NCBI GenBank assembly: GCA_016212705.1 | Contig: JACREU010000009.1 | Span: 1-39,276 of the forward strand | DNA length: 39,276 nucleotides | DNA from: Deltaproteobacteria bacterium | Lineage (GTDB): Bacteria > Desulfobacterota > GWC2-55-46 | Reading direction: 5' to 3' | Shown here: piece after piece, positions 1-39,276 of the stretch | How the letters are laid out: every line of letters begins with the position of its first letter | Numbering within the stretch: the stretch's first letter is position 1 | Notes under the pieces: model-generated | Seen by the model: only the letters and a program-made list of their open reading frames with translations | The model's database searches: none | Told to the model about the DNA's origin: nothing | Made by a program: the position numbers and the translations under genes

Positions 1-140
1 CAGTAAGATCAAGGGCAAAACAACGTACAACAGCCCTGAATTTAGCCTCTGCGATTTTTGAACGGCTGTAATACCTATTTTTCTTCAGCATTTCGGAAGC
101 TTACCACATTTCTCAATGTCGTTTGCTTCCTAAGACCCTT
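1..140. repeat. Left copy of 140-bp terminal inverted repeat
   Basis: Bases 1-140 are the exact reverse complement of 39137-39276; identity stops at base 141. Read inward in frame 3, the repeat holds the last 22 codons of an open frame ending in TAA at 69-71 (tail RAKQRTTALNLASAIFERL), followed by about 70 noncoding bases. This would fit the 3' end of a repeated gene, perhaps a transposase, with its element ending near base 140. No transposase family is recognised from so short a tail. The abrupt ends could equally reflect an assembly break in a repeat, where the contig stops one k-mer into the repeated node. Confidence 0.9.
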
Positions 141-219
141 GTTAAAGGCTTGCCTGGGGCTTGAGAGCCATGCTTTTCCCCTTGAAAAAAAGAGGAAAAA
201 ATCATTAAATGGCCGGGAT

Positions 220-1818
220 ATGCGGAACAAGGACTGGATAATACTCGCCGTAATAATCGCCGCTACCTTTCTGCTCCGCTTGAAGGTGATGGACATACCA
301 TTTGAGCGGGACGAAGGCGAGTACGCGTATGCCGCGCAACTCATGCTCGACGGTGTGCCTCCGTTCAGGGAGGCTTATAATATGAAGTTCCCCGGCATCT
401 ATGCCGTATACGCCGCCATACTTTTCATCTTCGGGCAGACCGACTGGGGGGTGCGCCTGGCCCTTGCCTTTGTAAACGCAGGGACGATAGTCCTCGTCTA
501 CCTCATAGGCAGGAGGCTCTTTGACCGTTCCGCCGGGCTTGCCGCCGGGGCGTCTTTTGCCATGCTCTCCTTCCTTCCGAGCGTCCACGGGATCATCGCA
601 AACGCGGAGCACTTTGTGCTCGTATTCGCGCTCTCCGGAGTGCTTCTCGCCATGAAGTCCCTTGAAGACGGGGGCCCCTGGAAACTTTTTATCGGAGGCG
701 CGCTCCTTGGCGCGGGCTATACCATAAAACAGCACGGGGCCGCCTTTGTCCTCTTTTCATTTTTCATGGTAGCGCTCTCCAACCTGAGGAACGGCTCAGA
801 CCTCAAAAGAACGGCCCGCGACATATCCGTCCTCGCTCTCGGCGCGATAACGCCTTTCATGGCCATGTGCGGCACGCTCTATCTCGCCGGCGTATTCGAC
901 GGCTTCTGGTTCTGGACCTTCGCATACGCCAGAGAGTATGTCTCAGTCGTCCCGTTCGAGGCGGGGATTAAGGCCCTCAAGGCCGAGGGAGGGAGGATAT
1001 TCCTTTCCGCCCCCCTCATCTGGGCGTTATGTCTCATAGGGACGGCCGCTCCTGCCTGGGACAGGGGGTTAAGGCGGGGGTGGGCGTTTCTCCTCGGCCT
1101 CCTAGCGTTCTCGGCGCTCGCGGTCCTGCCTGGCTTCTTCTTCAGGCCGCACTACTTCATCTATCTGCTTCCACCGGCCTCGCTCTTTTTCGGCGCCGCA
1201 ATAAGGTCTTTAAACACCTTTTTCATCGGCAATAAAAGGGCTGTTGCAAAGGCCGGGCTCGTTGTTGCGCTTGCCGTATACTTCATATTCAGCCAGCGTA
1301 CGGCGCTCGCCTCAACCCCTGAGGCGCTTTCAAGGTCGATGTACGGGTATAACCCGTTCCCCGAGTCCCGCGTCATAGCCGAATACGTAGCGAGGAACAC
1401 CCGGCCCGGGGAGAGGGTCGCAATCCTCGGCTCCGAGCCGCAGATACTCTTTTACTCCAGACGGCGCTCGGCGACCGGATACATATACGCTTATCCGCTC
1501 ATGGAAAGGCAGAGGTTCGCCGAGAGTATGCAGAGGGAGATGATGGAGGAGATACGCCGGGCAGGCCCTGAAGTCGTTGTCTTCGTCGATCTGAAGTTCT
1601 CGTGGGGCGCGAACCCGGGGTCGGTGCTCGATATTTTCGGATGGCTGAAGGAATTCGTGGCAGAGGGCTACACGCTCGACGGGATGGTGGACCTCCTCGC
1701 CGTACCCGTCAAGTACAGCTGGGGCGACGATATCTCCGGAGCCCCCACTCCAGAATCAGGGTACGGCATATACATATACAGGAAGAACGCGCCTGCTACC
1801 CTTGAAAAGGGGTCTTAA
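220..1818 (+). CDS. GT39-like (ArnT/PMT-type) membrane glycosyltransferase
   Basis: This 532-aa polytopic inner-membrane protein is a likely GT-C fold glycosyltransferase that moves a sugar from a polyprenyl-phosphate donor in the periplasm. The first transmembrane helix (WIILAVIIAATFLL) is followed by the acidic ERDEGEYAYA motif at about residues 29-38, the catalytic-loop signature of the GT39/ArnT-like group. About ten further hydrophobic segments follow, then a soluble C-terminal domain from about residue 380. The ORF track begins at TTG 58, but codons 58-140 lie inside the terminal repeat and the identical reading occurs at the other window end, so ATG 220 (MRNKDWII) is chosen. It is the only plus-strand gene and converges with its neighbour, with 20 bases between their stops. 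Acceptor and donor are unknown. Confidence 0.75.
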   Translation: MRNKDWIILAVIIAATFLLRLKVMDIPFERDEGEYAYAAQLMLDGVPPFREAYNMKFPGIYAVYAAILFIFGQTDWGVRLALAFVNAGTIVLVYLIGRRLFDRSAGLAAGASFAMLSFLPSVHGIIANAEHFVLVFALSGVLLAMKSLEDGGPWKLFIGGALLGAGYTIKQHGAAFVLFSFFMVALSNLRNGSDLKRTARDISVLALGAITPFMAMCGTLYLAGVFDGFWFWTFAYAREYVSVVPFEAGIKALKAEGGRIFLSAPLIWALCLIGTAAPAWDRGLRRGWAFLLGLLAFSALAVLPGFFFRPHYFIYLLPPASLFFGAAIRSLNTFFIGNKRAVAKAGLVVALAVYFIFSQRTALASTPEALSRSMYGYNPFPESRVIAEYVARNTRPGERVAILGSEPQILFYSRRRSATGYIYAYPLMERQRFAESMQREMMEEIRRAGPEVVVFVDLKFSWGANPGSVLDIFGWLKEFVAEGYTLDGMVDLLAVPVKYSWGDDISGAPTPESGYGIYIYRKNAPATLEKGS

Positions 1819-1838
1819 GAGCGACCTCCCCCCTCTCT

Positions 1839-3047
1839 CTAAAGGCCCCCTATGAGGGGAAAGATCAGGTCCTTCTCGTAGAGGAGCGAGCTCTTTACAC
1901 CTGCGGCAATCTCGAAGAGGATTGCGAGAGCCGAAACGACGATGATAAAGGCATAGAGGCCTCTGATGAAAGAAGGTTTAACCGCTTTAAACCTCTCAAC
2001 CGCCTCGGAAAAGGCCGCTGAAAAGAGCAGTACCGCGGGCGGGGCAACGAGGACCACATACCGTATTACCTTCGAGTATCCCTTAAACCCCAATAAGATA
2101 TGGAAGGCAAGGACCGTAATTATCCAGACCAGCAGGGCGAACCCCAGCCTTCTAACGGTTTTATTATTCCACGAGAAAAAATAAAGGACGATTCCCGGCG
2201 CGATGGTCCAGGATATCCGAGGCAGGAGCGTCAGGTATATCCACGGCGAGCGCACGACCGTCAGGAAATACACGTACCTGTTGCTCTCGACGAGCGTCTT
2301 TGAGGGCTTTCCCGCCCAGCCCGGAAACGGCGTGCCGAACTCGATCCATTGCCATACCTCCCAGGGCAGTTGGACAATGAACGCGGGCACAACCAGACAA
2401 GCCGCAAAACGGATGAACGCGCCTGCCCTTGGGGCTTCGATGAGAAACCAGGCCATGACGAGGACGCCGGGTATAACGAGGACCGCGGTAATTTTTATGA
2501 GGCTCGCGTACCCGAGGACCGCCCCGGCGACAGATGCCGAGACGAGGCTTTTGCGGACAACGGAGCGGATGAAAAGAGCGGCGGAGAACGTGCTGAAGGC
2601 GAGCAGAGGCCCGTCAAGCCAGTAGTTGGTCGCGACATGCGCCATTATCGGGTTGAAGGCCGAAAGCGCGCCGACGACGGCCATGGACCGGCCCGTGAGG
2701 CCAAGGAGCCTTGCCAGGGAGATCATGGACCAGAAAAACAGTCCATAGGAAAAGACCTGTACAACGGCTATGCCCTTTGGCCCGATAAAATGATTGGAGA
2801 GCCAGAAAAGGGCTATGCCGCCGGGCGGATGGAAGAAGAGCTTCCTGTCATACTGTTCCCTGTCGACGGCCCCGTATGTAACAAGCGGGGTCCCCTGCAG
2901 GGTGTAGCCGTTCCCGTCCTCCAACTGCTCCACGAGGGCTGAGTATATAAGCTCGTCTCCCTCCGTGTGCGGCTCAATGAAGACGGTCAAACGGAAAAAA
3001 AGACCCAGAAGAAAGAAAACAGCGACGATCACCCATTGCGTTTTCAT
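1839..3047 (-). CDS. GT39-like membrane glycosyltransferase
   Basis: This 402-aa polytopic membrane protein has an N-terminal helix (WVIVAVFFLLGLFF) followed by HTEGDELIYSALV at about residues 27-39. That is the acidic first-loop motif of GT39/ArnT-like GT-C enzymes. Some ten hydrophobic helices follow; unlike the convergent plus-strand gene there is almost no soluble C-terminal domain. It probably transfers a sugar from a lipid-linked donor on the periplasmic face; substrate unknown. ATG 3047 is used. A strong GGAGG lies about 22 bases upstream and a weaker AGGA about 10 upstream. It has its own candidate promoter (3102-3130) just beyond the PHP gene's likely terminator, so it may be transcribed separately. 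Confidence 0.75.
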   Translation of the reverse strand: MKTQWVIVAVFFLLGLFFRLTVFIEPHTEGDELIYSALVEQLEDGNGYTLQGTPLVTYGAVDREQYDRKLFFHPPGGIALFWLSNHFIGPKGIAVVQVFSYGLFFWSMISLARLLGLTGRSMAVVGALSAFNPIMAHVATNYWLDGPLLAFSTFSAALFIRSVVRKSLVSASVAGAVLGYASLIKITAVLVIPGVLVMAWFLIEAPRAGAFIRFAACLVVPAFIVQLPWEVWQWIEFGTPFPGWAGKPSKTLVESNRYVYFLTVVRSPWIYLTLLPRISWTIAPGIVLYFFSWNNKTVRRLGFALLVWIITVLAFHILLGFKGYSKVIRYVVLVAPPAVLLFSAAFSEAVERFKAVKPSFIRGLYAFIIVVSALAILFEIAAGVKSSLLYEKDLIFPLIGGL

Positions 3048-3101
3048 GGAACGGTCCTGAATAGAGAGCCTCCTTCTACGGCCTCATGCCTTCAAGCGCG
3101 C

Positions 3102-3130
3102 ATTATATCCGCGTAAAGCCGCCCGGCCAA
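3102..3130 (-). promoter_or_regulatory. Candidate sigma70-type promoter for the GT39-like gene
   Basis: On the minus strand TTGGCC (3125-3130) and a perfect TATAAT (3102-3107) are separated by 17 bases. The predicted start near 3095 gives a ~47-base leader to ATG 3047. The -35 box is only a partial match. Confidence 0.45.
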
Positions 3131-3166
3131 CTAAAAAAGCCATCCCTTGTCCCTGAGCAAAGGGCT
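3131..3166 (-). terminator. Likely intrinsic terminator of the PHP gene
   Basis: Minus-strand sequence AGCCCTT...AAGGGATGGCT can fold through CCCTT/AAGGG and/or AGCC/GGCT pairings and is followed at once by six T. It lies about 60 bases after the PHP stop and directly before the next promoter. The stem is imperfect. Confidence 0.45.
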
Positions 3167-3223
3167 GTATTACCGCGTCGATTTTCGTTTATCGAGTCCA
3201 TAGACAAGGCGTAAGAGGCGTTT

Positions 3224-3841
3224 TCAGGGTAACTGTTTCCGGTACATCCCACAATAGCCGCCGAGTATGAGCGCCTCCACGAAATTTTCTTCGGTAACCC
3301 GGCCGGGGAACTCGGTATAGCAGACACCGACCTCTGCAGGGCTATGCGAGTCGGAGCCGCCGGTCGTGGGCAATCGGAGCGAACCGGCGGCAACGAGCGC
3401 CTGTCTGTTCTCTTCATCGTTGTTATGGCCGTTGAAGGCCTCGATTGCTGTAAAGTTGAATGTGGACAAGTCGGACCTGAAGAGCGCCCACTCCCTGAAG
3501 GGGTGTGCGACGATAGCGACGCCATTGGCCTCCTTGACGGCCCTTATGACATCGAACGCCGGGGCGTAGCGTCCGAGAGCGCTTACGACCCTCTCGTCTA
3601 TGCCGAAGAGGAGCATGTGCCCGTCGGAAGAGGAGTACTCAACGCCCCGGAGTATCAGGATACTCCCGCCGTACTTCTCCTTTAGCCTTTCCACCGGGTC
3701 GGACGCGGCAAACGAGTTGTGCTCGGTAAAGGCGACGCCGTCGAGGCCGAGGGCGATGGCGCGCTCTATCGCCTCCTCGGGCGCTACCGTGCTGTCGCCG
3801 CTGAAAGTCGTGTGGATATGGAGGTCAATACTAAATGGCAT
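3224..3841 (-). CDS. PHP-domain metal-dependent phosphoesterase
   Basis: This 205-aa cytoplasmic protein consists of a single PHP domain. The visible metal-ligand motifs are DLHIHT at residues 6-11, FTEHN at 38-42, AHPF in the middle and GGSDSH near the C-terminus, the full set expected for a trinuclear-metal PHP hydrolase. Stand-alone PHP proteins of this length hydrolyse small phosphoesters such as nucleotide or sugar phosphates; the substrate cannot be read from sequence. The start is fixed because DLHIHT must be intact, so ATG 3841 is the only sensible choice. No Shine-Dalgarno precedes it, and a -10 box ends eight bases upstream, so the mRNA is probably leaderless. It is separated from cysN by 146 bases and so probably forms its own unit. 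Confidence 0.85.
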   Translation of the reverse strand: MPFSIDLHIHTTFSGDSTVAPEEAIERAIALGLDGVAFTEHNSFAASDPVERLKEKYGGSILILRGVEYSSSDGHMLLFGIDERVVSALGRYAPAFDVIRAVKEANGVAIVAHPFREWALFRSDLSTFNFTAIEAFNGHNNDEENRQALVAAGSLRLPTTGGSDSHSPAEVGVCYTEFPGRVTEENFVEALILGGYCGMYRKQLP

Positions 3842-3849
3842 GGGGGAGG

Positions 3850-3878
3850 ATTATACTGTTTTGACCCGTGTCTTACAA
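3850..3878 (-). promoter_or_regulatory. Promoter of the PHP gene, predicted leaderless transcript
   Basis: Minus-strand TTGTAA (3873-3878), 17-base spacer, perfect TATAAT (3850-3855). Only eight bases separate the -10 box from ATG 3841, so initiation would fall at or next to the start codon. Confidence 0.55.
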
Positions 3879-3922
3879 GGCCAATAACCGGCGCTTGAGC
3901 GCGCCTCAGTTCAAGGCCTGGA

Positions 3923-3991
3923 TTAAGGCTACCTCTAAAAATTAGATATTTTTTAAGGTCAGAAAAATGCGCTTTTTGGAAGCAGCCTTAA
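3923..3991 (-). ncRNA. Candidate structured 3' element after cysN (three-way junction)
   Basis: The minus-strand RNA opens with UUAAGGCU, which includes the cysN stop codon UAA, and closes with its perfect complement AGCCUUAA (8 bp). Inside lie two hairpins: AAAAA-GCGCA-UUUUU, and ACCUU/GAGGU extended across one A-A mismatch by AAAAA/UUUUU plus a U-A pair. The three helices make a compact three-way junction with helix 3 abutting the closing stem. It could be a 3' stabiliser, an unusual terminator or a small repeat element with terminal inverted repeats. No known RNA family was recognised; this was folded by eye. Confidence 0.35.
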
Positions 3992-5208
3992 ATGATTATC
4001 CCTCCGGCCACAGGTCGCCCGTCATGCTCGAGTACGAACCTGCCGAGCTCCGGGATATCCGAGAACCTCTCTATCGCCACTTCCGCGCTCAAGGTTATGT
4101 CGACCTCGGCCACCTCGGCCTGGCTGATGCTCGCCGCGTCGGTCACGGCCTCTTTTTCTGAGGCCGGGTCGAACCTCCTCCTTATCCTCTCAATCTTGCC
4201 CCTCGTCTCCTGTGTGGCGCACTTGAAGGTGAGCGGGATCCCGAGCTTATAGTCCTTGTCTATCATCCAGAAGATGTTCGCGTGGACGGTTCTCGTGATC
4301 GTAGGGGAGAGGGTCTCAGAGAGTATGTCCCCCCTTTTTACCTCCGCGCCTTCGAGGATGAGCCCGACGCACTCGCCTGTTTGCGCCTCTTTAAGGTCAG
4401 GCTCCAGATACTTCTTTATGCTCGCGACCTTCGCCTTAGTCTTTCCGGGGAGGACCCAGAGCCCCTGGCCTTCTATCAATCTGCCGGCCTCTATGCGTCC
4501 GGCTACTATCTTCTGCCCGCTTATCTCATAGACGTCCTGTACAGGGAACCTCGCGCCCTTCTCCTCTATCTTCATCTCCTCGAAGTTGTCGAGCGCCTGA
4601 AGGACCGTCGGACCCTTGTACCAGGAGAGCTTGTCGCTCGCCGCGGCTACGTTCTCTCCTTCCATGGCGGAAATAGGGATGATGTACGAGGGCGTTATCC
4701 CGTACTTCATCGTTACCTCCTCTATCCGCTTTTTGAGGTCGAGGAAGGCGGCCTCGGAATACCCGGCGAGGTCCATCTTATTGACCGTCACAACGACCTG
4801 CTTTATGCCGAGGAGGCTCAGGATGTAGCAGTGGCGTAACGTCTGCTCCTGAATGCCCCTCGTTATCTCCACGAGGAGGATGGCGGCCTCTGCCTGCGAC
4901 GAGCCGCTTATCATGTTTTTCAAGAACTCCTTGTGCCCAGGGGCGTCGATTATCACGTACTTCCTTTTGGGTGTGGCGAAAAAGGTGTGGGCGATGTCGA
5001 TCGTTATGCCCCTCGTCCTCTCCTCCTCGAGGTTGTCCATCACGTAGGCGAACTCAAGCGGACGGCCAAGCTCCGCGCATACCCTTTTGACCTCTTCGAG
5101 CTTCTCGGGCGGCAGAGACCCGGAATCAAAGAAGAGCCTGCCTATGAGGGTAGACTTCCCGTGGTCGACCGAGCCGACGATGACTATATGCAATGATCTT
5201 TCTTCCAT
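3988..5208 (-). CDS. cysN: Sulfate adenylyltransferase GTPase subunit CysN
   Basis: The 406-aa large subunit of ATP sulfurylase couples GTP hydrolysis to adenylyl-sulfate (APS) formation by CysD. All GTPase motifs are present: GSVDHGKST (12-20), the switch-I region RTRGITID, DAPGH, NKMD and SAMEGEN. EF-Tu-like beta-barrel domains follow to the C-terminus. There is no fused CysC (APS kinase) domain, and the protein is shorter than the ~475-aa E. coli CysN. ATG 5208 is preceded by GGGGGAG. It lies nine bases after cysD and is the last gene of a seven-gene string. Neither APS kinase, APS reductase nor a sulfotransferase appears in the window, so the fate of APS is open: sulfur assimilation encoded elsewhere, or glycan/lipid sulfation. 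Confidence 0.93.
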   Translation of the reverse strand: MEERSLHIVIVGSVDHGKSTLIGRLFFDSGSLPPEKLEEVKRVCAELGRPLEFAYVMDNLEEERTRGITIDIAHTFFATPKRKYVIIDAPGHKEFLKNMISGSSQAEAAILLVEITRGIQEQTLRHCYILSLLGIKQVVVTVNKMDLAGYSEAAFLDLKKRIEEVTMKYGITPSYIIPISAMEGENVAAASDKLSWYKGPTVLQALDNFEEMKIEEKGARFPVQDVYEISGQKIVAGRIEAGRLIEGQGLWVLPGKTKAKVASIKKYLEPDLKEAQTGECVGLILEGAEVKRGDILSETLSPTITRTVHANIFWMIDKDYKLGIPLTFKCATQETRGKIERIRRRFDPASEKEAVTDAASISQAEVAEVDITLSAEVAIERFSDIPELGRFVLEHDGRPVAGGIII

Positions 5209-5217
5209 AACTCCCCC

Positions 5218-6021
5218 TTACATGTATCCTAAAGACCTTAGCTTCTGCATCGTATACGCGTCCTCCTTGTCCTGCGCCCTTCCGGCGCGCTCGGAGGTGT
5301 GCGTGGACTCAAGCTCGGCTATTATCTCGTCCACATTCGACGCGGTCGAGTCTATCGGACTACAGCACGGCGCGCACCCGATGGAGCGGTATCTCTTGCC
5401 GTTCTTGCTCACGTACAGCTCCGTCAGAGGGATATTCTCCTTCTTCATGTACTTCCAGATGTCGAGCTCGGTCATGTGGAGTATCGGGTGGACCCTGAAG
5501 TGGTTGTCCTCTGCGGCGGTGGACTTGTACTGGTCCCACAGCTCCGCCGGCTGGTTCTCGTAGTCCCACTTGAAGTTCTCGTCCCTCGGGGAGAAGACCC
5601 TCTCCTTCGCCCTTATCCCGTGTTCGTCGCGCCTTATGCCGAGCAGGAGCGCCTTGAAGCCGTTCTTCTCGATTATCTGCTTCAGGGCGTTGGTCTTCAG
5701 CTCGTTACAGCAGTCGAGCTTCGTCCCCTTGCCAGGCCCCATGCCCGCCTCTACCTGCCCTTCGTTCCTGCCGACGATGAGGTTTAAGCCCCACTTCTTC
5801 GCGTACTCGTCCCTGAACCTGTACATCTCGGGGAACTTGTAAGTCGTGTCGATGTGTATCACCGGGAAAGGGACCACCCCGAAGAAGGCCTTTCTGACGA
5901 GCCAGAGGAGGGTCGTAGAGTCCTTGCCCACGGACCAGAGCATGGCGATGTTCCGGAACCTGAAGTACGCCTCCCGTATGATGAATATCGATTTGTTCTC
6001 AAGGGCGGTAAGATGGTCCAT
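5218..6021 (-). CDS. cysD: Sulfate adenylyltransferase catalytic subunit CysD
   Basis: This 267-aa small subunit of ATP sulfurylase makes APS and pyrophosphate from ATP and sulfate. The PP-loop motif SVGKDS sits at residues 30-35, and the CysD-typical RRDEHGIRAKER and CSPIDSTA-type segments follow; length matches the family. The ORF track starts at 6048, but the family begins MDHLTxLE, and ATG 6021 has AAGGAG eight bases upstream, so that start is chosen. This leaves a 10-base gap after the phosphohydrolase gene instead of an overlap. It is followed nine bases later by cysN. Function as a CysDN complex is secure; the downstream pathway is not. Confidence 0.95.
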   Translation of the reverse strand: MDHLTALENKSIFIIREAYFRFRNIAMLWSVGKDSTTLLWLVRKAFFGVVPFPVIHIDTTYKFPEMYRFRDEYAKKWGLNLIVGRNEGQVEAGMGPGKGTKLDCCNELKTNALKQIIEKNGFKALLLGIRRDEHGIRAKERVFSPRDENFKWDYENQPAELWDQYKSTAAEDNHFRVHPILHMTELDIWKYMKKENIPLTELYVSKNGKRYRSIGCAPCCSPIDSTASNVDEIIAELESTHTSERAGRAQDKEDAYTMQKLRSLGYM

Positions 6022-6031
6022 GAGTCTCTCC

Positions 6032-7378
6032 TTAAATAAACCTCTCAAGTATGATGGACGCGAGGTTTTCTATGTGCAGTCGTCCAAGGGGCGCCGTACC
6101 GGAGGGCATGACGCAGTGCGCGTCATGCCTCGTGTGCATGCCCCTGAAGTGCGAGGTCCCGAAGGCCTGCGGCTTTTTTATATTGCCCTTTATATCGAAA
6201 CCGTCGTTGCCAACGGCTACGAGGTCCGGGGAGCGGCCGGATTCATTCCCGGAATATAACTCCGTCCCATCGTAGACCCTTTTTATTACGGCGTTCCCAT
6301 CGCTGTCCTTTAAATCGATGAGAATGGATTTTATCTCGCTTAAAACCGCCCCCCTGTCTCTTGCCGGAACCGCCCCGCCGGGGTATCTGCCCTCGTAATT
6401 CAGATAAATCCGACCGGGGTCCATGACAAAGGCCTTTGAGCCCGCTCCTACCTGTTCGAAGTACTCGCGTACGGGGTCGAGCGTAAGCAACCCCTTCTCG
6501 ACAAAGAGCCTGTTAAGGTAGACCTCTTTCCTTATCGGCGCGAAGCCGTGGTCCGACATAGTCATAAACAAGCCGCGGCCGTTGGTAGAGGCCATGAACC
6601 TCTCAAAAACCCTTCCGATTATATCATCCATCTTCGTGTAAAAAAAGACGAATCTCTCGTGGTATTTGTGGGTCTTGTCCCGCGCCGCGTCGAAGAAGAA
6701 GTGGTGTAGCCTGTCGGTCTCGGTGACGACGCCTATGAAGAGGTCCCAGCGTTCATTGTCCATGAAGTGCATGAAGGCCTCCGCCCTTTTTTGAAGCGCG
6801 ATCAGCGCTTCGTCGAAAAAGGCGTCCGGCTTATCTGAGGCGTTAGAGGCCTCGATATCCATAATATAGTTTATTGAGCGGAGGTACTCATAGGCGGATT
6901 CCGGATAGGTGCCTTTCCTGAGGTCCGGGCAGACGAACCCGGATGTAAGGACGCCGTTAAGGGCCGGGGCCGGAAAGGTCTCAGGCATGTTGATGACGAT
7001 AGAGCGAAGGGTATTCGGCACGCGACCTTTGAATTTGTCAGCAAGTGTTGAGGCCCTTGCACCCGATGTCCCGCCTATAATGTCCCATAACGCGGGGGCC
7101 TTTATGGAAGCGTAATTAGGGAACGCCAGCCTGTACGTGTTGGGGAGGAGCTCCATAAAGCCGTAGATGCCGTGCTCTCCCGGGTTGACGCCGGTCATGA
7201 ACGAGGCCCACGAGGTCGACGACACGTCCGGTATGGAGGCGTCCATCTGTATGAGGCTGTAGCCTCCGGAGAGGATATTCTTGAGGTTCGGCATGACCCC
7301 CTGCTCCGCGTACTCCGAAAGAAGCGTTTGCGGCGCGCCGTCTATGCCGAGGACAAAGACCTTTTTGGATAAATCCAT
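6032..7378 (-). CDS. Alkaline-phosphatase-superfamily phosphohydrolase/phosphodiesterase
   Basis: This 448-aa protein belongs to the type I phosphodiesterase/nucleotide pyrophosphatase branch of the alkaline phosphatase superfamily (COG3379-like). Metal and catalytic motifs are in place: GIDGA (Asp13), the nucleophile region SSTSWASFMTG (Thr55 or a neighbouring Ser), TETDRLHH, MSDHGF and a late MHTRHDAH. It lacks a signal peptide, so a cytoplasmic role is likely, hydrolysing a nucleotide, sugar-nucleotide or PAPS/APS-like phosphodiester; the substrate is inferred only from class. The in-frame TTG at 7384 is less likely than ATG 7378, which follows the upstream stop by two bases (TGACGATG) with AGGAG upstream. 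Its place between a molybdoenzyme and cysDN suggests a shared pathway. Confidence 0.85.
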   Translation of the reverse strand: MDLSKKVFVLGIDGAPQTLLSEYAEQGVMPNLKNILSGGYSLIQMDASIPDVSSTSWASFMTGVNPGEHGIYGFMELLPNTYRLAFPNYASIKAPALWDIIGGTSGARASTLADKFKGRVPNTLRSIVINMPETFPAPALNGVLTSGFVCPDLRKGTYPESAYEYLRSINYIMDIEASNASDKPDAFFDEALIALQKRAEAFMHFMDNERWDLFIGVVTETDRLHHFFFDAARDKTHKYHERFVFFYTKMDDIIGRVFERFMASTNGRGLFMTMSDHGFAPIRKEVYLNRLFVEKGLLTLDPVREYFEQVGAGSKAFVMDPGRIYLNYEGRYPGGAVPARDRGAVLSEIKSILIDLKDSDGNAVIKRVYDGTELYSGNESGRSPDLVAVGNDGFDIKGNIKKPQAFGTSHFRGMHTRHDAHCVMPSGTAPLGRLHIENLASIILERFI

Positions 7379-7380
7379 CG

Positions 7381-9495
7381 TCAACTCTTCTCCTTTTCCA
7401 CCTTGCAGAGCAAGCCCCGGAGCTGATAGGAGCCGAACCCGGGGTCGTACGGCGGTTTGTTGTTAGTAAGCACATTGGCGTTGGACTCGAATACGCCGAA
7501 CTCGGGGCCGGCCTTTTCCGGGAACCACCACCCGTGCTCGACACTCACTACGCGCGGGTGTATGTCGTCAGTAACGCGCGCCCTCATCCTTATTGCGCCG
7601 CGCGGCGACGATACTTTGACCCAGTCGCCGTTTGATATGCCGAGAGAGCTGGCGACTATGGTGTGCATCTCAGCTTCTGGGTCGGGTTTAAGTTCGCGGA
7701 GCGACTTAACCTGCCTGTGTTCGCTGTGGAAGAACTCAAGACGCCTCGCACCTGTTATCAATATGTACGGGAACTCTTCGGCAAGGACCGGGGCGGACGC
7801 CGGGCTCTCAGGAGGCTCCTTGAACGTCGGCAGGCCGTCGTATCCCATCCGCTCAAGAGTCTTGCAGAAGAGCTCTACCTTCCTCGAAGGCGTCCTGAAG
7901 CCGGACTTCTCGAACCTCCTGTACTCGTGCTTCGGGTGGGCGCAGACCGTCTTTACAAGGTCTGCGTATTTTACGCCTAAAGGCTCCAGCTGATAGTCCA
8001 TGACCTCGTCAAGCCCATCGCCCGCGCCGGGGAGCTCAAGCTTTTTTGCGAGCTCGTCCATTATCCACTCGTCCTGCCTGCACTCGCCGGTCTGCGTTAT
8101 CGCGGACTGCGCCATGACCATGTTCTCAACGACCAGAGGATAGCCGATTACCTGTTTGGTCTCTGTCCAGAAAGCGGCTGGGAGGACATAGTCGGCGATA
8201 GCCGCGGTCGGCGTCATGAAGAGGTCCGTTACGACAAGGAGGTCGAGGGCTTTTAGACTCTCATAAACCTCTTTAGAATTCGCGACTGTGGCAAGCGGGT
8301 TGTTGCCGAATATGAGGAGCGCCCTTACCCTGTACGGGTCGCCTGTCCTCATGGCCTTAAAGAGCGCGGGTATGTGGGCCGAGGGCATGAAGGCCCGCCA
8401 GCCTCCTAAAAGCTTGAACTCGTCTGACCCGAGCCGCTTCTTCCCCATCCCCTCGGGGAGCTTGTCTTTTAAGGTAGGATAGCTCCTTATGACGTTCATC
8501 CCGAGTATGTCGCCGCCCGGGACGTCGATATTCCCGGTTATGGCGCGGAGCAACGCCACCGCCCTTACGGTCTGGAGCGAATTGAAGTTTTGCTCCAACC
8601 CCAATCCCCACTCAAGTATCGCGGGCTTGTTCGTCGCGTATGCGCGCGCCGCTTCGCTTATAGAGGCGGCAGGGATGGTCGTAATCGGCTCTGCCCACGC
8701 GGGCGTAAAGGGCTCGACGTGTTTCTTTAATTCCTCGAAGCCGACGGTCCACTTCTCGACGAACTCCTTGTCATGGAGCCCTTCGTTAATGATTGTGTTT
8801 ATCATGGCGAGCGCGAGCGCCGCGTCCGTGCCGGGGCGAATCGCGAGCCACTGGCCGCACCTCTTCGCCGTCTCGGTCCTCCGGGGGTCGATCGCAATCG
8901 ATACACAGCCCTTGTCGAGCGCCCTCTTGACAGAGGGCGCGAGCTCTCCGTCGGGGCCGGTTATAAGCGGGTTGTGCGCCCAGAAGAGTATGCACTTCGG
9001 CGCGACCTCTCCGTAATAATCGCCGACTACGAAGCCGCCGTATGTGAGGTTGCTTACGGTTATCCTCGGTATGAAGCACTGCGCGAGCCCCGGCTCGTAC
9101 CAGTTCGGCGTGCCGAGCTGGTTCGCGAACCTGACTACATGCATGTAGTGGTGCCTGCCGGTCCCCTGGCCGAGCGCGACGGATTCCGGCCCCGTCTCAT
9201 TTCTAATCGCGCCGACCTTTGCTGAGATCTCCGAGAGCGCTTCGTCCCACGATATCCTCTCCCACTTAAGAGAGCCCCTCTCGCCCTTTCTACGAAGCGG
9301 GTATTTGAGCCTCTCCGGGTGGTTCGCGATTTCAGGCGAGAAGACCCCCTTGGGGCACATCCAGCCCTGGTTCATCGGAGACGCCGGGTCGCCCTTAACT
9401 TTCACGACCTTGCCGTCCTTCACATGGACGAGCACTCCGCAGCCGCCGTGGCAGACCCTGCATACGCTCTTTATGATAGATACGCCGTCGTTCAT
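7381..9495 (-). CDS. Molybdopterin (bis-MGD) oxidoreductase, stand-alone catalytic subunit
   Basis: This 704-aa protein is a DMSO-reductase-family molybdenum or tungsten enzyme. The N-terminal [4Fe-4S] motif is complete (Cys12, Cys15, Cys19, Cys47; CRVCHGGCG...MCPKG). A Cys at residue 140 in AQCFIPR is at the usual metal-ligand position (the Sec/Cys140 region of formate dehydrogenase H). Further MGD-binding stretches (FWAHNPL, AIDPRRTETA) and a C-terminal MopB domain (GDWVKVSSPRGAIRMRA) follow. No Tat signal is present, so it is cytoplasmic. No iron-sulfur or membrane partner subunit is encoded nearby. It resembles the broad formate dehydrogenase/acetylene hydratase-type group rather than one named enzyme. 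It sits two bases from both neighbours in the operon, an unusual location for such an enzyme. Confidence 0.88.
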   Translation of the reverse strand: MNDGVSIIKSVCRVCHGGCGVLVHVKDGKVVKVKGDPASPMNQGWMCPKGVFSPEIANHPERLKYPLRRKGERGSLKWERISWDEALSEISAKVGAIRNETGPESVALGQGTGRHHYMHVVRFANQLGTPNWYEPGLAQCFIPRITVSNLTYGGFVVGDYYGEVAPKCILFWAHNPLITGPDGELAPSVKRALDKGCVSIAIDPRRTETAKRCGQWLAIRPGTDAALALAMINTIINEGLHDKEFVEKWTVGFEELKKHVEPFTPAWAEPITTIPAASISEAARAYATNKPAILEWGLGLEQNFNSLQTVRAVALLRAITGNIDVPGGDILGMNVIRSYPTLKDKLPEGMGKKRLGSDEFKLLGGWRAFMPSAHIPALFKAMRTGDPYRVRALLIFGNNPLATVANSKEVYESLKALDLLVVTDLFMTPTAAIADYVLPAAFWTETKQVIGYPLVVENMVMAQSAITQTGECRQDEWIMDELAKKLELPGAGDGLDEVMDYQLEPLGVKYADLVKTVCAHPKHEYRRFEKSGFRTPSRKVELFCKTLERMGYDGLPTFKEPPESPASAPVLAEEFPYILITGARRLEFFHSEHRQVKSLRELKPDPEAEMHTIVASSLGISNGDWVKVSSPRGAIRMRARVTDDIHPRVVSVEHGWWFPEKAGPEFGVFESNANVLTNNKPPYDPGFGSYQLRGLLCKVEKEKS

Positions 9496-9497
9496 AG

Positions 9498-10466
9498 TTA
9501 TCTTTTAATAGTCCCCCAGAGCGCTCCTGTGCCGATAGACACGGCGCGGAGAAACAACAGCGCCGGGGCAAATGGCGCTACAAGCGGGTCCCTGAAAAGC
9601 GCAATCTTGAGGAACGGGAGGGTAGTCAGAAAAAAGAGGGCCGCAACGGCCAGGAACAAAATCCCGCCCCAGGGCCTGATAAGCAAGGCGACGGGGAGCG
9701 AGAGCGCCGCAATCAGGGAAAGGAGGGTCTGGAATTTAAGCGTCTGCGGCGTGTAGGTGTCCTTGAGCATCTTGTCCGGAAATTTTTTATAGACGACCAT
9801 CCGCCAGTAGCCCCGCCAGAACTTTATCCTCGCGTACCTCTTTATCGAGGCAGGGTGGTTAAGGTGGCTCACAACGGCGTTGGGGTTGAATACCATCTTG
9901 AAGCCCTTGGCCGACATCCTGTATGAGAGCTCGGTGTCCTCGTTGTTGGCCGCAGGAAAGCTCGTGTCGAACCCGCCCATCTTGTCGAAGATATCCTTCC
10001 TGAAACCGGCGGAGTAGGTGTCTATCATGTCGATGGAGGCGGCCTTCCTCAACATCTCGAACCTCTCCTCGAACTCTATCTGGCAGAACCTCGCGACTAT
10101 CTCCTTTTGTCCAGTCCTGTACGCGCCCTTGACCGCTACGACGTCCTTATCATCAAAGGGCCTCGCCATCTCCCTTATCCAGTTCTTCTCAGGGACGCAG
10201 TCGGCGTCGGTAAAGAGTATTATCCCGCCTGTGGCCTCCTCTACACCCTTATTCCGGGCGGTAGCCGGCCCCTTGTTGGTCTGCCAGAGGTATTTTACCC
10301 CATGCCCTTTTATTATTTCGGCGGTAGAGTCCCTGGAGCCGTCGTCGACGACTATCACTTCAACAAGGCGCTTCGGATAGTCCTGTCCGGCGAGCGCGGA
10401 CAGGCACCTCCCGATGGTATTCTCCGAATTGTAGGCTGGGACTATTACGGAGACGCGGGGGAGCAT
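9498..10466 (-). CDS. Family 2 glycosyltransferase with C-terminal membrane helices
   Basis: This 322-aa protein has a GT-A fold N-terminal domain (RVSVIVPAYNSE; nucleotide-binding VVDDGSRDST; metal-binding TDADC) over roughly residues 1-230. Two or three hydrophobic helices span about 245-315, anchoring it to the inner membrane. The segment SHLNHPASIKRYARIKFWRGYWR is typical of membrane-anchored GT2 enzymes. It transfers an activated sugar to an unknown lipid or glycan acceptor. ATG 10466 follows the upstream stop by two bases, and the downstream molybdoenzyme begins two bases after its own stop. It is the only glycosyltransferase inside the CysDN operon and so is the main link between that unit and surface glycans. 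Confidence 0.88.
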   Translation of the reverse strand: MLPRVSVIVPAYNSENTIGRCLSALAGQDYPKRLVEVIVVDDGSRDSTAEIIKGHGVKYLWQTNKGPATARNKGVEEATGGIILFTDADCVPEKNWIREMARPFDDKDVVAVKGAYRTGQKEIVARFCQIEFEERFEMLRKAASIDMIDTYSAGFRKDIFDKMGGFDTSFPAANNEDTELSYRMSAKGFKMVFNPNAVVSHLNHPASIKRYARIKFWRGYWRMVVYKKFPDKMLKDTYTPQTLKFQTLLSLIAALSLPVALLIRPWGGILFLAVAALFFLTTLPFLKIALFRDPLVAPFAPALLFLRAVSIGTGALWGTIKR

Positions 10467-10468
10467 TT

Positions 10469-11935
10469 TTACGCGCTCGCCTTCTTTATGTCCGAACCCT
10501 TGAGGAGGTACTTGAAGAAAGTCCTCGCGGCCTTGACCGTCCTCTTTATATCGCTCGGCGACGTAATGAGCTGTTTGAGCTTATACAGGATGTAGCCGGG
10601 CCTCAGATAGAATTCCCTCCGGGCGTCGTCGCAGAACCTTACGAGGTCCTCGGCAGAGAGGTCCTCGGTCCTTATGACCGTATTGTGGAGCCCCTCCGGG
10701 GTTATCCAGCGCGAGAAGTCGGTGGACCGGATGAGCCCCTTCTGGCTGTACCAGTCGTATGCCTCTGTGCCGGGGTAGACCATCACCGGGTAGAACTGGA
10801 CGGTATCAGGGCATAAATCCTTGGCGAGATTAAGGGTCTCCTGCAAGGTCTCCTTCGTCTCTCCGGGGAGCCCGGCCATGAAACAGCCGTGGATAAGGAG
10901 CCCCGCCCTCTTGGCGTCACGCATGAAGGCCTTCATCTCATCGGGCTTCGTCTTCTTCTTCATGCTGTCGAGTATCTTCTGGCTGCCGCTCTCGAACCCG
11001 ACGCAGAGCGAACGGCACCCGGCTTCCTTAATCGCCTTCATCGATTCATAATCTATGCCTATGCGAGAGTTGGCGGTCCAGGTGATCCTGACCCCCCTCT
11101 TTTTGATAAGCTCAGAGAGCGCCTTCAGCCTCTTTTTGTCCACAGTCAGGGTGTCGTCCTCGAAGAAGATCGACTTGGCGTGGGGGAAGTTCTTTATGAT
11201 GTATTCCATCTCGTCTACGACGTTTTCCACGGACCTGCTTCTAAAGCCCCTGCCCATGAGCGTCTGCGGGTAGACGCAGAATGTGCACGGGAACGGGCAT
11301 CCCCTCGAAGTCGTTATAGTCACCATGGGAAAAAGCGCGTTGGGGTTGAAGTAGTTCTCTATCCTCAAAAACCTCTTATAGACCTTTGAGACGAACGGCA
11401 GTTCGTCGAGGTTCTCGATAAACGGCCGCCTCTCGTTATGCGCGATGTTGCCGCCGTCCTTCCAGCAGATGCCCTTTACAGAGCCGAGCGGCCCGTTCTT
11501 TGAAAGCGTATCGGCGAGGTCGAGGATGGTGAAGTCGTATTCGAACCTCGCTACCGCGTCAAGCCTCGCATCCATCTTCATGACGTCGTCCGGGAGGGCC
11601 GAGACGTGCGTGCCGACGGCGATTATGAACGCGCCGGGCATGAGGTCTTTAAGCCTCCCGGCCATGTCGATGTCGTTATTTATGGACGGGGTCGACGTGT
11701 CCATGACGATGAGACCTGGGCCGAAGGCAAGGGCGCGGTTCTCGACGTCCTGTATGGTGAGCCCGTCAGCAGGGGCGTCGATGAAGTCTATATCGTGCCC
11801 CTTTTCCATCACGACCGAGGCGGCGGAGGCGAGCCAGAGCGGAAAGTACAGCGTGCCGCTCTTCGTGACCGCGGGCGACCTCTGGGGCCTGGAGAATTTT
11901 TTCAGGAACGGGGGGTTCAAAAACAATATCTTCAT
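10469..11935 (-). CDS. B12-binding-type radical SAM protein
   Basis: This 488-aa protein has an N-terminal Rossmann-like domain as in cobalamin-binding radical SAM enzymes (KILFLNPPF, residues 1-130). A radical SAM core follows with CxxxCxxC at Cys213, Cys217 and Cys220 (RGCPFPCTFC). A classical DxHxxG cobalamin motif is not obvious, so B12 use is by family resemblance only. Members catalyse difficult methylations or rearrangements, often on lipids, sugars or peptides; the reaction here is unknown. The ORF track start (12058) adds 41 residues overlapping the DUF362 gene; ATG 11935 overlaps that gene's TAA by one base (TAATG), indicating translational coupling. Confidence 0.87.
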   Translation of the reverse strand: MKILFLNPPFLKKFSRPQRSPAVTKSGTLYFPLWLASAASVVMEKGHDIDFIDAPADGLTIQDVENRALAFGPGLIVMDTSTPSINNDIDMAGRLKDLMPGAFIIAVGTHVSALPDDVMKMDARLDAVARFEYDFTILDLADTLSKNGPLGSVKGICWKDGGNIAHNERRPFIENLDELPFVSKVYKRFLRIENYFNPNALFPMVTITTSRGCPFPCTFCVYPQTLMGRGFRSRSVENVVDEMEYIIKNFPHAKSIFFEDDTLTVDKKRLKALSELIKKRGVRITWTANSRIGIDYESMKAIKEAGCRSLCVGFESGSQKILDSMKKKTKPDEMKAFMRDAKRAGLLIHGCFMAGLPGETKETLQETLNLAKDLCPDTVQFYPVMVYPGTEAYDWYSQKGLIRSTDFSRWITPEGLHNTVIRTEDLSAEDLVRFCDDARREFYLRPGYILYKLKQLITSPSDIKRTVKAARTFFKYLLKGSDIKKASA

Positions 11936-13176
11936 TATGCGATTTCCTTGGTTATCCTTTCGTATTGGCGTAGCTGTTCTGAGAGAAAGCCCATTGAGCC
12001 CTTGAAACCTATCGCCCCCGACGGGCAGACGAGGAAGCAGTACTGGCAACCGATGCACCCGTTGTCCTTAGCGGCGACGACATCGGGGAGCTTGAGCTTT
12101 ACCGGGCAATAGTCGGCGCACTTGGTGCACCCTTTGACGCACCTGGCCTTATCGAACGAAAAACCCTTGAACTCCATCTCGGTCTTTATGAAGTTGTCCT
12201 GCCTGAGACCCGTCTTGAAGAGGAGGTTCCCGAAAAACCGCGTGTTGCAGAGATGGCTGAAGACCTTCGTGTTCCTCACCGCGAGAAAATACTTCTGCCT
12301 CTTGGGGCTGTGGATAAAGGAGGCGAAGGCGTTAGCCACCGGCTCCTTGAACTTCCTTTTAACGCCGGACAGATCTATGGACGAGGCGAACCTCAGGTGG
12401 TCTTTTGTAAGGAGCCCGGCCGCTTCCGCGGCCTTCAGGGTCCGGACCTTCTTGTAGTCGAAGTCGGCCAGGCGCGCGCAGACGAGGTCAAGGAGATAGG
12501 GGTCCGTCCCGATGAGGACGACCCCGGTCCTTACCGGCGTGCCCCTTGTCGGCCCGAGCCCTTCCATGGAGATGAGGCCGTCGACTATGTGGAGGCCGGG
12601 CTTCACCCTCTTATTGATGTTCACGATATTTTTGGCGAGGTGGAGGTGGGTCTTCTTCTTGTTCTCCTGGCCGACGAGACAGCCCATGAGGTTTTTGAGG
12701 CACACGCTCATCCCGGCCTCGAAGTGGGTCTTCAGCTTAGGCATGTTTATGAGGAAGTCCGCCTCGACGCACTCCCTCGCGACACTCGCCTTTACGCCGT
12801 CCTCGAACCCTATTTCGACCTTCTTCGAGTAGTTGAGGTCTATTACCTTTACGCCGTAGAACTTCGCGAGCTGGTCAAAGGAGAGCCTCGATATCACGCT
12901 TATCCCGGACCTGTAAAAGCCGGAGTTCGTCCCCTCGGCTATCGATATATCCCCGTACCCGCAACCTTTGAGGAACTTTATAACGGCGGCGACGAGTCTT
13001 AAGTCCGTCGTATTGCCGGTAAGCGCGTTCATGTTGCTGTTCATGTTGGGCTTTATTACGATCTTCGCGGACATGTCGCCGGGCAGGAGGTCGGAGTACC
13101 TCTTCATGGCCTCCCCCACCTTCGCCTCTATTTCCGAGACCGAATACGCCTTTATTATATCAAGCCTGAACGCCAT
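11935..13176 (-). CDS. DUF362 protein with C-terminal ferredoxin domain
   Basis: This 413-aa protein has a DUF362 domain (KIVIKPNMN..., AEGTNSGF..., NMPKLKTH..., LKNLMGCLVG) over about residues 1-300. A 2[4Fe-4S] ferredoxin module lies at about 346-388: CVKGCTKCADYCP and CIGCQYCFLVCP. DUF362 proteins are common in anaerobes; their function is not established, and electron transfer is inferred from the clusters. ATG 13176 (MAFRLDII) has AAGGCAG just upstream, while ATG 13206 has no visible ribosome-binding site, so the shorter form is chosen. It is the first gene of the seven-gene unit, after a 247-base gap, and may supply electrons to the downstream radical SAM or molybdoenzyme. Confidence 0.85.
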   Translation of the reverse strand: MAFRLDIIKAYSVSEIEAKVGEAMKRYSDLLPGDMSAKIVIKPNMNSNMNALTGNTTDLRLVAAVIKFLKGCGYGDISIAEGTNSGFYRSGISVISRLSFDQLAKFYGVKVIDLNYSKKVEIGFEDGVKASVARECVEADFLINMPKLKTHFEAGMSVCLKNLMGCLVGQENKKKTHLHLAKNIVNINKRVKPGLHIVDGLISMEGLGPTRGTPVRTGVVLIGTDPYLLDLVCARLADFDYKKVRTLKAAEAAGLLTKDHLRFASSIDLSGVKRKFKEPVANAFASFIHSPKRQKYFLAVRNTKVFSHLCNTRFFGNLLFKTGLRQDNFIKTEMEFKGFSFDKARCVKGCTKCADYCPVKLKLPDVVAAKDNGCIGCQYCFLVCPSGAIGFKGSMGFLSEQLRQYERITKEIA

Positions 13177-13423
13177 ACCCTGCCTTTTTAGCGAGTTTGA
13201 ACCCATCTGTTACCGTTTGACGGGCCGGATATCGCGGACGGTCAACGGCACCGGGGCCGCGAAACGCTATCGACATACCGCTCGAAAAAGGCGGCAAGTC
13301 AATCCTCATATTTTAAGATATTTCAACGAAAAATGGTAGAGAAATTAAGCGGGTTTAAAGGCTGGGTTTTAATCCGTGGGGGCCCGGCCCCGGGCGAGGC
13401 GCAGTGCGCAAAAAAAGCCCTGA

Positions 13424-13939
13424 TCATAACCTGCTCCTTATAAAACTCAGCAGGCGCGAGGCAACGGACGGCGCCCCGAAAGGACCGCTGTCTTTTTCGG
13501 CGAGCGCGCCCGTGCAACGCCTTGTCGCCTCTTTCCCGGTCGCTACGTACTCGACCCTGAAGACCGCCTTTACGACGTCTTTGAGCCTCGGGTCTATCTT
13601 CAGATGTATCTGCGGGTCGTCGTCCGGGAAAATCAGCTTTCCCTTCTCCTCAAACCCGTTCGTAGCGCACTCCTGGACCCTTATCACCTTGCCGTCCGCA
13701 CTCCAAAGCTCTATCCTCCTGAGCTTTATGACGGCATAGCCGTTCAGGGGGTCGAACCTCAAGGCCTTAGCCCCATTGAACGGCTTAAGGTCGAATTCCA
13801 TTTCCTTGACACCGTCAAAGTCTCCGAGCGCCATTGTGACGGACGTAGCTACGCCGAACCCATTGCCAATATCAACGAACAACTCCGCGAAGGGGGCCGC
13901 AGGAACGGTGACAGGGGTTTTTTTGCCGATAAGTCCCAT
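13424..13939 (-). CDS. Protein of unknown function, beta-sandwich-like domain
   Basis: This 171-aa cytoplasmic protein was not matched to a named family. It reads as alternating beta strands: PFAELFVDIGNGFG, EMEFDLKPFNGAKALRFDPLN, VIKLRRIELWSADGK, then a basic C-terminal tail. The pattern FDL...LRFDPLNG...I..I.L resembles, from memory, small all-beta modules fused to glycosyltransferases or methyltransferases in O-antigen loci; that link is inference. ATG 13939 has GGAGG nine bases upstream and follows the GT9 stop by two bases, better than the track's TTG 13945. It is the last gene before the CysDN unit. Possible roles are glycan binding or assisting the adjacent GT9. Confidence 0.6.
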   Translation of the reverse strand: MGLIGKKTPVTVPAAPFAELFVDIGNGFGVATSVTMALGDFDGVKEMEFDLKPFNGAKALRFDPLNGYAVIKLRRIELWSADGKVIRVQECATNGFEEKGKLIFPDDDPQIHLKIDPRLKDVVKAVFRVEYVATGKEATRRCTGALAEKDSGPFGAPSVASRLLSFIRSRL

Positions 13940-13941
13940 AT

Positions 13942-15009
13942 TCAAAGACCTCCGCCTGAAAAGCCTGCCAGCTCACGGACCTTGTCGAAGACCTCCTCGA
14001 CAGTTACCATCCTCATGCACTCGAGCGTCCTGCAATCAGGGAAACTGCCGTGGGAATAACACGGGGAGCATTTAAGCCCCTGCCCCTTCCAGAAATAAAA
14101 ACTGCCCCTTGTAAGCGGGTGCTTCTCGCGCGGGTCGGTCGGGCCGAATATGGAGACGACTGGCCTGCCGACTGCGGCCGCAAGGTGCATGGGGCCGCTG
14201 TCGTTCGCCACGACCAACGAGCAGTTTTCCATGAAGGCGGCGGTCTCCTCAAGGGTCGTCTTTCCGATGAGGTCGAGGACGCCCTCCGGCAAGGCCCGGT
14301 TTTCAGTGAACCACCTGTCGCCTGAGGAGCCGAAAACGGCTACTTTGAACCCGGCCCTGGCCAGAAGCGCCGTCAGGGCCCTGAAGTTCTCCTCCAGCCA
14401 CCTCCTCGAATCCATCACCTCGTTTACATTCCTCGCGCCGCCAGGGGCGATGCCGATGAGCTTGCCCGGCTTCATGCCGAGCCCCGCCAACCTTTCGGAG
14501 GCGCCCTTCCTTGCCGCGTCGCCTATGAAAAAATCCATATGGAGGCCGTCTTCACGCGCTCCGGCGAGTTTTACGGCCTCGATATAATGGATTATATGGT
14601 GTACCGGCGCGTCGAAAGAGACCGACCCTGTCAGCAGAATGCCCGATGCGAAGCCTCTCTTAAGGCCGTATAGCCTCTTGACGCCGCATAACCTCAGAAG
14701 GGCCCCGTACTTCCAGTCCCTGTGTAGGACGAACCCGGCGTCGAACCGCTCTTTCCTCATATCCCTTACGAGGTCCCTTATGACCCCGGCCTTCTCCTTG
14801 ACCGAGCCCTTGAAAAAAAGCCTGTCGTCTATCGCGTGGACCTCGTCCACATACGGGTTTCTCCTGAGCGCGTCGCTTACCGAGGAGCCCACAAGCCATG
14901 TGACGGACGCATCAGGGAAGGACTTTTTAAGCGAGCGCGCCGCGGGCGTCACCATGAGGACGTCGCCCATTCCGGCGAGCTTCATTATCAAAAACTTCCG
15001 GGGTCTCAT
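13942..15009 (-). CDS. Family 9 glycosyltransferase (LPS heptosyltransferase type)
   Basis: This 355-aa protein has the GT9 architecture: N-terminal KFLIMKLAGMGDVLMVTPA, a mid-domain GIAPGGARNVNEV donor-side motif, and the C-terminal signature NDSGPMHLAAAVGRPVVSIFGPTDP. Members transfer heptose or related sugars from ADP-activated donors to the LPS core or chain on the cytoplasmic side. A real heptosyltransferase role would imply LPS; the sugar may differ. The track start (15096) adds 29 unlikely residues; ATG 15009 aligns with the family N-terminus. It has no clear ribosome-binding site of its own, but a 32-codon ORF with a strong site ends eight bases upstream, so coupled translation is plausible. 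Confidence 0.87.
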   Translation of the reverse strand: MRPRKFLIMKLAGMGDVLMVTPAARSLKKSFPDASVTWLVGSSVSDALRRNPYVDEVHAIDDRLFFKGSVKEKAGVIRDLVRDMRKERFDAGFVLHRDWKYGALLRLCGVKRLYGLKRGFASGILLTGSVSFDAPVHHIIHYIEAVKLAGAREDGLHMDFFIGDAARKGASERLAGLGMKPGKLIGIAPGGARNVNEVMDSRRWLEENFRALTALLARAGFKVAVFGSSGDRWFTENRALPEGVLDLIGKTTLEETAAFMENCSLVVANDSGPMHLAAAVGRPVVSIFGPTDPREKHPLTRGSFYFWKGQGLKCSPCYSHGSFPDCRTLECMRMVTVEEVFDKVRELAGFSGGGL

Positions 15010-15016
15010 AGACGGA

Positions 15017-15115
15017 TCAAAACCGATCAGTCGCCTTGACGGAAACGGCGAGCGCGCCGGGCGCGATTGCGTTGCCGCTGGACGCCAGCCGGACATTGAA
15101 AGTATTTCGGCGCAT
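15017..15115 (-). CDS. Small ORF (32 codons) with strong ribosome-binding site, upstream of GT9
   Basis: ATG 15115 is preceded by GGGGAGG nine bases upstream, one of the best ribosome-binding sites in the window. The frame encodes MRRNTFNVRLASSGNAIAPG... and ends at TGA 15017-15019, seven bases before the GT9 ATG. It is absent from the ORF track because of its size. It starts six bases after the previous gene's stop. It may be a translational-coupling leader, a remnant of a longer gene, or chance. No family recognised. Confidence 0.35.
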   Translation of the reverse strand: MRRNTFNVRLASSGNAIAPGALAVSVKATDRF

Positions 15116-15121
15116 GAGAGT

Positions 15122-16261
15122 CTACCTCCCCATGACGGCCATATAAATCTTTAGCGTCTCTCTGGCCGTCTTTTCCCAGGAGAACTCCCGCGCGCGCGCG
15201 AAGCCCGCGGCGCAAAGCCTCCTCTTAAGGCCCTCGTCCTCCATGACGCTCTGCATGGCCTCAGAGATGCCGTCGGCGTCCATCGGCTCAACGAGCACCC
15301 CCGCGTCGCCTACGACCTCGGGGATAGCCGAACAGTTGGACGCTACGACCGGGCACCCGCACGCCATCGCCTCGAGAGGCGGGAGGCCAAACCCCTCGTA
15401 AAGCGAGGGGTATACGAAGAGGTCGGCGAGCGTGTACATGGCCGGCAGGTCTTCATCAGGCACATATCCCGTAAATACCACGTCGTTGCCGATCCCAAGG
15501 TCCCCTATAAGCCCCTGTATCCTCTCATGCTCGCGCATCCATCCCTTCGCGCCGCAGATGACGAGCTTGTGGCGCGTCTTTCCCCTCTGCCTCAACAACG
15601 AATACGCTCGTATCAGGGACGGGATGTTTTTTCTCGGCTCTATGGAGCCTACCGTGAGTATGAAGCTTCCGGAGAGGCCGTACTTACTTTTGACGGATTC
15701 GCACTCGGCCCTGGACGCGGGCCTGAACATACCCCTCGGGGCCTCAGGGATGACATGGAGGACCTCCGGGCTTACGTTCAGCAACCCCACGAGCTCGGAT
15801 TTCACCGTCCTGGAAGGCACTATAATGGCGTCCGCCGAGAGGGACGCGAAACGGGTCATGAAACGGCTGTAAAGGGTAAAGCCCCTGGGTTGCGTCTGCG
15901 GCGTCCTGAATGATACGAGGTCGTGGATCGTGACGACCTTCTTGAACCTGCCTGAGACGAAGGGGATATGGAAGGTCGGGGAATGGAAGACGTCCACCTT
16001 ATTCCCCTTGAGGTACGCGGGCAGATAGAACTGCTCCCACAGATCCCCGAAGGGATGGCTCTCGATGCTTACGTTCGTCTGGACCGAGGAGAAGTTCCTT
16101 GAAAGGGACTTGAAGACTTCGTTAGAGAGCACCTTGTAGGCGCTTTTCTTGTCTATGGACGAAAGTGCTGAAAGGAGGCTCTCGGCATAGACCCCCACCC
16201 CTGATTTGCCGGCCCTTATGACCCTGCCGTCGAACGCTATCTGCAGAGCGGATCCAGCCAA
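15122..16261 (-). CDS. Family 4 glycosyltransferase
   Basis: This 379-aa cytoplasmic GT-B enzyme begins LQIAFDGRVIRAGKSGVGVYAESLL (N-terminal acceptor domain with the glycine-rich loop). The retaining GT4 signature EGFGLPPLEAMACGCPVV lies in the C-terminal donor domain (EX7E). VGSIEPRKN and VFTGYVPDEDLPAMY segments are typical of mannosyl- and rhamnosyltransferases. A role in adding mannose or D-rhamnose from GDP donors fits the adjacent gmd-rmd pair but is inferred. The start is TTG 16261 with AAGGGGGG just upstream; no ATG exists near the N-terminus. A candidate promoter lies at 16279-16308. Confidence 0.9.
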   Translation of the reverse strand: MAGSALQIAFDGRVIRAGKSGVGVYAESLLSALSSIDKKSAYKVLSNEVFKSLSRNFSSVQTNVSIESHPFGDLWEQFYLPAYLKGNKVDVFHSPTFHIPFVSGRFKKVVTIHDLVSFRTPQTQPRGFTLYSRFMTRFASLSADAIIVPSRTVKSELVGLLNVSPEVLHVIPEAPRGMFRPASRAECESVKSKYGLSGSFILTVGSIEPRKNIPSLIRAYSLLRQRGKTRHKLVICGAKGWMREHERIQGLIGDLGIGNDVVFTGYVPDEDLPAMYTLADLFVYPSLYEGFGLPPLEAMACGCPVVASNCSAIPEVVGDAGVLVEPMDADGISEAMQSVMEDEGLKRRLCAAGFARAREFSWEKTARETLKIYMAVMGR

Positions 16262-16278
16262 ACGCCCCCCTTTACGAA

Positions 16279-16308
16279 AATATATTAGACTGACGGGTAC
16301 AAGAACAA
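16279..16308 (-). promoter_or_regulatory. Candidate promoter for the GT4-GT9 unit
   Basis: Minus-strand TTGTTC (16303-16308), 18-base spacer, TATATT (16279-16284). The predicted start near 16272 leaves a leader of about 11 bases holding the G-rich ribosome-binding site. It lies in the 147-base gap after rmd. Confidence 0.4.
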
Positions 16309-16408
16309 TCGATTTCCGAGGATGGACCGCGCCGTAAAAGTCCGTTTTGCGAAAGCCCTTAAACTCCCCATTAGGCCGCCGGGTAAAAAGCCGAACGCCG
16401 AGCGGACC

Positions 16409-17371
16409 TCAGGCCATGACCTTCTTTATCTTATCCCTCCAGAACTCAAGGAGGTCCTTAAGCCCCGCCTCCAGAGTATACTCCTGCTTCCAGCCGAGCG
16501 CCTTGAGGCGCCCGGCGTCCCCGTAAAGCGCCTTTACGTCCGCCGGGCGGAGCTTCCCCGGGTCCTGCATTATGTCTATCCGCTCCGTCGAAAACGAGAC
16601 GAGGGTCTCTATGATCTCCCTGATTTGCACGGCCTTGCCGGAGCATATATTGTAGACGCCCCCGAACTCCCCTTTTTCGGCGAGTAGCTCGTAGGCTGAG
16701 ACCACGTCCTTCACATAGAGGAAGTCCTTGGCGGCCTCCAGGTTCCCGACCATCACCCTCTTTTCGGTCCTTATCCCTGCCTCTATCTCCGCTATCTGTC
16801 TGGCGAGGTCCGAGCAGACGAAGACCTCCGACTGCCTCGGCCCGTAGTGGTTGAAAGGCCGGCACCTGACGGCCTTGAGCCCCTTGCTCTTCCAGTACTG
16901 GAACGCCAGCAGGTCCTGCGTCACCTTGCTTACGGCATAGGGGTTCAGGGGCCTCAGTTCCGCGGTCTCCTTTGCCGGGAGGTCTTTTTCAGCGACCTCA
17001 CCGTACTCATCCCCGGACCCGACATTCACTATGCGGCTCTCCGGCGAGCACTCGACCAAGGCCTCGAAGAGGTTAAGGGTCGAGAAGATGTTGACCCTGA
17101 GCGTCTCGCCGGGGAACTTAAACGAGAGCGACGGCGCAGACTGCGCCGCCAGATGGAAGACCGCGTCCGGGCGCACCCCTGCGATGACCTCCCTTAAAGC
17201 GGGGAAATCCAGCAGGTCGCATTTGACGAGGTTAAGCCCCGGGACGCCAGCAAGGTTCCCGATGGAATCGTCGATGGTGATGCCCCAGACCTCAACACCC
17301 CTGGCGCGTAGCCTCTCGGCGAGCTGGGAGCCGGCGAACCCGGCTATCCCGGTTATCAGGACCTTCCGCAA
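16409..17371 (-). CDS. rmd: GDP-4-keto-6-deoxy-D-mannose reductase (GDP-D-rhamnose forming)
   Basis: This 320-aa short-chain dehydrogenase/reductase has the N-terminal NAD(P)-binding motif GIAGFAGSQL and catalytic YAVSK. The segments CRPFNHYGPRQS, FVCSDLARQIAEIEAG and VGNLEAAKDFLYVKDVV closely follow the Rmd pattern. Rmd reduces the 4-keto product of Gmd to GDP-D-rhamnose. The adjacent Gmd makes this assignment much stronger than for a lone epimerase; GDP-talose or another reduction remains possible. The start is TTG 17371 with AAAGGGG about nine bases upstream. It lies 37 bases after gmd. Confidence 0.88.
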   Translation of the reverse strand: MRKVLITGIAGFAGSQLAERLRARGVEVWGITIDDSIGNLAGVPGLNLVKCDLLDFPALREVIAGVRPDAVFHLAAQSAPSLSFKFPGETLRVNIFSTLNLFEALVECSPESRIVNVGSGDEYGEVAEKDLPAKETAELRPLNPYAVSKVTQDLLAFQYWKSKGLKAVRCRPFNHYGPRQSEVFVCSDLARQIAEIEAGIRTEKRVMVGNLEAAKDFLYVKDVVSAYELLAEKGEFGGVYNICSGKAVQIREIIETLVSFSTERIDIMQDPGKLRPADVKALYGDAGRLKALGWKQEYTLEAGLKDLLEFWRDKIKKVMA

Positions 17372-17408
17372 GGGCCGCCCCTTTGTTGAACTGAAACAAG
17401 GCCGATGG

Positions 17409-18383
17409 TCACGCCTGCACCGCCTTAAGCGTCCTTAAGTCTTCCTCGACCATCATGGCTACGAGCTCGGGGAAGCCCACCTTCGGGGACCAGCCGAGAT
17501 TCTCCTTCGCCTTTTTCGGGCTCCCTATGAGGAGCTCTACCTCGGCGGGCCTTAAGAACTTCGGGTCGATTACGACGTACTTTTCCCAGGCGAGCCCCGC
17601 CGCCCTGAAAGCAAGCTCAACGAACTCTTTCACGCTGTGCGTCTCGCCGGTGGCGATGACGTAATCGTCAGGCTCGTCCTGCTGGAGCATCATCCACATC
17701 GCCTCCACGTAGTCCCCGGCGAACCCCCAGTCCCTTTTGGCGTCGAGGTTGCCGAGCCTGAGCTCGTTCGCAAGACCGAGCTTTATCCGCGCGACAATGC
17801 TTGTTATCTTCCTGGTCACGAACTCGAACCCCCTCCTCGGGGATTCGTGGTTGAAGAGGATACCCGAACAGGCGAACATGTTATAGCTCTCGCGGTAATT
17901 GACCGTTATGAAGTGGGCGTAGACCTTGGCTACCCCGTACGGCGACCTAGGGTGGAAGGGCGTAAGCTCGTCCTGGGGGACCTCTCTCACCTTGCCGAAC
18001 ATCTCGCTGGATGAGGCCTGGTAGAACCTCGCGTCGGGTTTTATCTTCCTTACGGATTCGAGAAGCCGGGTCGCGCCCATGCCCGTCACCTCTCCGGTGA
18101 GCGTAGGCTGGTTCCACGAGGTTGGGACAAAAGACTGCGCCGCGAGGTTATAGACCTCATCCGGCATTATCGTCTTTACGGCCTCGTCGAGCGAGGACTG
18201 GTCCGTAAGGTCGCCCTGCACGAGGTGCATCCTGTCTTTTATATGCTCGATCCTTTCAAACCGCTCAACGGACGCCCTCCTGACCATCCCGTATACCTCA
18301 TAGTCCTTTGAAAGCAGGAACTCGGAGAGATAAGAGCCGTCCTGTCCGGTAACTCCGGTGATAAAGGCTTTCTTCTTGACCAT
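17409..18383 (-). CDS. gmd: GDP-mannose 4,6-dehydratase
   Basis: This 324-aa extended SDR enzyme converts GDP-mannose to GDP-4-keto-6-deoxymannose. Features seen are the NADP-binding [18 protein letters not shown], the catalytic [14 protein letters not shown] (YxxxK) and [10 protein letters not shown], all Gmd hallmarks. It is shorter than the ~370-aa E. coli enzyme but similar to compact Gmd forms from D-rhamnose producers. ATG 18383 has AGGAG about 11 bases upstream. Its substrate would come from ManC at the other end of the cluster; the product feeds Rmd next door. Confidence 0.94.
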
Positions 18384-18420
18384 TCCGCAAAAACTCCTTT
18401 TATTTTTTTAATTGACGAGG

Positions 18421-19098
18421 TCAGTCCACGAACCTGTATTTAAGGAGCGTCCACAGGGCCGAGATGCCGTCCTTCCATGTTATCTTCTTGCCTTCCGAGA
18501 ACTCTCTCCCGGCGTAGGAAATCGGGACCTCGTAGATCCTGAAGCCTTTTTTAAGCACCTTCGCGGTTATCTCAGGTTCGAAGTTGAACCTGTTGGACCT
18601 TATGTTCACTGACTTTATGATGTCGCTCCTGAAGAGCTTATAGCACGTCTCCATGTCGCTTATGGTCGTATTGTACAGCAGGTTGGTTACAAGGGTCAGG
18701 AATTTGTTCCCGACCCAGTGGTGGAAGAACATGTTCCTGTGCTCTCCGGTGAACCTCGACCCGTAGACCACCTCGGCCCTTCCCTTGAGGACCGGCGCGA
18801 CGAGCTTATGATAGTCCTCGGGGTCGTACTCGAGGTCCGCGTCCTGGACGATGCAGTAATCGCCTGTCACATGCGCGAACCCCGTCCGGAGGGCCGCCCC
18901 CTTGCCCATGTTCCTCTCGTGAAAAATGACGGTCTCGCCCCCTCCGGCGAGTTCCTTCAATATCTCCCTGGTGCCGTCTGTCGAACAGTCGTCGACAAGG
19001 ATAATCTCCTTCTCGATATCGACGGCCTTTACGCGCGCGAGGATGTTTTTAACGGTATTCTTTTCATTGTAAACAGGGATGACTACGGATAATCTCAT
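18421..19098 (-). CDS. Family 2 glycosyltransferase (dolichol-phosphate mannosyltransferase-like)
   Basis: This 225-aa soluble GT-A enzyme opens LSVVIPVYNEKNTV, carries the nucleotide site LVDDCSTDGT and the metal motif QDADLEYDP, and lacks the C-terminal membrane helices of GtrB. Such DPM1-like enzymes load a sugar onto polyprenyl phosphate. That would supply a lipid-linked donor for the GT39-like proteins, one of which is encoded immediately upstream (42-base gap). Substrate unproven; GDP-mannose is the family's usual donor. Confidence 0.85.
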   Translation of the reverse strand: MRLSVVIPVYNEKNTVKNILARVKAVDIEKEIILVDDCSTDGTREILKELAGGGETVIFHERNMGKGAALRTGFAHVTGDYCIVQDADLEYDPEDYHKLVAPVLKGRAEVVYGSRFTGEHRNMFFHHWVGNKFLTLVTNLLYNTTISDMETCYKLFRSDIIKSVNIRSNRFNFEPEITAKVLKKGFRIYEVPISYAGREFSEGKKITWKDGISALWTLLKYRFVD

Positions 19099-19140
19099 CT
19101 AAAATCTCAGGATGTCATGCATTTTCATGCTGTCTTCCGC

Positions 19141-21060
19141 TCAATATTTCATTATCTCATAAATCGGGTGAAAATTGGAAGCCACACGGCGGTCCTGCGT
19201 TATCTTTACATACCTCGCCCTGCCCCCGTTCAGCGCGAAAATAAAAGAATTACCGTCTCCCTTGACGTCAATATGCGTGAGAGGCCGGGGACCTGTCCAG
19301 GCAAGGCCGTCATCGGATAGAAACAGGCTTACAGTTGCGCCAGGGGCTTTATCGAGCATGCCGAACAATGGGCCGAAATCGACCTTCAAAAAGCCTATCT
19401 CCGACACCGAGCCGGTATCGAGTATGTAATCGGCCCCGTTTGACGACAGGCGAGGGTCCCATCCGCTCCCCGGGTCTTTGTCAAAGGCCTTTTCGCAGTT
19501 TTCGGGGTCTCCCTCCGCCGAACACCTCCAGCCGGCGGCCGAAACGGCGTCTTTACCCGTGCTTACGCTTGTAAAACCGTCGAATACACTGTAATTGCCC
19601 GCCTCCTTCTTCGTAAATCGTATCGAGTTGTCCTTAAGAAAAGTCTCGAAACGCTCTGAAGGCGCGCCCTGGAGGATATACGCATGCCTCTTTCTTTCCC
19701 TGATCATTTGAAGGTATCGGGGGTACCTGTTTACCGCGGTCTCTCCCCACGGTATGGCGAGTACATCTTCCCCGGTCTCGAAAGTAAGCCTGTAGGCCAC
19801 CCAGTAATCGGCGTAAGCGGCGTCTATTCCCTCTTTTTTCAGAAGCTCGATCAGCCCTCCGCTCTCCCTTTCGACCCTGAGCCCGTTCGAGAAAGGGAGT
19901 TGGAGCTCCGGTTTTAAATTAAACGTACCGTAAAGATTTACAGCTACGAGGAGAGCCGCCGCCGCCGCGCCGGCTAACCTCGAATAATCAAAGATTTTTA
20001 CGATAGGCCAGGCCACGATAAAAGTCAACACGGAATACATCGGCAGAAGGTAACGCGGCTCTATCGCGAAGCCTCCTGCCTTGACGCTTAAAGCAAATAA
20101 CACCGGGACCGACAAAAGGAACGCGACAGTCACCAGCGCGCCGCTCCCCTTCCTTTTGAGCGCATAATACAGGAGACAGCCCCCGTAGGCAGCTGAAAGT
20201 AACAATGTCGCTGAAGGGAAAAAATCAGTCCCGCTCCACGCCTGCCTCGCCCCCAGGATGACGGGGACCCCCTGCTGAAAAAAATTTTTGAACGCCTGAA
20301 AAGACCCTTTAAACGAGACCAGATCTCCGTTCCCGCCCGAATGAGCGGCCCTGTATATCCACATTGGAAGGCTTCCGATTAAAAAAGAGAGCCCGGTCAC
20401 GGCCGCCAGCCTTAGCGCATTGCCTCTCCGAAACACTTTGAACAGGATAAGGGACACAGGGACGAAGTAGTAAATGACAAGGTTATTCGTCCACCATGCC
20501 AGACCGGCTACGAAGCCCATTAGGGCAAACATCAGTGGAGGCGCGGAGCCGCGCGCCGAGCCCCTGATTTTAAGAGACAGGACCATTAATAAGGACCCGA
20601 AGATCAGCGTCTCGATATACCCGCCCCTTGCCTTAAGGCCGTATACCGTCAGGAAAGGCGGAGGGATGCTTACGAGCAGGGTCGCAAAAAGCGCGGTGGC
20701 CTCATCCTCCATCGAGCGCGCGAGAAAATAAGTCACGGCCACAAAGACCATGGAAAGCGCGAGCATAAGGAGCTTGAGGCTCGATACCGATACGCCGAAT
20801 AAGGCAAAGGCACCCGCGGCCAGAAAGGCTTCGAGGCTCCCCATGTAGCCCTGTCCGTAAAAATACGCGGGGTATTCCCTGCCCTCGAGTATATGCTTGC
20901 CCATAAGACCGATAACAGCTTCGTCGGAGTCGATGGTAACCCCGAGGTCGGCCTTTATCACGTAATAACGAAGGGCCGCTCCGGCGAGCATAATAAGAAC
21001 AAAGCCTGCCGCATGGACCCTCTCCCTGCGTCCTGCCATAAAGGAAAACGCCTCACCCAT
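19141..21060 (-). CDS. GT39-like membrane glycosyltransferase fused to F5/8 type C (discoidin) domain
   Basis: This 639-aa protein has an N-terminal polytopic GT-C membrane region (about residues 15-400) with the acidic loop DSDEAVIGLMGKHIL after the first helix. A periplasmic segment follows, then a C-terminal beta domain of about 140 residues. That domain (AFDKDPGSGWDPR, YILDTGSVSEIGFLKVDFG, YVKITQDRR) resembles F5/8 type C/discoidin carbohydrate-binding modules. The enzyme probably transfers a polyprenyl-linked sugar in the periplasm, with the module contacting glycan. ATG 21060 overlaps the upstream GT4 stop by eight bases; ATG 21039 is an alternative start. The track's 21114 start is less likely. 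Confidence 0.78.
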   Translation of the reverse strand: MGEAFSFMAGRRERVHAAGFVLIMLAGAALRYYVIKADLGVTIDSDEAVIGLMGKHILEGREYPAYFYGQGYMGSLEAFLAAGAFALFGVSVSSLKLLMLALSMVFVAVTYFLARSMEDEATALFATLLVSIPPPFLTVYGLKARGGYIETLIFGSLLMVLSLKIRGSARGSAPPLMFALMGFVAGLAWWTNNLVIYYFVPVSLILFKVFRRGNALRLAAVTGLSFLIGSLPMWIYRAAHSGGNGDLVSFKGSFQAFKNFFQQGVPVILGARQAWSGTDFFPSATLLLSAAYGGCLLYYALKRKGSGALVTVAFLLSVPVLFALSVKAGGFAIEPRYLLPMYSVLTFIVAWPIVKIFDYSRLAGAAAAALLVAVNLYGTFNLKPELQLPFSNGLRVERESGGLIELLKKEGIDAAYADYWVAYRLTFETGEDVLAIPWGETAVNRYPRYLQMIRERKRHAYILQGAPSERFETFLKDNSIRFTKKEAGNYSVFDGFTSVSTGKDAVSAAGWRCSAEGDPENCEKAFDKDPGSGWDPRLSSNGADYILDTGSVSEIGFLKVDFGPLFGMLDKAPGATVSLFLSDDGLAWTGPRPLTHIDVKGDGNSFIFALNGGRARYVKITQDRRVASNFHPIYEIMKY

Positions 21061-22273
21061 GAGGTATTGTCTTCTGCCCGGTGCGGCGCATTCCTGCGCC
21101 TTGCGCCATGCCAACCGACTCGATCAGGGCCGCATACCTGCCTTCGACCGACTCCCAGCCATAGGTGGCCTCCGCGAACGCCCTGCCGGATCCGGCGAGC
21201 CTGGCCCTCTCGCGCTCATCCCCGAGGAGGCGGTCAATTGCGTCCCTGAACGCCTCATAACCCTCATAGGCCAGCCCGCCCCCGCTCCGTTCAACCTGCC
21301 CCCTCGTCACATCGCACCCGGCGTTCACGATGACGGTCCTCCCTGAGAACCACGCCTCTATAAGGACTATCGAAAGGCTCTCGAACCTGGACGGCATCAA
21401 AAGCATGCTCGATGCGCATAGCGCGTCGAACTTGTCCTCCTCTGAAACGAAGCCGGCCTGTATGATATCCGGGTGCGTGGGCACGTCCATGAAGGCGCGT
21501 CCGAGGAGGACGAGCTTAAGTCTGCCAGGCCGCTCCTCCTTGTACCTTAAAAAAAAGGCGAACATCTCGTCGCACCCCTTGTCCGGCGTGATGCGTCCCA
21601 CGTATACGATGAATTCGTCCGCTACGGCGAACTTCGCCCTGAACCGCTCCCCGTCGGGCTTAACCGGCATATCTATCCCGGTGCCTATGATGTCGCTTGG
21701 CAGGCCGTCGTTCCCGAAAAGCCTGTTTACCAGCGCTTTCTCCTCGGGGGCGCAGTATACTATCGCGCTCGGGGAGTTGAAGAGACTTTTGAATATCCCG
21801 AGCCTCAGAGGCGGCGCGTCCTCGGCCGTAGGCACGAGCACGGCCTTTCCCCTTACGAGCGGGAGGCCGAAGAAGGTCGTGCAGTACAGGTATGTGATGA
21901 ACACAAAGCAGTCGTAGCCGCCCTTTTCCTTGTCGATGAACTCGAAGAGGGCCGATGAGTAAGGCCCCTGGGCCTTCATCCAGCTCACCTCCAGCCGCTC
22001 CGGGTGTCTTCCGCCGAATACGAGCCTTGAAAGGAGGCCAAAGCGCATTTTTCTCCTCGGCCCGTCCACAGGGAACCTCCTGACAGTGATCCCGTTAACC
22101 GTGTGAACGCCCGGCTTGTACTCGTTTTTCCAGGTCTGATAGTCGATTGCGCAGGTGGTAAGGACTTCAACGCTGAAGCGCCTTGAGAGGCGCTCGGCGA
22201 TCTTGCGGCAATACAGCTCGGCCCCGCCGTTGACCTCAAGGCCGTACCTCTGGACGACAAACGCTACCCTCAT
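21053..22273 (-). CDS. Family 4 glycosyltransferase
   Basis: This 406-aa GT-B enzyme has N-terminal VAFVVQRYGLEVNGGAE and the C-terminal motif FESLSIVLIEAW (EX7E) before GCDVTRG. It is clearly paralogous to the GT4 gene at 23378-24607: both share GGAExxCRK, FxVEVLTTC and VRRFPV. Donor sugar unknown; GDP-D-rhamnose or GDP-mannose would fit the cluster. ATG 22273 overlaps the upstream stop in ATGA, and its end overlaps the GT-C/discoidin gene by eight bases, so four genes here are translationally chained. Confidence 0.88.
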   Translation of the reverse strand: MRVAFVVQRYGLEVNGGAELYCRKIAERLSRRFSVEVLTTCAIDYQTWKNEYKPGVHTVNGITVRRFPVDGPRRKMRFGLLSRLVFGGRHPERLEVSWMKAQGPYSSALFEFIDKEKGGYDCFVFITYLYCTTFFGLPLVRGKAVLVPTAEDAPPLRLGIFKSLFNSPSAIVYCAPEEKALVNRLFGNDGLPSDIIGTGIDMPVKPDGERFRAKFAVADEFIVYVGRITPDKGCDEMFAFFLRYKEERPGRLKLVLLGRAFMDVPTHPDIIQAGFVSEEDKFDALCASSMLLMPSRFESLSIVLIEAWFSGRTVIVNAGCDVTRGQVERSGGGLAYEGYEAFRDAIDRLLGDERERARLAGSGRAFAEATYGWESVEGRYAALIESVGMAQGAGMRRTGQKTIPHG

Positions 22274-23391
22274 CTCCCGCTCTTTCCGGAGTTCAAACCA
22301 TACACTCCCCTGTCCGACTGAGCCCCCCGTATCGACTTCACGAACTCGATGAACTTCTCGCCTATGGAGGCCCTGTCGAAGTCCTTAAGCCTTTCGGTCT
22401 GCGCCTCGACTATGCCCCGCCTCAATTCAGGGTCGCGGAGGATCAAGTCCGCGAGCTCCGCCACCTCCTCGACCTTTTTGTCGTTAAAGAGGACGCCGGC
22501 CCCTCCCATCGTCTCAGGGACCGCGCTCGAGCGGTATGCCACAACCGGGATCTTGAAGAACATGGCCTCAAGGAGCGGGGCGCAAAAACCCTCGTGCTCG
22601 CTCATGCAGAGGAAGAGATGCGAGAGTCTGTAATAGGCCCTTAACTCCTCAACCGTCACGTGTCCCGTAAAAACCACGTCCCTAACGCCGAGCCTTTTAA
22701 CGAGCCCGGAGAGGGCCGCTCCGTATGCGGTCTCCCTGTTGGACCCCACGAGGAAGAGCCTCGAAGACGGGTTCAAAAAGCGCTGGTAAAAGCAGAAGGC
22801 CCTGATTATGTCTTCGATCCTCTTGTTGGGGGCTATGCGCCCGACGAATATGATGTTCGTGAGACCGTCTCCGTACCTCTCTACGACGGCCCTGTCGGAG
22901 TCGCCTTCAAGCCGCCTTAAGTCCGTCAGCAGGGGCAGGACCCCGACGTTCCCGTACCCGAGGGACTTAAGCTCCTCGGCGTTGAACGCCGAGTCCCCGA
23001 GCGCGAGGTCAGGGACCCGGGAGAACGCCTTCAACTCGTTCTTCCCCTTTTTAAGGAGATGAGACATGCGCCCGTTGAACGGCTCGTAGAAATGGCTCGG
23101 CGTTATGTTGTGATATATCATGATCTTTCCGTCCGGCAGGCCCTTGAAATATTCCGAGACCTCAGAGGCGATTGAGTGATGGAATACGGCGATATTGGAG
23201 GCGGAGCTCCTCCTGGCGTGCTCCTTGAAGTACCGGCAATCCGAGGCCACCTTCGGGTGTATGTACCTGGCGTAGATGTTGGATACATAGCCTCTTTCCC
23301 GCAACACGTCCCTTAACGCGAGCGCGTTATCGCTGATCGCGTCGCCGTAATCGAGGTTGGACAGGAGCTGATGGACCTCAACCTTCTCCAT
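22270..23391 (-). CDS. Family 4 glycosyltransferase
   Basis: This 373-aa GT-B enzyme begins VEVHQLLSNLDYGDAISDNALALRD, an N-terminal signature of GT4 enzymes that build mannose/rhamnose polymers. In the donor domain it has FVGRIAPNKR and EGFCAPLLEAM (EX7E). It lies between two paralogous GT4 genes, overlapping the upstream one by 14 bases and the downstream one by 4. Three consecutive GT4 genes are reminiscent of the WbpX/Y/Z set that makes the P. aeruginosa D-rhamnan; exact equivalence cannot be shown here. Confidence 0.88.
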   Translation of the reverse strand: MEKVEVHQLLSNLDYGDAISDNALALRDVLRERGYVSNIYARYIHPKVASDCRYFKEHARRSSASNIAVFHHSIASEVSEYFKGLPDGKIMIYHNITPSHFYEPFNGRMSHLLKKGKNELKAFSRVPDLALGDSAFNAEELKSLGYGNVGVLPLLTDLRRLEGDSDRAVVERYGDGLTNIIFVGRIAPNKRIEDIIRAFCFYQRFLNPSSRLFLVGSNRETAYGAALSGLVKRLGVRDVVFTGHVTVEELRAYYRLSHLFLCMSEHEGFCAPLLEAMFFKIPVVAYRSSAVPETMGGAGVLFNDKKVEEVAELADLILRDPELRRGIVEAQTERLKDFDRASIGEKFIEFVKSIRGAQSDRGVYGLNSGKSGR

Positions 23392-24607
23392 TGCCCCCCC
23401 TGATAACGGACGAGAGCCTCTCGGTCACTACGTCCCACGCAAAGTTCCTCCTGACGAAGGAGGCTCCCTTTTGCCCGAGACCATTCCTCACGCCGTCGTT
23501 TTCGTACATAAAAAGCAGGCCCTCGGCGAACTCGGGATAATTGGAAAAATAGAGCCCTCCCCCGCTCTCGACGCAGAATTCCCTCGTCACCTCGCACCCC
23601 GCGTGGACAAGGGCCGGAGTAGAACACGCCCATGCCTCCATCAGCACGATGGAAAAACTCTCGTTCACTGACGGCTGGCAAAGGCACAACGCCGCCCCGT
23701 ACGCGTCAAACTTATCCTGCGCCTCGAGGAACCCGAGGTCGATTATCTCCTTTTTGTATCTCCCGGGTATGGGGACGTCACCGGGGCCGATGAGGACGAG
23801 CTTCATCGGGTTTGCCGGGTTGTCTTCCTTGAACCTCCGGAAGAAATCGACCAGCAGGGGGGTGTTCTTTCCCGCGTCCTTCCTCCCGGCGCACAGGACG
23901 AACGGGCCTTGCATGGAATATTTCCGTCTGAACCGCTCGGGCTCAGAGGTAAACTCCGTGTCCACCCCCGCTCCCAGGAGAACGCCGCCTTGAAACGCGC
24001 CGAAGAGCCTCCTGGCGAGCCTTTCTTCCGGGCTTGAATTGAATATAACCAGTCTGGCGCTCCGGAACATCTCGTTGTATATGGACAAATAGGCGTAGCT
24101 CTCGTCATGCAGACAGGGGATGAGCGCCGCCTTGTCCCTTGCGGCCATTGAGCCGAAGTATGTCGTGCCGAACATATAGGGTATGAATATGAAGAGGTCG
24201 TACTCGCCGTACGACCTCTCGATGTAGTCGTAGAGCGCGGGGCTGTTCACCGATTCTCTTATATACGTCTCTTCCTCATCGGGTGAGACCGGCGAAAACC
24301 CCGGCCTCGCTGAACGCATGGCCTTAAGCCGCCCCATGTCGGTATGCATCAGCCTCTTGTTTACCGCATCGAACGATGGCGTGTCCCTCTTCCTTACGGG
24401 AAACCTCCTGACCCTGATGCCCTCTACGACATCGACGCCCTCCTTGTGGAAGTCGACGTTCCAGTCGCTCTGGAAATCCTTTACGCAGGTTGTAAGCACC
24501 TCGACGTCGAAGCGTCCCTTAAGACGGAGCGCAGTCTTTCTGCACTCGCTCTCGGCTCCTCCCGGTATCCCCTGACCGTACCAGGGTATGACAAAGGCTA
24601 TCTTCAA
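23378..24607 (-). CDS. Family 4 glycosyltransferase
   Basis: This 409-aa GT-B enzyme begins LKIAFVIPWYGQGIPGGAESECRK and carries ESFSIVLMEAWACS (EX7E) near the C-terminus. The track extends to TTG 24679, adding 24 residues that do not fit the family. TTG 24607 gives the usual MKIAFV-type start, though its ribosome-binding site is weak, so the start is tentative. It is first in a chain of overlapping genes reaching 19141. A candidate promoter with a perfect TATAAT lies about 80 bases upstream. It is paralogous to the GT4 at 21053-22273. Confidence 0.85.
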   Translation of the reverse strand: MKIAFVIPWYGQGIPGGAESECRKTALRLKGRFDVEVLTTCVKDFQSDWNVDFHKEGVDVVEGIRVRRFPVRKRDTPSFDAVNKRLMHTDMGRLKAMRSARPGFSPVSPDEEETYIRESVNSPALYDYIERSYGEYDLFIFIPYMFGTTYFGSMAARDKAALIPCLHDESYAYLSIYNEMFRSARLVIFNSSPEERLARRLFGAFQGGVLLGAGVDTEFTSEPERFRRKYSMQGPFVLCAGRKDAGKNTPLLVDFFRRFKEDNPANPMKLVLIGPGDVPIPGRYKKEIIDLGFLEAQDKFDAYGAALCLCQPSVNESFSIVLMEAWACSTPALVHAGCEVTREFCVESGGGLYFSNYPEFAEGLLFMYENDGVRNGLGQKGASFVRRNFAWDVVTERLSSVIRGGNGEG

Positions 24608-24973
24608 TAAACAACCCGTTGAACATCCATATGGAATTGTATGCGGCGCGTCACGGCTCAAGCCACGTCTTGAAATCAAAAAATTATATCACAAATGGCC
24701 GCTGAGTGGAATTTTAAAGGCGTTTATTCATTTTTGAAGGAAGTATCCGGGATTTGGAGGATATGCGTTTTTTTTGAAAAGGCCCTGTTAAGCTGTCTGT
24801 GATGCGAGGGGCGGGGACCGTATCAATCACGACGCCGCCGGAGGCTGGATTAGCTTGTCCTTGCGATGGAAGACGGCAAAGGGACGCTACGCCACTGGAC
24901 GGTCTTCCCTGCCTGGAGCGCAACGGGGCCGCCTCAAAAAAAACATTCAAGGGCTTTAGGAGTACGGCCCTGC
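24608..24973. other. Intergenic region (366 bp)
   Basis: No convincing gene is seen. The region is more AT-rich than its neighbours in 24670-24780. It holds a candidate promoter (24683-24711) and small palindromes (TTCATTTTTGAA near 24726; TATCC...GGATA near 24743). A 7-bp GGAAGAC/GTCTTCC pair with a loop of about 30 bases lies around 24868-24907. Confidence 0.6.
24683..24711 (-). promoter_or_regulatory. Candidate promoter of the triple-GT4 operon
   Basis: A perfect minus-strand TATAAT (24683-24688) lies 17 bases from a weak -35 box TTCCAC (24706-24711). Initiation near 24676 would give a ~70-base leader to TTG 24607. Confidence 0.4.
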
Positions 24974-25432
24974 TTAGCCGCCTGACCCGTGCGTCTTTTT
25001 ATCCTCAAGCCCGTCGAGCCTTTTCCTGAGGGCGGCGTTCTCGTCGTTCACCCTCTTTATCTCCTCTGACAATATTTCGAGCGCGCCGAGCACTCCGTAG
25101 TTGAAGCCTGCCTGCTTCTCCCACATGGCGCCGCCGAACCTGGTCAATACGAAAAGGGTTATCCTCTTAATGGTTACGATAAGCCAGCCCTTAAAGGCCG
25201 ACCTGTGGGACGTGGCCCTGGGGACGCTTGCGAGGTCGTAGCCGTTTTTAAGGAGGTTCAGTTGAGCCGACAGGACGTCCCTTTCCATGCCAGACTCGTC
25301 AAGCGCCGCCCCGGAGACGTCCTTTATGTCGGCCTCGGAATAAACGCCGGAGTCGATCTTGCGGTTGACGCTCTCCCTTATGCGCCCCATTATCGCCTCT
25401 ATGTCCATATCGCCGAGCCGCTTATCGCCCAT
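24974..25432 (-). CDS. Unknown small protein with SHR-amphipathic motif and C-terminal coiled coil
   Basis: This 152-aa protein has an N-terminal helical region (DIEAIMGRIRESVNRKI), a middle segment TSHRSAFKGWLIVTIKR that looks like a hydrophobic or amphipathic membrane-associating helix, and a C-terminal coiled coil (EILSEEIKRVNDENAALRKRL). The SHR...G.LIV..KR motif recurs at the N-terminus of the coiled-coil methyltransferase at 33894-35069. This suggests a shared localisation or oligomerisation module. No enzyme motif is seen. A scaffold or partner for a cluster enzyme is the best guess. It starts seven bases after the FAD oxidoreductase gene. Confidence 0.7.
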   Translation of the reverse strand: MGDKRLGDMDIEAIMGRIRESVNRKIDSGVYSEADIKDVSGAALDESGMERDVLSAQLNLLKNGYDLASVPRATSHRSAFKGWLIVTIKRITLFVLTRFGGAMWEKQAGFNYGVLGALEILSEEIKRVNDENAALRKRLDGLEDKKTHGSGG

Positions 25433-25439
25433 TACGCCC

Positions 25440-26753
25440 TCAGGATTCCCGTTTTACAAGTTCGCTCACTTCCATCCCGAGCTTTATGCTGTAGTTGACC
25501 CCTCTGTCCTCAGGGTAGATGTGTGACGTGGATACCCAGTAGAGCCCTTCGACGGGGGTCTTGATCCCCGGCTTTATCGAGCCGTACCCGGCGGTTATGA
25601 AGGGTTGCGCGTACACCGACCTGAAGACAAGCGCCTTGGTAACGTCTTTTTCCGCGTCGAAAAGAGGGTTTACCCTCTTTATATGCTTGTAGAAAAGGCC
25701 GAGTATGTCCTTGTCCTTCGACTTATAGACCGGGTCGTCAGGCGAAAGGTATTTGGATATATATATTATATGTCTGCCGCCGTAGTGCTCGGTCCCCCAA
25801 AGGTTGGTATGCTCCACAACCGCGCCGAACGGGAACGAGTTGTCCCCGACGTTCAGCCAGTATATGCCGCTCAGCGGCTTTTTCGTTATGAGCATCGCGC
25901 ATATGACGGCCATGTGCTCCAGCTTATCGAGGACCGCCCTGTATTCCGCGGGGAAATCACAGAGTCCCTTCAGCACCCCTGGGGCGAAGGTAGCCACCAC
26001 CTTGTCAAAACGCGTTTTTGTCTTATTGTCCTCGACTACGAGGGCGTCCCCATCCCGTGATATCCTCGTAACGTTCGCCCCGGTCCTTATCTCGCCGCCG
26101 TTGGACCTGATCCTCCCCGCAAGCGCGTCAGTGATGCGCCCGAAGCTCCCTTCCATGTAGGCGAGCGACTCCTGCCCGAGCTTTCTCGTCTCGCTCCTCT
26201 GCTGTACCTTTCTCGCTATGAACGTTATGCCTATCTTATCGTACCTGGGGCCGAACTTCTGCACGAGGAGCGGCTTCCATATGACTTCATATACCCTTTC
26301 CCCGGCATGGCGCCTGAGCCATTCGTCTGCCGTAAAGCCTTCGAGCTTGCCTAAGTCCCGCTCCGACTTGAGCTTCAATGTGGACGTGATGAACCGTATC
26401 TTGTCGGCTATCCCGAGCGGTTTGAACTTAAGGAGCGAGGCGATCGTCCCGAACTGGTAGACCTTGCCGTCCGTAAGATAGCCCATCGGGCTCTTGAGCC
26501 AGCGTACCGAGCCGGAGAGCCCGAGCTCGGCGCATAGGCCCCAGAGCGCGGCGTCGCTGCTGAATGCGTGGTGGTAATAGACGTCTATCGGGAACCCGTC
26601 GATGGTTATCGCCTTGGCGAGCCCCCCGAGCTCCCCGTCCCTCTCAAGGACAGTGACGTCGAAACCGCTCTCCGAGAGCCTGTACGCGGCGGTAAGGCCC
26701 GCGAGGCCTCCGCCCAGCACCCCTATGCGGGGCCTCTTTCCATCATGTTTCAT
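25440..26753 (-). CDS. FAD-dependent amine-oxidase-fold oxidoreductase
   Basis: This 437-aa flavoprotein has the N-terminal FAD dinucleotide-binding motif GVLGGGLAGLTAAYRL followed by VLERDGELGGLAK. The overall pattern matches the protoporphyrinogen oxidase/UDP-galactopyranose-mutase-like group (COG1232 type). A conserved C-terminal FAD motif region (VEGLYWVSTSHIYPEDRGVNYSIKLG) is present. Proteins of this kind occur in glycan clusters next to GtrB-like GT2 and methyltransferase genes, exactly as here; the substrate, perhaps a lipid-linked sugar, is unknown. ATG 26753 overlaps the upstream stop in ATGA, so the longer track start (26774) is rejected. Confidence 0.85.
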   Translation of the reverse strand: MKHDGKRPRIGVLGGGLAGLTAAYRLSESGFDVTVLERDGELGGLAKAITIDGFPIDVYYHHAFSSDAALWGLCAELGLSGSVRWLKSPMGYLTDGKVYQFGTIASLLKFKPLGIADKIRFITSTLKLKSERDLGKLEGFTADEWLRRHAGERVYEVIWKPLLVQKFGPRYDKIGITFIARKVQQRSETRKLGQESLAYMEGSFGRITDALAGRIRSNGGEIRTGANVTRISRDGDALVVEDNKTKTRFDKVVATFAPGVLKGLCDFPAEYRAVLDKLEHMAVICAMLITKKPLSGIYWLNVGDNSFPFGAVVEHTNLWGTEHYGGRHIIYISKYLSPDDPVYKSKDKDILGLFYKHIKRVNPLFDAEKDVTKALVFRSVYAQPFITAGYGSIKPGIKTPVEGLYWVSTSHIYPEDRGVNYSIKLGMEVSELVKRES

Positions 26754-27241
26754 CTTGATCTCAAGACCCCCCACTGCATGAGCCCCAAAACCTTTTTGAG
26801 ACTGACAATCTCAAACGGGAGTTCCTCCAGGCGCACGAGGTGAGAGTGCGGCGAGGTCCTTTTCTGGTTCAGCCCGAAAAATTCCATTATACGAAGCGCC
26901 CAGTCCATGGACGGGACCGGCGTCGTCGCGATAAAGAGCCCGCCGGGCTTAAGGAGCTTCTTCACCGGCTTTATGAGGTCCACGTGCTCTATCACCTCGA
27001 ACGCGAGGACCACGTCGAACTGCCCCTGCTTGAAGCCGAGCTCCGCGTACCTGTTTATGTCGCCTACAACGTCCGCCGGCGGCGTCACGTCCAGCCCGAC
27101 CACGTCCACCCCTTTTTCCCGGAGCTTCTTTGTCACGTACATGTTCCCGCAGCCGATCTCCAGGACCCTGTCACCCTTCTTGATGAACGGGAGGCAGAAC
27201 TGGATGCGTTTTTCCCTGACGATGTTGCTCAAAAGGCCCAT
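26750..27241 (-). CDS. Class I SAM-dependent methyltransferase
   Basis: This 163-aa short protein has SAM motif I VLEIGCGNMYVTKKL, the acidic VGLDVTP loop and the FDVVLAFEVIEHV post-motif, then LLKPGGLFIATTP. It is shorter than typical 200-250-aa family members, with a reduced C-terminal region. The methyl acceptor is unknown; O-methylation of a sugar or a lipid carrier is possible. Its ATG follows directly on the upstream stop (TAAATG), and its end overlaps the FAD oxidoreductase gene in ATGA. These two and the GtrB-like gene are probably translated as a set. Confidence 0.85.
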   Translation of the reverse strand: MGLLSNIVREKRIQFCLPFIKKGDRVLEIGCGNMYVTKKLREKGVDVVGLDVTPPADVVGDINRYAELGFKQGQFDVVLAFEVIEHVDLIKPVKKLLKPGGLFIATTPVPSMDWALRIMEFFGLNQKRTSPHSHLVRLEELPFEIVSLKKVLGLMQWGVLRSR

Positions 27242-28204
27242 TTATCTATCTTCCTTTTTTTCGATCCCAACGAACTCTTTGGCTATGAACAGCGGACGGT
27301 TTTTCGTCTCATCGAATATCCTGCCTATATACTCGCCGAGTATCCCGAGCGCGAAGAGCTGAACGCCTCCGAAAAAAAGCACGGCGAGCATCAACGACGC
27401 GTATCCGGGATAGTCCTGCGGGCTGTATCCGAGCATCTTAAAACCTATGATCCTGTGGGCGATCACGAATACCGACGCGAAGAACGCGAAGAACGCTACC
27501 GTCACGCCGAGGACCCCGATATAGTGAAGGGGGACGTGGCTGAAGCCTATGACGGCGTCCTTTGCGAGGCGGAAGCTCTTTTTAAAAGTGTACTTCGCCT
27601 TGCCCGAATGCCTCGCGTCCCTGTTTACGACAACCCCGATCTGCCTGTACCCGATCCACGACCTTAAGCCCCGCACGAACCTGTTGCGCTCCGGCATCGC
27701 GTTCAGGTGCTCCACGACGACCCTGTCCATGAGGCAGAAGTCCCCCGAATCGAGCGGTATGTCCATCGTGACCATCTTTGAAAACATCCTGTAAAAGGCC
27801 CACGACGTCCACTTCTTTACGATGCCCTCGTCAGCCCTCATCTGCCGTATGGCGTAGACCACCTGAAACCCCTCCCGCCACTTCGAGATGAACTCCCCGA
27901 TTGTTTCCGGACGGTCCTGCAGGTCGCCGTCTATGACTATAACGGCATCCCCTCTGGAGAACCTCAGGCCCGCGCTTACCGCCACCTGGTGGCCGAAGTT
28001 GCGCGAGAAGCTTACGGCCTTGACCCTCACCGGGTCCTTTTTGTTCAGGCCCTTTATGAGATCGAGGCTGTTGTCCCTGCTCCCGTCGTCGACGTAGATG
28101 AACTCCATCTCGTCCTTGACCTCTTTCGCGACGGCCGAAAGCCGTTCATAGAGCTTCTCTACGTTCTTCCCCTCGTTAAATACGGGAATGATGATGGAAA
28201 TCAC
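27242..28204 (-). CDS. GtrB/ArnC-like polyprenyl-phosphate glycosyltransferase (GT2)
   Basis: This 320-aa GT2 enzyme has a GT-A domain (SIIIPVFNEGKNVE; YVDDGSRDNS; metal motif DGDLQDRPE). Two C-terminal transmembrane helices at about 230-255 and 265-295 precede EYIGRIFDETKNRPLF, the arrangement of GtrB and ArnC. It transfers a sugar from a nucleotide donor to undecaprenyl phosphate, feeding a GT-C enzyme in the periplasm. The upstream neighbour (10-base gap) is such a GT-C candidate. The start is GTG 28204 with GGAGG five bases upstream. Confidence 0.92.
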   Translation of the reverse strand: MISIIIPVFNEGKNVEKLYERLSAVAKEVKDEMEFIYVDDGSRDNSLDLIKGLNKKDPVRVKAVSFSRNFGHQVAVSAGLRFSRGDAVIVIDGDLQDRPETIGEFISKWREGFQVVYAIRQMRADEGIVKKWTSWAFYRMFSKMVTMDIPLDSGDFCLMDRVVVEHLNAMPERNRFVRGLRSWIGYRQIGVVVNRDARHSGKAKYTFKKSFRLAKDAVIGFSHVPLHYIGVLGVTVAFFAFFASVFVIAHRIIGFKMLGYSPQDYPGYASLMLAVLFFGGVQLFALGILGEYIGRIFDETKNRPLFIAKEFVGIEKKEDR

Positions 28205-28214
28205 GAAACCTCCG

Positions 28215-30281
28215 TCAATTCAGGAACGCCCTACCGTTATTCTCTATCCCTTCGAGCCACGCGCCGAGCAACCTGCCGTCCATACTGCCTTTGACGGTAT
28301 GGCTGGGCGCCCATCCCTCGGCAAAGACGCGGAACGAGACCGGACCGCCTCCGGATACCGCGGACGCCGGGACCTCAATATCGAATACGGCGACCACGCC
28401 GGGAGAAACGGCCTTCGTGTGCCGTTTCCCGTTAAAGCCGAGCGTTATCTTCTGGGGACTGTCCTTGTCCCACGCCCTCAGTTTTACGACGAGCCTGCCC
28501 TTTTGAAGGCCGCTTATGTCGAACCTGGCCTCCTCGCCCCCGACGGTCCATCTGTCCGGGGTGAGCGCCCCGGGACTGACGGTCACGCCCGCCGCCTCGA
28601 GCCTCGTGTATATGTCCGTATCCGGCCCGGGATATATGTAACTCCCGTTGTTAAACAGACCTACAAGCTTTACGCCGAGGGTCCTCGGGTCCGGATTCGC
28701 GCCGTTTGTGGCCTCAACCGGGACCCAGGGCTCTGCCAGCAGGTCCAGGTACACAAGGTTCCTCACCCATCTTCTGGAATACTTCCGGATGTCATTTTCT
28801 GTAACCGGGACTACAATATTATTCACAATTCCGGGTTGAAGTAAATACGTAAATTCCTTTTTGCCGTTCAGAGTTACCCGCAGTTTTTGCGGCTCCTTTT
28901 TCCCCCACCCGAGGAGCCTGAAGGATACCTCACCGCTCGATACGTCGTTCAAAAGCAGTTTTAAAGGCTCTCCACCGAGCGTCCACGCGTCTCCCTTGAA
29001 ATGCCTGTCGTCGTCCAACAGCGCGGCGCTCCGGCCTACCTTCCTGCTGAAGTGAAAGGCGACCTCCGGGTTGTCTTCGAGCCCAAATACAAACCTCGCG
29101 GCCTTGTAGGGCAGGTACGTGAAGTGCTCCCTCTTCGATACCTGCGGGGCCTGCGAATTGTGCACCGGGTCCATCACTACGCCGGCGATTACAAAAACCG
29201 ATACGGCGAGGAGCGCCTTGTTTAACCGGGTAAGCCTTATCTCGCCGACCATAAAAAGGAATACCGGGTAGACGAGCATCAGGTACCTGAGCCCAACCTG
29301 GTGCGAGTATATGTGGGCCGTCCCGTTCATCCCGACCACTATGAGAACGGACGAGAAGATTAAAATGTAATTTTTTATGTTCCTCTCCATGTTGACGAGG
29401 CAGAGGATTACAAGGGGATAAAACCAGATGAGCCCGTAGAACGGGTCTATGAACGACCCGATTACGGTGGAAGGGGTTATGAACTTCATGGACGCGAACC
29501 CTTCCTTCACTATCGGGCTGAAGGACTTGAAGTGGTAGAAATTATACAGGAGTTGCGGCGATGCGAAGAGAGCGGTCACAACGAGCCCGAGCGCGGCCCT
29601 CCTGTACTCCCTTTTGGACGCGAGGTCGAACCAGAACGGTAGCAGGAGCGCGAGCATCGGGGTCTTTACGCCGGCCGCCACGCCCATTATCGCCGAGGCA
29701 GAGTAATACCGCTTCCTCTGCCAGAGGAAGATAAACGCCGTCGTCAAAAACAGCATGAAAACTTCCGAGTGTATCCAGAGGACGTAGGAGGCCGCGGCTG
29801 AAAAGAAGAAAAAGACCGCGGAGGCCGCGAGGGACAGCCCCTCTGCATTCTTCTCCCTGAGATAGAGGTACCCCATGAGGACGGAGAGGAAAAAGAGTAT
29901 CGCGTTCAGGAAATAGAAGCCGTAATGGGAAAAGGACTTTCCGAAGGCCGAAAAAAAGAGGTAAAAAGGCGCCGAAGCGAGCGGGTAGTAGAACGAATGC
30001 GCGCCGAGCCGCACCTTCCCGCTCCTTGTGTTCTTCATGAGATATATCCCGGCTGGGTCGTAATCTATGGTCTCGGGCTTGCGCTCAAGGTGCCTCTTGA
30101 GGTCCACATGAGGCTTGTACACGAGGTCCCCGTCATATATGAGGCTCTCCGTGGACATGATGTACTCGGTCTTGTCCCCGGTGCCGTAAGGCGTATAGCT
30201 GAAGACCATGCCCATCAGGTAGAGGAATATGAAGGCGAGCGCCCATAGCGTATTTTTCGACCCGATACAGTCAAGCTTCAT
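28215..30281 (-). CDS. GT-C-like membrane protein with two tandem C-terminal beta domains
   Basis: This 688-aa protein has about ten transmembrane helices in residues 12-375, with a first-loop motif YTPYGTGDKTEYIM, consistent with a GT-C glycosyltransferase. The periplasmic C-terminal part holds two homologous repeats at about 425-547 and 572-683. They share D.WT(L/V)GGE, the WxKxxPQK(L/I)....NGK block, PG(I/V)V and LG.xLxG(L/I)xNNG. The repeats look like carbohydrate-binding beta sandwiches. A strong AAGGAGGA lies nine bases before ATG 30281. The GtrB-like enzyme downstream may make its lipid-linked donor. The precise family was not recognised. Confidence 0.78.
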   Translation of the reverse strand: MKLDCIGSKNTLWALAFIFLYLMGMVFSYTPYGTGDKTEYIMSTESLIYDGDLVYKPHVDLKRHLERKPETIDYDPAGIYLMKNTRSGKVRLGAHSFYYPLASAPFYLFFSAFGKSFSHYGFYFLNAILFFLSVLMGYLYLREKNAEGLSLAASAVFFFFSAAASYVLWIHSEVFMLFLTTAFIFLWQRKRYYSASAIMGVAAGVKTPMLALLLPFWFDLASKREYRRAALGLVVTALFASPQLLYNFYHFKSFSPIVKEGFASMKFITPSTVIGSFIDPFYGLIWFYPLVILCLVNMERNIKNYILIFSSVLIVVGMNGTAHIYSHQVGLRYLMLVYPVFLFMVGEIRLTRLNKALLAVSVFVIAGVVMDPVHNSQAPQVSKREHFTYLPYKAARFVFGLEDNPEVAFHFSRKVGRSAALLDDDRHFKGDAWTLGGEPLKLLLNDVSSGEVSFRLLGWGKKEPQKLRVTLNGKKEFTYLLQPGIVNNIVVPVTENDIRKYSRRWVRNLVYLDLLAEPWVPVEATNGANPDPRTLGVKLVGLFNNGSYIYPGPDTDIYTRLEAAGVTVSPGALTPDRWTVGGEEARFDISGLQKGRLVVKLRAWDKDSPQKITLGFNGKRHTKAVSPGVVAVFDIEVPASAVSGGGPVSFRVFAEGWAPSHTVKGSMDGRLLGAWLEGIENNGRAFLN

Positions 30282-30373
30282 CCGGCGCAGTCCTCCTTAA
30301 AGGGCGGTTCAACGGCATTGCTGAAAACTGTTCAGAGGCGCCGGTGCAGGGCGGAACGGAAAAATCGCTCATC

Positions 30374-31549
30374 TCAGAAGACCCTCATCGCGGCAGAGAC
30401 CGTAGCGCTTCCGTCTTCCCCGAACCATTTTATCATCTCGCATACCATGTCGAACTCGAGCGCGTATTCGCCGCCCTCGGAAGGGGCCCTTAAGAACATC
30501 ACAGCGTCAAAAACCTCGCCGGGCATGATGTCGCGCGGGAGAAGGGCCCTGCCGAAGTCGTTGACGAGGAGCTTCCCGTCGGGCGTAAGCAGCCTTGCCG
30601 CGAAGGTCACATACCCCCCGAACCTGGTCTGCTCGGAAAGCCAGATAGTGTCCCCGGCGTTCCGTATGGCCGCCTTGACGCATACCTCCGCCCCGGCGCT
30701 GGCCGTAGCCGGGGCCTCGAGGATCTCTATCACGGCGCGGAGCCTGCCCGGAGACTTGCTGTCCGGGACCCTGTGCCTTGTCTTGGAAAGGGTAAAAATA
30801 AGGTTGGTCTTCTCTACGTAGTCGCAGAGCCTCTCCACATACTCCGCAACGCTCTTTTTGTCCCCGCCGGCGAGGTCCCGCCATTGCGAGTACGTAAAGT
30901 CTGTCTCCGTCGGCTGGAGATACGGCTTTATGTGAAGCTCCTCAAAGCCGGCGGAGCGCGCCTTCTCGTAGATGTCGGAGAGAACTACGTTCTTTTCAAG
31001 TATGCCCCCCTCCATCTCCTTGACGGAGGCCGGTGCCAGGGCGTGGTTGCTGCCTGGCTCGAAGAACGAGGCCTTGCCGTTTTGCTTGAGCACCCGGTAC
31101 ATCTCATCGAGGACTGCCTGATAGTCCTGCATATGGTGGAGGGAGTTCATGCAGATTATCCCGTCGAACGCGCCGTCCTTGAACGGCAGCCGTTCGTCTC
31201 CGGCGACGAAGTGCGCGCTTACCTCGCTTAAGTCTATCCTTTCGTCGCAGGACATGCGGCGCCTTCCGAAACCGAGGAGCGTCGACGAGATATCGAGCGA
31301 TACGGTCCTTATGCCGAGGCGGTTCAGCCACTCCGAGATCCATCCCGAGCCGCAGGCGAAGTCAAGGACGATGTCCCCGGCCCTGGCGTCGAGCGCCGTT
31401 ACGGCAACGCCGAAGCCGAAGATATAAGGCAGGCTGTCGATGTATCTCTTGTCCCACCTCCATGAGAGCGGCAGCCTTATCGCTATCTGCTCGTCATAGG
31501 AATCCGCGAGATCTATCTGCGCCTTTTTGCAGGACTCACCGTCATTCAT
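30374..31549 (-). CDS. SAM methyltransferase fused to C-terminal Ig-like beta domain
   Basis: This 391-aa protein has a class I methyltransferase domain at about residues 40-240: VLDFACGSGWISEWL (motif I), VSLDIS, FDGIICMNSLHHM and LKQNGKASFFEP. A C-terminal all-beta domain follows at about 265-390 (VKAAIRNAGDTIW, GGYVTFAARLLTPDGK, GEYALEFDMVCE), like the modules fused to enzymes of O-antigen loci. This arrangement suits methylation of a growing or finished glycan with the beta domain binding it. ATG 31549 overlaps the upstream stop by eight bases; the track's TTG 31558 sits too close to AGGAG and is rejected. Confidence 0.85.
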   Translation of the reverse strand: MNDGESCKKAQIDLADSYDEQIAIRLPLSWRWDKRYIDSLPYIFGFGVAVTALDARAGDIVLDFACGSGWISEWLNRLGIRTVSLDISSTLLGFGRRRMSCDERIDLSEVSAHFVAGDERLPFKDGAFDGIICMNSLHHMQDYQAVLDEMYRVLKQNGKASFFEPGSNHALAPASVKEMEGGILEKNVVLSDIYEKARSAGFEELHIKPYLQPTETDFTYSQWRDLAGGDKKSVAEYVERLCDYVEKTNLIFTLSKTRHRVPDSKSPGRLRAVIEILEAPATASAGAEVCVKAAIRNAGDTIWLSEQTRFGGYVTFAARLLTPDGKLLVNDFGRALLPRDIMPGEVFDAVMFLRAPSEGGEYALEFDMVCEMIKWFGEDGSATVSAAMRVF

Positions 31550-32846
31550 AAAGACCAAGCTCCTCTTTAGCGGCCATGAGGAAACCCGCGTCTTTCTCTC
31601 CCTGGGCCCCTATCTCGGAAAGCTCCCTTGTAATTGCGCCCATGACGCCACACACGGCCTTCCGTTTAAGGACATCGAAAATAAATTCATAATAAGCCAG
31701 GGCCGCGCCCTGGAGCGTGCACTCTCTTGCCACATATTCCTTCGCCATCTCCCCCATGCCCCGCCTTAAAGAAGCGCTGGAAGCGAGCGCCTCGATTGCC
31801 TCGCGAAGGCGGACGACCTCGCCATCCCCCATGTCTATCTTTATGCAACACTCGTCCGGGAACTCCGCGAACTGCTTGTAGTTCGAGGTGATGACGGGGA
31901 CCCCGGCGCCCATTATCCTCAAGAGGCTTGCCGAGGTCTCCCCGGCGGTTGGATAACGGAGGTTTATCGCGAGGTCCGTCGCGTTTATATATTCCTTGAA
32001 CCCGTCGTTGGTCACGAACCCGGTGACGATGACGCGGTCTTGGAGCCCGAGCGCGTCAATAAGCTCCACGACCCCGCTCGATCTTGATATCTCTCCGACG
32101 ATAAGGAAGACGGCCTTCGGGAAACGCTCCGAGATATCCTTAAATGCCTTAAGCGATACATCCACCTTCTTTATGGGGAAGACGAAACCGAAAGAGCCGA
32201 CGACAAGCGCGTCGTAAGGTATGCCCATCCTCCTCTTCATCTCCTGCTTCGTGGCGGAAGATTGCGGGAGGGCGGGTATCCCCATGTTTATCCTCCGTAC
32301 CGGCACCCTGGGGTTCGCGCCCTCGACTTCCTCCCTCACATAACCGCTATGGACTATTACGCCGAGGCTTGAGTCTATCACCCGCTTGCTCAGCGGGAAC
32401 ACAAAGTTCTCCATCTCGGTCCATACGCCCTTCAGGCGGAGCCTCGCGACCCGCTCCCCGGTCTCTCCGTTATTATACCTGAACTCCTCCACGTACCCTT
32501 CGGAATCGCCCTTTGCGAGGGTCAGCGCCGTAAAGAAGTGGTGGAGCACGAAATCGTGCATGACCGTAATGCCCGGATACTTGAGCAGGTACGGATACAT
32601 GTAAAAATGATACGGGTTATTTCCCATATGGTATAGCACGATATCGTACGCATCATCGGAGTGCCTCTTTTCAAATTCGCCGTGCGGATATACCCTGAAC
32701 CTCTCCTTAAGCGCCGTCTCTGGCTCATAGTCGTCTATGAAAACGTCTATGCCGGCGTGCTCCGAGAGAAACGGCAAAAGGTCCTCGGAGTATTCGGATA
32801 TGCCCGATTGAACCGGGGACAACGGCGTGAAGAACGCTATTCTCAT
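31542..32846 (-). CDS. Family 4 glycosyltransferase (GETSA-motif variant)
   Basis: This 434-aa GT-B enzyme begins MRIAFFTPLSPVQSGISEYSEDLL and carries VGSFGFVFPIKK in the donor domain. In place of the usual EX7E it has AGETSASLLRIMGAGVPV, a variant seen in some GT4 branches where the second Glu is replaced. Whether it is active is therefore slightly less certain than for its neighbours. ATG 32846 overlaps the upstream TGA by one base (TGATG). Donor unknown. Confidence 0.87.
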   Translation of the reverse strand: MRIAFFTPLSPVQSGISEYSEDLLPFLSEHAGIDVFIDDYEPETALKERFRVYPHGEFEKRHSDDAYDIVLYHMGNNPYHFYMYPYLLKYPGITVMHDFVLHHFFTALTLAKGDSEGYVEEFRYNNGETGERVARLRLKGVWTEMENFVFPLSKRVIDSSLGVIVHSGYVREEVEGANPRVPVRRINMGIPALPQSSATKQEMKRRMGIPYDALVVGSFGFVFPIKKVDVSLKAFKDISERFPKAVFLIVGEISRSSGVVELIDALGLQDRVIVTGFVTNDGFKEYINATDLAINLRYPTAGETSASLLRIMGAGVPVITSNYKQFAEFPDECCIKIDMGDGEVVRLREAIEALASSASLRRGMGEMAKEYVARECTLQGAALAYYEFIFDVLKRKAVCGVMGAITRELSEIGAQGEKDAGFLMAAKEELGLYE

Positions 32847-33886
32847 CACTCCAGCAACCTCTCTATCACGTTATCCCAGCCTATCCCCTTTACCAATTCA
32901 GAGCCGCGCCCGCCGAGCCTCGCGCATTCATCCCTGCTCGCGAAGAGCCGGTCTATCCTGTCCGCTATCTCCCTGGGGTCGTTTTTCGTCACGAACCCGC
33001 TCTCGCCGTCCTCCACGAACTCGAGCACCCCGCCGGAATCCTCCGTAGTGATGACGGGTTTTCTTGAAAGGAACGCCTCGACGGTCGTAAAGCCGTAATC
33101 CTCGTCATATGGAGCGTAAAAGACCGCCCTCGCGTTGGCGTAGAGCCTTATCGCCTCATCGTCGGATACGAAGCCGAGGAGCTTCACCCTGTCCTTGAGC
33201 CCAAGCTCCCTTATCCTGCCTTCGAGCGCGCCTCGCTCCTCCCCTGCGCCGGCTATGAGACACCTTGCGCCGGCGCGCGCGAACCTGAAAGACTCTATAA
33301 GCATATCGACCCGCTTGGTCTTGTTTAATCTTCCCATATAAAGCACATAGTCCCCGTACCCTTCGTTATGAAACTTTTCCATGTTGGCGGGCGGCGGATA
33401 AAGCGGTTCGCTCTCGATGCCGTTGTAGCGCTTCAGGCGCCCGGATACGTTCCTGGATATGGTGCAGACCTTTTTTGCCTCGGAGATGGTCCTGTTGTCT
33501 ATGTTGACGATCGTGTCCCTTAACACGGCGTCTTCCTTTTCGTACCCGAAGTCCCCGAGCGCCGTGCCGTAGAGGTCATAGAGGGCCCGGTGCTGATGCA
33601 CGAGCCAAATCCTTTTATTGGGGTGTTTTACGACGGTAGACGGGAACTTGGTCGCTATAACGGCGTCTATCCTCTCGCCGTTGCTTTCCGTAAGGTCCAG
33701 CATCCTCCATATCATGCATTCCGTCACGAGCCTCGATGACGGATACCATTTAAAAGGTATGCTTATGACCTCCGCGTGCATGCCTCTTTTGACGATCTCC
33801 GCGTGGAGCGAGGCGACAAGCCGCTCGTTGCCTCCGTAGACGAAAGGCACCTGGGCCGTGCATATGGCGATCCTTCTTGGCCTCAT
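32846..33886 (-). CDS. Family 4 glycosyltransferase
   Basis: This 346-aa GT-B enzyme begins IAICTAQVPFVYGGNERLVASL. It carries VLYMGRLNKTKRVDML, FVSDDEAIRLYANA and EDYGFTTVEAFLSRKPV (EX7E). It is slightly short for GT4 but complete in motifs. It starts seven bases after the coiled-coil methyltransferase and overlaps the next GT4 by one base, so the four genes from 35069 to 30374 form a coupled unit. Donor and acceptor unknown. Confidence 0.88.
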   Translation of the reverse strand: MRPRRIAICTAQVPFVYGGNERLVASLHAEIVKRGMHAEVISIPFKWYPSSRLVTECMIWRMLDLTESNGERIDAVIATKFPSTVVKHPNKRIWLVHQHRALYDLYGTALGDFGYEKEDAVLRDTIVNIDNRTISEAKKVCTISRNVSGRLKRYNGIESEPLYPPPANMEKFHNEGYGDYVLYMGRLNKTKRVDMLIESFRFARAGARCLIAGAGEERGALEGRIRELGLKDRVKLLGFVSDDEAIRLYANARAVFYAPYDEDYGFTTVEAFLSRKPVITTEDSGGVLEFVEDGESGFVTKNDPREIADRIDRLFASRDECARLGGRGSELVKGIGWDNVIERLLE

Positions 33887-33893
33887 GAAGCTC

Positions 33894-35069
33894 TCACTTC
33901 GTGCCTATGACCGCGTAGTCCTGGAACCCGAAGAGGAGGGCGTTAAGCTTCTCCATGTTCGCGTCGCCCTTCGCCGCAAGCCTCTCGTCTTCCGGGAAAG
34001 GAGACATGTGTCTGATCTCTATCCCGGAAAAGCCGGCCGATTCCATGGCAAAGCTGATGGCCTGGGGGTGCACCGGCCTTACATGGGTCATGTCGATATA
34101 AAACGACTTCATCGCGGAGAGCGACTCGGGGTTTACGGTCTCGAATACGGCCATCCCGCCCTTCCTCACCTTGCTCAGAGAGAGCCTCACGAACTCAAGG
34201 AGCGCCTCGGTCGGCAGATGCTCTATGAACTGGCACGAGACAATTCCAGCGAGGGAGCCGTCTTCGAGGCCCTTCAGATACGACAGGGCTTCGGAGGTCT
34301 CCGCGTCGAACCCCCTTTCACGGCATATCTCGACCATCTCTTCGTTAAGGTCTACGCCGGTTGCAGGCACGCCGGCTCCCTTGAGGAGCTCAAGCAGTTC
34401 ACCGCGGCCACAGCCCACGTCGAGGATGGAGCACCCCTTGTGCCGGTCTGAGAGCGCGGTAAGGAGCGGGACGTACGCCTGCATGCGGCCCTTTATGAGC
34501 TCCCTTGAGCCCCTGAACCTGTTCTCAAAACTTACATACGCATGGTCGTCCAGGCGGGCGCGCTCGAAGGCTATCCTTTCGACTGACGCCGACTCTGGCG
34601 CGGACTTGCCGCGGAGCTCTCCCAGTATGACGTCAAGCCTTCTTTTATGGAGCGTCATCTCCCGCGATAGATCCTTAATCGCCGCGCCTGCCTCCCGCGA
34701 GAGGTCCTTAATCGCCGCGTCGGCCGCTACGGCATCCTCCCTTGTAAGGAAGTACCCGGCGAGCGCCTTTTTTTGTTGCCCGGTGAACTCCTCGGAAGAA
34801 AGGTAGCTCAAAAACTCCACGCGCGTCCTCTCCCTCCCGGCTCTCAGCGCCTCTATCCTCTGGTCGAGGTTTGAAAAGAGCGCGTCGGTGCGCTCAAGAA
34901 AGTCTCTCGTAATCCCGGCGAACCTCCCGTCCAGGGCCCTGTCCCGCTCTTCGAAAAGACTCCTCAGGTAGGGCGATATAATGCGCTTTACAAGCCGCTT
35001 GTAAGCGACTATCAGTTTTCCGACCACTGGCCGGTGAGAAGAAATGTTAACTTCGGTCGGTAAGGCCAT
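33894..35069 (-). CDS. Coiled-coil SAM methyltransferase, possible O-polysaccharide chain terminator
   Basis: This 391-aa protein has three parts: an N-terminal SHRPVVGKLIVAYKRLVKR membrane-associating-type motif, a long predicted coiled coil at about residues 35-150, and a C-terminal methyltransferase with SILDVGCGRGELLELL, VDLNEEMV, CQFIEHLP and VRKGGMAVFETVNPE. The coiled coil contains a duplicated 11-residue unit (AAIKDLSRE twice). In E. coli O9a, WbdD joins a methyltransferase to a coiled coil that sets chain length; here the order is reversed and no kinase domain is seen, so the parallel is inferred. ATG 35069 has GGAGGAG five bases upstream, better than the track's TTG 35096. Confidence 0.82.
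   Translation of the reverse strand: MALPTEVNISSHRPVVGKLIVAYKRLVKRIISPYLRSLFEERDRALDGRFAGITRDFLERTDALFSNLDQRIEALRAGRERTRVEFLSYLSSEEFTGQQKKALAGYFLTREDAVAADAAIKDLSREAGAAIKDLSREMTLHKRRLDVILGELRGKSAPESASVERIAFERARLDDHAYVSFENRFRGSRELIKGRMQAYVPLLTALSDRHKGCSILDVGCGRGELLELLKGAGVPATGVDLNEEMVEICRERGFDAETSEALSYLKGLEDGSLAGIVSCQFIEHLPTEALLEFVRLSLSKVRKGGMAVFETVNPESLSAMKSFYIDMTHVRPVHPQAISFAMESAGFSGIEIRHMSPFPEDERLAAKGDANMEKLNALLFGFQDYAVIGTK
34660..34719. repeat. 33-bp period tandem repeat in the coiled-coil coding region
   Basis: Two 27-base copies, 34660-34686 and 34693-34719, differ at two positions and are offset by 33 bases. They encode two AAIKDLSRE units with an 11-residue period, which matches the hendecad spacing of coiled coils. 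Confidence 0.85.
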
Positions 35070-35190
35070 CGACTCCTCCGTATTCGCACCCTTCAATGCC
35101 GATGAGGGGCGTGTCTGCTAAAGGCTGAAAAAAGAGAAACTCCAGGAAGGTCCGCGCGCATTGGAGACGGCGGGTAGCCGGGTCCCCGCC

Positions 35191-35213
35191 AAAAAACGCC
35201 CTGAAAAACAGGG
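35191..35213 (-). terminator. Candidate intrinsic terminator after wzt
   Basis: Minus-strand CCCTG-TTTTT-CAGGG hairpin (5-bp stem), two bases, then six T. It lies about 40 bases after the wzt stop and 120 bases before the methyltransferase gene. The short stem makes it modest. Confidence 0.4.
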
Positions 35214-35253
35214 GTCGGCTCGCCGGAAGGCGCATGGCGCCCTGCGGCGCCTC

Positions 35254-36585
35254 TCAGGCCCCGTCCGCCGCCTGCAAGGCCTCCGGCAGTTCCCACCTGT
35301 GCCTGAGCCTGCAGACCCCTACGTCTTTTTCATCGCCCGCTATCACCATCTGATGTATCTGGTTGTGATAATCGTAGGCGACCCCGTCTTCGTTATGCAC
35401 CGCCGCGTCCACGAAGTACTGGCCGCCAAGGAGGTTTATGTCCTCCACGACCACCCTTATCGTACCCTGCCCGCTCACCATGCCTATGCTTATGTCCTGC
35501 AAAGAGGTGTTCGTCCCGTAACACCTGACGCCGTCGCTCCTCAGGAACGCGAACCCGAATACAGGCTTCAAGACGGTCTTATGGGCGTCGTAATGCATAA
35601 GGATGGTGACGGGCTCGCCCGTCGAGAAGACGTACTTCTCCACGCCCTTGTGGTCGAAAAGCTTTACGGAGGTTATCTCGACCTCGCGGCTCCCCCACCG
35701 CCGCCCGGGCTCCCCACCGCCGTCCTGCGCCGCGGCCAATGCCTCCGCGGACGGGGCGCCGCTGTCAGCGGCGCCTGTTGGCCCGTAATTCACGGCGTCT
35801 TCGAGCCCGGTATTCGTCTTTTCGCTCTCCATTATGAGCTTCAAGTTCTCAAGGGCGAATATCTCCCTTTTATAGGAGTCGGAGACCTCTATGGAGCTCC
35901 CGGCCGCCCTTGTGACGCCGTATTCGAGCCACATCGCCTCGTCGCACCACTCCTCGACCGTCGGAAGGCTGTGGGTCACGAAGAGTATCGTCTTGCCCCT
36001 CTTCTTGAATTCGTCCATCTTGCCCTTGCATTGATGGACGAACTCCTCGTCCCCTACGGCAAACACCTCGTCTATGAGGAGTATGTCCGGGTCCACGTTG
36101 ACCGCGACGGCGAAACCGAGCTTCGAGTACATGCCTGAGGAATACGTCCTCACCGGCTCGTTGATGAAGTCCCGCAGTCCGGCGAAATCGATTATCTCGT
36201 CGATCCTCCTGCCTATCTCTTTTTTGGTCAGCCCGAGGAGCATGCCGTTGATGTAGATGTTCTCCCTGCCGGTGAACTCGGGGTGGAACCCGGCCCCGAG
36301 CTCGATGAGCGCGGATACCTTGCCGTTGACGCTCACCTTTCCCTCGTCGGGCCGCATGATGCCGGCTATGATCTTAAGGAGCGTGCTTTTACCCGAGCCG
36401 TTCTGCCCGATGACCGCGTAGGCGGCCCCTCTCATGACCTTGAGGTTCACTGCATTCAGGGCCCAGACCGGACCCTGGGGCTCTGGCCTTCTGTTCCAGA
36501 GCCCGCGGACGATATACTCCTTTATCGTGGTGGTATTGTTGCGCCTGAACCTCTTGGAGACGTTGCTTACGTCTATGGCGTGCAT
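35254..36585 (-). CDS. wzt: O-polysaccharide ABC exporter ATP-binding protein Wzt, with C-terminal glycan-binding-type domain
   Basis: This 443-aa protein has a nucleotide-binding domain at residues 1-245: Walker A GQNGSGKST (60-68), signature YSSGM (148-152), Walker B ILLIDEVF (168-175) and switch His in VTHSLP. A Gly/Ala/Pro-rich linker spans about 258-297. A C-terminal Wzt-C-type beta-sandwich occupies about 298-432 (EVEITSVKLFDHKG, GQYFVDAAVHNEDG). In Wzt proteins with this domain, it recognises the terminal modification of the finished chain. The start overlaps the wzm stop (TGATG). Together with Wzm it would export a cytoplasmically completed polysaccharide. Confidence 0.94.
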   Translation of the reverse strand: MHAIDVSNVSKRFRRNNTTTIKEYIVRGLWNRRPEPQGPVWALNAVNLKVMRGAAYAVIGQNGSGKSTLLKIIAGIMRPDEGKVSVNGKVSALIELGAGFHPEFTGRENIYINGMLLGLTKKEIGRRIDEIIDFAGLRDFINEPVRTYSSGMYSKLGFAVAVNVDPDILLIDEVFAVGDEEFVHQCKGKMDEFKKRGKTILFVTHSLPTVEEWCDEAMWLEYGVTRAAGSSIEVSDSYKREIFALENLKLIMESEKTNTGLEDAVNYGPTGAADSGAPSAEALAAAQDGGGEPGRRWGSREVEITSVKLFDHKGVEKYVFSTGEPVTILMHYDAHKTVLKPVFGFAFLRSDGVRCYGTNTSLQDISIGMVSGQGTIRVVVEDINLLGGQYFVDAAVHNEDGVAYDYHNQIHQMVIAGDEKDVGVCRLRHRWELPEALQAADGA

Positions 36586-37379
36586 CAGACCTCTTCCGGA
36601 AAAGCGTCTTTGAGTTTGCTGAAGGTCAGCACCCCGAGCATGAAGATGGCGATGGAGACCGTTATCATGTTGGTAAACGCCTCGAAGGAAGGCGTCTTAT
36701 TGTACAGGAATATGTCCTGGTACGACACGGCGAAATGGGAAAAGGGGTTGAGGTACAGGAATACCCTGTACTTCTCAGGCACTACGGTCTGTGGATACAT
36801 TATCGGCGTAAGGAAATACCATATCTGTATGATGTTCGGTATCAGGTAGATGAAGTCCCTGAACTTTACGGTCACCGAGGATACGATAAGGGCCGCCCCG
36901 AAAGCGAATACGAACTGAATGAGGACGAGGACCGGGAAAAGAAGGATCGGCGCGCCGACCTGCACCTTTAAAATGAAAAGCAGCGCAAGCAGTATCGGGA
37001 TGCTGAAAAGAAAATTCATCAGGTTGGACGCGACGAAGACCAGCGGGAATATCTCCATCGGCATGGCTATCTTCTTGATGATCCCGCCGTTTGAGAGTAT
37101 CGAGTTGGAGGCCTCGTTGACCGTCGAGGAAAACCATATCCACGGGAGCATGCCGCTTAACAGGAACACGCTGTAGTTCTCCATCTGCACCTTCATGTAG
37201 ATGGAGAAGACGAGGACATAGGTGAGCATCGCGATGAGGGGGTTGAAGAACGACCATAGGAAGCCGAAGAAAGTCCCCCTGTAACGCGCCTTAAGCTCCT
37301 TTGCCACAAGCATCCAGATGAGGTTGCCGTAGCCGAATATCCTTGAAAAGTCCTTGACGATATGAAATATGCTATGCAT
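36585..37379 (-). CDS. wzm: O-polysaccharide ABC exporter permease Wzm
   Basis: This 264-aa inner-membrane permease (ABC-2 type) has the N-terminal ELKARYRGTFFGFLWSFFNPL amphipathic/coupling region and six hydrophobic segments. MYPQTVVPEKYRVFLYLNPFSHFAVSYQDI near the C-terminus is typical of Wzm/KpsM/TagG proteins. It forms the channel with Wzt. ATG 37379 (MHSIFHIV) is preferred to the track's TTG 37400; neither has a strong ribosome-binding site. It is followed by wzt with a one-base overlap and lies 58 bases after manC. Confidence 0.92.
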   Translation of the reverse strand: MHSIFHIVKDFSRIFGYGNLIWMLVAKELKARYRGTFFGFLWSFFNPLIAMLTYVLVFSIYMKVQMENYSVFLLSGMLPWIWFSSTVNEASNSILSNGGIIKKIAMPMEIFPLVFVASNLMNFLFSIPILLALLFILKVQVGAPILLFPVLVLIQFVFAFGAALIVSSVTVKFRDFIYLIPNIIQIWYFLTPIMYPQTVVPEKYRVFLYLNPFSHFAVSYQDIFLYNKTPSFEAFTNMITVSIAIFMLGVLTFSKLKDAFPEEV

Positions 37380-37437
37380 TTGCCGGCGGTTTGCTAACAA
37401 AGGTACGTGGTCACGGGTATAAGGGCCTTAAAAATGG

Positions 37438-38889
37438 TCATTTCCTCTCGAAGTCGTCGTCAAAACGGACTATGTCCGCTTCCTCGACGTATTCCCCGTT
37501 CTGCACCTCGATTATCTCAAGAGGCGTGTCCGCGGGGTTCTCCAGCCTGTGCTTGACGCCCCTCGGGATGTATGTGGACTGGTTTATGGCTATGTCGACG
37601 ACCTCCTCGCCCCTTTGCACCCTCGCGGTCCCGGTGATGACGACCCAGTGCTCGCTCCTGTGCTTGTGGAGCTGCAGGCTCAAGCGGCGGAGAGGCTCAA
37701 CCCTTATCTTCTTTATCTTGTACCCCTCTCCCTGCTCAAGGAGGGTGTAAGAGCCCCAGGGCCGCTCGACGGTCCTGTGGTGCTCGTGCTCGATGTACTT
37801 CTTCGCCTTGAGGATATTGACGACGTCCTTGACCTCCTGGGCCCTGTCCTTCGGGCAGACGAGCGTAGCGTCAGGCGTGTCGACCAGTATGAAGTCCCTG
37901 AGCCCGATCGTCGCAACGGCCCTGTCACAGCCGAAGATGATCGAGTTCTCCGAGCCGATGTCCACGACCCGGCCCTTTATGATGTTGCCGTCGCCGTCGG
38001 GGTCGAGTATCTCGGAAAAAGACGACCACGTCCCCATGTCCGACCATGGAAAATCCGCCGGGATGACGACGACGTCCTTCGCCTTTTCGAGTATGCCGTG
38101 GTCTATGGAGACGTCCTTGAAGGAGAGATAGGCCTCGGCGACCTCCGCCGGGCTTGAGGCGGAGGAAAGGGCGTTATATACGTCCGGCAGATAGGCCTTT
38201 ATCTCTTCGAGTATCCTTCCGGCCTTCCAGAGGAATATGCCGCTGTTCCAGAAATAACTGCCGTCGGCGACGTACTTACGCGCCCTCTTTATGTCCGGTT
38301 TTTCGACGAACCTGTCCACGCGCTTGGCCGTATGGCCGTTTATCCTGGAAACCGTTTTCTTCCCCGCCTTTATGTAGCCGTACCCGGTCTCGGGCGAGGT
38401 CGGCACGATCCCGAAGGTGACGAGGTGCCCTTCCGAGGCTACGGCTATCGCGGCCTTAAGCGCCGCCCTGAAGGATTTCCCGTCCTTTATTATATGGTCG
38501 GCGGGGAGCACAGCCATCACCCCCTCGGGGTCTTTTCTCCAGACCTCGAAGGCCGCAAGGGCTATCGCCGCTGCCGTGTTCCTGCCCACCGGCTCGACTA
38601 TGTAACCCGGCGACAGCGCTTTTCCATCGCCCCCGTATAAGAGGTGCAGTCTTATTATCTCGGCCTGCCTCGCGTTCGTCACGATGGAGACGCGCTCGGC
38701 CGGTATAAGCGGAGAGAGCCTCCTTATCGTGGACTTAAGCAGGCTCTCGTCCCCGACGACCTTTAGGAGCTGTTTCGGGGTCGTCTCCCTGGACAACGGC
38801 CAGAACCGGCTCCCTATGCCGCCGGCAAGTATGGCCGCGTACACCTCCTGGCCGGACCTTTTTCTCTTCGCGTTACCTGGGATTCCCAT
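37438..38889 (-). CDS. manC: Mannose-1-phosphate guanylyltransferase / mannose-6-phosphate isomerase
   Basis: This 483-aa bifunctional enzyme has an N-terminal guanylyltransferase (AAILAGGIGSRFWPLSRETTPKQLL pyrophosphorylase signature; FVEKPD). The C-terminal cupin is of type II phosphomannose isomerase (RPWGSY; LSLQLHKHRSEHWVV; TYIPRGVKHRLEN). Length fits the family. It makes GDP-mannose, the precursor for Gmd-Rmd and mannosyltransferases. No phosphomannomutase is encoded in the window, so mannose-1-phosphate must come from elsewhere. It is the first gene of the minus-strand cluster, behind a candidate promoter at 38966-38994. Confidence 0.95.
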   Translation of the reverse strand: MGIPGNAKRKRSGQEVYAAILAGGIGSRFWPLSRETTPKQLLKVVGDESLLKSTIRRLSPLIPAERVSIVTNARQAEIIRLHLLYGGDGKALSPGYIVEPVGRNTAAAIALAAFEVWRKDPEGVMAVLPADHIIKDGKSFRAALKAAIAVASEGHLVTFGIVPTSPETGYGYIKAGKKTVSRINGHTAKRVDRFVEKPDIKRARKYVADGSYFWNSGIFLWKAGRILEEIKAYLPDVYNALSSASSPAEVAEAYLSFKDVSIDHGILEKAKDVVVIPADFPWSDMGTWSSFSEILDPDGDGNIIKGRVVDIGSENSIIFGCDRAVATIGLRDFILVDTPDATLVCPKDRAQEVKDVVNILKAKKYIEHEHHRTVERPWGSYTLLEQGEGYKIKKIRVEPLRRLSLQLHKHRSEHWVVITGTARVQRGEEVVDIAINQSTYIPRGVKHRLENPADTPLEIIEVQNGEYVEEADIVRFDDDFERK

Positions 38890-38911
38890 GAGACTTTTTC
38901 GCCTGAATTGG

Positions 38912-38926
38912 ATTTGATATTCAAAT
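38912..38926. promoter_or_regulatory. Possible operator palindrome in the manC leader
   Basis: ATTTGA-TAT-TCAAAT is a perfect inverted repeat with a 3-base centre, located between the predicted start (about 38959) and ATG 38889. It could bind a dimeric repressor; no regulator is identified. Confidence 0.3.
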
Positions 38927-38965
38927 ACTTAGAAAATTCATGACTGACCGGAAAAACGATTTTAC

Positions 38966-38994
38966 AGATTAACAGAAAAGAACCCCGAATTCAA
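38966..38994 (-). promoter_or_regulatory. Candidate sigma70-type promoter of manC-wzm-wzt
   Basis: Minus-strand TTGAAT (38989-38994), 17-base spacer, TAATCT (38966-38971) in an AT-rich stretch. The predicted leader to ATG 38889 is about 70 bases. Confidence 0.5.
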
Positions 38995-39136
38995 ACTAAA
39001 AAAAACAATACACTATTGATTTAAGCTTCCGTAATACACCCTGCAAAGGCCGGCCGAATGGGGTATATCGAGTCGATTCCAAGTTGGAAAAGGACAGCTG
39101 TCTTTTTGCGGCGGAGGGCCGGGCAAGATAAAAAAA

Positions 39137-39276
39137 AAGGGTCTTAGGAAGCAAACGACATTGAGAAATGTGGTAAGCTTCCGAAATGCTGAAGAAAAAT
39201 AGGTATTACAGCCGTTCAAAAATCGCAGAGGCTAAATTCAGGGCTGTTGTACGTTGTTTTGCCCTTGATCTTACTG
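39137..39276. repeat. Right copy of 140-bp terminal inverted repeat
   Basis: Exact reverse complement of bases 1-140. The inward-reading partial frame ending FERL-stop therefore occupies 39206-39274 on the minus strand. Beyond the repeat, short similar words (CTTGCC, TTTTCC) recur at roughly matching offsets on both sides, hinting at diverged extension, but this is weak. Confidence 0.9.

Follow-up and report, generated by a model that had tools for sequence, protein, structure and literature searches.

A conserved seven-gene operon joining sulfate activation genes to radical SAM, glycosyltransferase and metallopterin enzyme genes in a Deltaproteobacterial glycan region

Introduction

Sulfate activation is encoded near the modifiers of a surface or secreted product in the NodPQ-NodH and RaxPQ-RaxST systems. 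To our knowledge, biological sulfation proceeds via PAPS, and we know of no alkaline-phosphatase-superfamily enzyme that uses APS as sulfuryl donor. In the formation of the BHT cyclitol ether, HpnJ remodels a lipid-linked sugar (PMC12583986). Among the relatives of acetylene hydratase is metallopterin ergothioneine synthase (MES), an enzyme that forms a C-S bond (PMC9516567).

Here we describe a seven-gene operon on contig C32 of Deltaproteobacteria bacterium GCA_016212705.1, a metagenome-assembled genome (MAG) of 1.98 Mb in 122 contigs with an estimated completeness of 85.7%. The whole contig was analyzed and is referred to as the window (39,276 nucleotides). The operon is similar to the Nod and Rax systems in placing sulfate activation near product-modifying genes. 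It differs from them in that Pfam and NCBIfam scans revealed neither an APS kinase domain nor a sulfotransferase gene in it, while a phosphodiesterase (PDE) of the alkaline phosphatase superfamily is encoded instead.

Results

Organization of the operon

The seven genes are located on the minus strand between positions 13176 and 3988 (Table 1), and their families were assigned by Pfam and NCBIfam scans. The intergenic gaps are -1, 2, 2, 2, 10, and 9 bases, values that rest on the start codons used by homologues; an alternative start of the DUF362 reading frame is possible at position 13206. Gene order and gaps given in a preliminary description of the window were exact to the base, and its gene names agree with the family scans. 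A gap of 217 bases precedes the unit and one of 146 bases follows it, and outside it the window consists of a glycosyltransferase, GDP-sugar and Wzt-type ABC export region. Scans for promoters and terminators gave site counts not above those of shuffled sequences. We infer that the seven genes are co-transcribed as one transcription unit.

Table 1. Genes of the operon, their positions in the window and the matches supporting each assignment.
Product	Position	Strand	Evidence
DUF362 protein, C-terminal 2x[4Fe-4S] ferredoxin motif	11935..13176	-	PF04015, 153 bits, and Fer4 matches; CIGCQYCFLVC motif
B12-binding radical SAM protein, HpnJ-like	10469..11935	-	PF04055, PF02310; TIGR03471; CxxxCxxC at residue 213
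Membrane GT2 glycosyltransferase	9498..10466	-	PF00535, 124 bits; three C-terminal hydrophobic segments, 243-306
Bis-MGD metallopterin enzyme, acetylene-hydratase clade, predicted cytoplasmic	7381..9495	-	PF04879, PF00384, PF01568; PDB 2e7z
Alkaline-phosphatase-superfamily phosphodiesterase (PDE), CysDN-linked clade	6032..7378	-	PF01663, 130 bits (type I phosphodiesterase)
CysD-type sulfate adenylyltransferase catalytic subunit, CC...CxxCC cysteines	5218..6021	-	PRK05253, 353 bits; alignments to 1zun and 2goy
CysN-type GTPase, no fused APS kinase	3988..5208	-	CysN, about 320 bits; GSVDHGKS, DAPG, NKMD motifs

The operon is real and conserved and consists of two modules, and it is a variant assembled from known kinds of parts. 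Module A comprises the DUF362-ferredoxin, HpnJ-like B12 radical SAM, membrane GT2 and acetylene-hydratase-like metallopterin genes together with a GT9 gene, and module B is PDE-CysD-CysN. This two-module structure was missed in the preliminary description, as were the relationship to acetylene hydratase and the Fe-S-type cysteines of CysD.

Conservation of the gene order

To collect homologous loci, we used the metallopterin protein as query against GTDB genomes and then ran tblastn with all its neighbours. A search for the seven-gene order in relatives had been proposed in the preliminary description, and the order was indeed found to recur in Deltaproteobacteria MAGs, at 61-97% identity. It is complete at L004/L149, L061, L008, L013, and L074/L116, with an insert of about 3 kb interrupting L008, while contig ends truncate the partial copies L005, L007, and L030. 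Most loci with conserved order are from Deltaproteobacteria MAGs. L030, an 8.3-kb contig labelled Nitrospirota that carries the last four genes of the unit, is possibly misbinned or transferred. Among 395 genomes of the phylum drawn separately, both modules were present together only in the source genome (G000), in G359 of the same genus and in G119 of the same family, and the full order is thus shown in essentially one family-level lineage. Its conservation is beyond chance, yet not phylogenetically wide. As the full order is found essentially in one family plus the partial L030, the conservation in part reflects shared descent.

At L061 (12832-19189), L069 (9728-16441), and L074 (15501-22107) the unit is followed by a conserved second neighbourhood (c15, c18, an epimerase and a radical SAM gene), which the window lacks.

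Module A and its surface-polymer context

Module A was found in several phyla with surface-polymer genes adjacent. The DUF362-radical SAM-GT2 segment recurs in Nitrospirota, Desulfobulbus and others, either next to the metallopterin gene or at a distance from it; a GT9 gene usually precedes it and a lipid-A-acyltransferase-like gene often does. DUF362 orthologues adjoin the radical SAM gene at L005, L007, L008, L013, L018, L020, L022, L061, L069, and L074, while Marichromatium has the radical SAM, GT2 and metallopterin genes only. Module A often occurs without module B, which is therefore not essential to it.

The radical SAM protein has the B12-binding (PF02310) and radical SAM (PF04055) domains of HpnJ. 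Like the HpnI-HpnK-HpnJ system, the operon combines a GT2 with an HpnJ-like radical SAM protein that putatively acts on a lipid-linked sugar. Unlike in that system, its radical SAM protein scored 413.8 bits with the HpnJ model TIGR03471, below the equivalog cut-off of 577.6, and is linked to GT9 and acyltransferase genes. Neither HpnK nor any other hopanoid gene was recognised in the window.

Radical SAM orthologues were present in 9 of the 395 genomes and metallopterin orthologues likewise in 9, with 8 genomes containing both (identity of at least 57% for both proteins). The hypergeometric probability of this co-occurrence was 6e-15, and 4e-7 at the family level, both uncorrected for phylogeny. 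The two genes were found on separate contigs in G118, G295, and G189 and 20-25 kb apart in G254 and G368; being unlinked in these five genomes, their co-occurrence does not result from linkage only. In G254 the metallopterin gene is located between AMP-ligase and alcohol dehydrogenase genes and SLBB/Wzz/Wzx/Wzy genes, and 25 kb away lies a run of B12-radical-SAM genes with GT9, DUF362, radical SAM and GT2. This region is one of surface-polymer chemistry. The co-occurrence points to uncharacterised surface-lipid chemistry in several phyla.

Radical SAM homologues from five genomes showed in-frame TAG and TGA codons, which were considered as candidates for pyrrolysine or selenocysteine and turned out to be normal terminal stops. 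The source genome carries a second HpnJ-like radical SAM gene of 50% identity (L170, contig C76, 9679-11115) in a cluster with another radical SAM gene, a GT9 fragment and a GT2 gene, without metallopterin or CysDN genes. The Marichromatium locus with the three core genes (L035, 7502-12136) belongs to Marichromatium gracile, a cultured purple sulfur bacterium and hence a tractable host. In Planctomycete and anammox MAGs (L009, L011, L012, L016, and L075) the metallopterin gene, at 75% identity, sometimes follows a GT2 gene and adjoins six convergent genes that form a conserved block.

The metallopterin enzyme

The best solved relative of the metallopterin enzyme is acetylene hydratase, a tungsten enzyme (2e7z; 380 bits, E 1.6e-112). 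As in acetylene hydratase and MES, there are bis-MGD and [4Fe-4S] domains and a Cys metal ligand, with LAQCFIPR aligning to the ligand region of 2e7z, and a cytoplasmic location is predicted. The residue that immediately follows the second cluster Cys, the catalytic Asp in acetylene hydratase, is however a His in 16 of 16 core homologues, that of the window included. The enzyme should not be named acetylene hydratase. It differs from MES in that its 704 amino acids comprise the bis-MGD domains only, without a fused C-terminal cysteine desulfurase. Since MES forms a C-S bond, sulfur transfer is possible for the metallopterin fold, which we take as a lead and not as a test. A literature search for acetylene hydratase together with DUF362 gave nothing direct.

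Module B and the phosphodiesterase

PDE-CysD-CysN was found in four other families in which module A does not accompany it (G242; G341; G258/G192/G374/G299; and G266), often in exopolysaccharide (EPS) clusters. In G039, G075, and G108 the PDE gene lies downstream of CysN, with EPS genes and an UpxY antiterminator gene nearby, in G039 also with a chain-length protein, while the module of G258 is accompanied by DltB- and AlgX-like acyltransferase genes. A PstSCAB-like transporter precedes the module in G266 and G192. Such genes are located directly upstream of it at L119 (10125-15013) and L120 (2814 onwards), and the transporter's substrate could be sulfate or phosphate. PDE-CysD-CysN is thus a conserved module in glycan and EPS contexts.

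The CysDN-linked PDEs form one group apart from three PF01663 paralogues (support 100/100, the outgroups being long branches). The positions of the nucleophile Ser and the metal-ligand Asp and His are kept in all CysDN-linked homologues aligned. An apparent break in the PDE gene of G258 was an assembly gap of Ns. AlphaFold models made from seven-sequence alignments were poor, with pLDDT of 50 for PDE and 55 for CysD.

CysD and CysN

Both subunits fall below the canonical models, CysD with 255 against a cut-off of 396.6 (TIGR02039) and CysN just short with 319.6 against 336.1 (TIGR02034). As in canonical CysDN (1zun), the CysD-type subunit carries a PP-loop, SVGKDS (SxGKDS), and is encoded next to a CysN GTPase, as expected of a CysDN ATP sulfurylase. 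Unlike canonical CysD, it lacks the insert of about 35 residues in the alignment to 1zun, carries CC...CxxCC and is linked to PDE and not to CysH or CysC.

The alignment to the [4Fe-4S] APS reductase CysH (2goy) showed the four cluster cysteines of that enzyme at the same positions in CysD (DCC...GCAPCC), and a [4Fe-4S] cluster is predicted. In contrast to CysH, CysD retains the SxGKDS PP-loop, has a CysN partner and ends in ...TMQKLRSLGYM, without the catalytic cysteine of the ECGLH type; it is therefore unlikely to reduce APS. CC and CxxC were invariant in all CysD relatives inspected. The PDE-linked CysDs form one clade (99/96), all with the extra cysteine of CxxCC, which is common to L126 and L128, while the CysH-linked CysDs have CxxC[T/N] and belong to another part of the tree. 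We considered the Fe-S motif as the mark of a new sulfur-transfer reaction and downgraded this idea: CysDs adjacent to CysH share the cysteines, and the motif is therefore not a marker of a new reaction.

Sulfate assimilation elsewhere in the genomes

The preliminary description stated that no APS kinase, APS reductase, PAPS reductase or sulfotransferase is visible. This holds for the window but not for the source genome, where contig C87 encodes a sulfate-type permease, a true CysH (CC/CxxC/ECGLH, within KKTECGLHK), CysQ and the beginning of Sat. Two CysC genes are found on contigs other than the window, one of them at the edge of contig C47. The apparent lack of APS consumers is thus an effect of the window. 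Sulfotransfer_3, the one sulfotransferase family searched, was absent from the source genome and from the complete close relative G359, and present in G119, G242, and G341. In its rhamnose-type glycan cluster, C39 of the source genome carries an APS kinase (CysC) gene with methyltransferase and glycosyltransferase genes (L152, 8725-9282), which suggests a separate PAPS or sugar chemistry there.

Separate Sat-CysH(-CysC) loci were found in G000, G359, G119, G242, and G341. In G359, Sat-CysC is one 585-aa frame near CysH, and CysDN is therefore not needed for assimilation. A genome-wide lack of APS consumers was found among carriers of module B, since the MAGs G258 (98% complete) and G266 (93%) had no Sat, CysC, CysH above cut-off, AprB or Sulfotransfer_3. 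In these two genomes PDE is the sole conserved partner of the predicted APS producer; G192 resembles them, but has an unassigned PF01507 match.

Discussion

As the gene order recurs and a separate assimilation pathway exists in the cell, the destination of the activated sulfate is probably the cell surface. Our best reading, to which we assign a probability of roughly 45%, is that sulfate is activated here by a dedicated, non-assimilatory system for the benefit of a surface glycolipid or glycan modified by the radical SAM enzyme. Computation established the gene content and gaps, the conserved order and modularity, the presence of separate assimilation genes, the cysteine motif, the glycan context and the co-occurrence; we infer every chemical step, as well as which molecule accepts the sulfuryl group and what PDE and the metallopterin enzyme do. 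The membrane GT2, with the GT9 and lipid-A-acyltransferase-like enzymes usually encoded next door, would transfer a sugar to a lipid carrier. DUF362-ferredoxin would donate electrons to the HpnJ-like B12 radical SAM protein, which could rearrange or alkylate the lipid-linked sugar, and the metallopterin enzyme might perform a further hydration-, hydroxylation- or sulfur-transfer-type step. CysD and CysN would convert sulfate to APS for the glycan and not for cysteine synthesis, and PDE may handle APS or its product. The interpretation in the preliminary description is partly supported, in that its putative sulfur-containing or radically modified surface sugar or lipid fits the gene context. 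Counting against our reading, the PstSCAB-like transporter before module B in G266 and G192 is also compatible with plain oxyanion uptake, module A can dispense with module B, and the conserved order partly stems from shared descent.

More specifically, our bet is that the sulfuryl group of APS is passed on to the glycan by PDE, bypassing PAPS. PDE-CysD-CysN would then be a PAPS-independent sulfation module, in which Fe-S-type CysDN makes APS and a surface glycan receives the sulfuryl group directly from it through PDE; in this operon the module would be coupled to a B12-radical-SAM/tungsto- or molybdopterin pathway that yields a new glycolipid. We regard this version as unlikely, and a literature search for an alkaline-phosphatase-superfamily enzyme using APS as sulfuryl donor gave no lead. 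The idea is potentially new, and the direct APS route is made testable by a conserved sulfate-activation module in genomes where no APS kinase, APS reductase or PAPS sulfotransferase was recognised.

Ordinary PAPS sulfation is a rather unlikely alternative, in which CysDN enlarges the APS pool, PAPS is made by a CysC encoded elsewhere and used by an unrecognised sulfotransferase to sulfate the glycan, and PDE is a phosphatase with no part in the process. The two CysC of the source genome, one of them inside the rhamnose-type glycan cluster, make such a route possible, and both its CysQ and the Sulfotransfer_3 genes of G119, G242, and G341 speak for it. However, the source genome and G359 lack this sulfotransferase family, the carriers G258 and G266 have no CysC, and the Sat-CysC fusion of G359 already supplies APS and PAPS. 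It also appears quite improbable that APS-derived sulfur is incorporated into a C-S bond, by an MES-like metallopterin enzyme or by an Fe-S CysD that transfers sulfur as a PP-loop enzyme. The grouping of the metallopterin enzyme with acetylene hydratase, whose relatives include a proven C-S-former (PMC9516567), and the CysD cysteines favor it, whereas these cysteines also occur in CysDs adjoining CysH in assimilation loci, the desulfurase domain of MES is missing and module A is usually without CysDN. The simpler view in the preliminary description, that assimilation genes were placed here by chance, could draw on more distant relatives, in which CysDs of this class adjoin CysH and ABC-transporter genes. 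It is very improbable, being contradicted by the separate assimilation loci, the conserved gene order, the separate clade of PDE-linked CysDs and the occurrence of PDE-CysD-CysN as its own module in glycan and EPS contexts.

The Fe-S-type CysD is an overlooked sequence feature, and through its CC...CxxC motif it may connect ATP sulfurylases with [4Fe-4S] APS reductases. Our search of open-access papers found no report of a CysD with this motif, and this counts as weak evidence of novelty. A CysD with the canonical insert (L150 in G311, 9837-10739) also has CC...CxxC, and the Fe-S-type cysteines may therefore be ancestral to CysD and have been lost in the well-studied forms.

Follow-up and report, generated by a model that had tools for sequence, protein, structure and literature searches.

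We conclude that the window enzyme, a molybdoenzyme-like protein encoded in the 39,276-nucleotide stretch of Deltaproteobacteria DNA analyzed here (the window), belongs to a distinct clade that is co-inherited with a B12-binding radical SAM protein and a GT2 glycosyltransferase, and usually with a DUF362 protein. A cassette of AMP-ligase and IolM-type dehydrogenase genes, usually located beside SLBB/Wzc-type export genes, is co-inherited with the same clade. The link to a cell-envelope polysaccharide (or lipid-linked glycan) pathway is well supported, and membership of the enzyme in such a pathway is very likely. The explanation that we favor, by a modest margin, is that it is a dedicated catalytic Mo/W enzyme of surface-polysaccharide synthesis, with reductive dehydroxylation alpha to a ketone of a sugar or cyclitol as the most plausible reaction. 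The reaction is inferred. The gene and its predicted active-site elements are as follows.

7381 to 9495, minus strand: stand-alone MopB-fold (Mo/W-bisPGD, [4Fe-4S]) enzyme, acetylene hydratase/catechol dehydroxylase-like; 704 aa, ATG start
9355 to 9462, minus strand: [4Fe-4S] motif C12-x2-C15-H16-G-G-C19 ... C47, invariant in 41 homologues; His16 replaces Asp13 of acetylene hydratase
9076 to 9078, minus strand: Cys140, predicted Mo/W ligand, aligned to Cys141 of 2e7z

The Fe4S4, molybdopterin-binding, and dinucleotide-binding domains of the catalytic MopB (DMSO reductase) superfamily are all found in the protein, with the Pfam models Molybdop_Fe4S4, Molybdopterin, and Molydop_binding each well over cut-off. 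The reading frame is retained at 74 to 96% identity in ten related genomes, and therefore it is not a chance open reading frame. A first-pass annotation of the DNA had pointed to four cluster cysteines and a metal ligand at Cys140. This claim held, as C12, C15, C19, C47, and C140 are invariant in an alignment of 41 homologues (45 to 96% identity), and Cys140 occupies the canonical amino acid ligand position, matching the tungsten ligand Cys141 of acetylene hydratase. No Tat signal was seen in the enzyme, and there is no room for one, because an in-frame stop lies 14 codons upstream of the first cluster cysteine and most orthologues begin 8 to 15 residues ahead of it. No gene for an Fe-S or NrfD-type membrane subunit adjoins the enzyme gene, nor is there an adjacent 4Fe-4S electron-transfer gene as in catechol dehydroxylases; the nearest is that of a DUF362-ferredoxin protein, three genes away. 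Thus, the claim that the enzyme lacks a Tat signal and partner subunits also held, with the addition of this ferredoxin-domain protein upstream. The annotation had noted that catalytic subunits of this superfamily are usually paired, but the stand-alone, Tat-less form is no anomaly in itself, because acetylene hydratase is likewise. By sequence, this is a complete, cytoplasmic, stand-alone MopB-fold protein with an intact active site. Catalysis with Mo/W is very likely, although inferred.

Besides the window gene, the draft genome (86% complete) has three further genes of the MopB fold: two NuoG-like genes located beside complex I genes and a QrcB-like gene beside a QrcC-like gene. Given the nature of these three, only the window gene stands out in the draft as a clear candidate for a catalytic Mo/W-bisPGD enzyme. 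MoaA was found in this genome. Cofactor synthesis, considered as a co-occurrence marker, is uninformative because nearly all relatives carry MoaA.

By both sequence and fold, the closest structurally characterized protein is the acetylene hydratase of Pelobacter acetylenicus (PDB 2e7z). It is the best PDB sequence match (380 bits, compared to 270 for polysulfide/thiosulfate reductase and no more than 225 for formate dehydrogenases) and the best fold match to the AlphaFold model (pLDDT 92.2, pTM 0.92), with a TM-score of 0.91/0.88 at 34% identity. The top NCBIfam matches, FDH-alpha (TIGR01591; 349 bits, cut-off 666) and PhsA (288 bits, cut-off 694), both fail, and the DmsA score is well under cut-off. 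Identity as a formate dehydrogenase or thiosulfate reductase was rejected, as the models are under cut-off and the tree and fold point elsewhere. Placement in a respiratory or formate dehydrogenase clade, which the first-pass annotation had said would refute its proposal, was not obtained.

Like the window enzyme, acetylene hydratase is cytoplasmic, stand-alone, and about 700 aa long, with a Cys-ligated metal and a [4Fe-4S] cluster. The roles of its residues Asp13, Ile142, Trp179, Trp472, Lys48, Trp293, and Arg606 are known from the acetylene hydratase literature. In the sequence alignment, equivalents of Cys141, Lys48, Trp293, and Arg606 are kept. In contrast, the catalytic Asp13 is His (His16) in the window enzyme and all 41 homologues, Ile142 is Phe (Phe141) in the window enzyme and Phe in nearly all homologues, Trp179 is Gly in the window enzyme and nearly all homologues, and Trp472 falls in an alignment gap and is probably changed. 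Because of these replacements, we infer from sequence that, strictly speaking, the protein is no acetylene hydratase. The envelope-polysaccharide setting also belongs only to the window enzyme.

The published closest relatives of acetylene hydratase are the catechol dehydroxylases, and a small class of these Mo-dependent dehydroxylases is Tat-less and probably soluble (PMC7028382). The window enzyme resembles this small class (Dodh/Cldh, among catechol and corticoid dehydroxylases that also include Dadh and Hcdh) in both respects, whereas in its clade no Fe-S subunit is encoded alongside, and the link is to a polysaccharide module. Some more distant relatives (L103, L105, and L107) do show a dehydroxylase-like layout with a small Fe-S gene. 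The exact relation to the characterized dehydroxylases is unresolved, as acetylene hydratase, PsrA, and FdhF were the only reference proteins in the enzyme tree.

The enzyme gene lies within a tight run of seven genes, in the order DUF362-ferredoxin, B12 radical SAM, GT2, enzyme, phosphodiesterase, CysD, and CysN-like. The other six genes and one further glycosyltransferase gene are listed here.

11935 to 13206, minus strand: DUF362 protein with a C-terminal 2x[4Fe-4S] ferredoxin domain, candidate electron donor
10469 to 11935, minus strand: B12-binding radical SAM protein, HpnJ-like but below the HpnJ cut-off; the open reading frame opens at 12058 and the likely ATG start is at 11935
9498 to 10466, minus strand: GT2 glycosyltransferase, conserved module member
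6032 to 7384, minus strand: type I phosphodiesterase of the alkaline phosphatase superfamily, no signal peptide seen
5218 to 6048, minus strand: CysD-type sulfate adenylyltransferase subunit, PRK05253 above cut-off
3988 to 5208, minus strand: CysN/EF1A-like GTPase, TIGR02034 just under cut-off
13942 to 15096, minus strand: GT9 glycosyltransferase; in most other loci, the gene ahead of DUF362 is a GT9 of another subgroup

The spacing is operon-like, with 2 bp between the GT2 stop and the enzyme start and a 4-bp overlap with the phosphodiesterase gene, so that the tight spacing claimed in the first-pass annotation is confirmed. Its inference of an unusual biosynthetic substrate is supported; the identity of the substrate is unresolved. 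The DUF362 gene is co-directional with the enzyme gene and three genes upstream, and its ferredoxin domain is a possible electron donor. A Pfam scan of the window open reading frames detected no APS kinase or sulfotransferase domain beside the CysD/CysN-like pair (3988 to 6048). Positions 13424 to 38889 of the window form a large glycan locus with several GT4, GT2, and GT9 genes, GDP-mannose dehydratase-like genes, methyltransferases, a flavin amine oxidase-like protein, and a Wzt-type ABC ATPase.

Orthologues of the enzyme, the radical SAM protein (at least 69% identity), DUF362, and GT2 (at least 61%) occur in the same 11 of 59 related genomes, which cover six genera and two families, and in none of the other 48. 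In one of the 11 (G053), the enzyme is on a separate contig from the other three genes. Outside the 11, more distant homologues do exist, for example a radical SAM copy at 50% and a GT2 at 54%. The window genome itself encodes a second HpnJ-like B12 radical SAM protein (G000:C76:51178-52614), 50% identical to the window copy and also present in relatives without the module.

The pattern extends to other phyla. Among 50 named genomes with some homologue of the enzyme, a radical SAM orthologue (52 to 71%) was found in 26, accompanied by GT2 in 22 and DUF362 in 19 of these. The carriers are anammox Planctomycetes, Nitrospirota, cable bacteria, Desulfobulbaceae, and Marichromatium. All radical SAM-bearing rows fall on one side of a single branch of the enzyme tree (a quick tree; SH-aLRT 96), requiring one change of this trait, compared to 25.7 under label shuffling. 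A sister row (L062) has a radical SAM homologue at 45%. The radical SAM gene was undetected in three genomes with close enzyme homologues, L052, L055, and L106; in L055 the enzyme gene lies at the end of a contig, and in L106 it is broken. The enzyme diverges in step with the radical SAM, GT2, and DUF362 proteins (Mantel r of 0.87, 0.85, and 0.89; 0 of 5000 permutations). Neither the presence/absence nor the Mantel statistics are corrected for shared ancestry, which contributes to all of them. DUF362 is absent from some module genomes, including those of Kuenenia and Marichromatium, and therefore it cannot be the sole electron donor.

The local arrangement is less constant than the gene set. 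The Deltaproteobacteria-named relatives repeat the seven-gene order described above for the window, and in other phyla the recurring unit is GT9, DUF362, radical SAM, GT2. The enzyme gene adjoins GT2 in some Nitrospirota, Desulfobulbaceae, Kuenenia, and Marichromatium and is elsewhere sometimes on another contig; it is not beside the radical SAM/GT2 pair in every phylum. The first-pass annotation had suggested looking for a clade consistently next to radical SAM, DUF362, and cysDN genes. Such a clade exists, but CysD/CysN genes adjoin the enzyme gene only in the Deltaproteobacteria-named set and at a single Nitrospirota locus.

In Desulfobulbaceae and Marichromatium, the enzyme gene has a Zn-dehydrogenase gene of the IolM type nearby, and the Desulfobulbus copy is above the curated IolM cut-off. 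IolM (NF041097) is also present in the window genome (521.9 bits, cut-off 450). Across 73 genomes, it is above cut-off in 33 of 37 with the module (all 11 relatives and 22 of 26 named genomes) and in 0 of 36 others (Fisher p of 1e-16). The IolM-type gene adjoins an AMP-ligase gene in all 19 loci read, often with an SLBB export gene as well. In the window genome, this cassette lies outside the window.

G000:C106:20000-34000 (L165): cassette of AMP-ligase, IolM-type Zn-dehydrogenase, SLBB export, Wzc-type kinase, CpsB, and Wzy_C genes

Here the AMP-ligase/IolM pair is followed by the SLBB gene and genes for a Wzc-type autokinase, a CpsB phosphatase, and a Wzy_C protein, and a sugar-transferase fusion flanks the cassette on the other side. 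Co-occurrence of the cassette with the window module is also seen in other phyla. Because the IolM/AMP-ligase cassette sits with SLBB, Wzc, CpsB, and Wzy_C genes, we link the enzyme to an exported polysaccharide, and we view the window locus as part of an export-polysaccharide island that is larger and dispersed, its IolM-type dehydrogenase, AMP-ligase, SLBB, Wzc, and Wzy genes lying elsewhere in the genome.

Although the module Zn-dehydrogenase passes the curated cut-off for IolM, the scyllo-inosose 3-dehydrogenase of the Thermotoga type, its activity is inferred, and it differs from that system in being located in an export-polysaccharide island without co-occurring inositol-1-phosphate synthase. 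Myo-inositol-1-phosphate synthase does not track the module: 5 of 11 module relatives and 3 of 12 others have the gene, and named carriers mostly lack it. An inositol substrate is therefore unsupported, and inositol made de novo was rejected. It is possible that the IolM match points to another polyol or to a nucleotide sugar.

The adjacent glycosyltransferase and HpnJ-like B12 radical SAM genes recall HpnI-HpnK-HpnJ of the bacteriohopanetetrol cyclitol ether pathway. However, the window radical SAM protein is under the HpnJ cut-off (TIGR03471; 413 bits, cut-off 578), and many carriers have no squalene-hopene cyclase. Because most module-bearing Nitrospirota and Desulfobulbaceae lack this cyclase, we rejected a hopanoid/BHT-cyclitol pathway. 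To our knowledge, no hopanoid step uses a molybdoenzyme.

We propose a mechanism in which the IolM-type dehydrogenase would oxidize a hydroxyl of a sugar or cyclitol to a ketone, giving an alpha-hydroxyketone that may serve as an enediol-like substrate comparable to a catechol. Its hydroxyl oxygen would bind the Cys140-ligated metal and pass to Mo(IV)/W(IV), so that the carbon is reductively dehydroxylated. The DUF362 ferredoxin domain, or a different ferredoxin, would then resupply electrons by way of Lys49 and the [4Fe-4S] cluster of the enzyme itself. The radical SAM protein, perhaps through an HpnJ-like reaction of the ring contraction type, and GT2 are predicted to work on the same sugar or cyclitol unit before polymerization and export. 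The closest characterized relatives of acetylene hydratase are reductive dehydroxylases; Mo-dependent dehydroxylases act on catechols, and a homologue is required for CC-1065 biosynthesis (PMC7028382). For one Mo dehydroxylase, the hydroxyl that is removed lies alpha to a ketone (PMC11574389). Nevertheless, hydration, dehydration, or oxidation fits the window enzyme sequence about equally well. Substrate and product are unidentified, and we hold dehydroxylation as the specific step only tentatively, with rather more doubt than confidence. A bolder reading, which we consider possible but do not expect to hold on balance, is that this is a cross-phylum pathway of anammox bacteria, magnetotactic Nitrospirota, cable bacteria, and relatives. 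Here the Mo/W-bisPGD enzyme would dehydroxylate (or add water to or remove it from) a keto-sugar or keto-cyclitol and the B12 radical SAM protein would remodel the same unit, yielding a surface-polysaccharide building block, deoxy or carbacyclic, that was not known before.

Two alternatives retain the pathway and change the chemistry, and we consider both unlikely. The enzyme could be a non-redox hydratase or dehydratase that hydrates or dehydrates an unsaturated or keto sugar, in which case the [4Fe-4S] cluster would merely keep the metal reduced. The nearest solved homologue by sequence and fold is indeed a hydratase, the window enzyme stands alone without an electron-transfer subunit, and the Cys ligand, Lys, Arg, and one of three compared Trp residues are kept. 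However, Asp13 is His in 41 of 41 homologues, Ile142 and Trp179 are replaced by Phe and Gly in nearly all, Trp472 is in a gap, and the operon usually includes a ferredoxin-domain protein. Alternatively, the enzyme could be oxidative, hydroxylating its substrate or oxidizing an alcohol and passing electrons to the DUF362 ferredoxin. The oxidative direction is common among MopB enzymes, and it is possible that this domain accepts electrons, but alcohol oxidation is already covered by the separate Zn dehydrogenase of the module, and the nearest characterized relatives are reductive or non-redox (PMC7028382).

Explanations outside the pathway fare worse. It is very unlikely that this is a respiratory or catabolic reductase or dehydrogenase (of the FDH or thiosulfate/polysulfide reductase type) found by chance among glycan genes. 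The top NCBIfam matches point that way, but both are far under cut-off and acetylene hydratase is nearer; moreover, there is no Tat signal or partner subunit, and co-inheritance with the radical SAM, GT2, and IolM genes is strict. Similarly improbable is a protein that keeps the MopB fold but has lost catalysis and serves structurally, like QrcB or NuoG. The remaining MopB-fold proteins of the draft are of these types, but the cluster and metal-ligand cysteines are invariant and MoaA is in the genome. A true acetylene hydratase supporting growth on acetylene is suggested by the identity and TM-score to 2e7z but is all but excluded by the loss of Asp13, Ile142, and Trp179 and by a setting of glycan genes rather than acetaldehyde metabolism.

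The fold is already known, and the novelty lies in the sub-clade and its biological setting. A search of the literature for the module gene combination or IolM returned nothing relevant, or background only. MopB enzymes have been studied mainly as respiratory or catabolic catalysts. If the preferred reading of a dedicated surface-polysaccharide enzyme is correct, a clade tied to export-polysaccharide assembly brings Mo/W chemistry into envelope biosynthesis, and ecologically important bacteria (anammox bacteria, cable bacteria, and magnetotactic Nitrospirota) would carry an unknown sugar or cyclitol. A broader range of reactions would also need to be considered for many uncharacterized acetylene hydratase-like proteins. 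The gene set is compact and testable, and one carrier, Marichromatium gracile DSM 203, is cultured.

The loci of other lineages have further features of their own. In five Planctomycetota loci (L034, L036, L037, L041, and L100), the enzyme gene is directly followed by a shared, conserved block of unannotated genes (173, 125, 451, 267, 704, and 88 aa) on the opposite strand. In magnetotactic-type Nitrospirota (L050, L051, L053, L056, L057, L058, and L059), an SLBB polysaccharide export gene is immediately upstream of the enzyme gene. The enzyme of the Desulfarculales relatives L062 and L065, which are outside the core clade, is paired with AMP-ligase, Zn-ADH, and chorismate mutase/DAHP synthase genes. 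In Pseudomonadota homologues (L074 to L087; 50 to 54% identity), Ile, Leu, or Met replaces the Lys between the Fe-S cluster and the pterin; these loci often contain a second MopB gene of about 1000 aa, in several cases with a 278-aa gene alongside.
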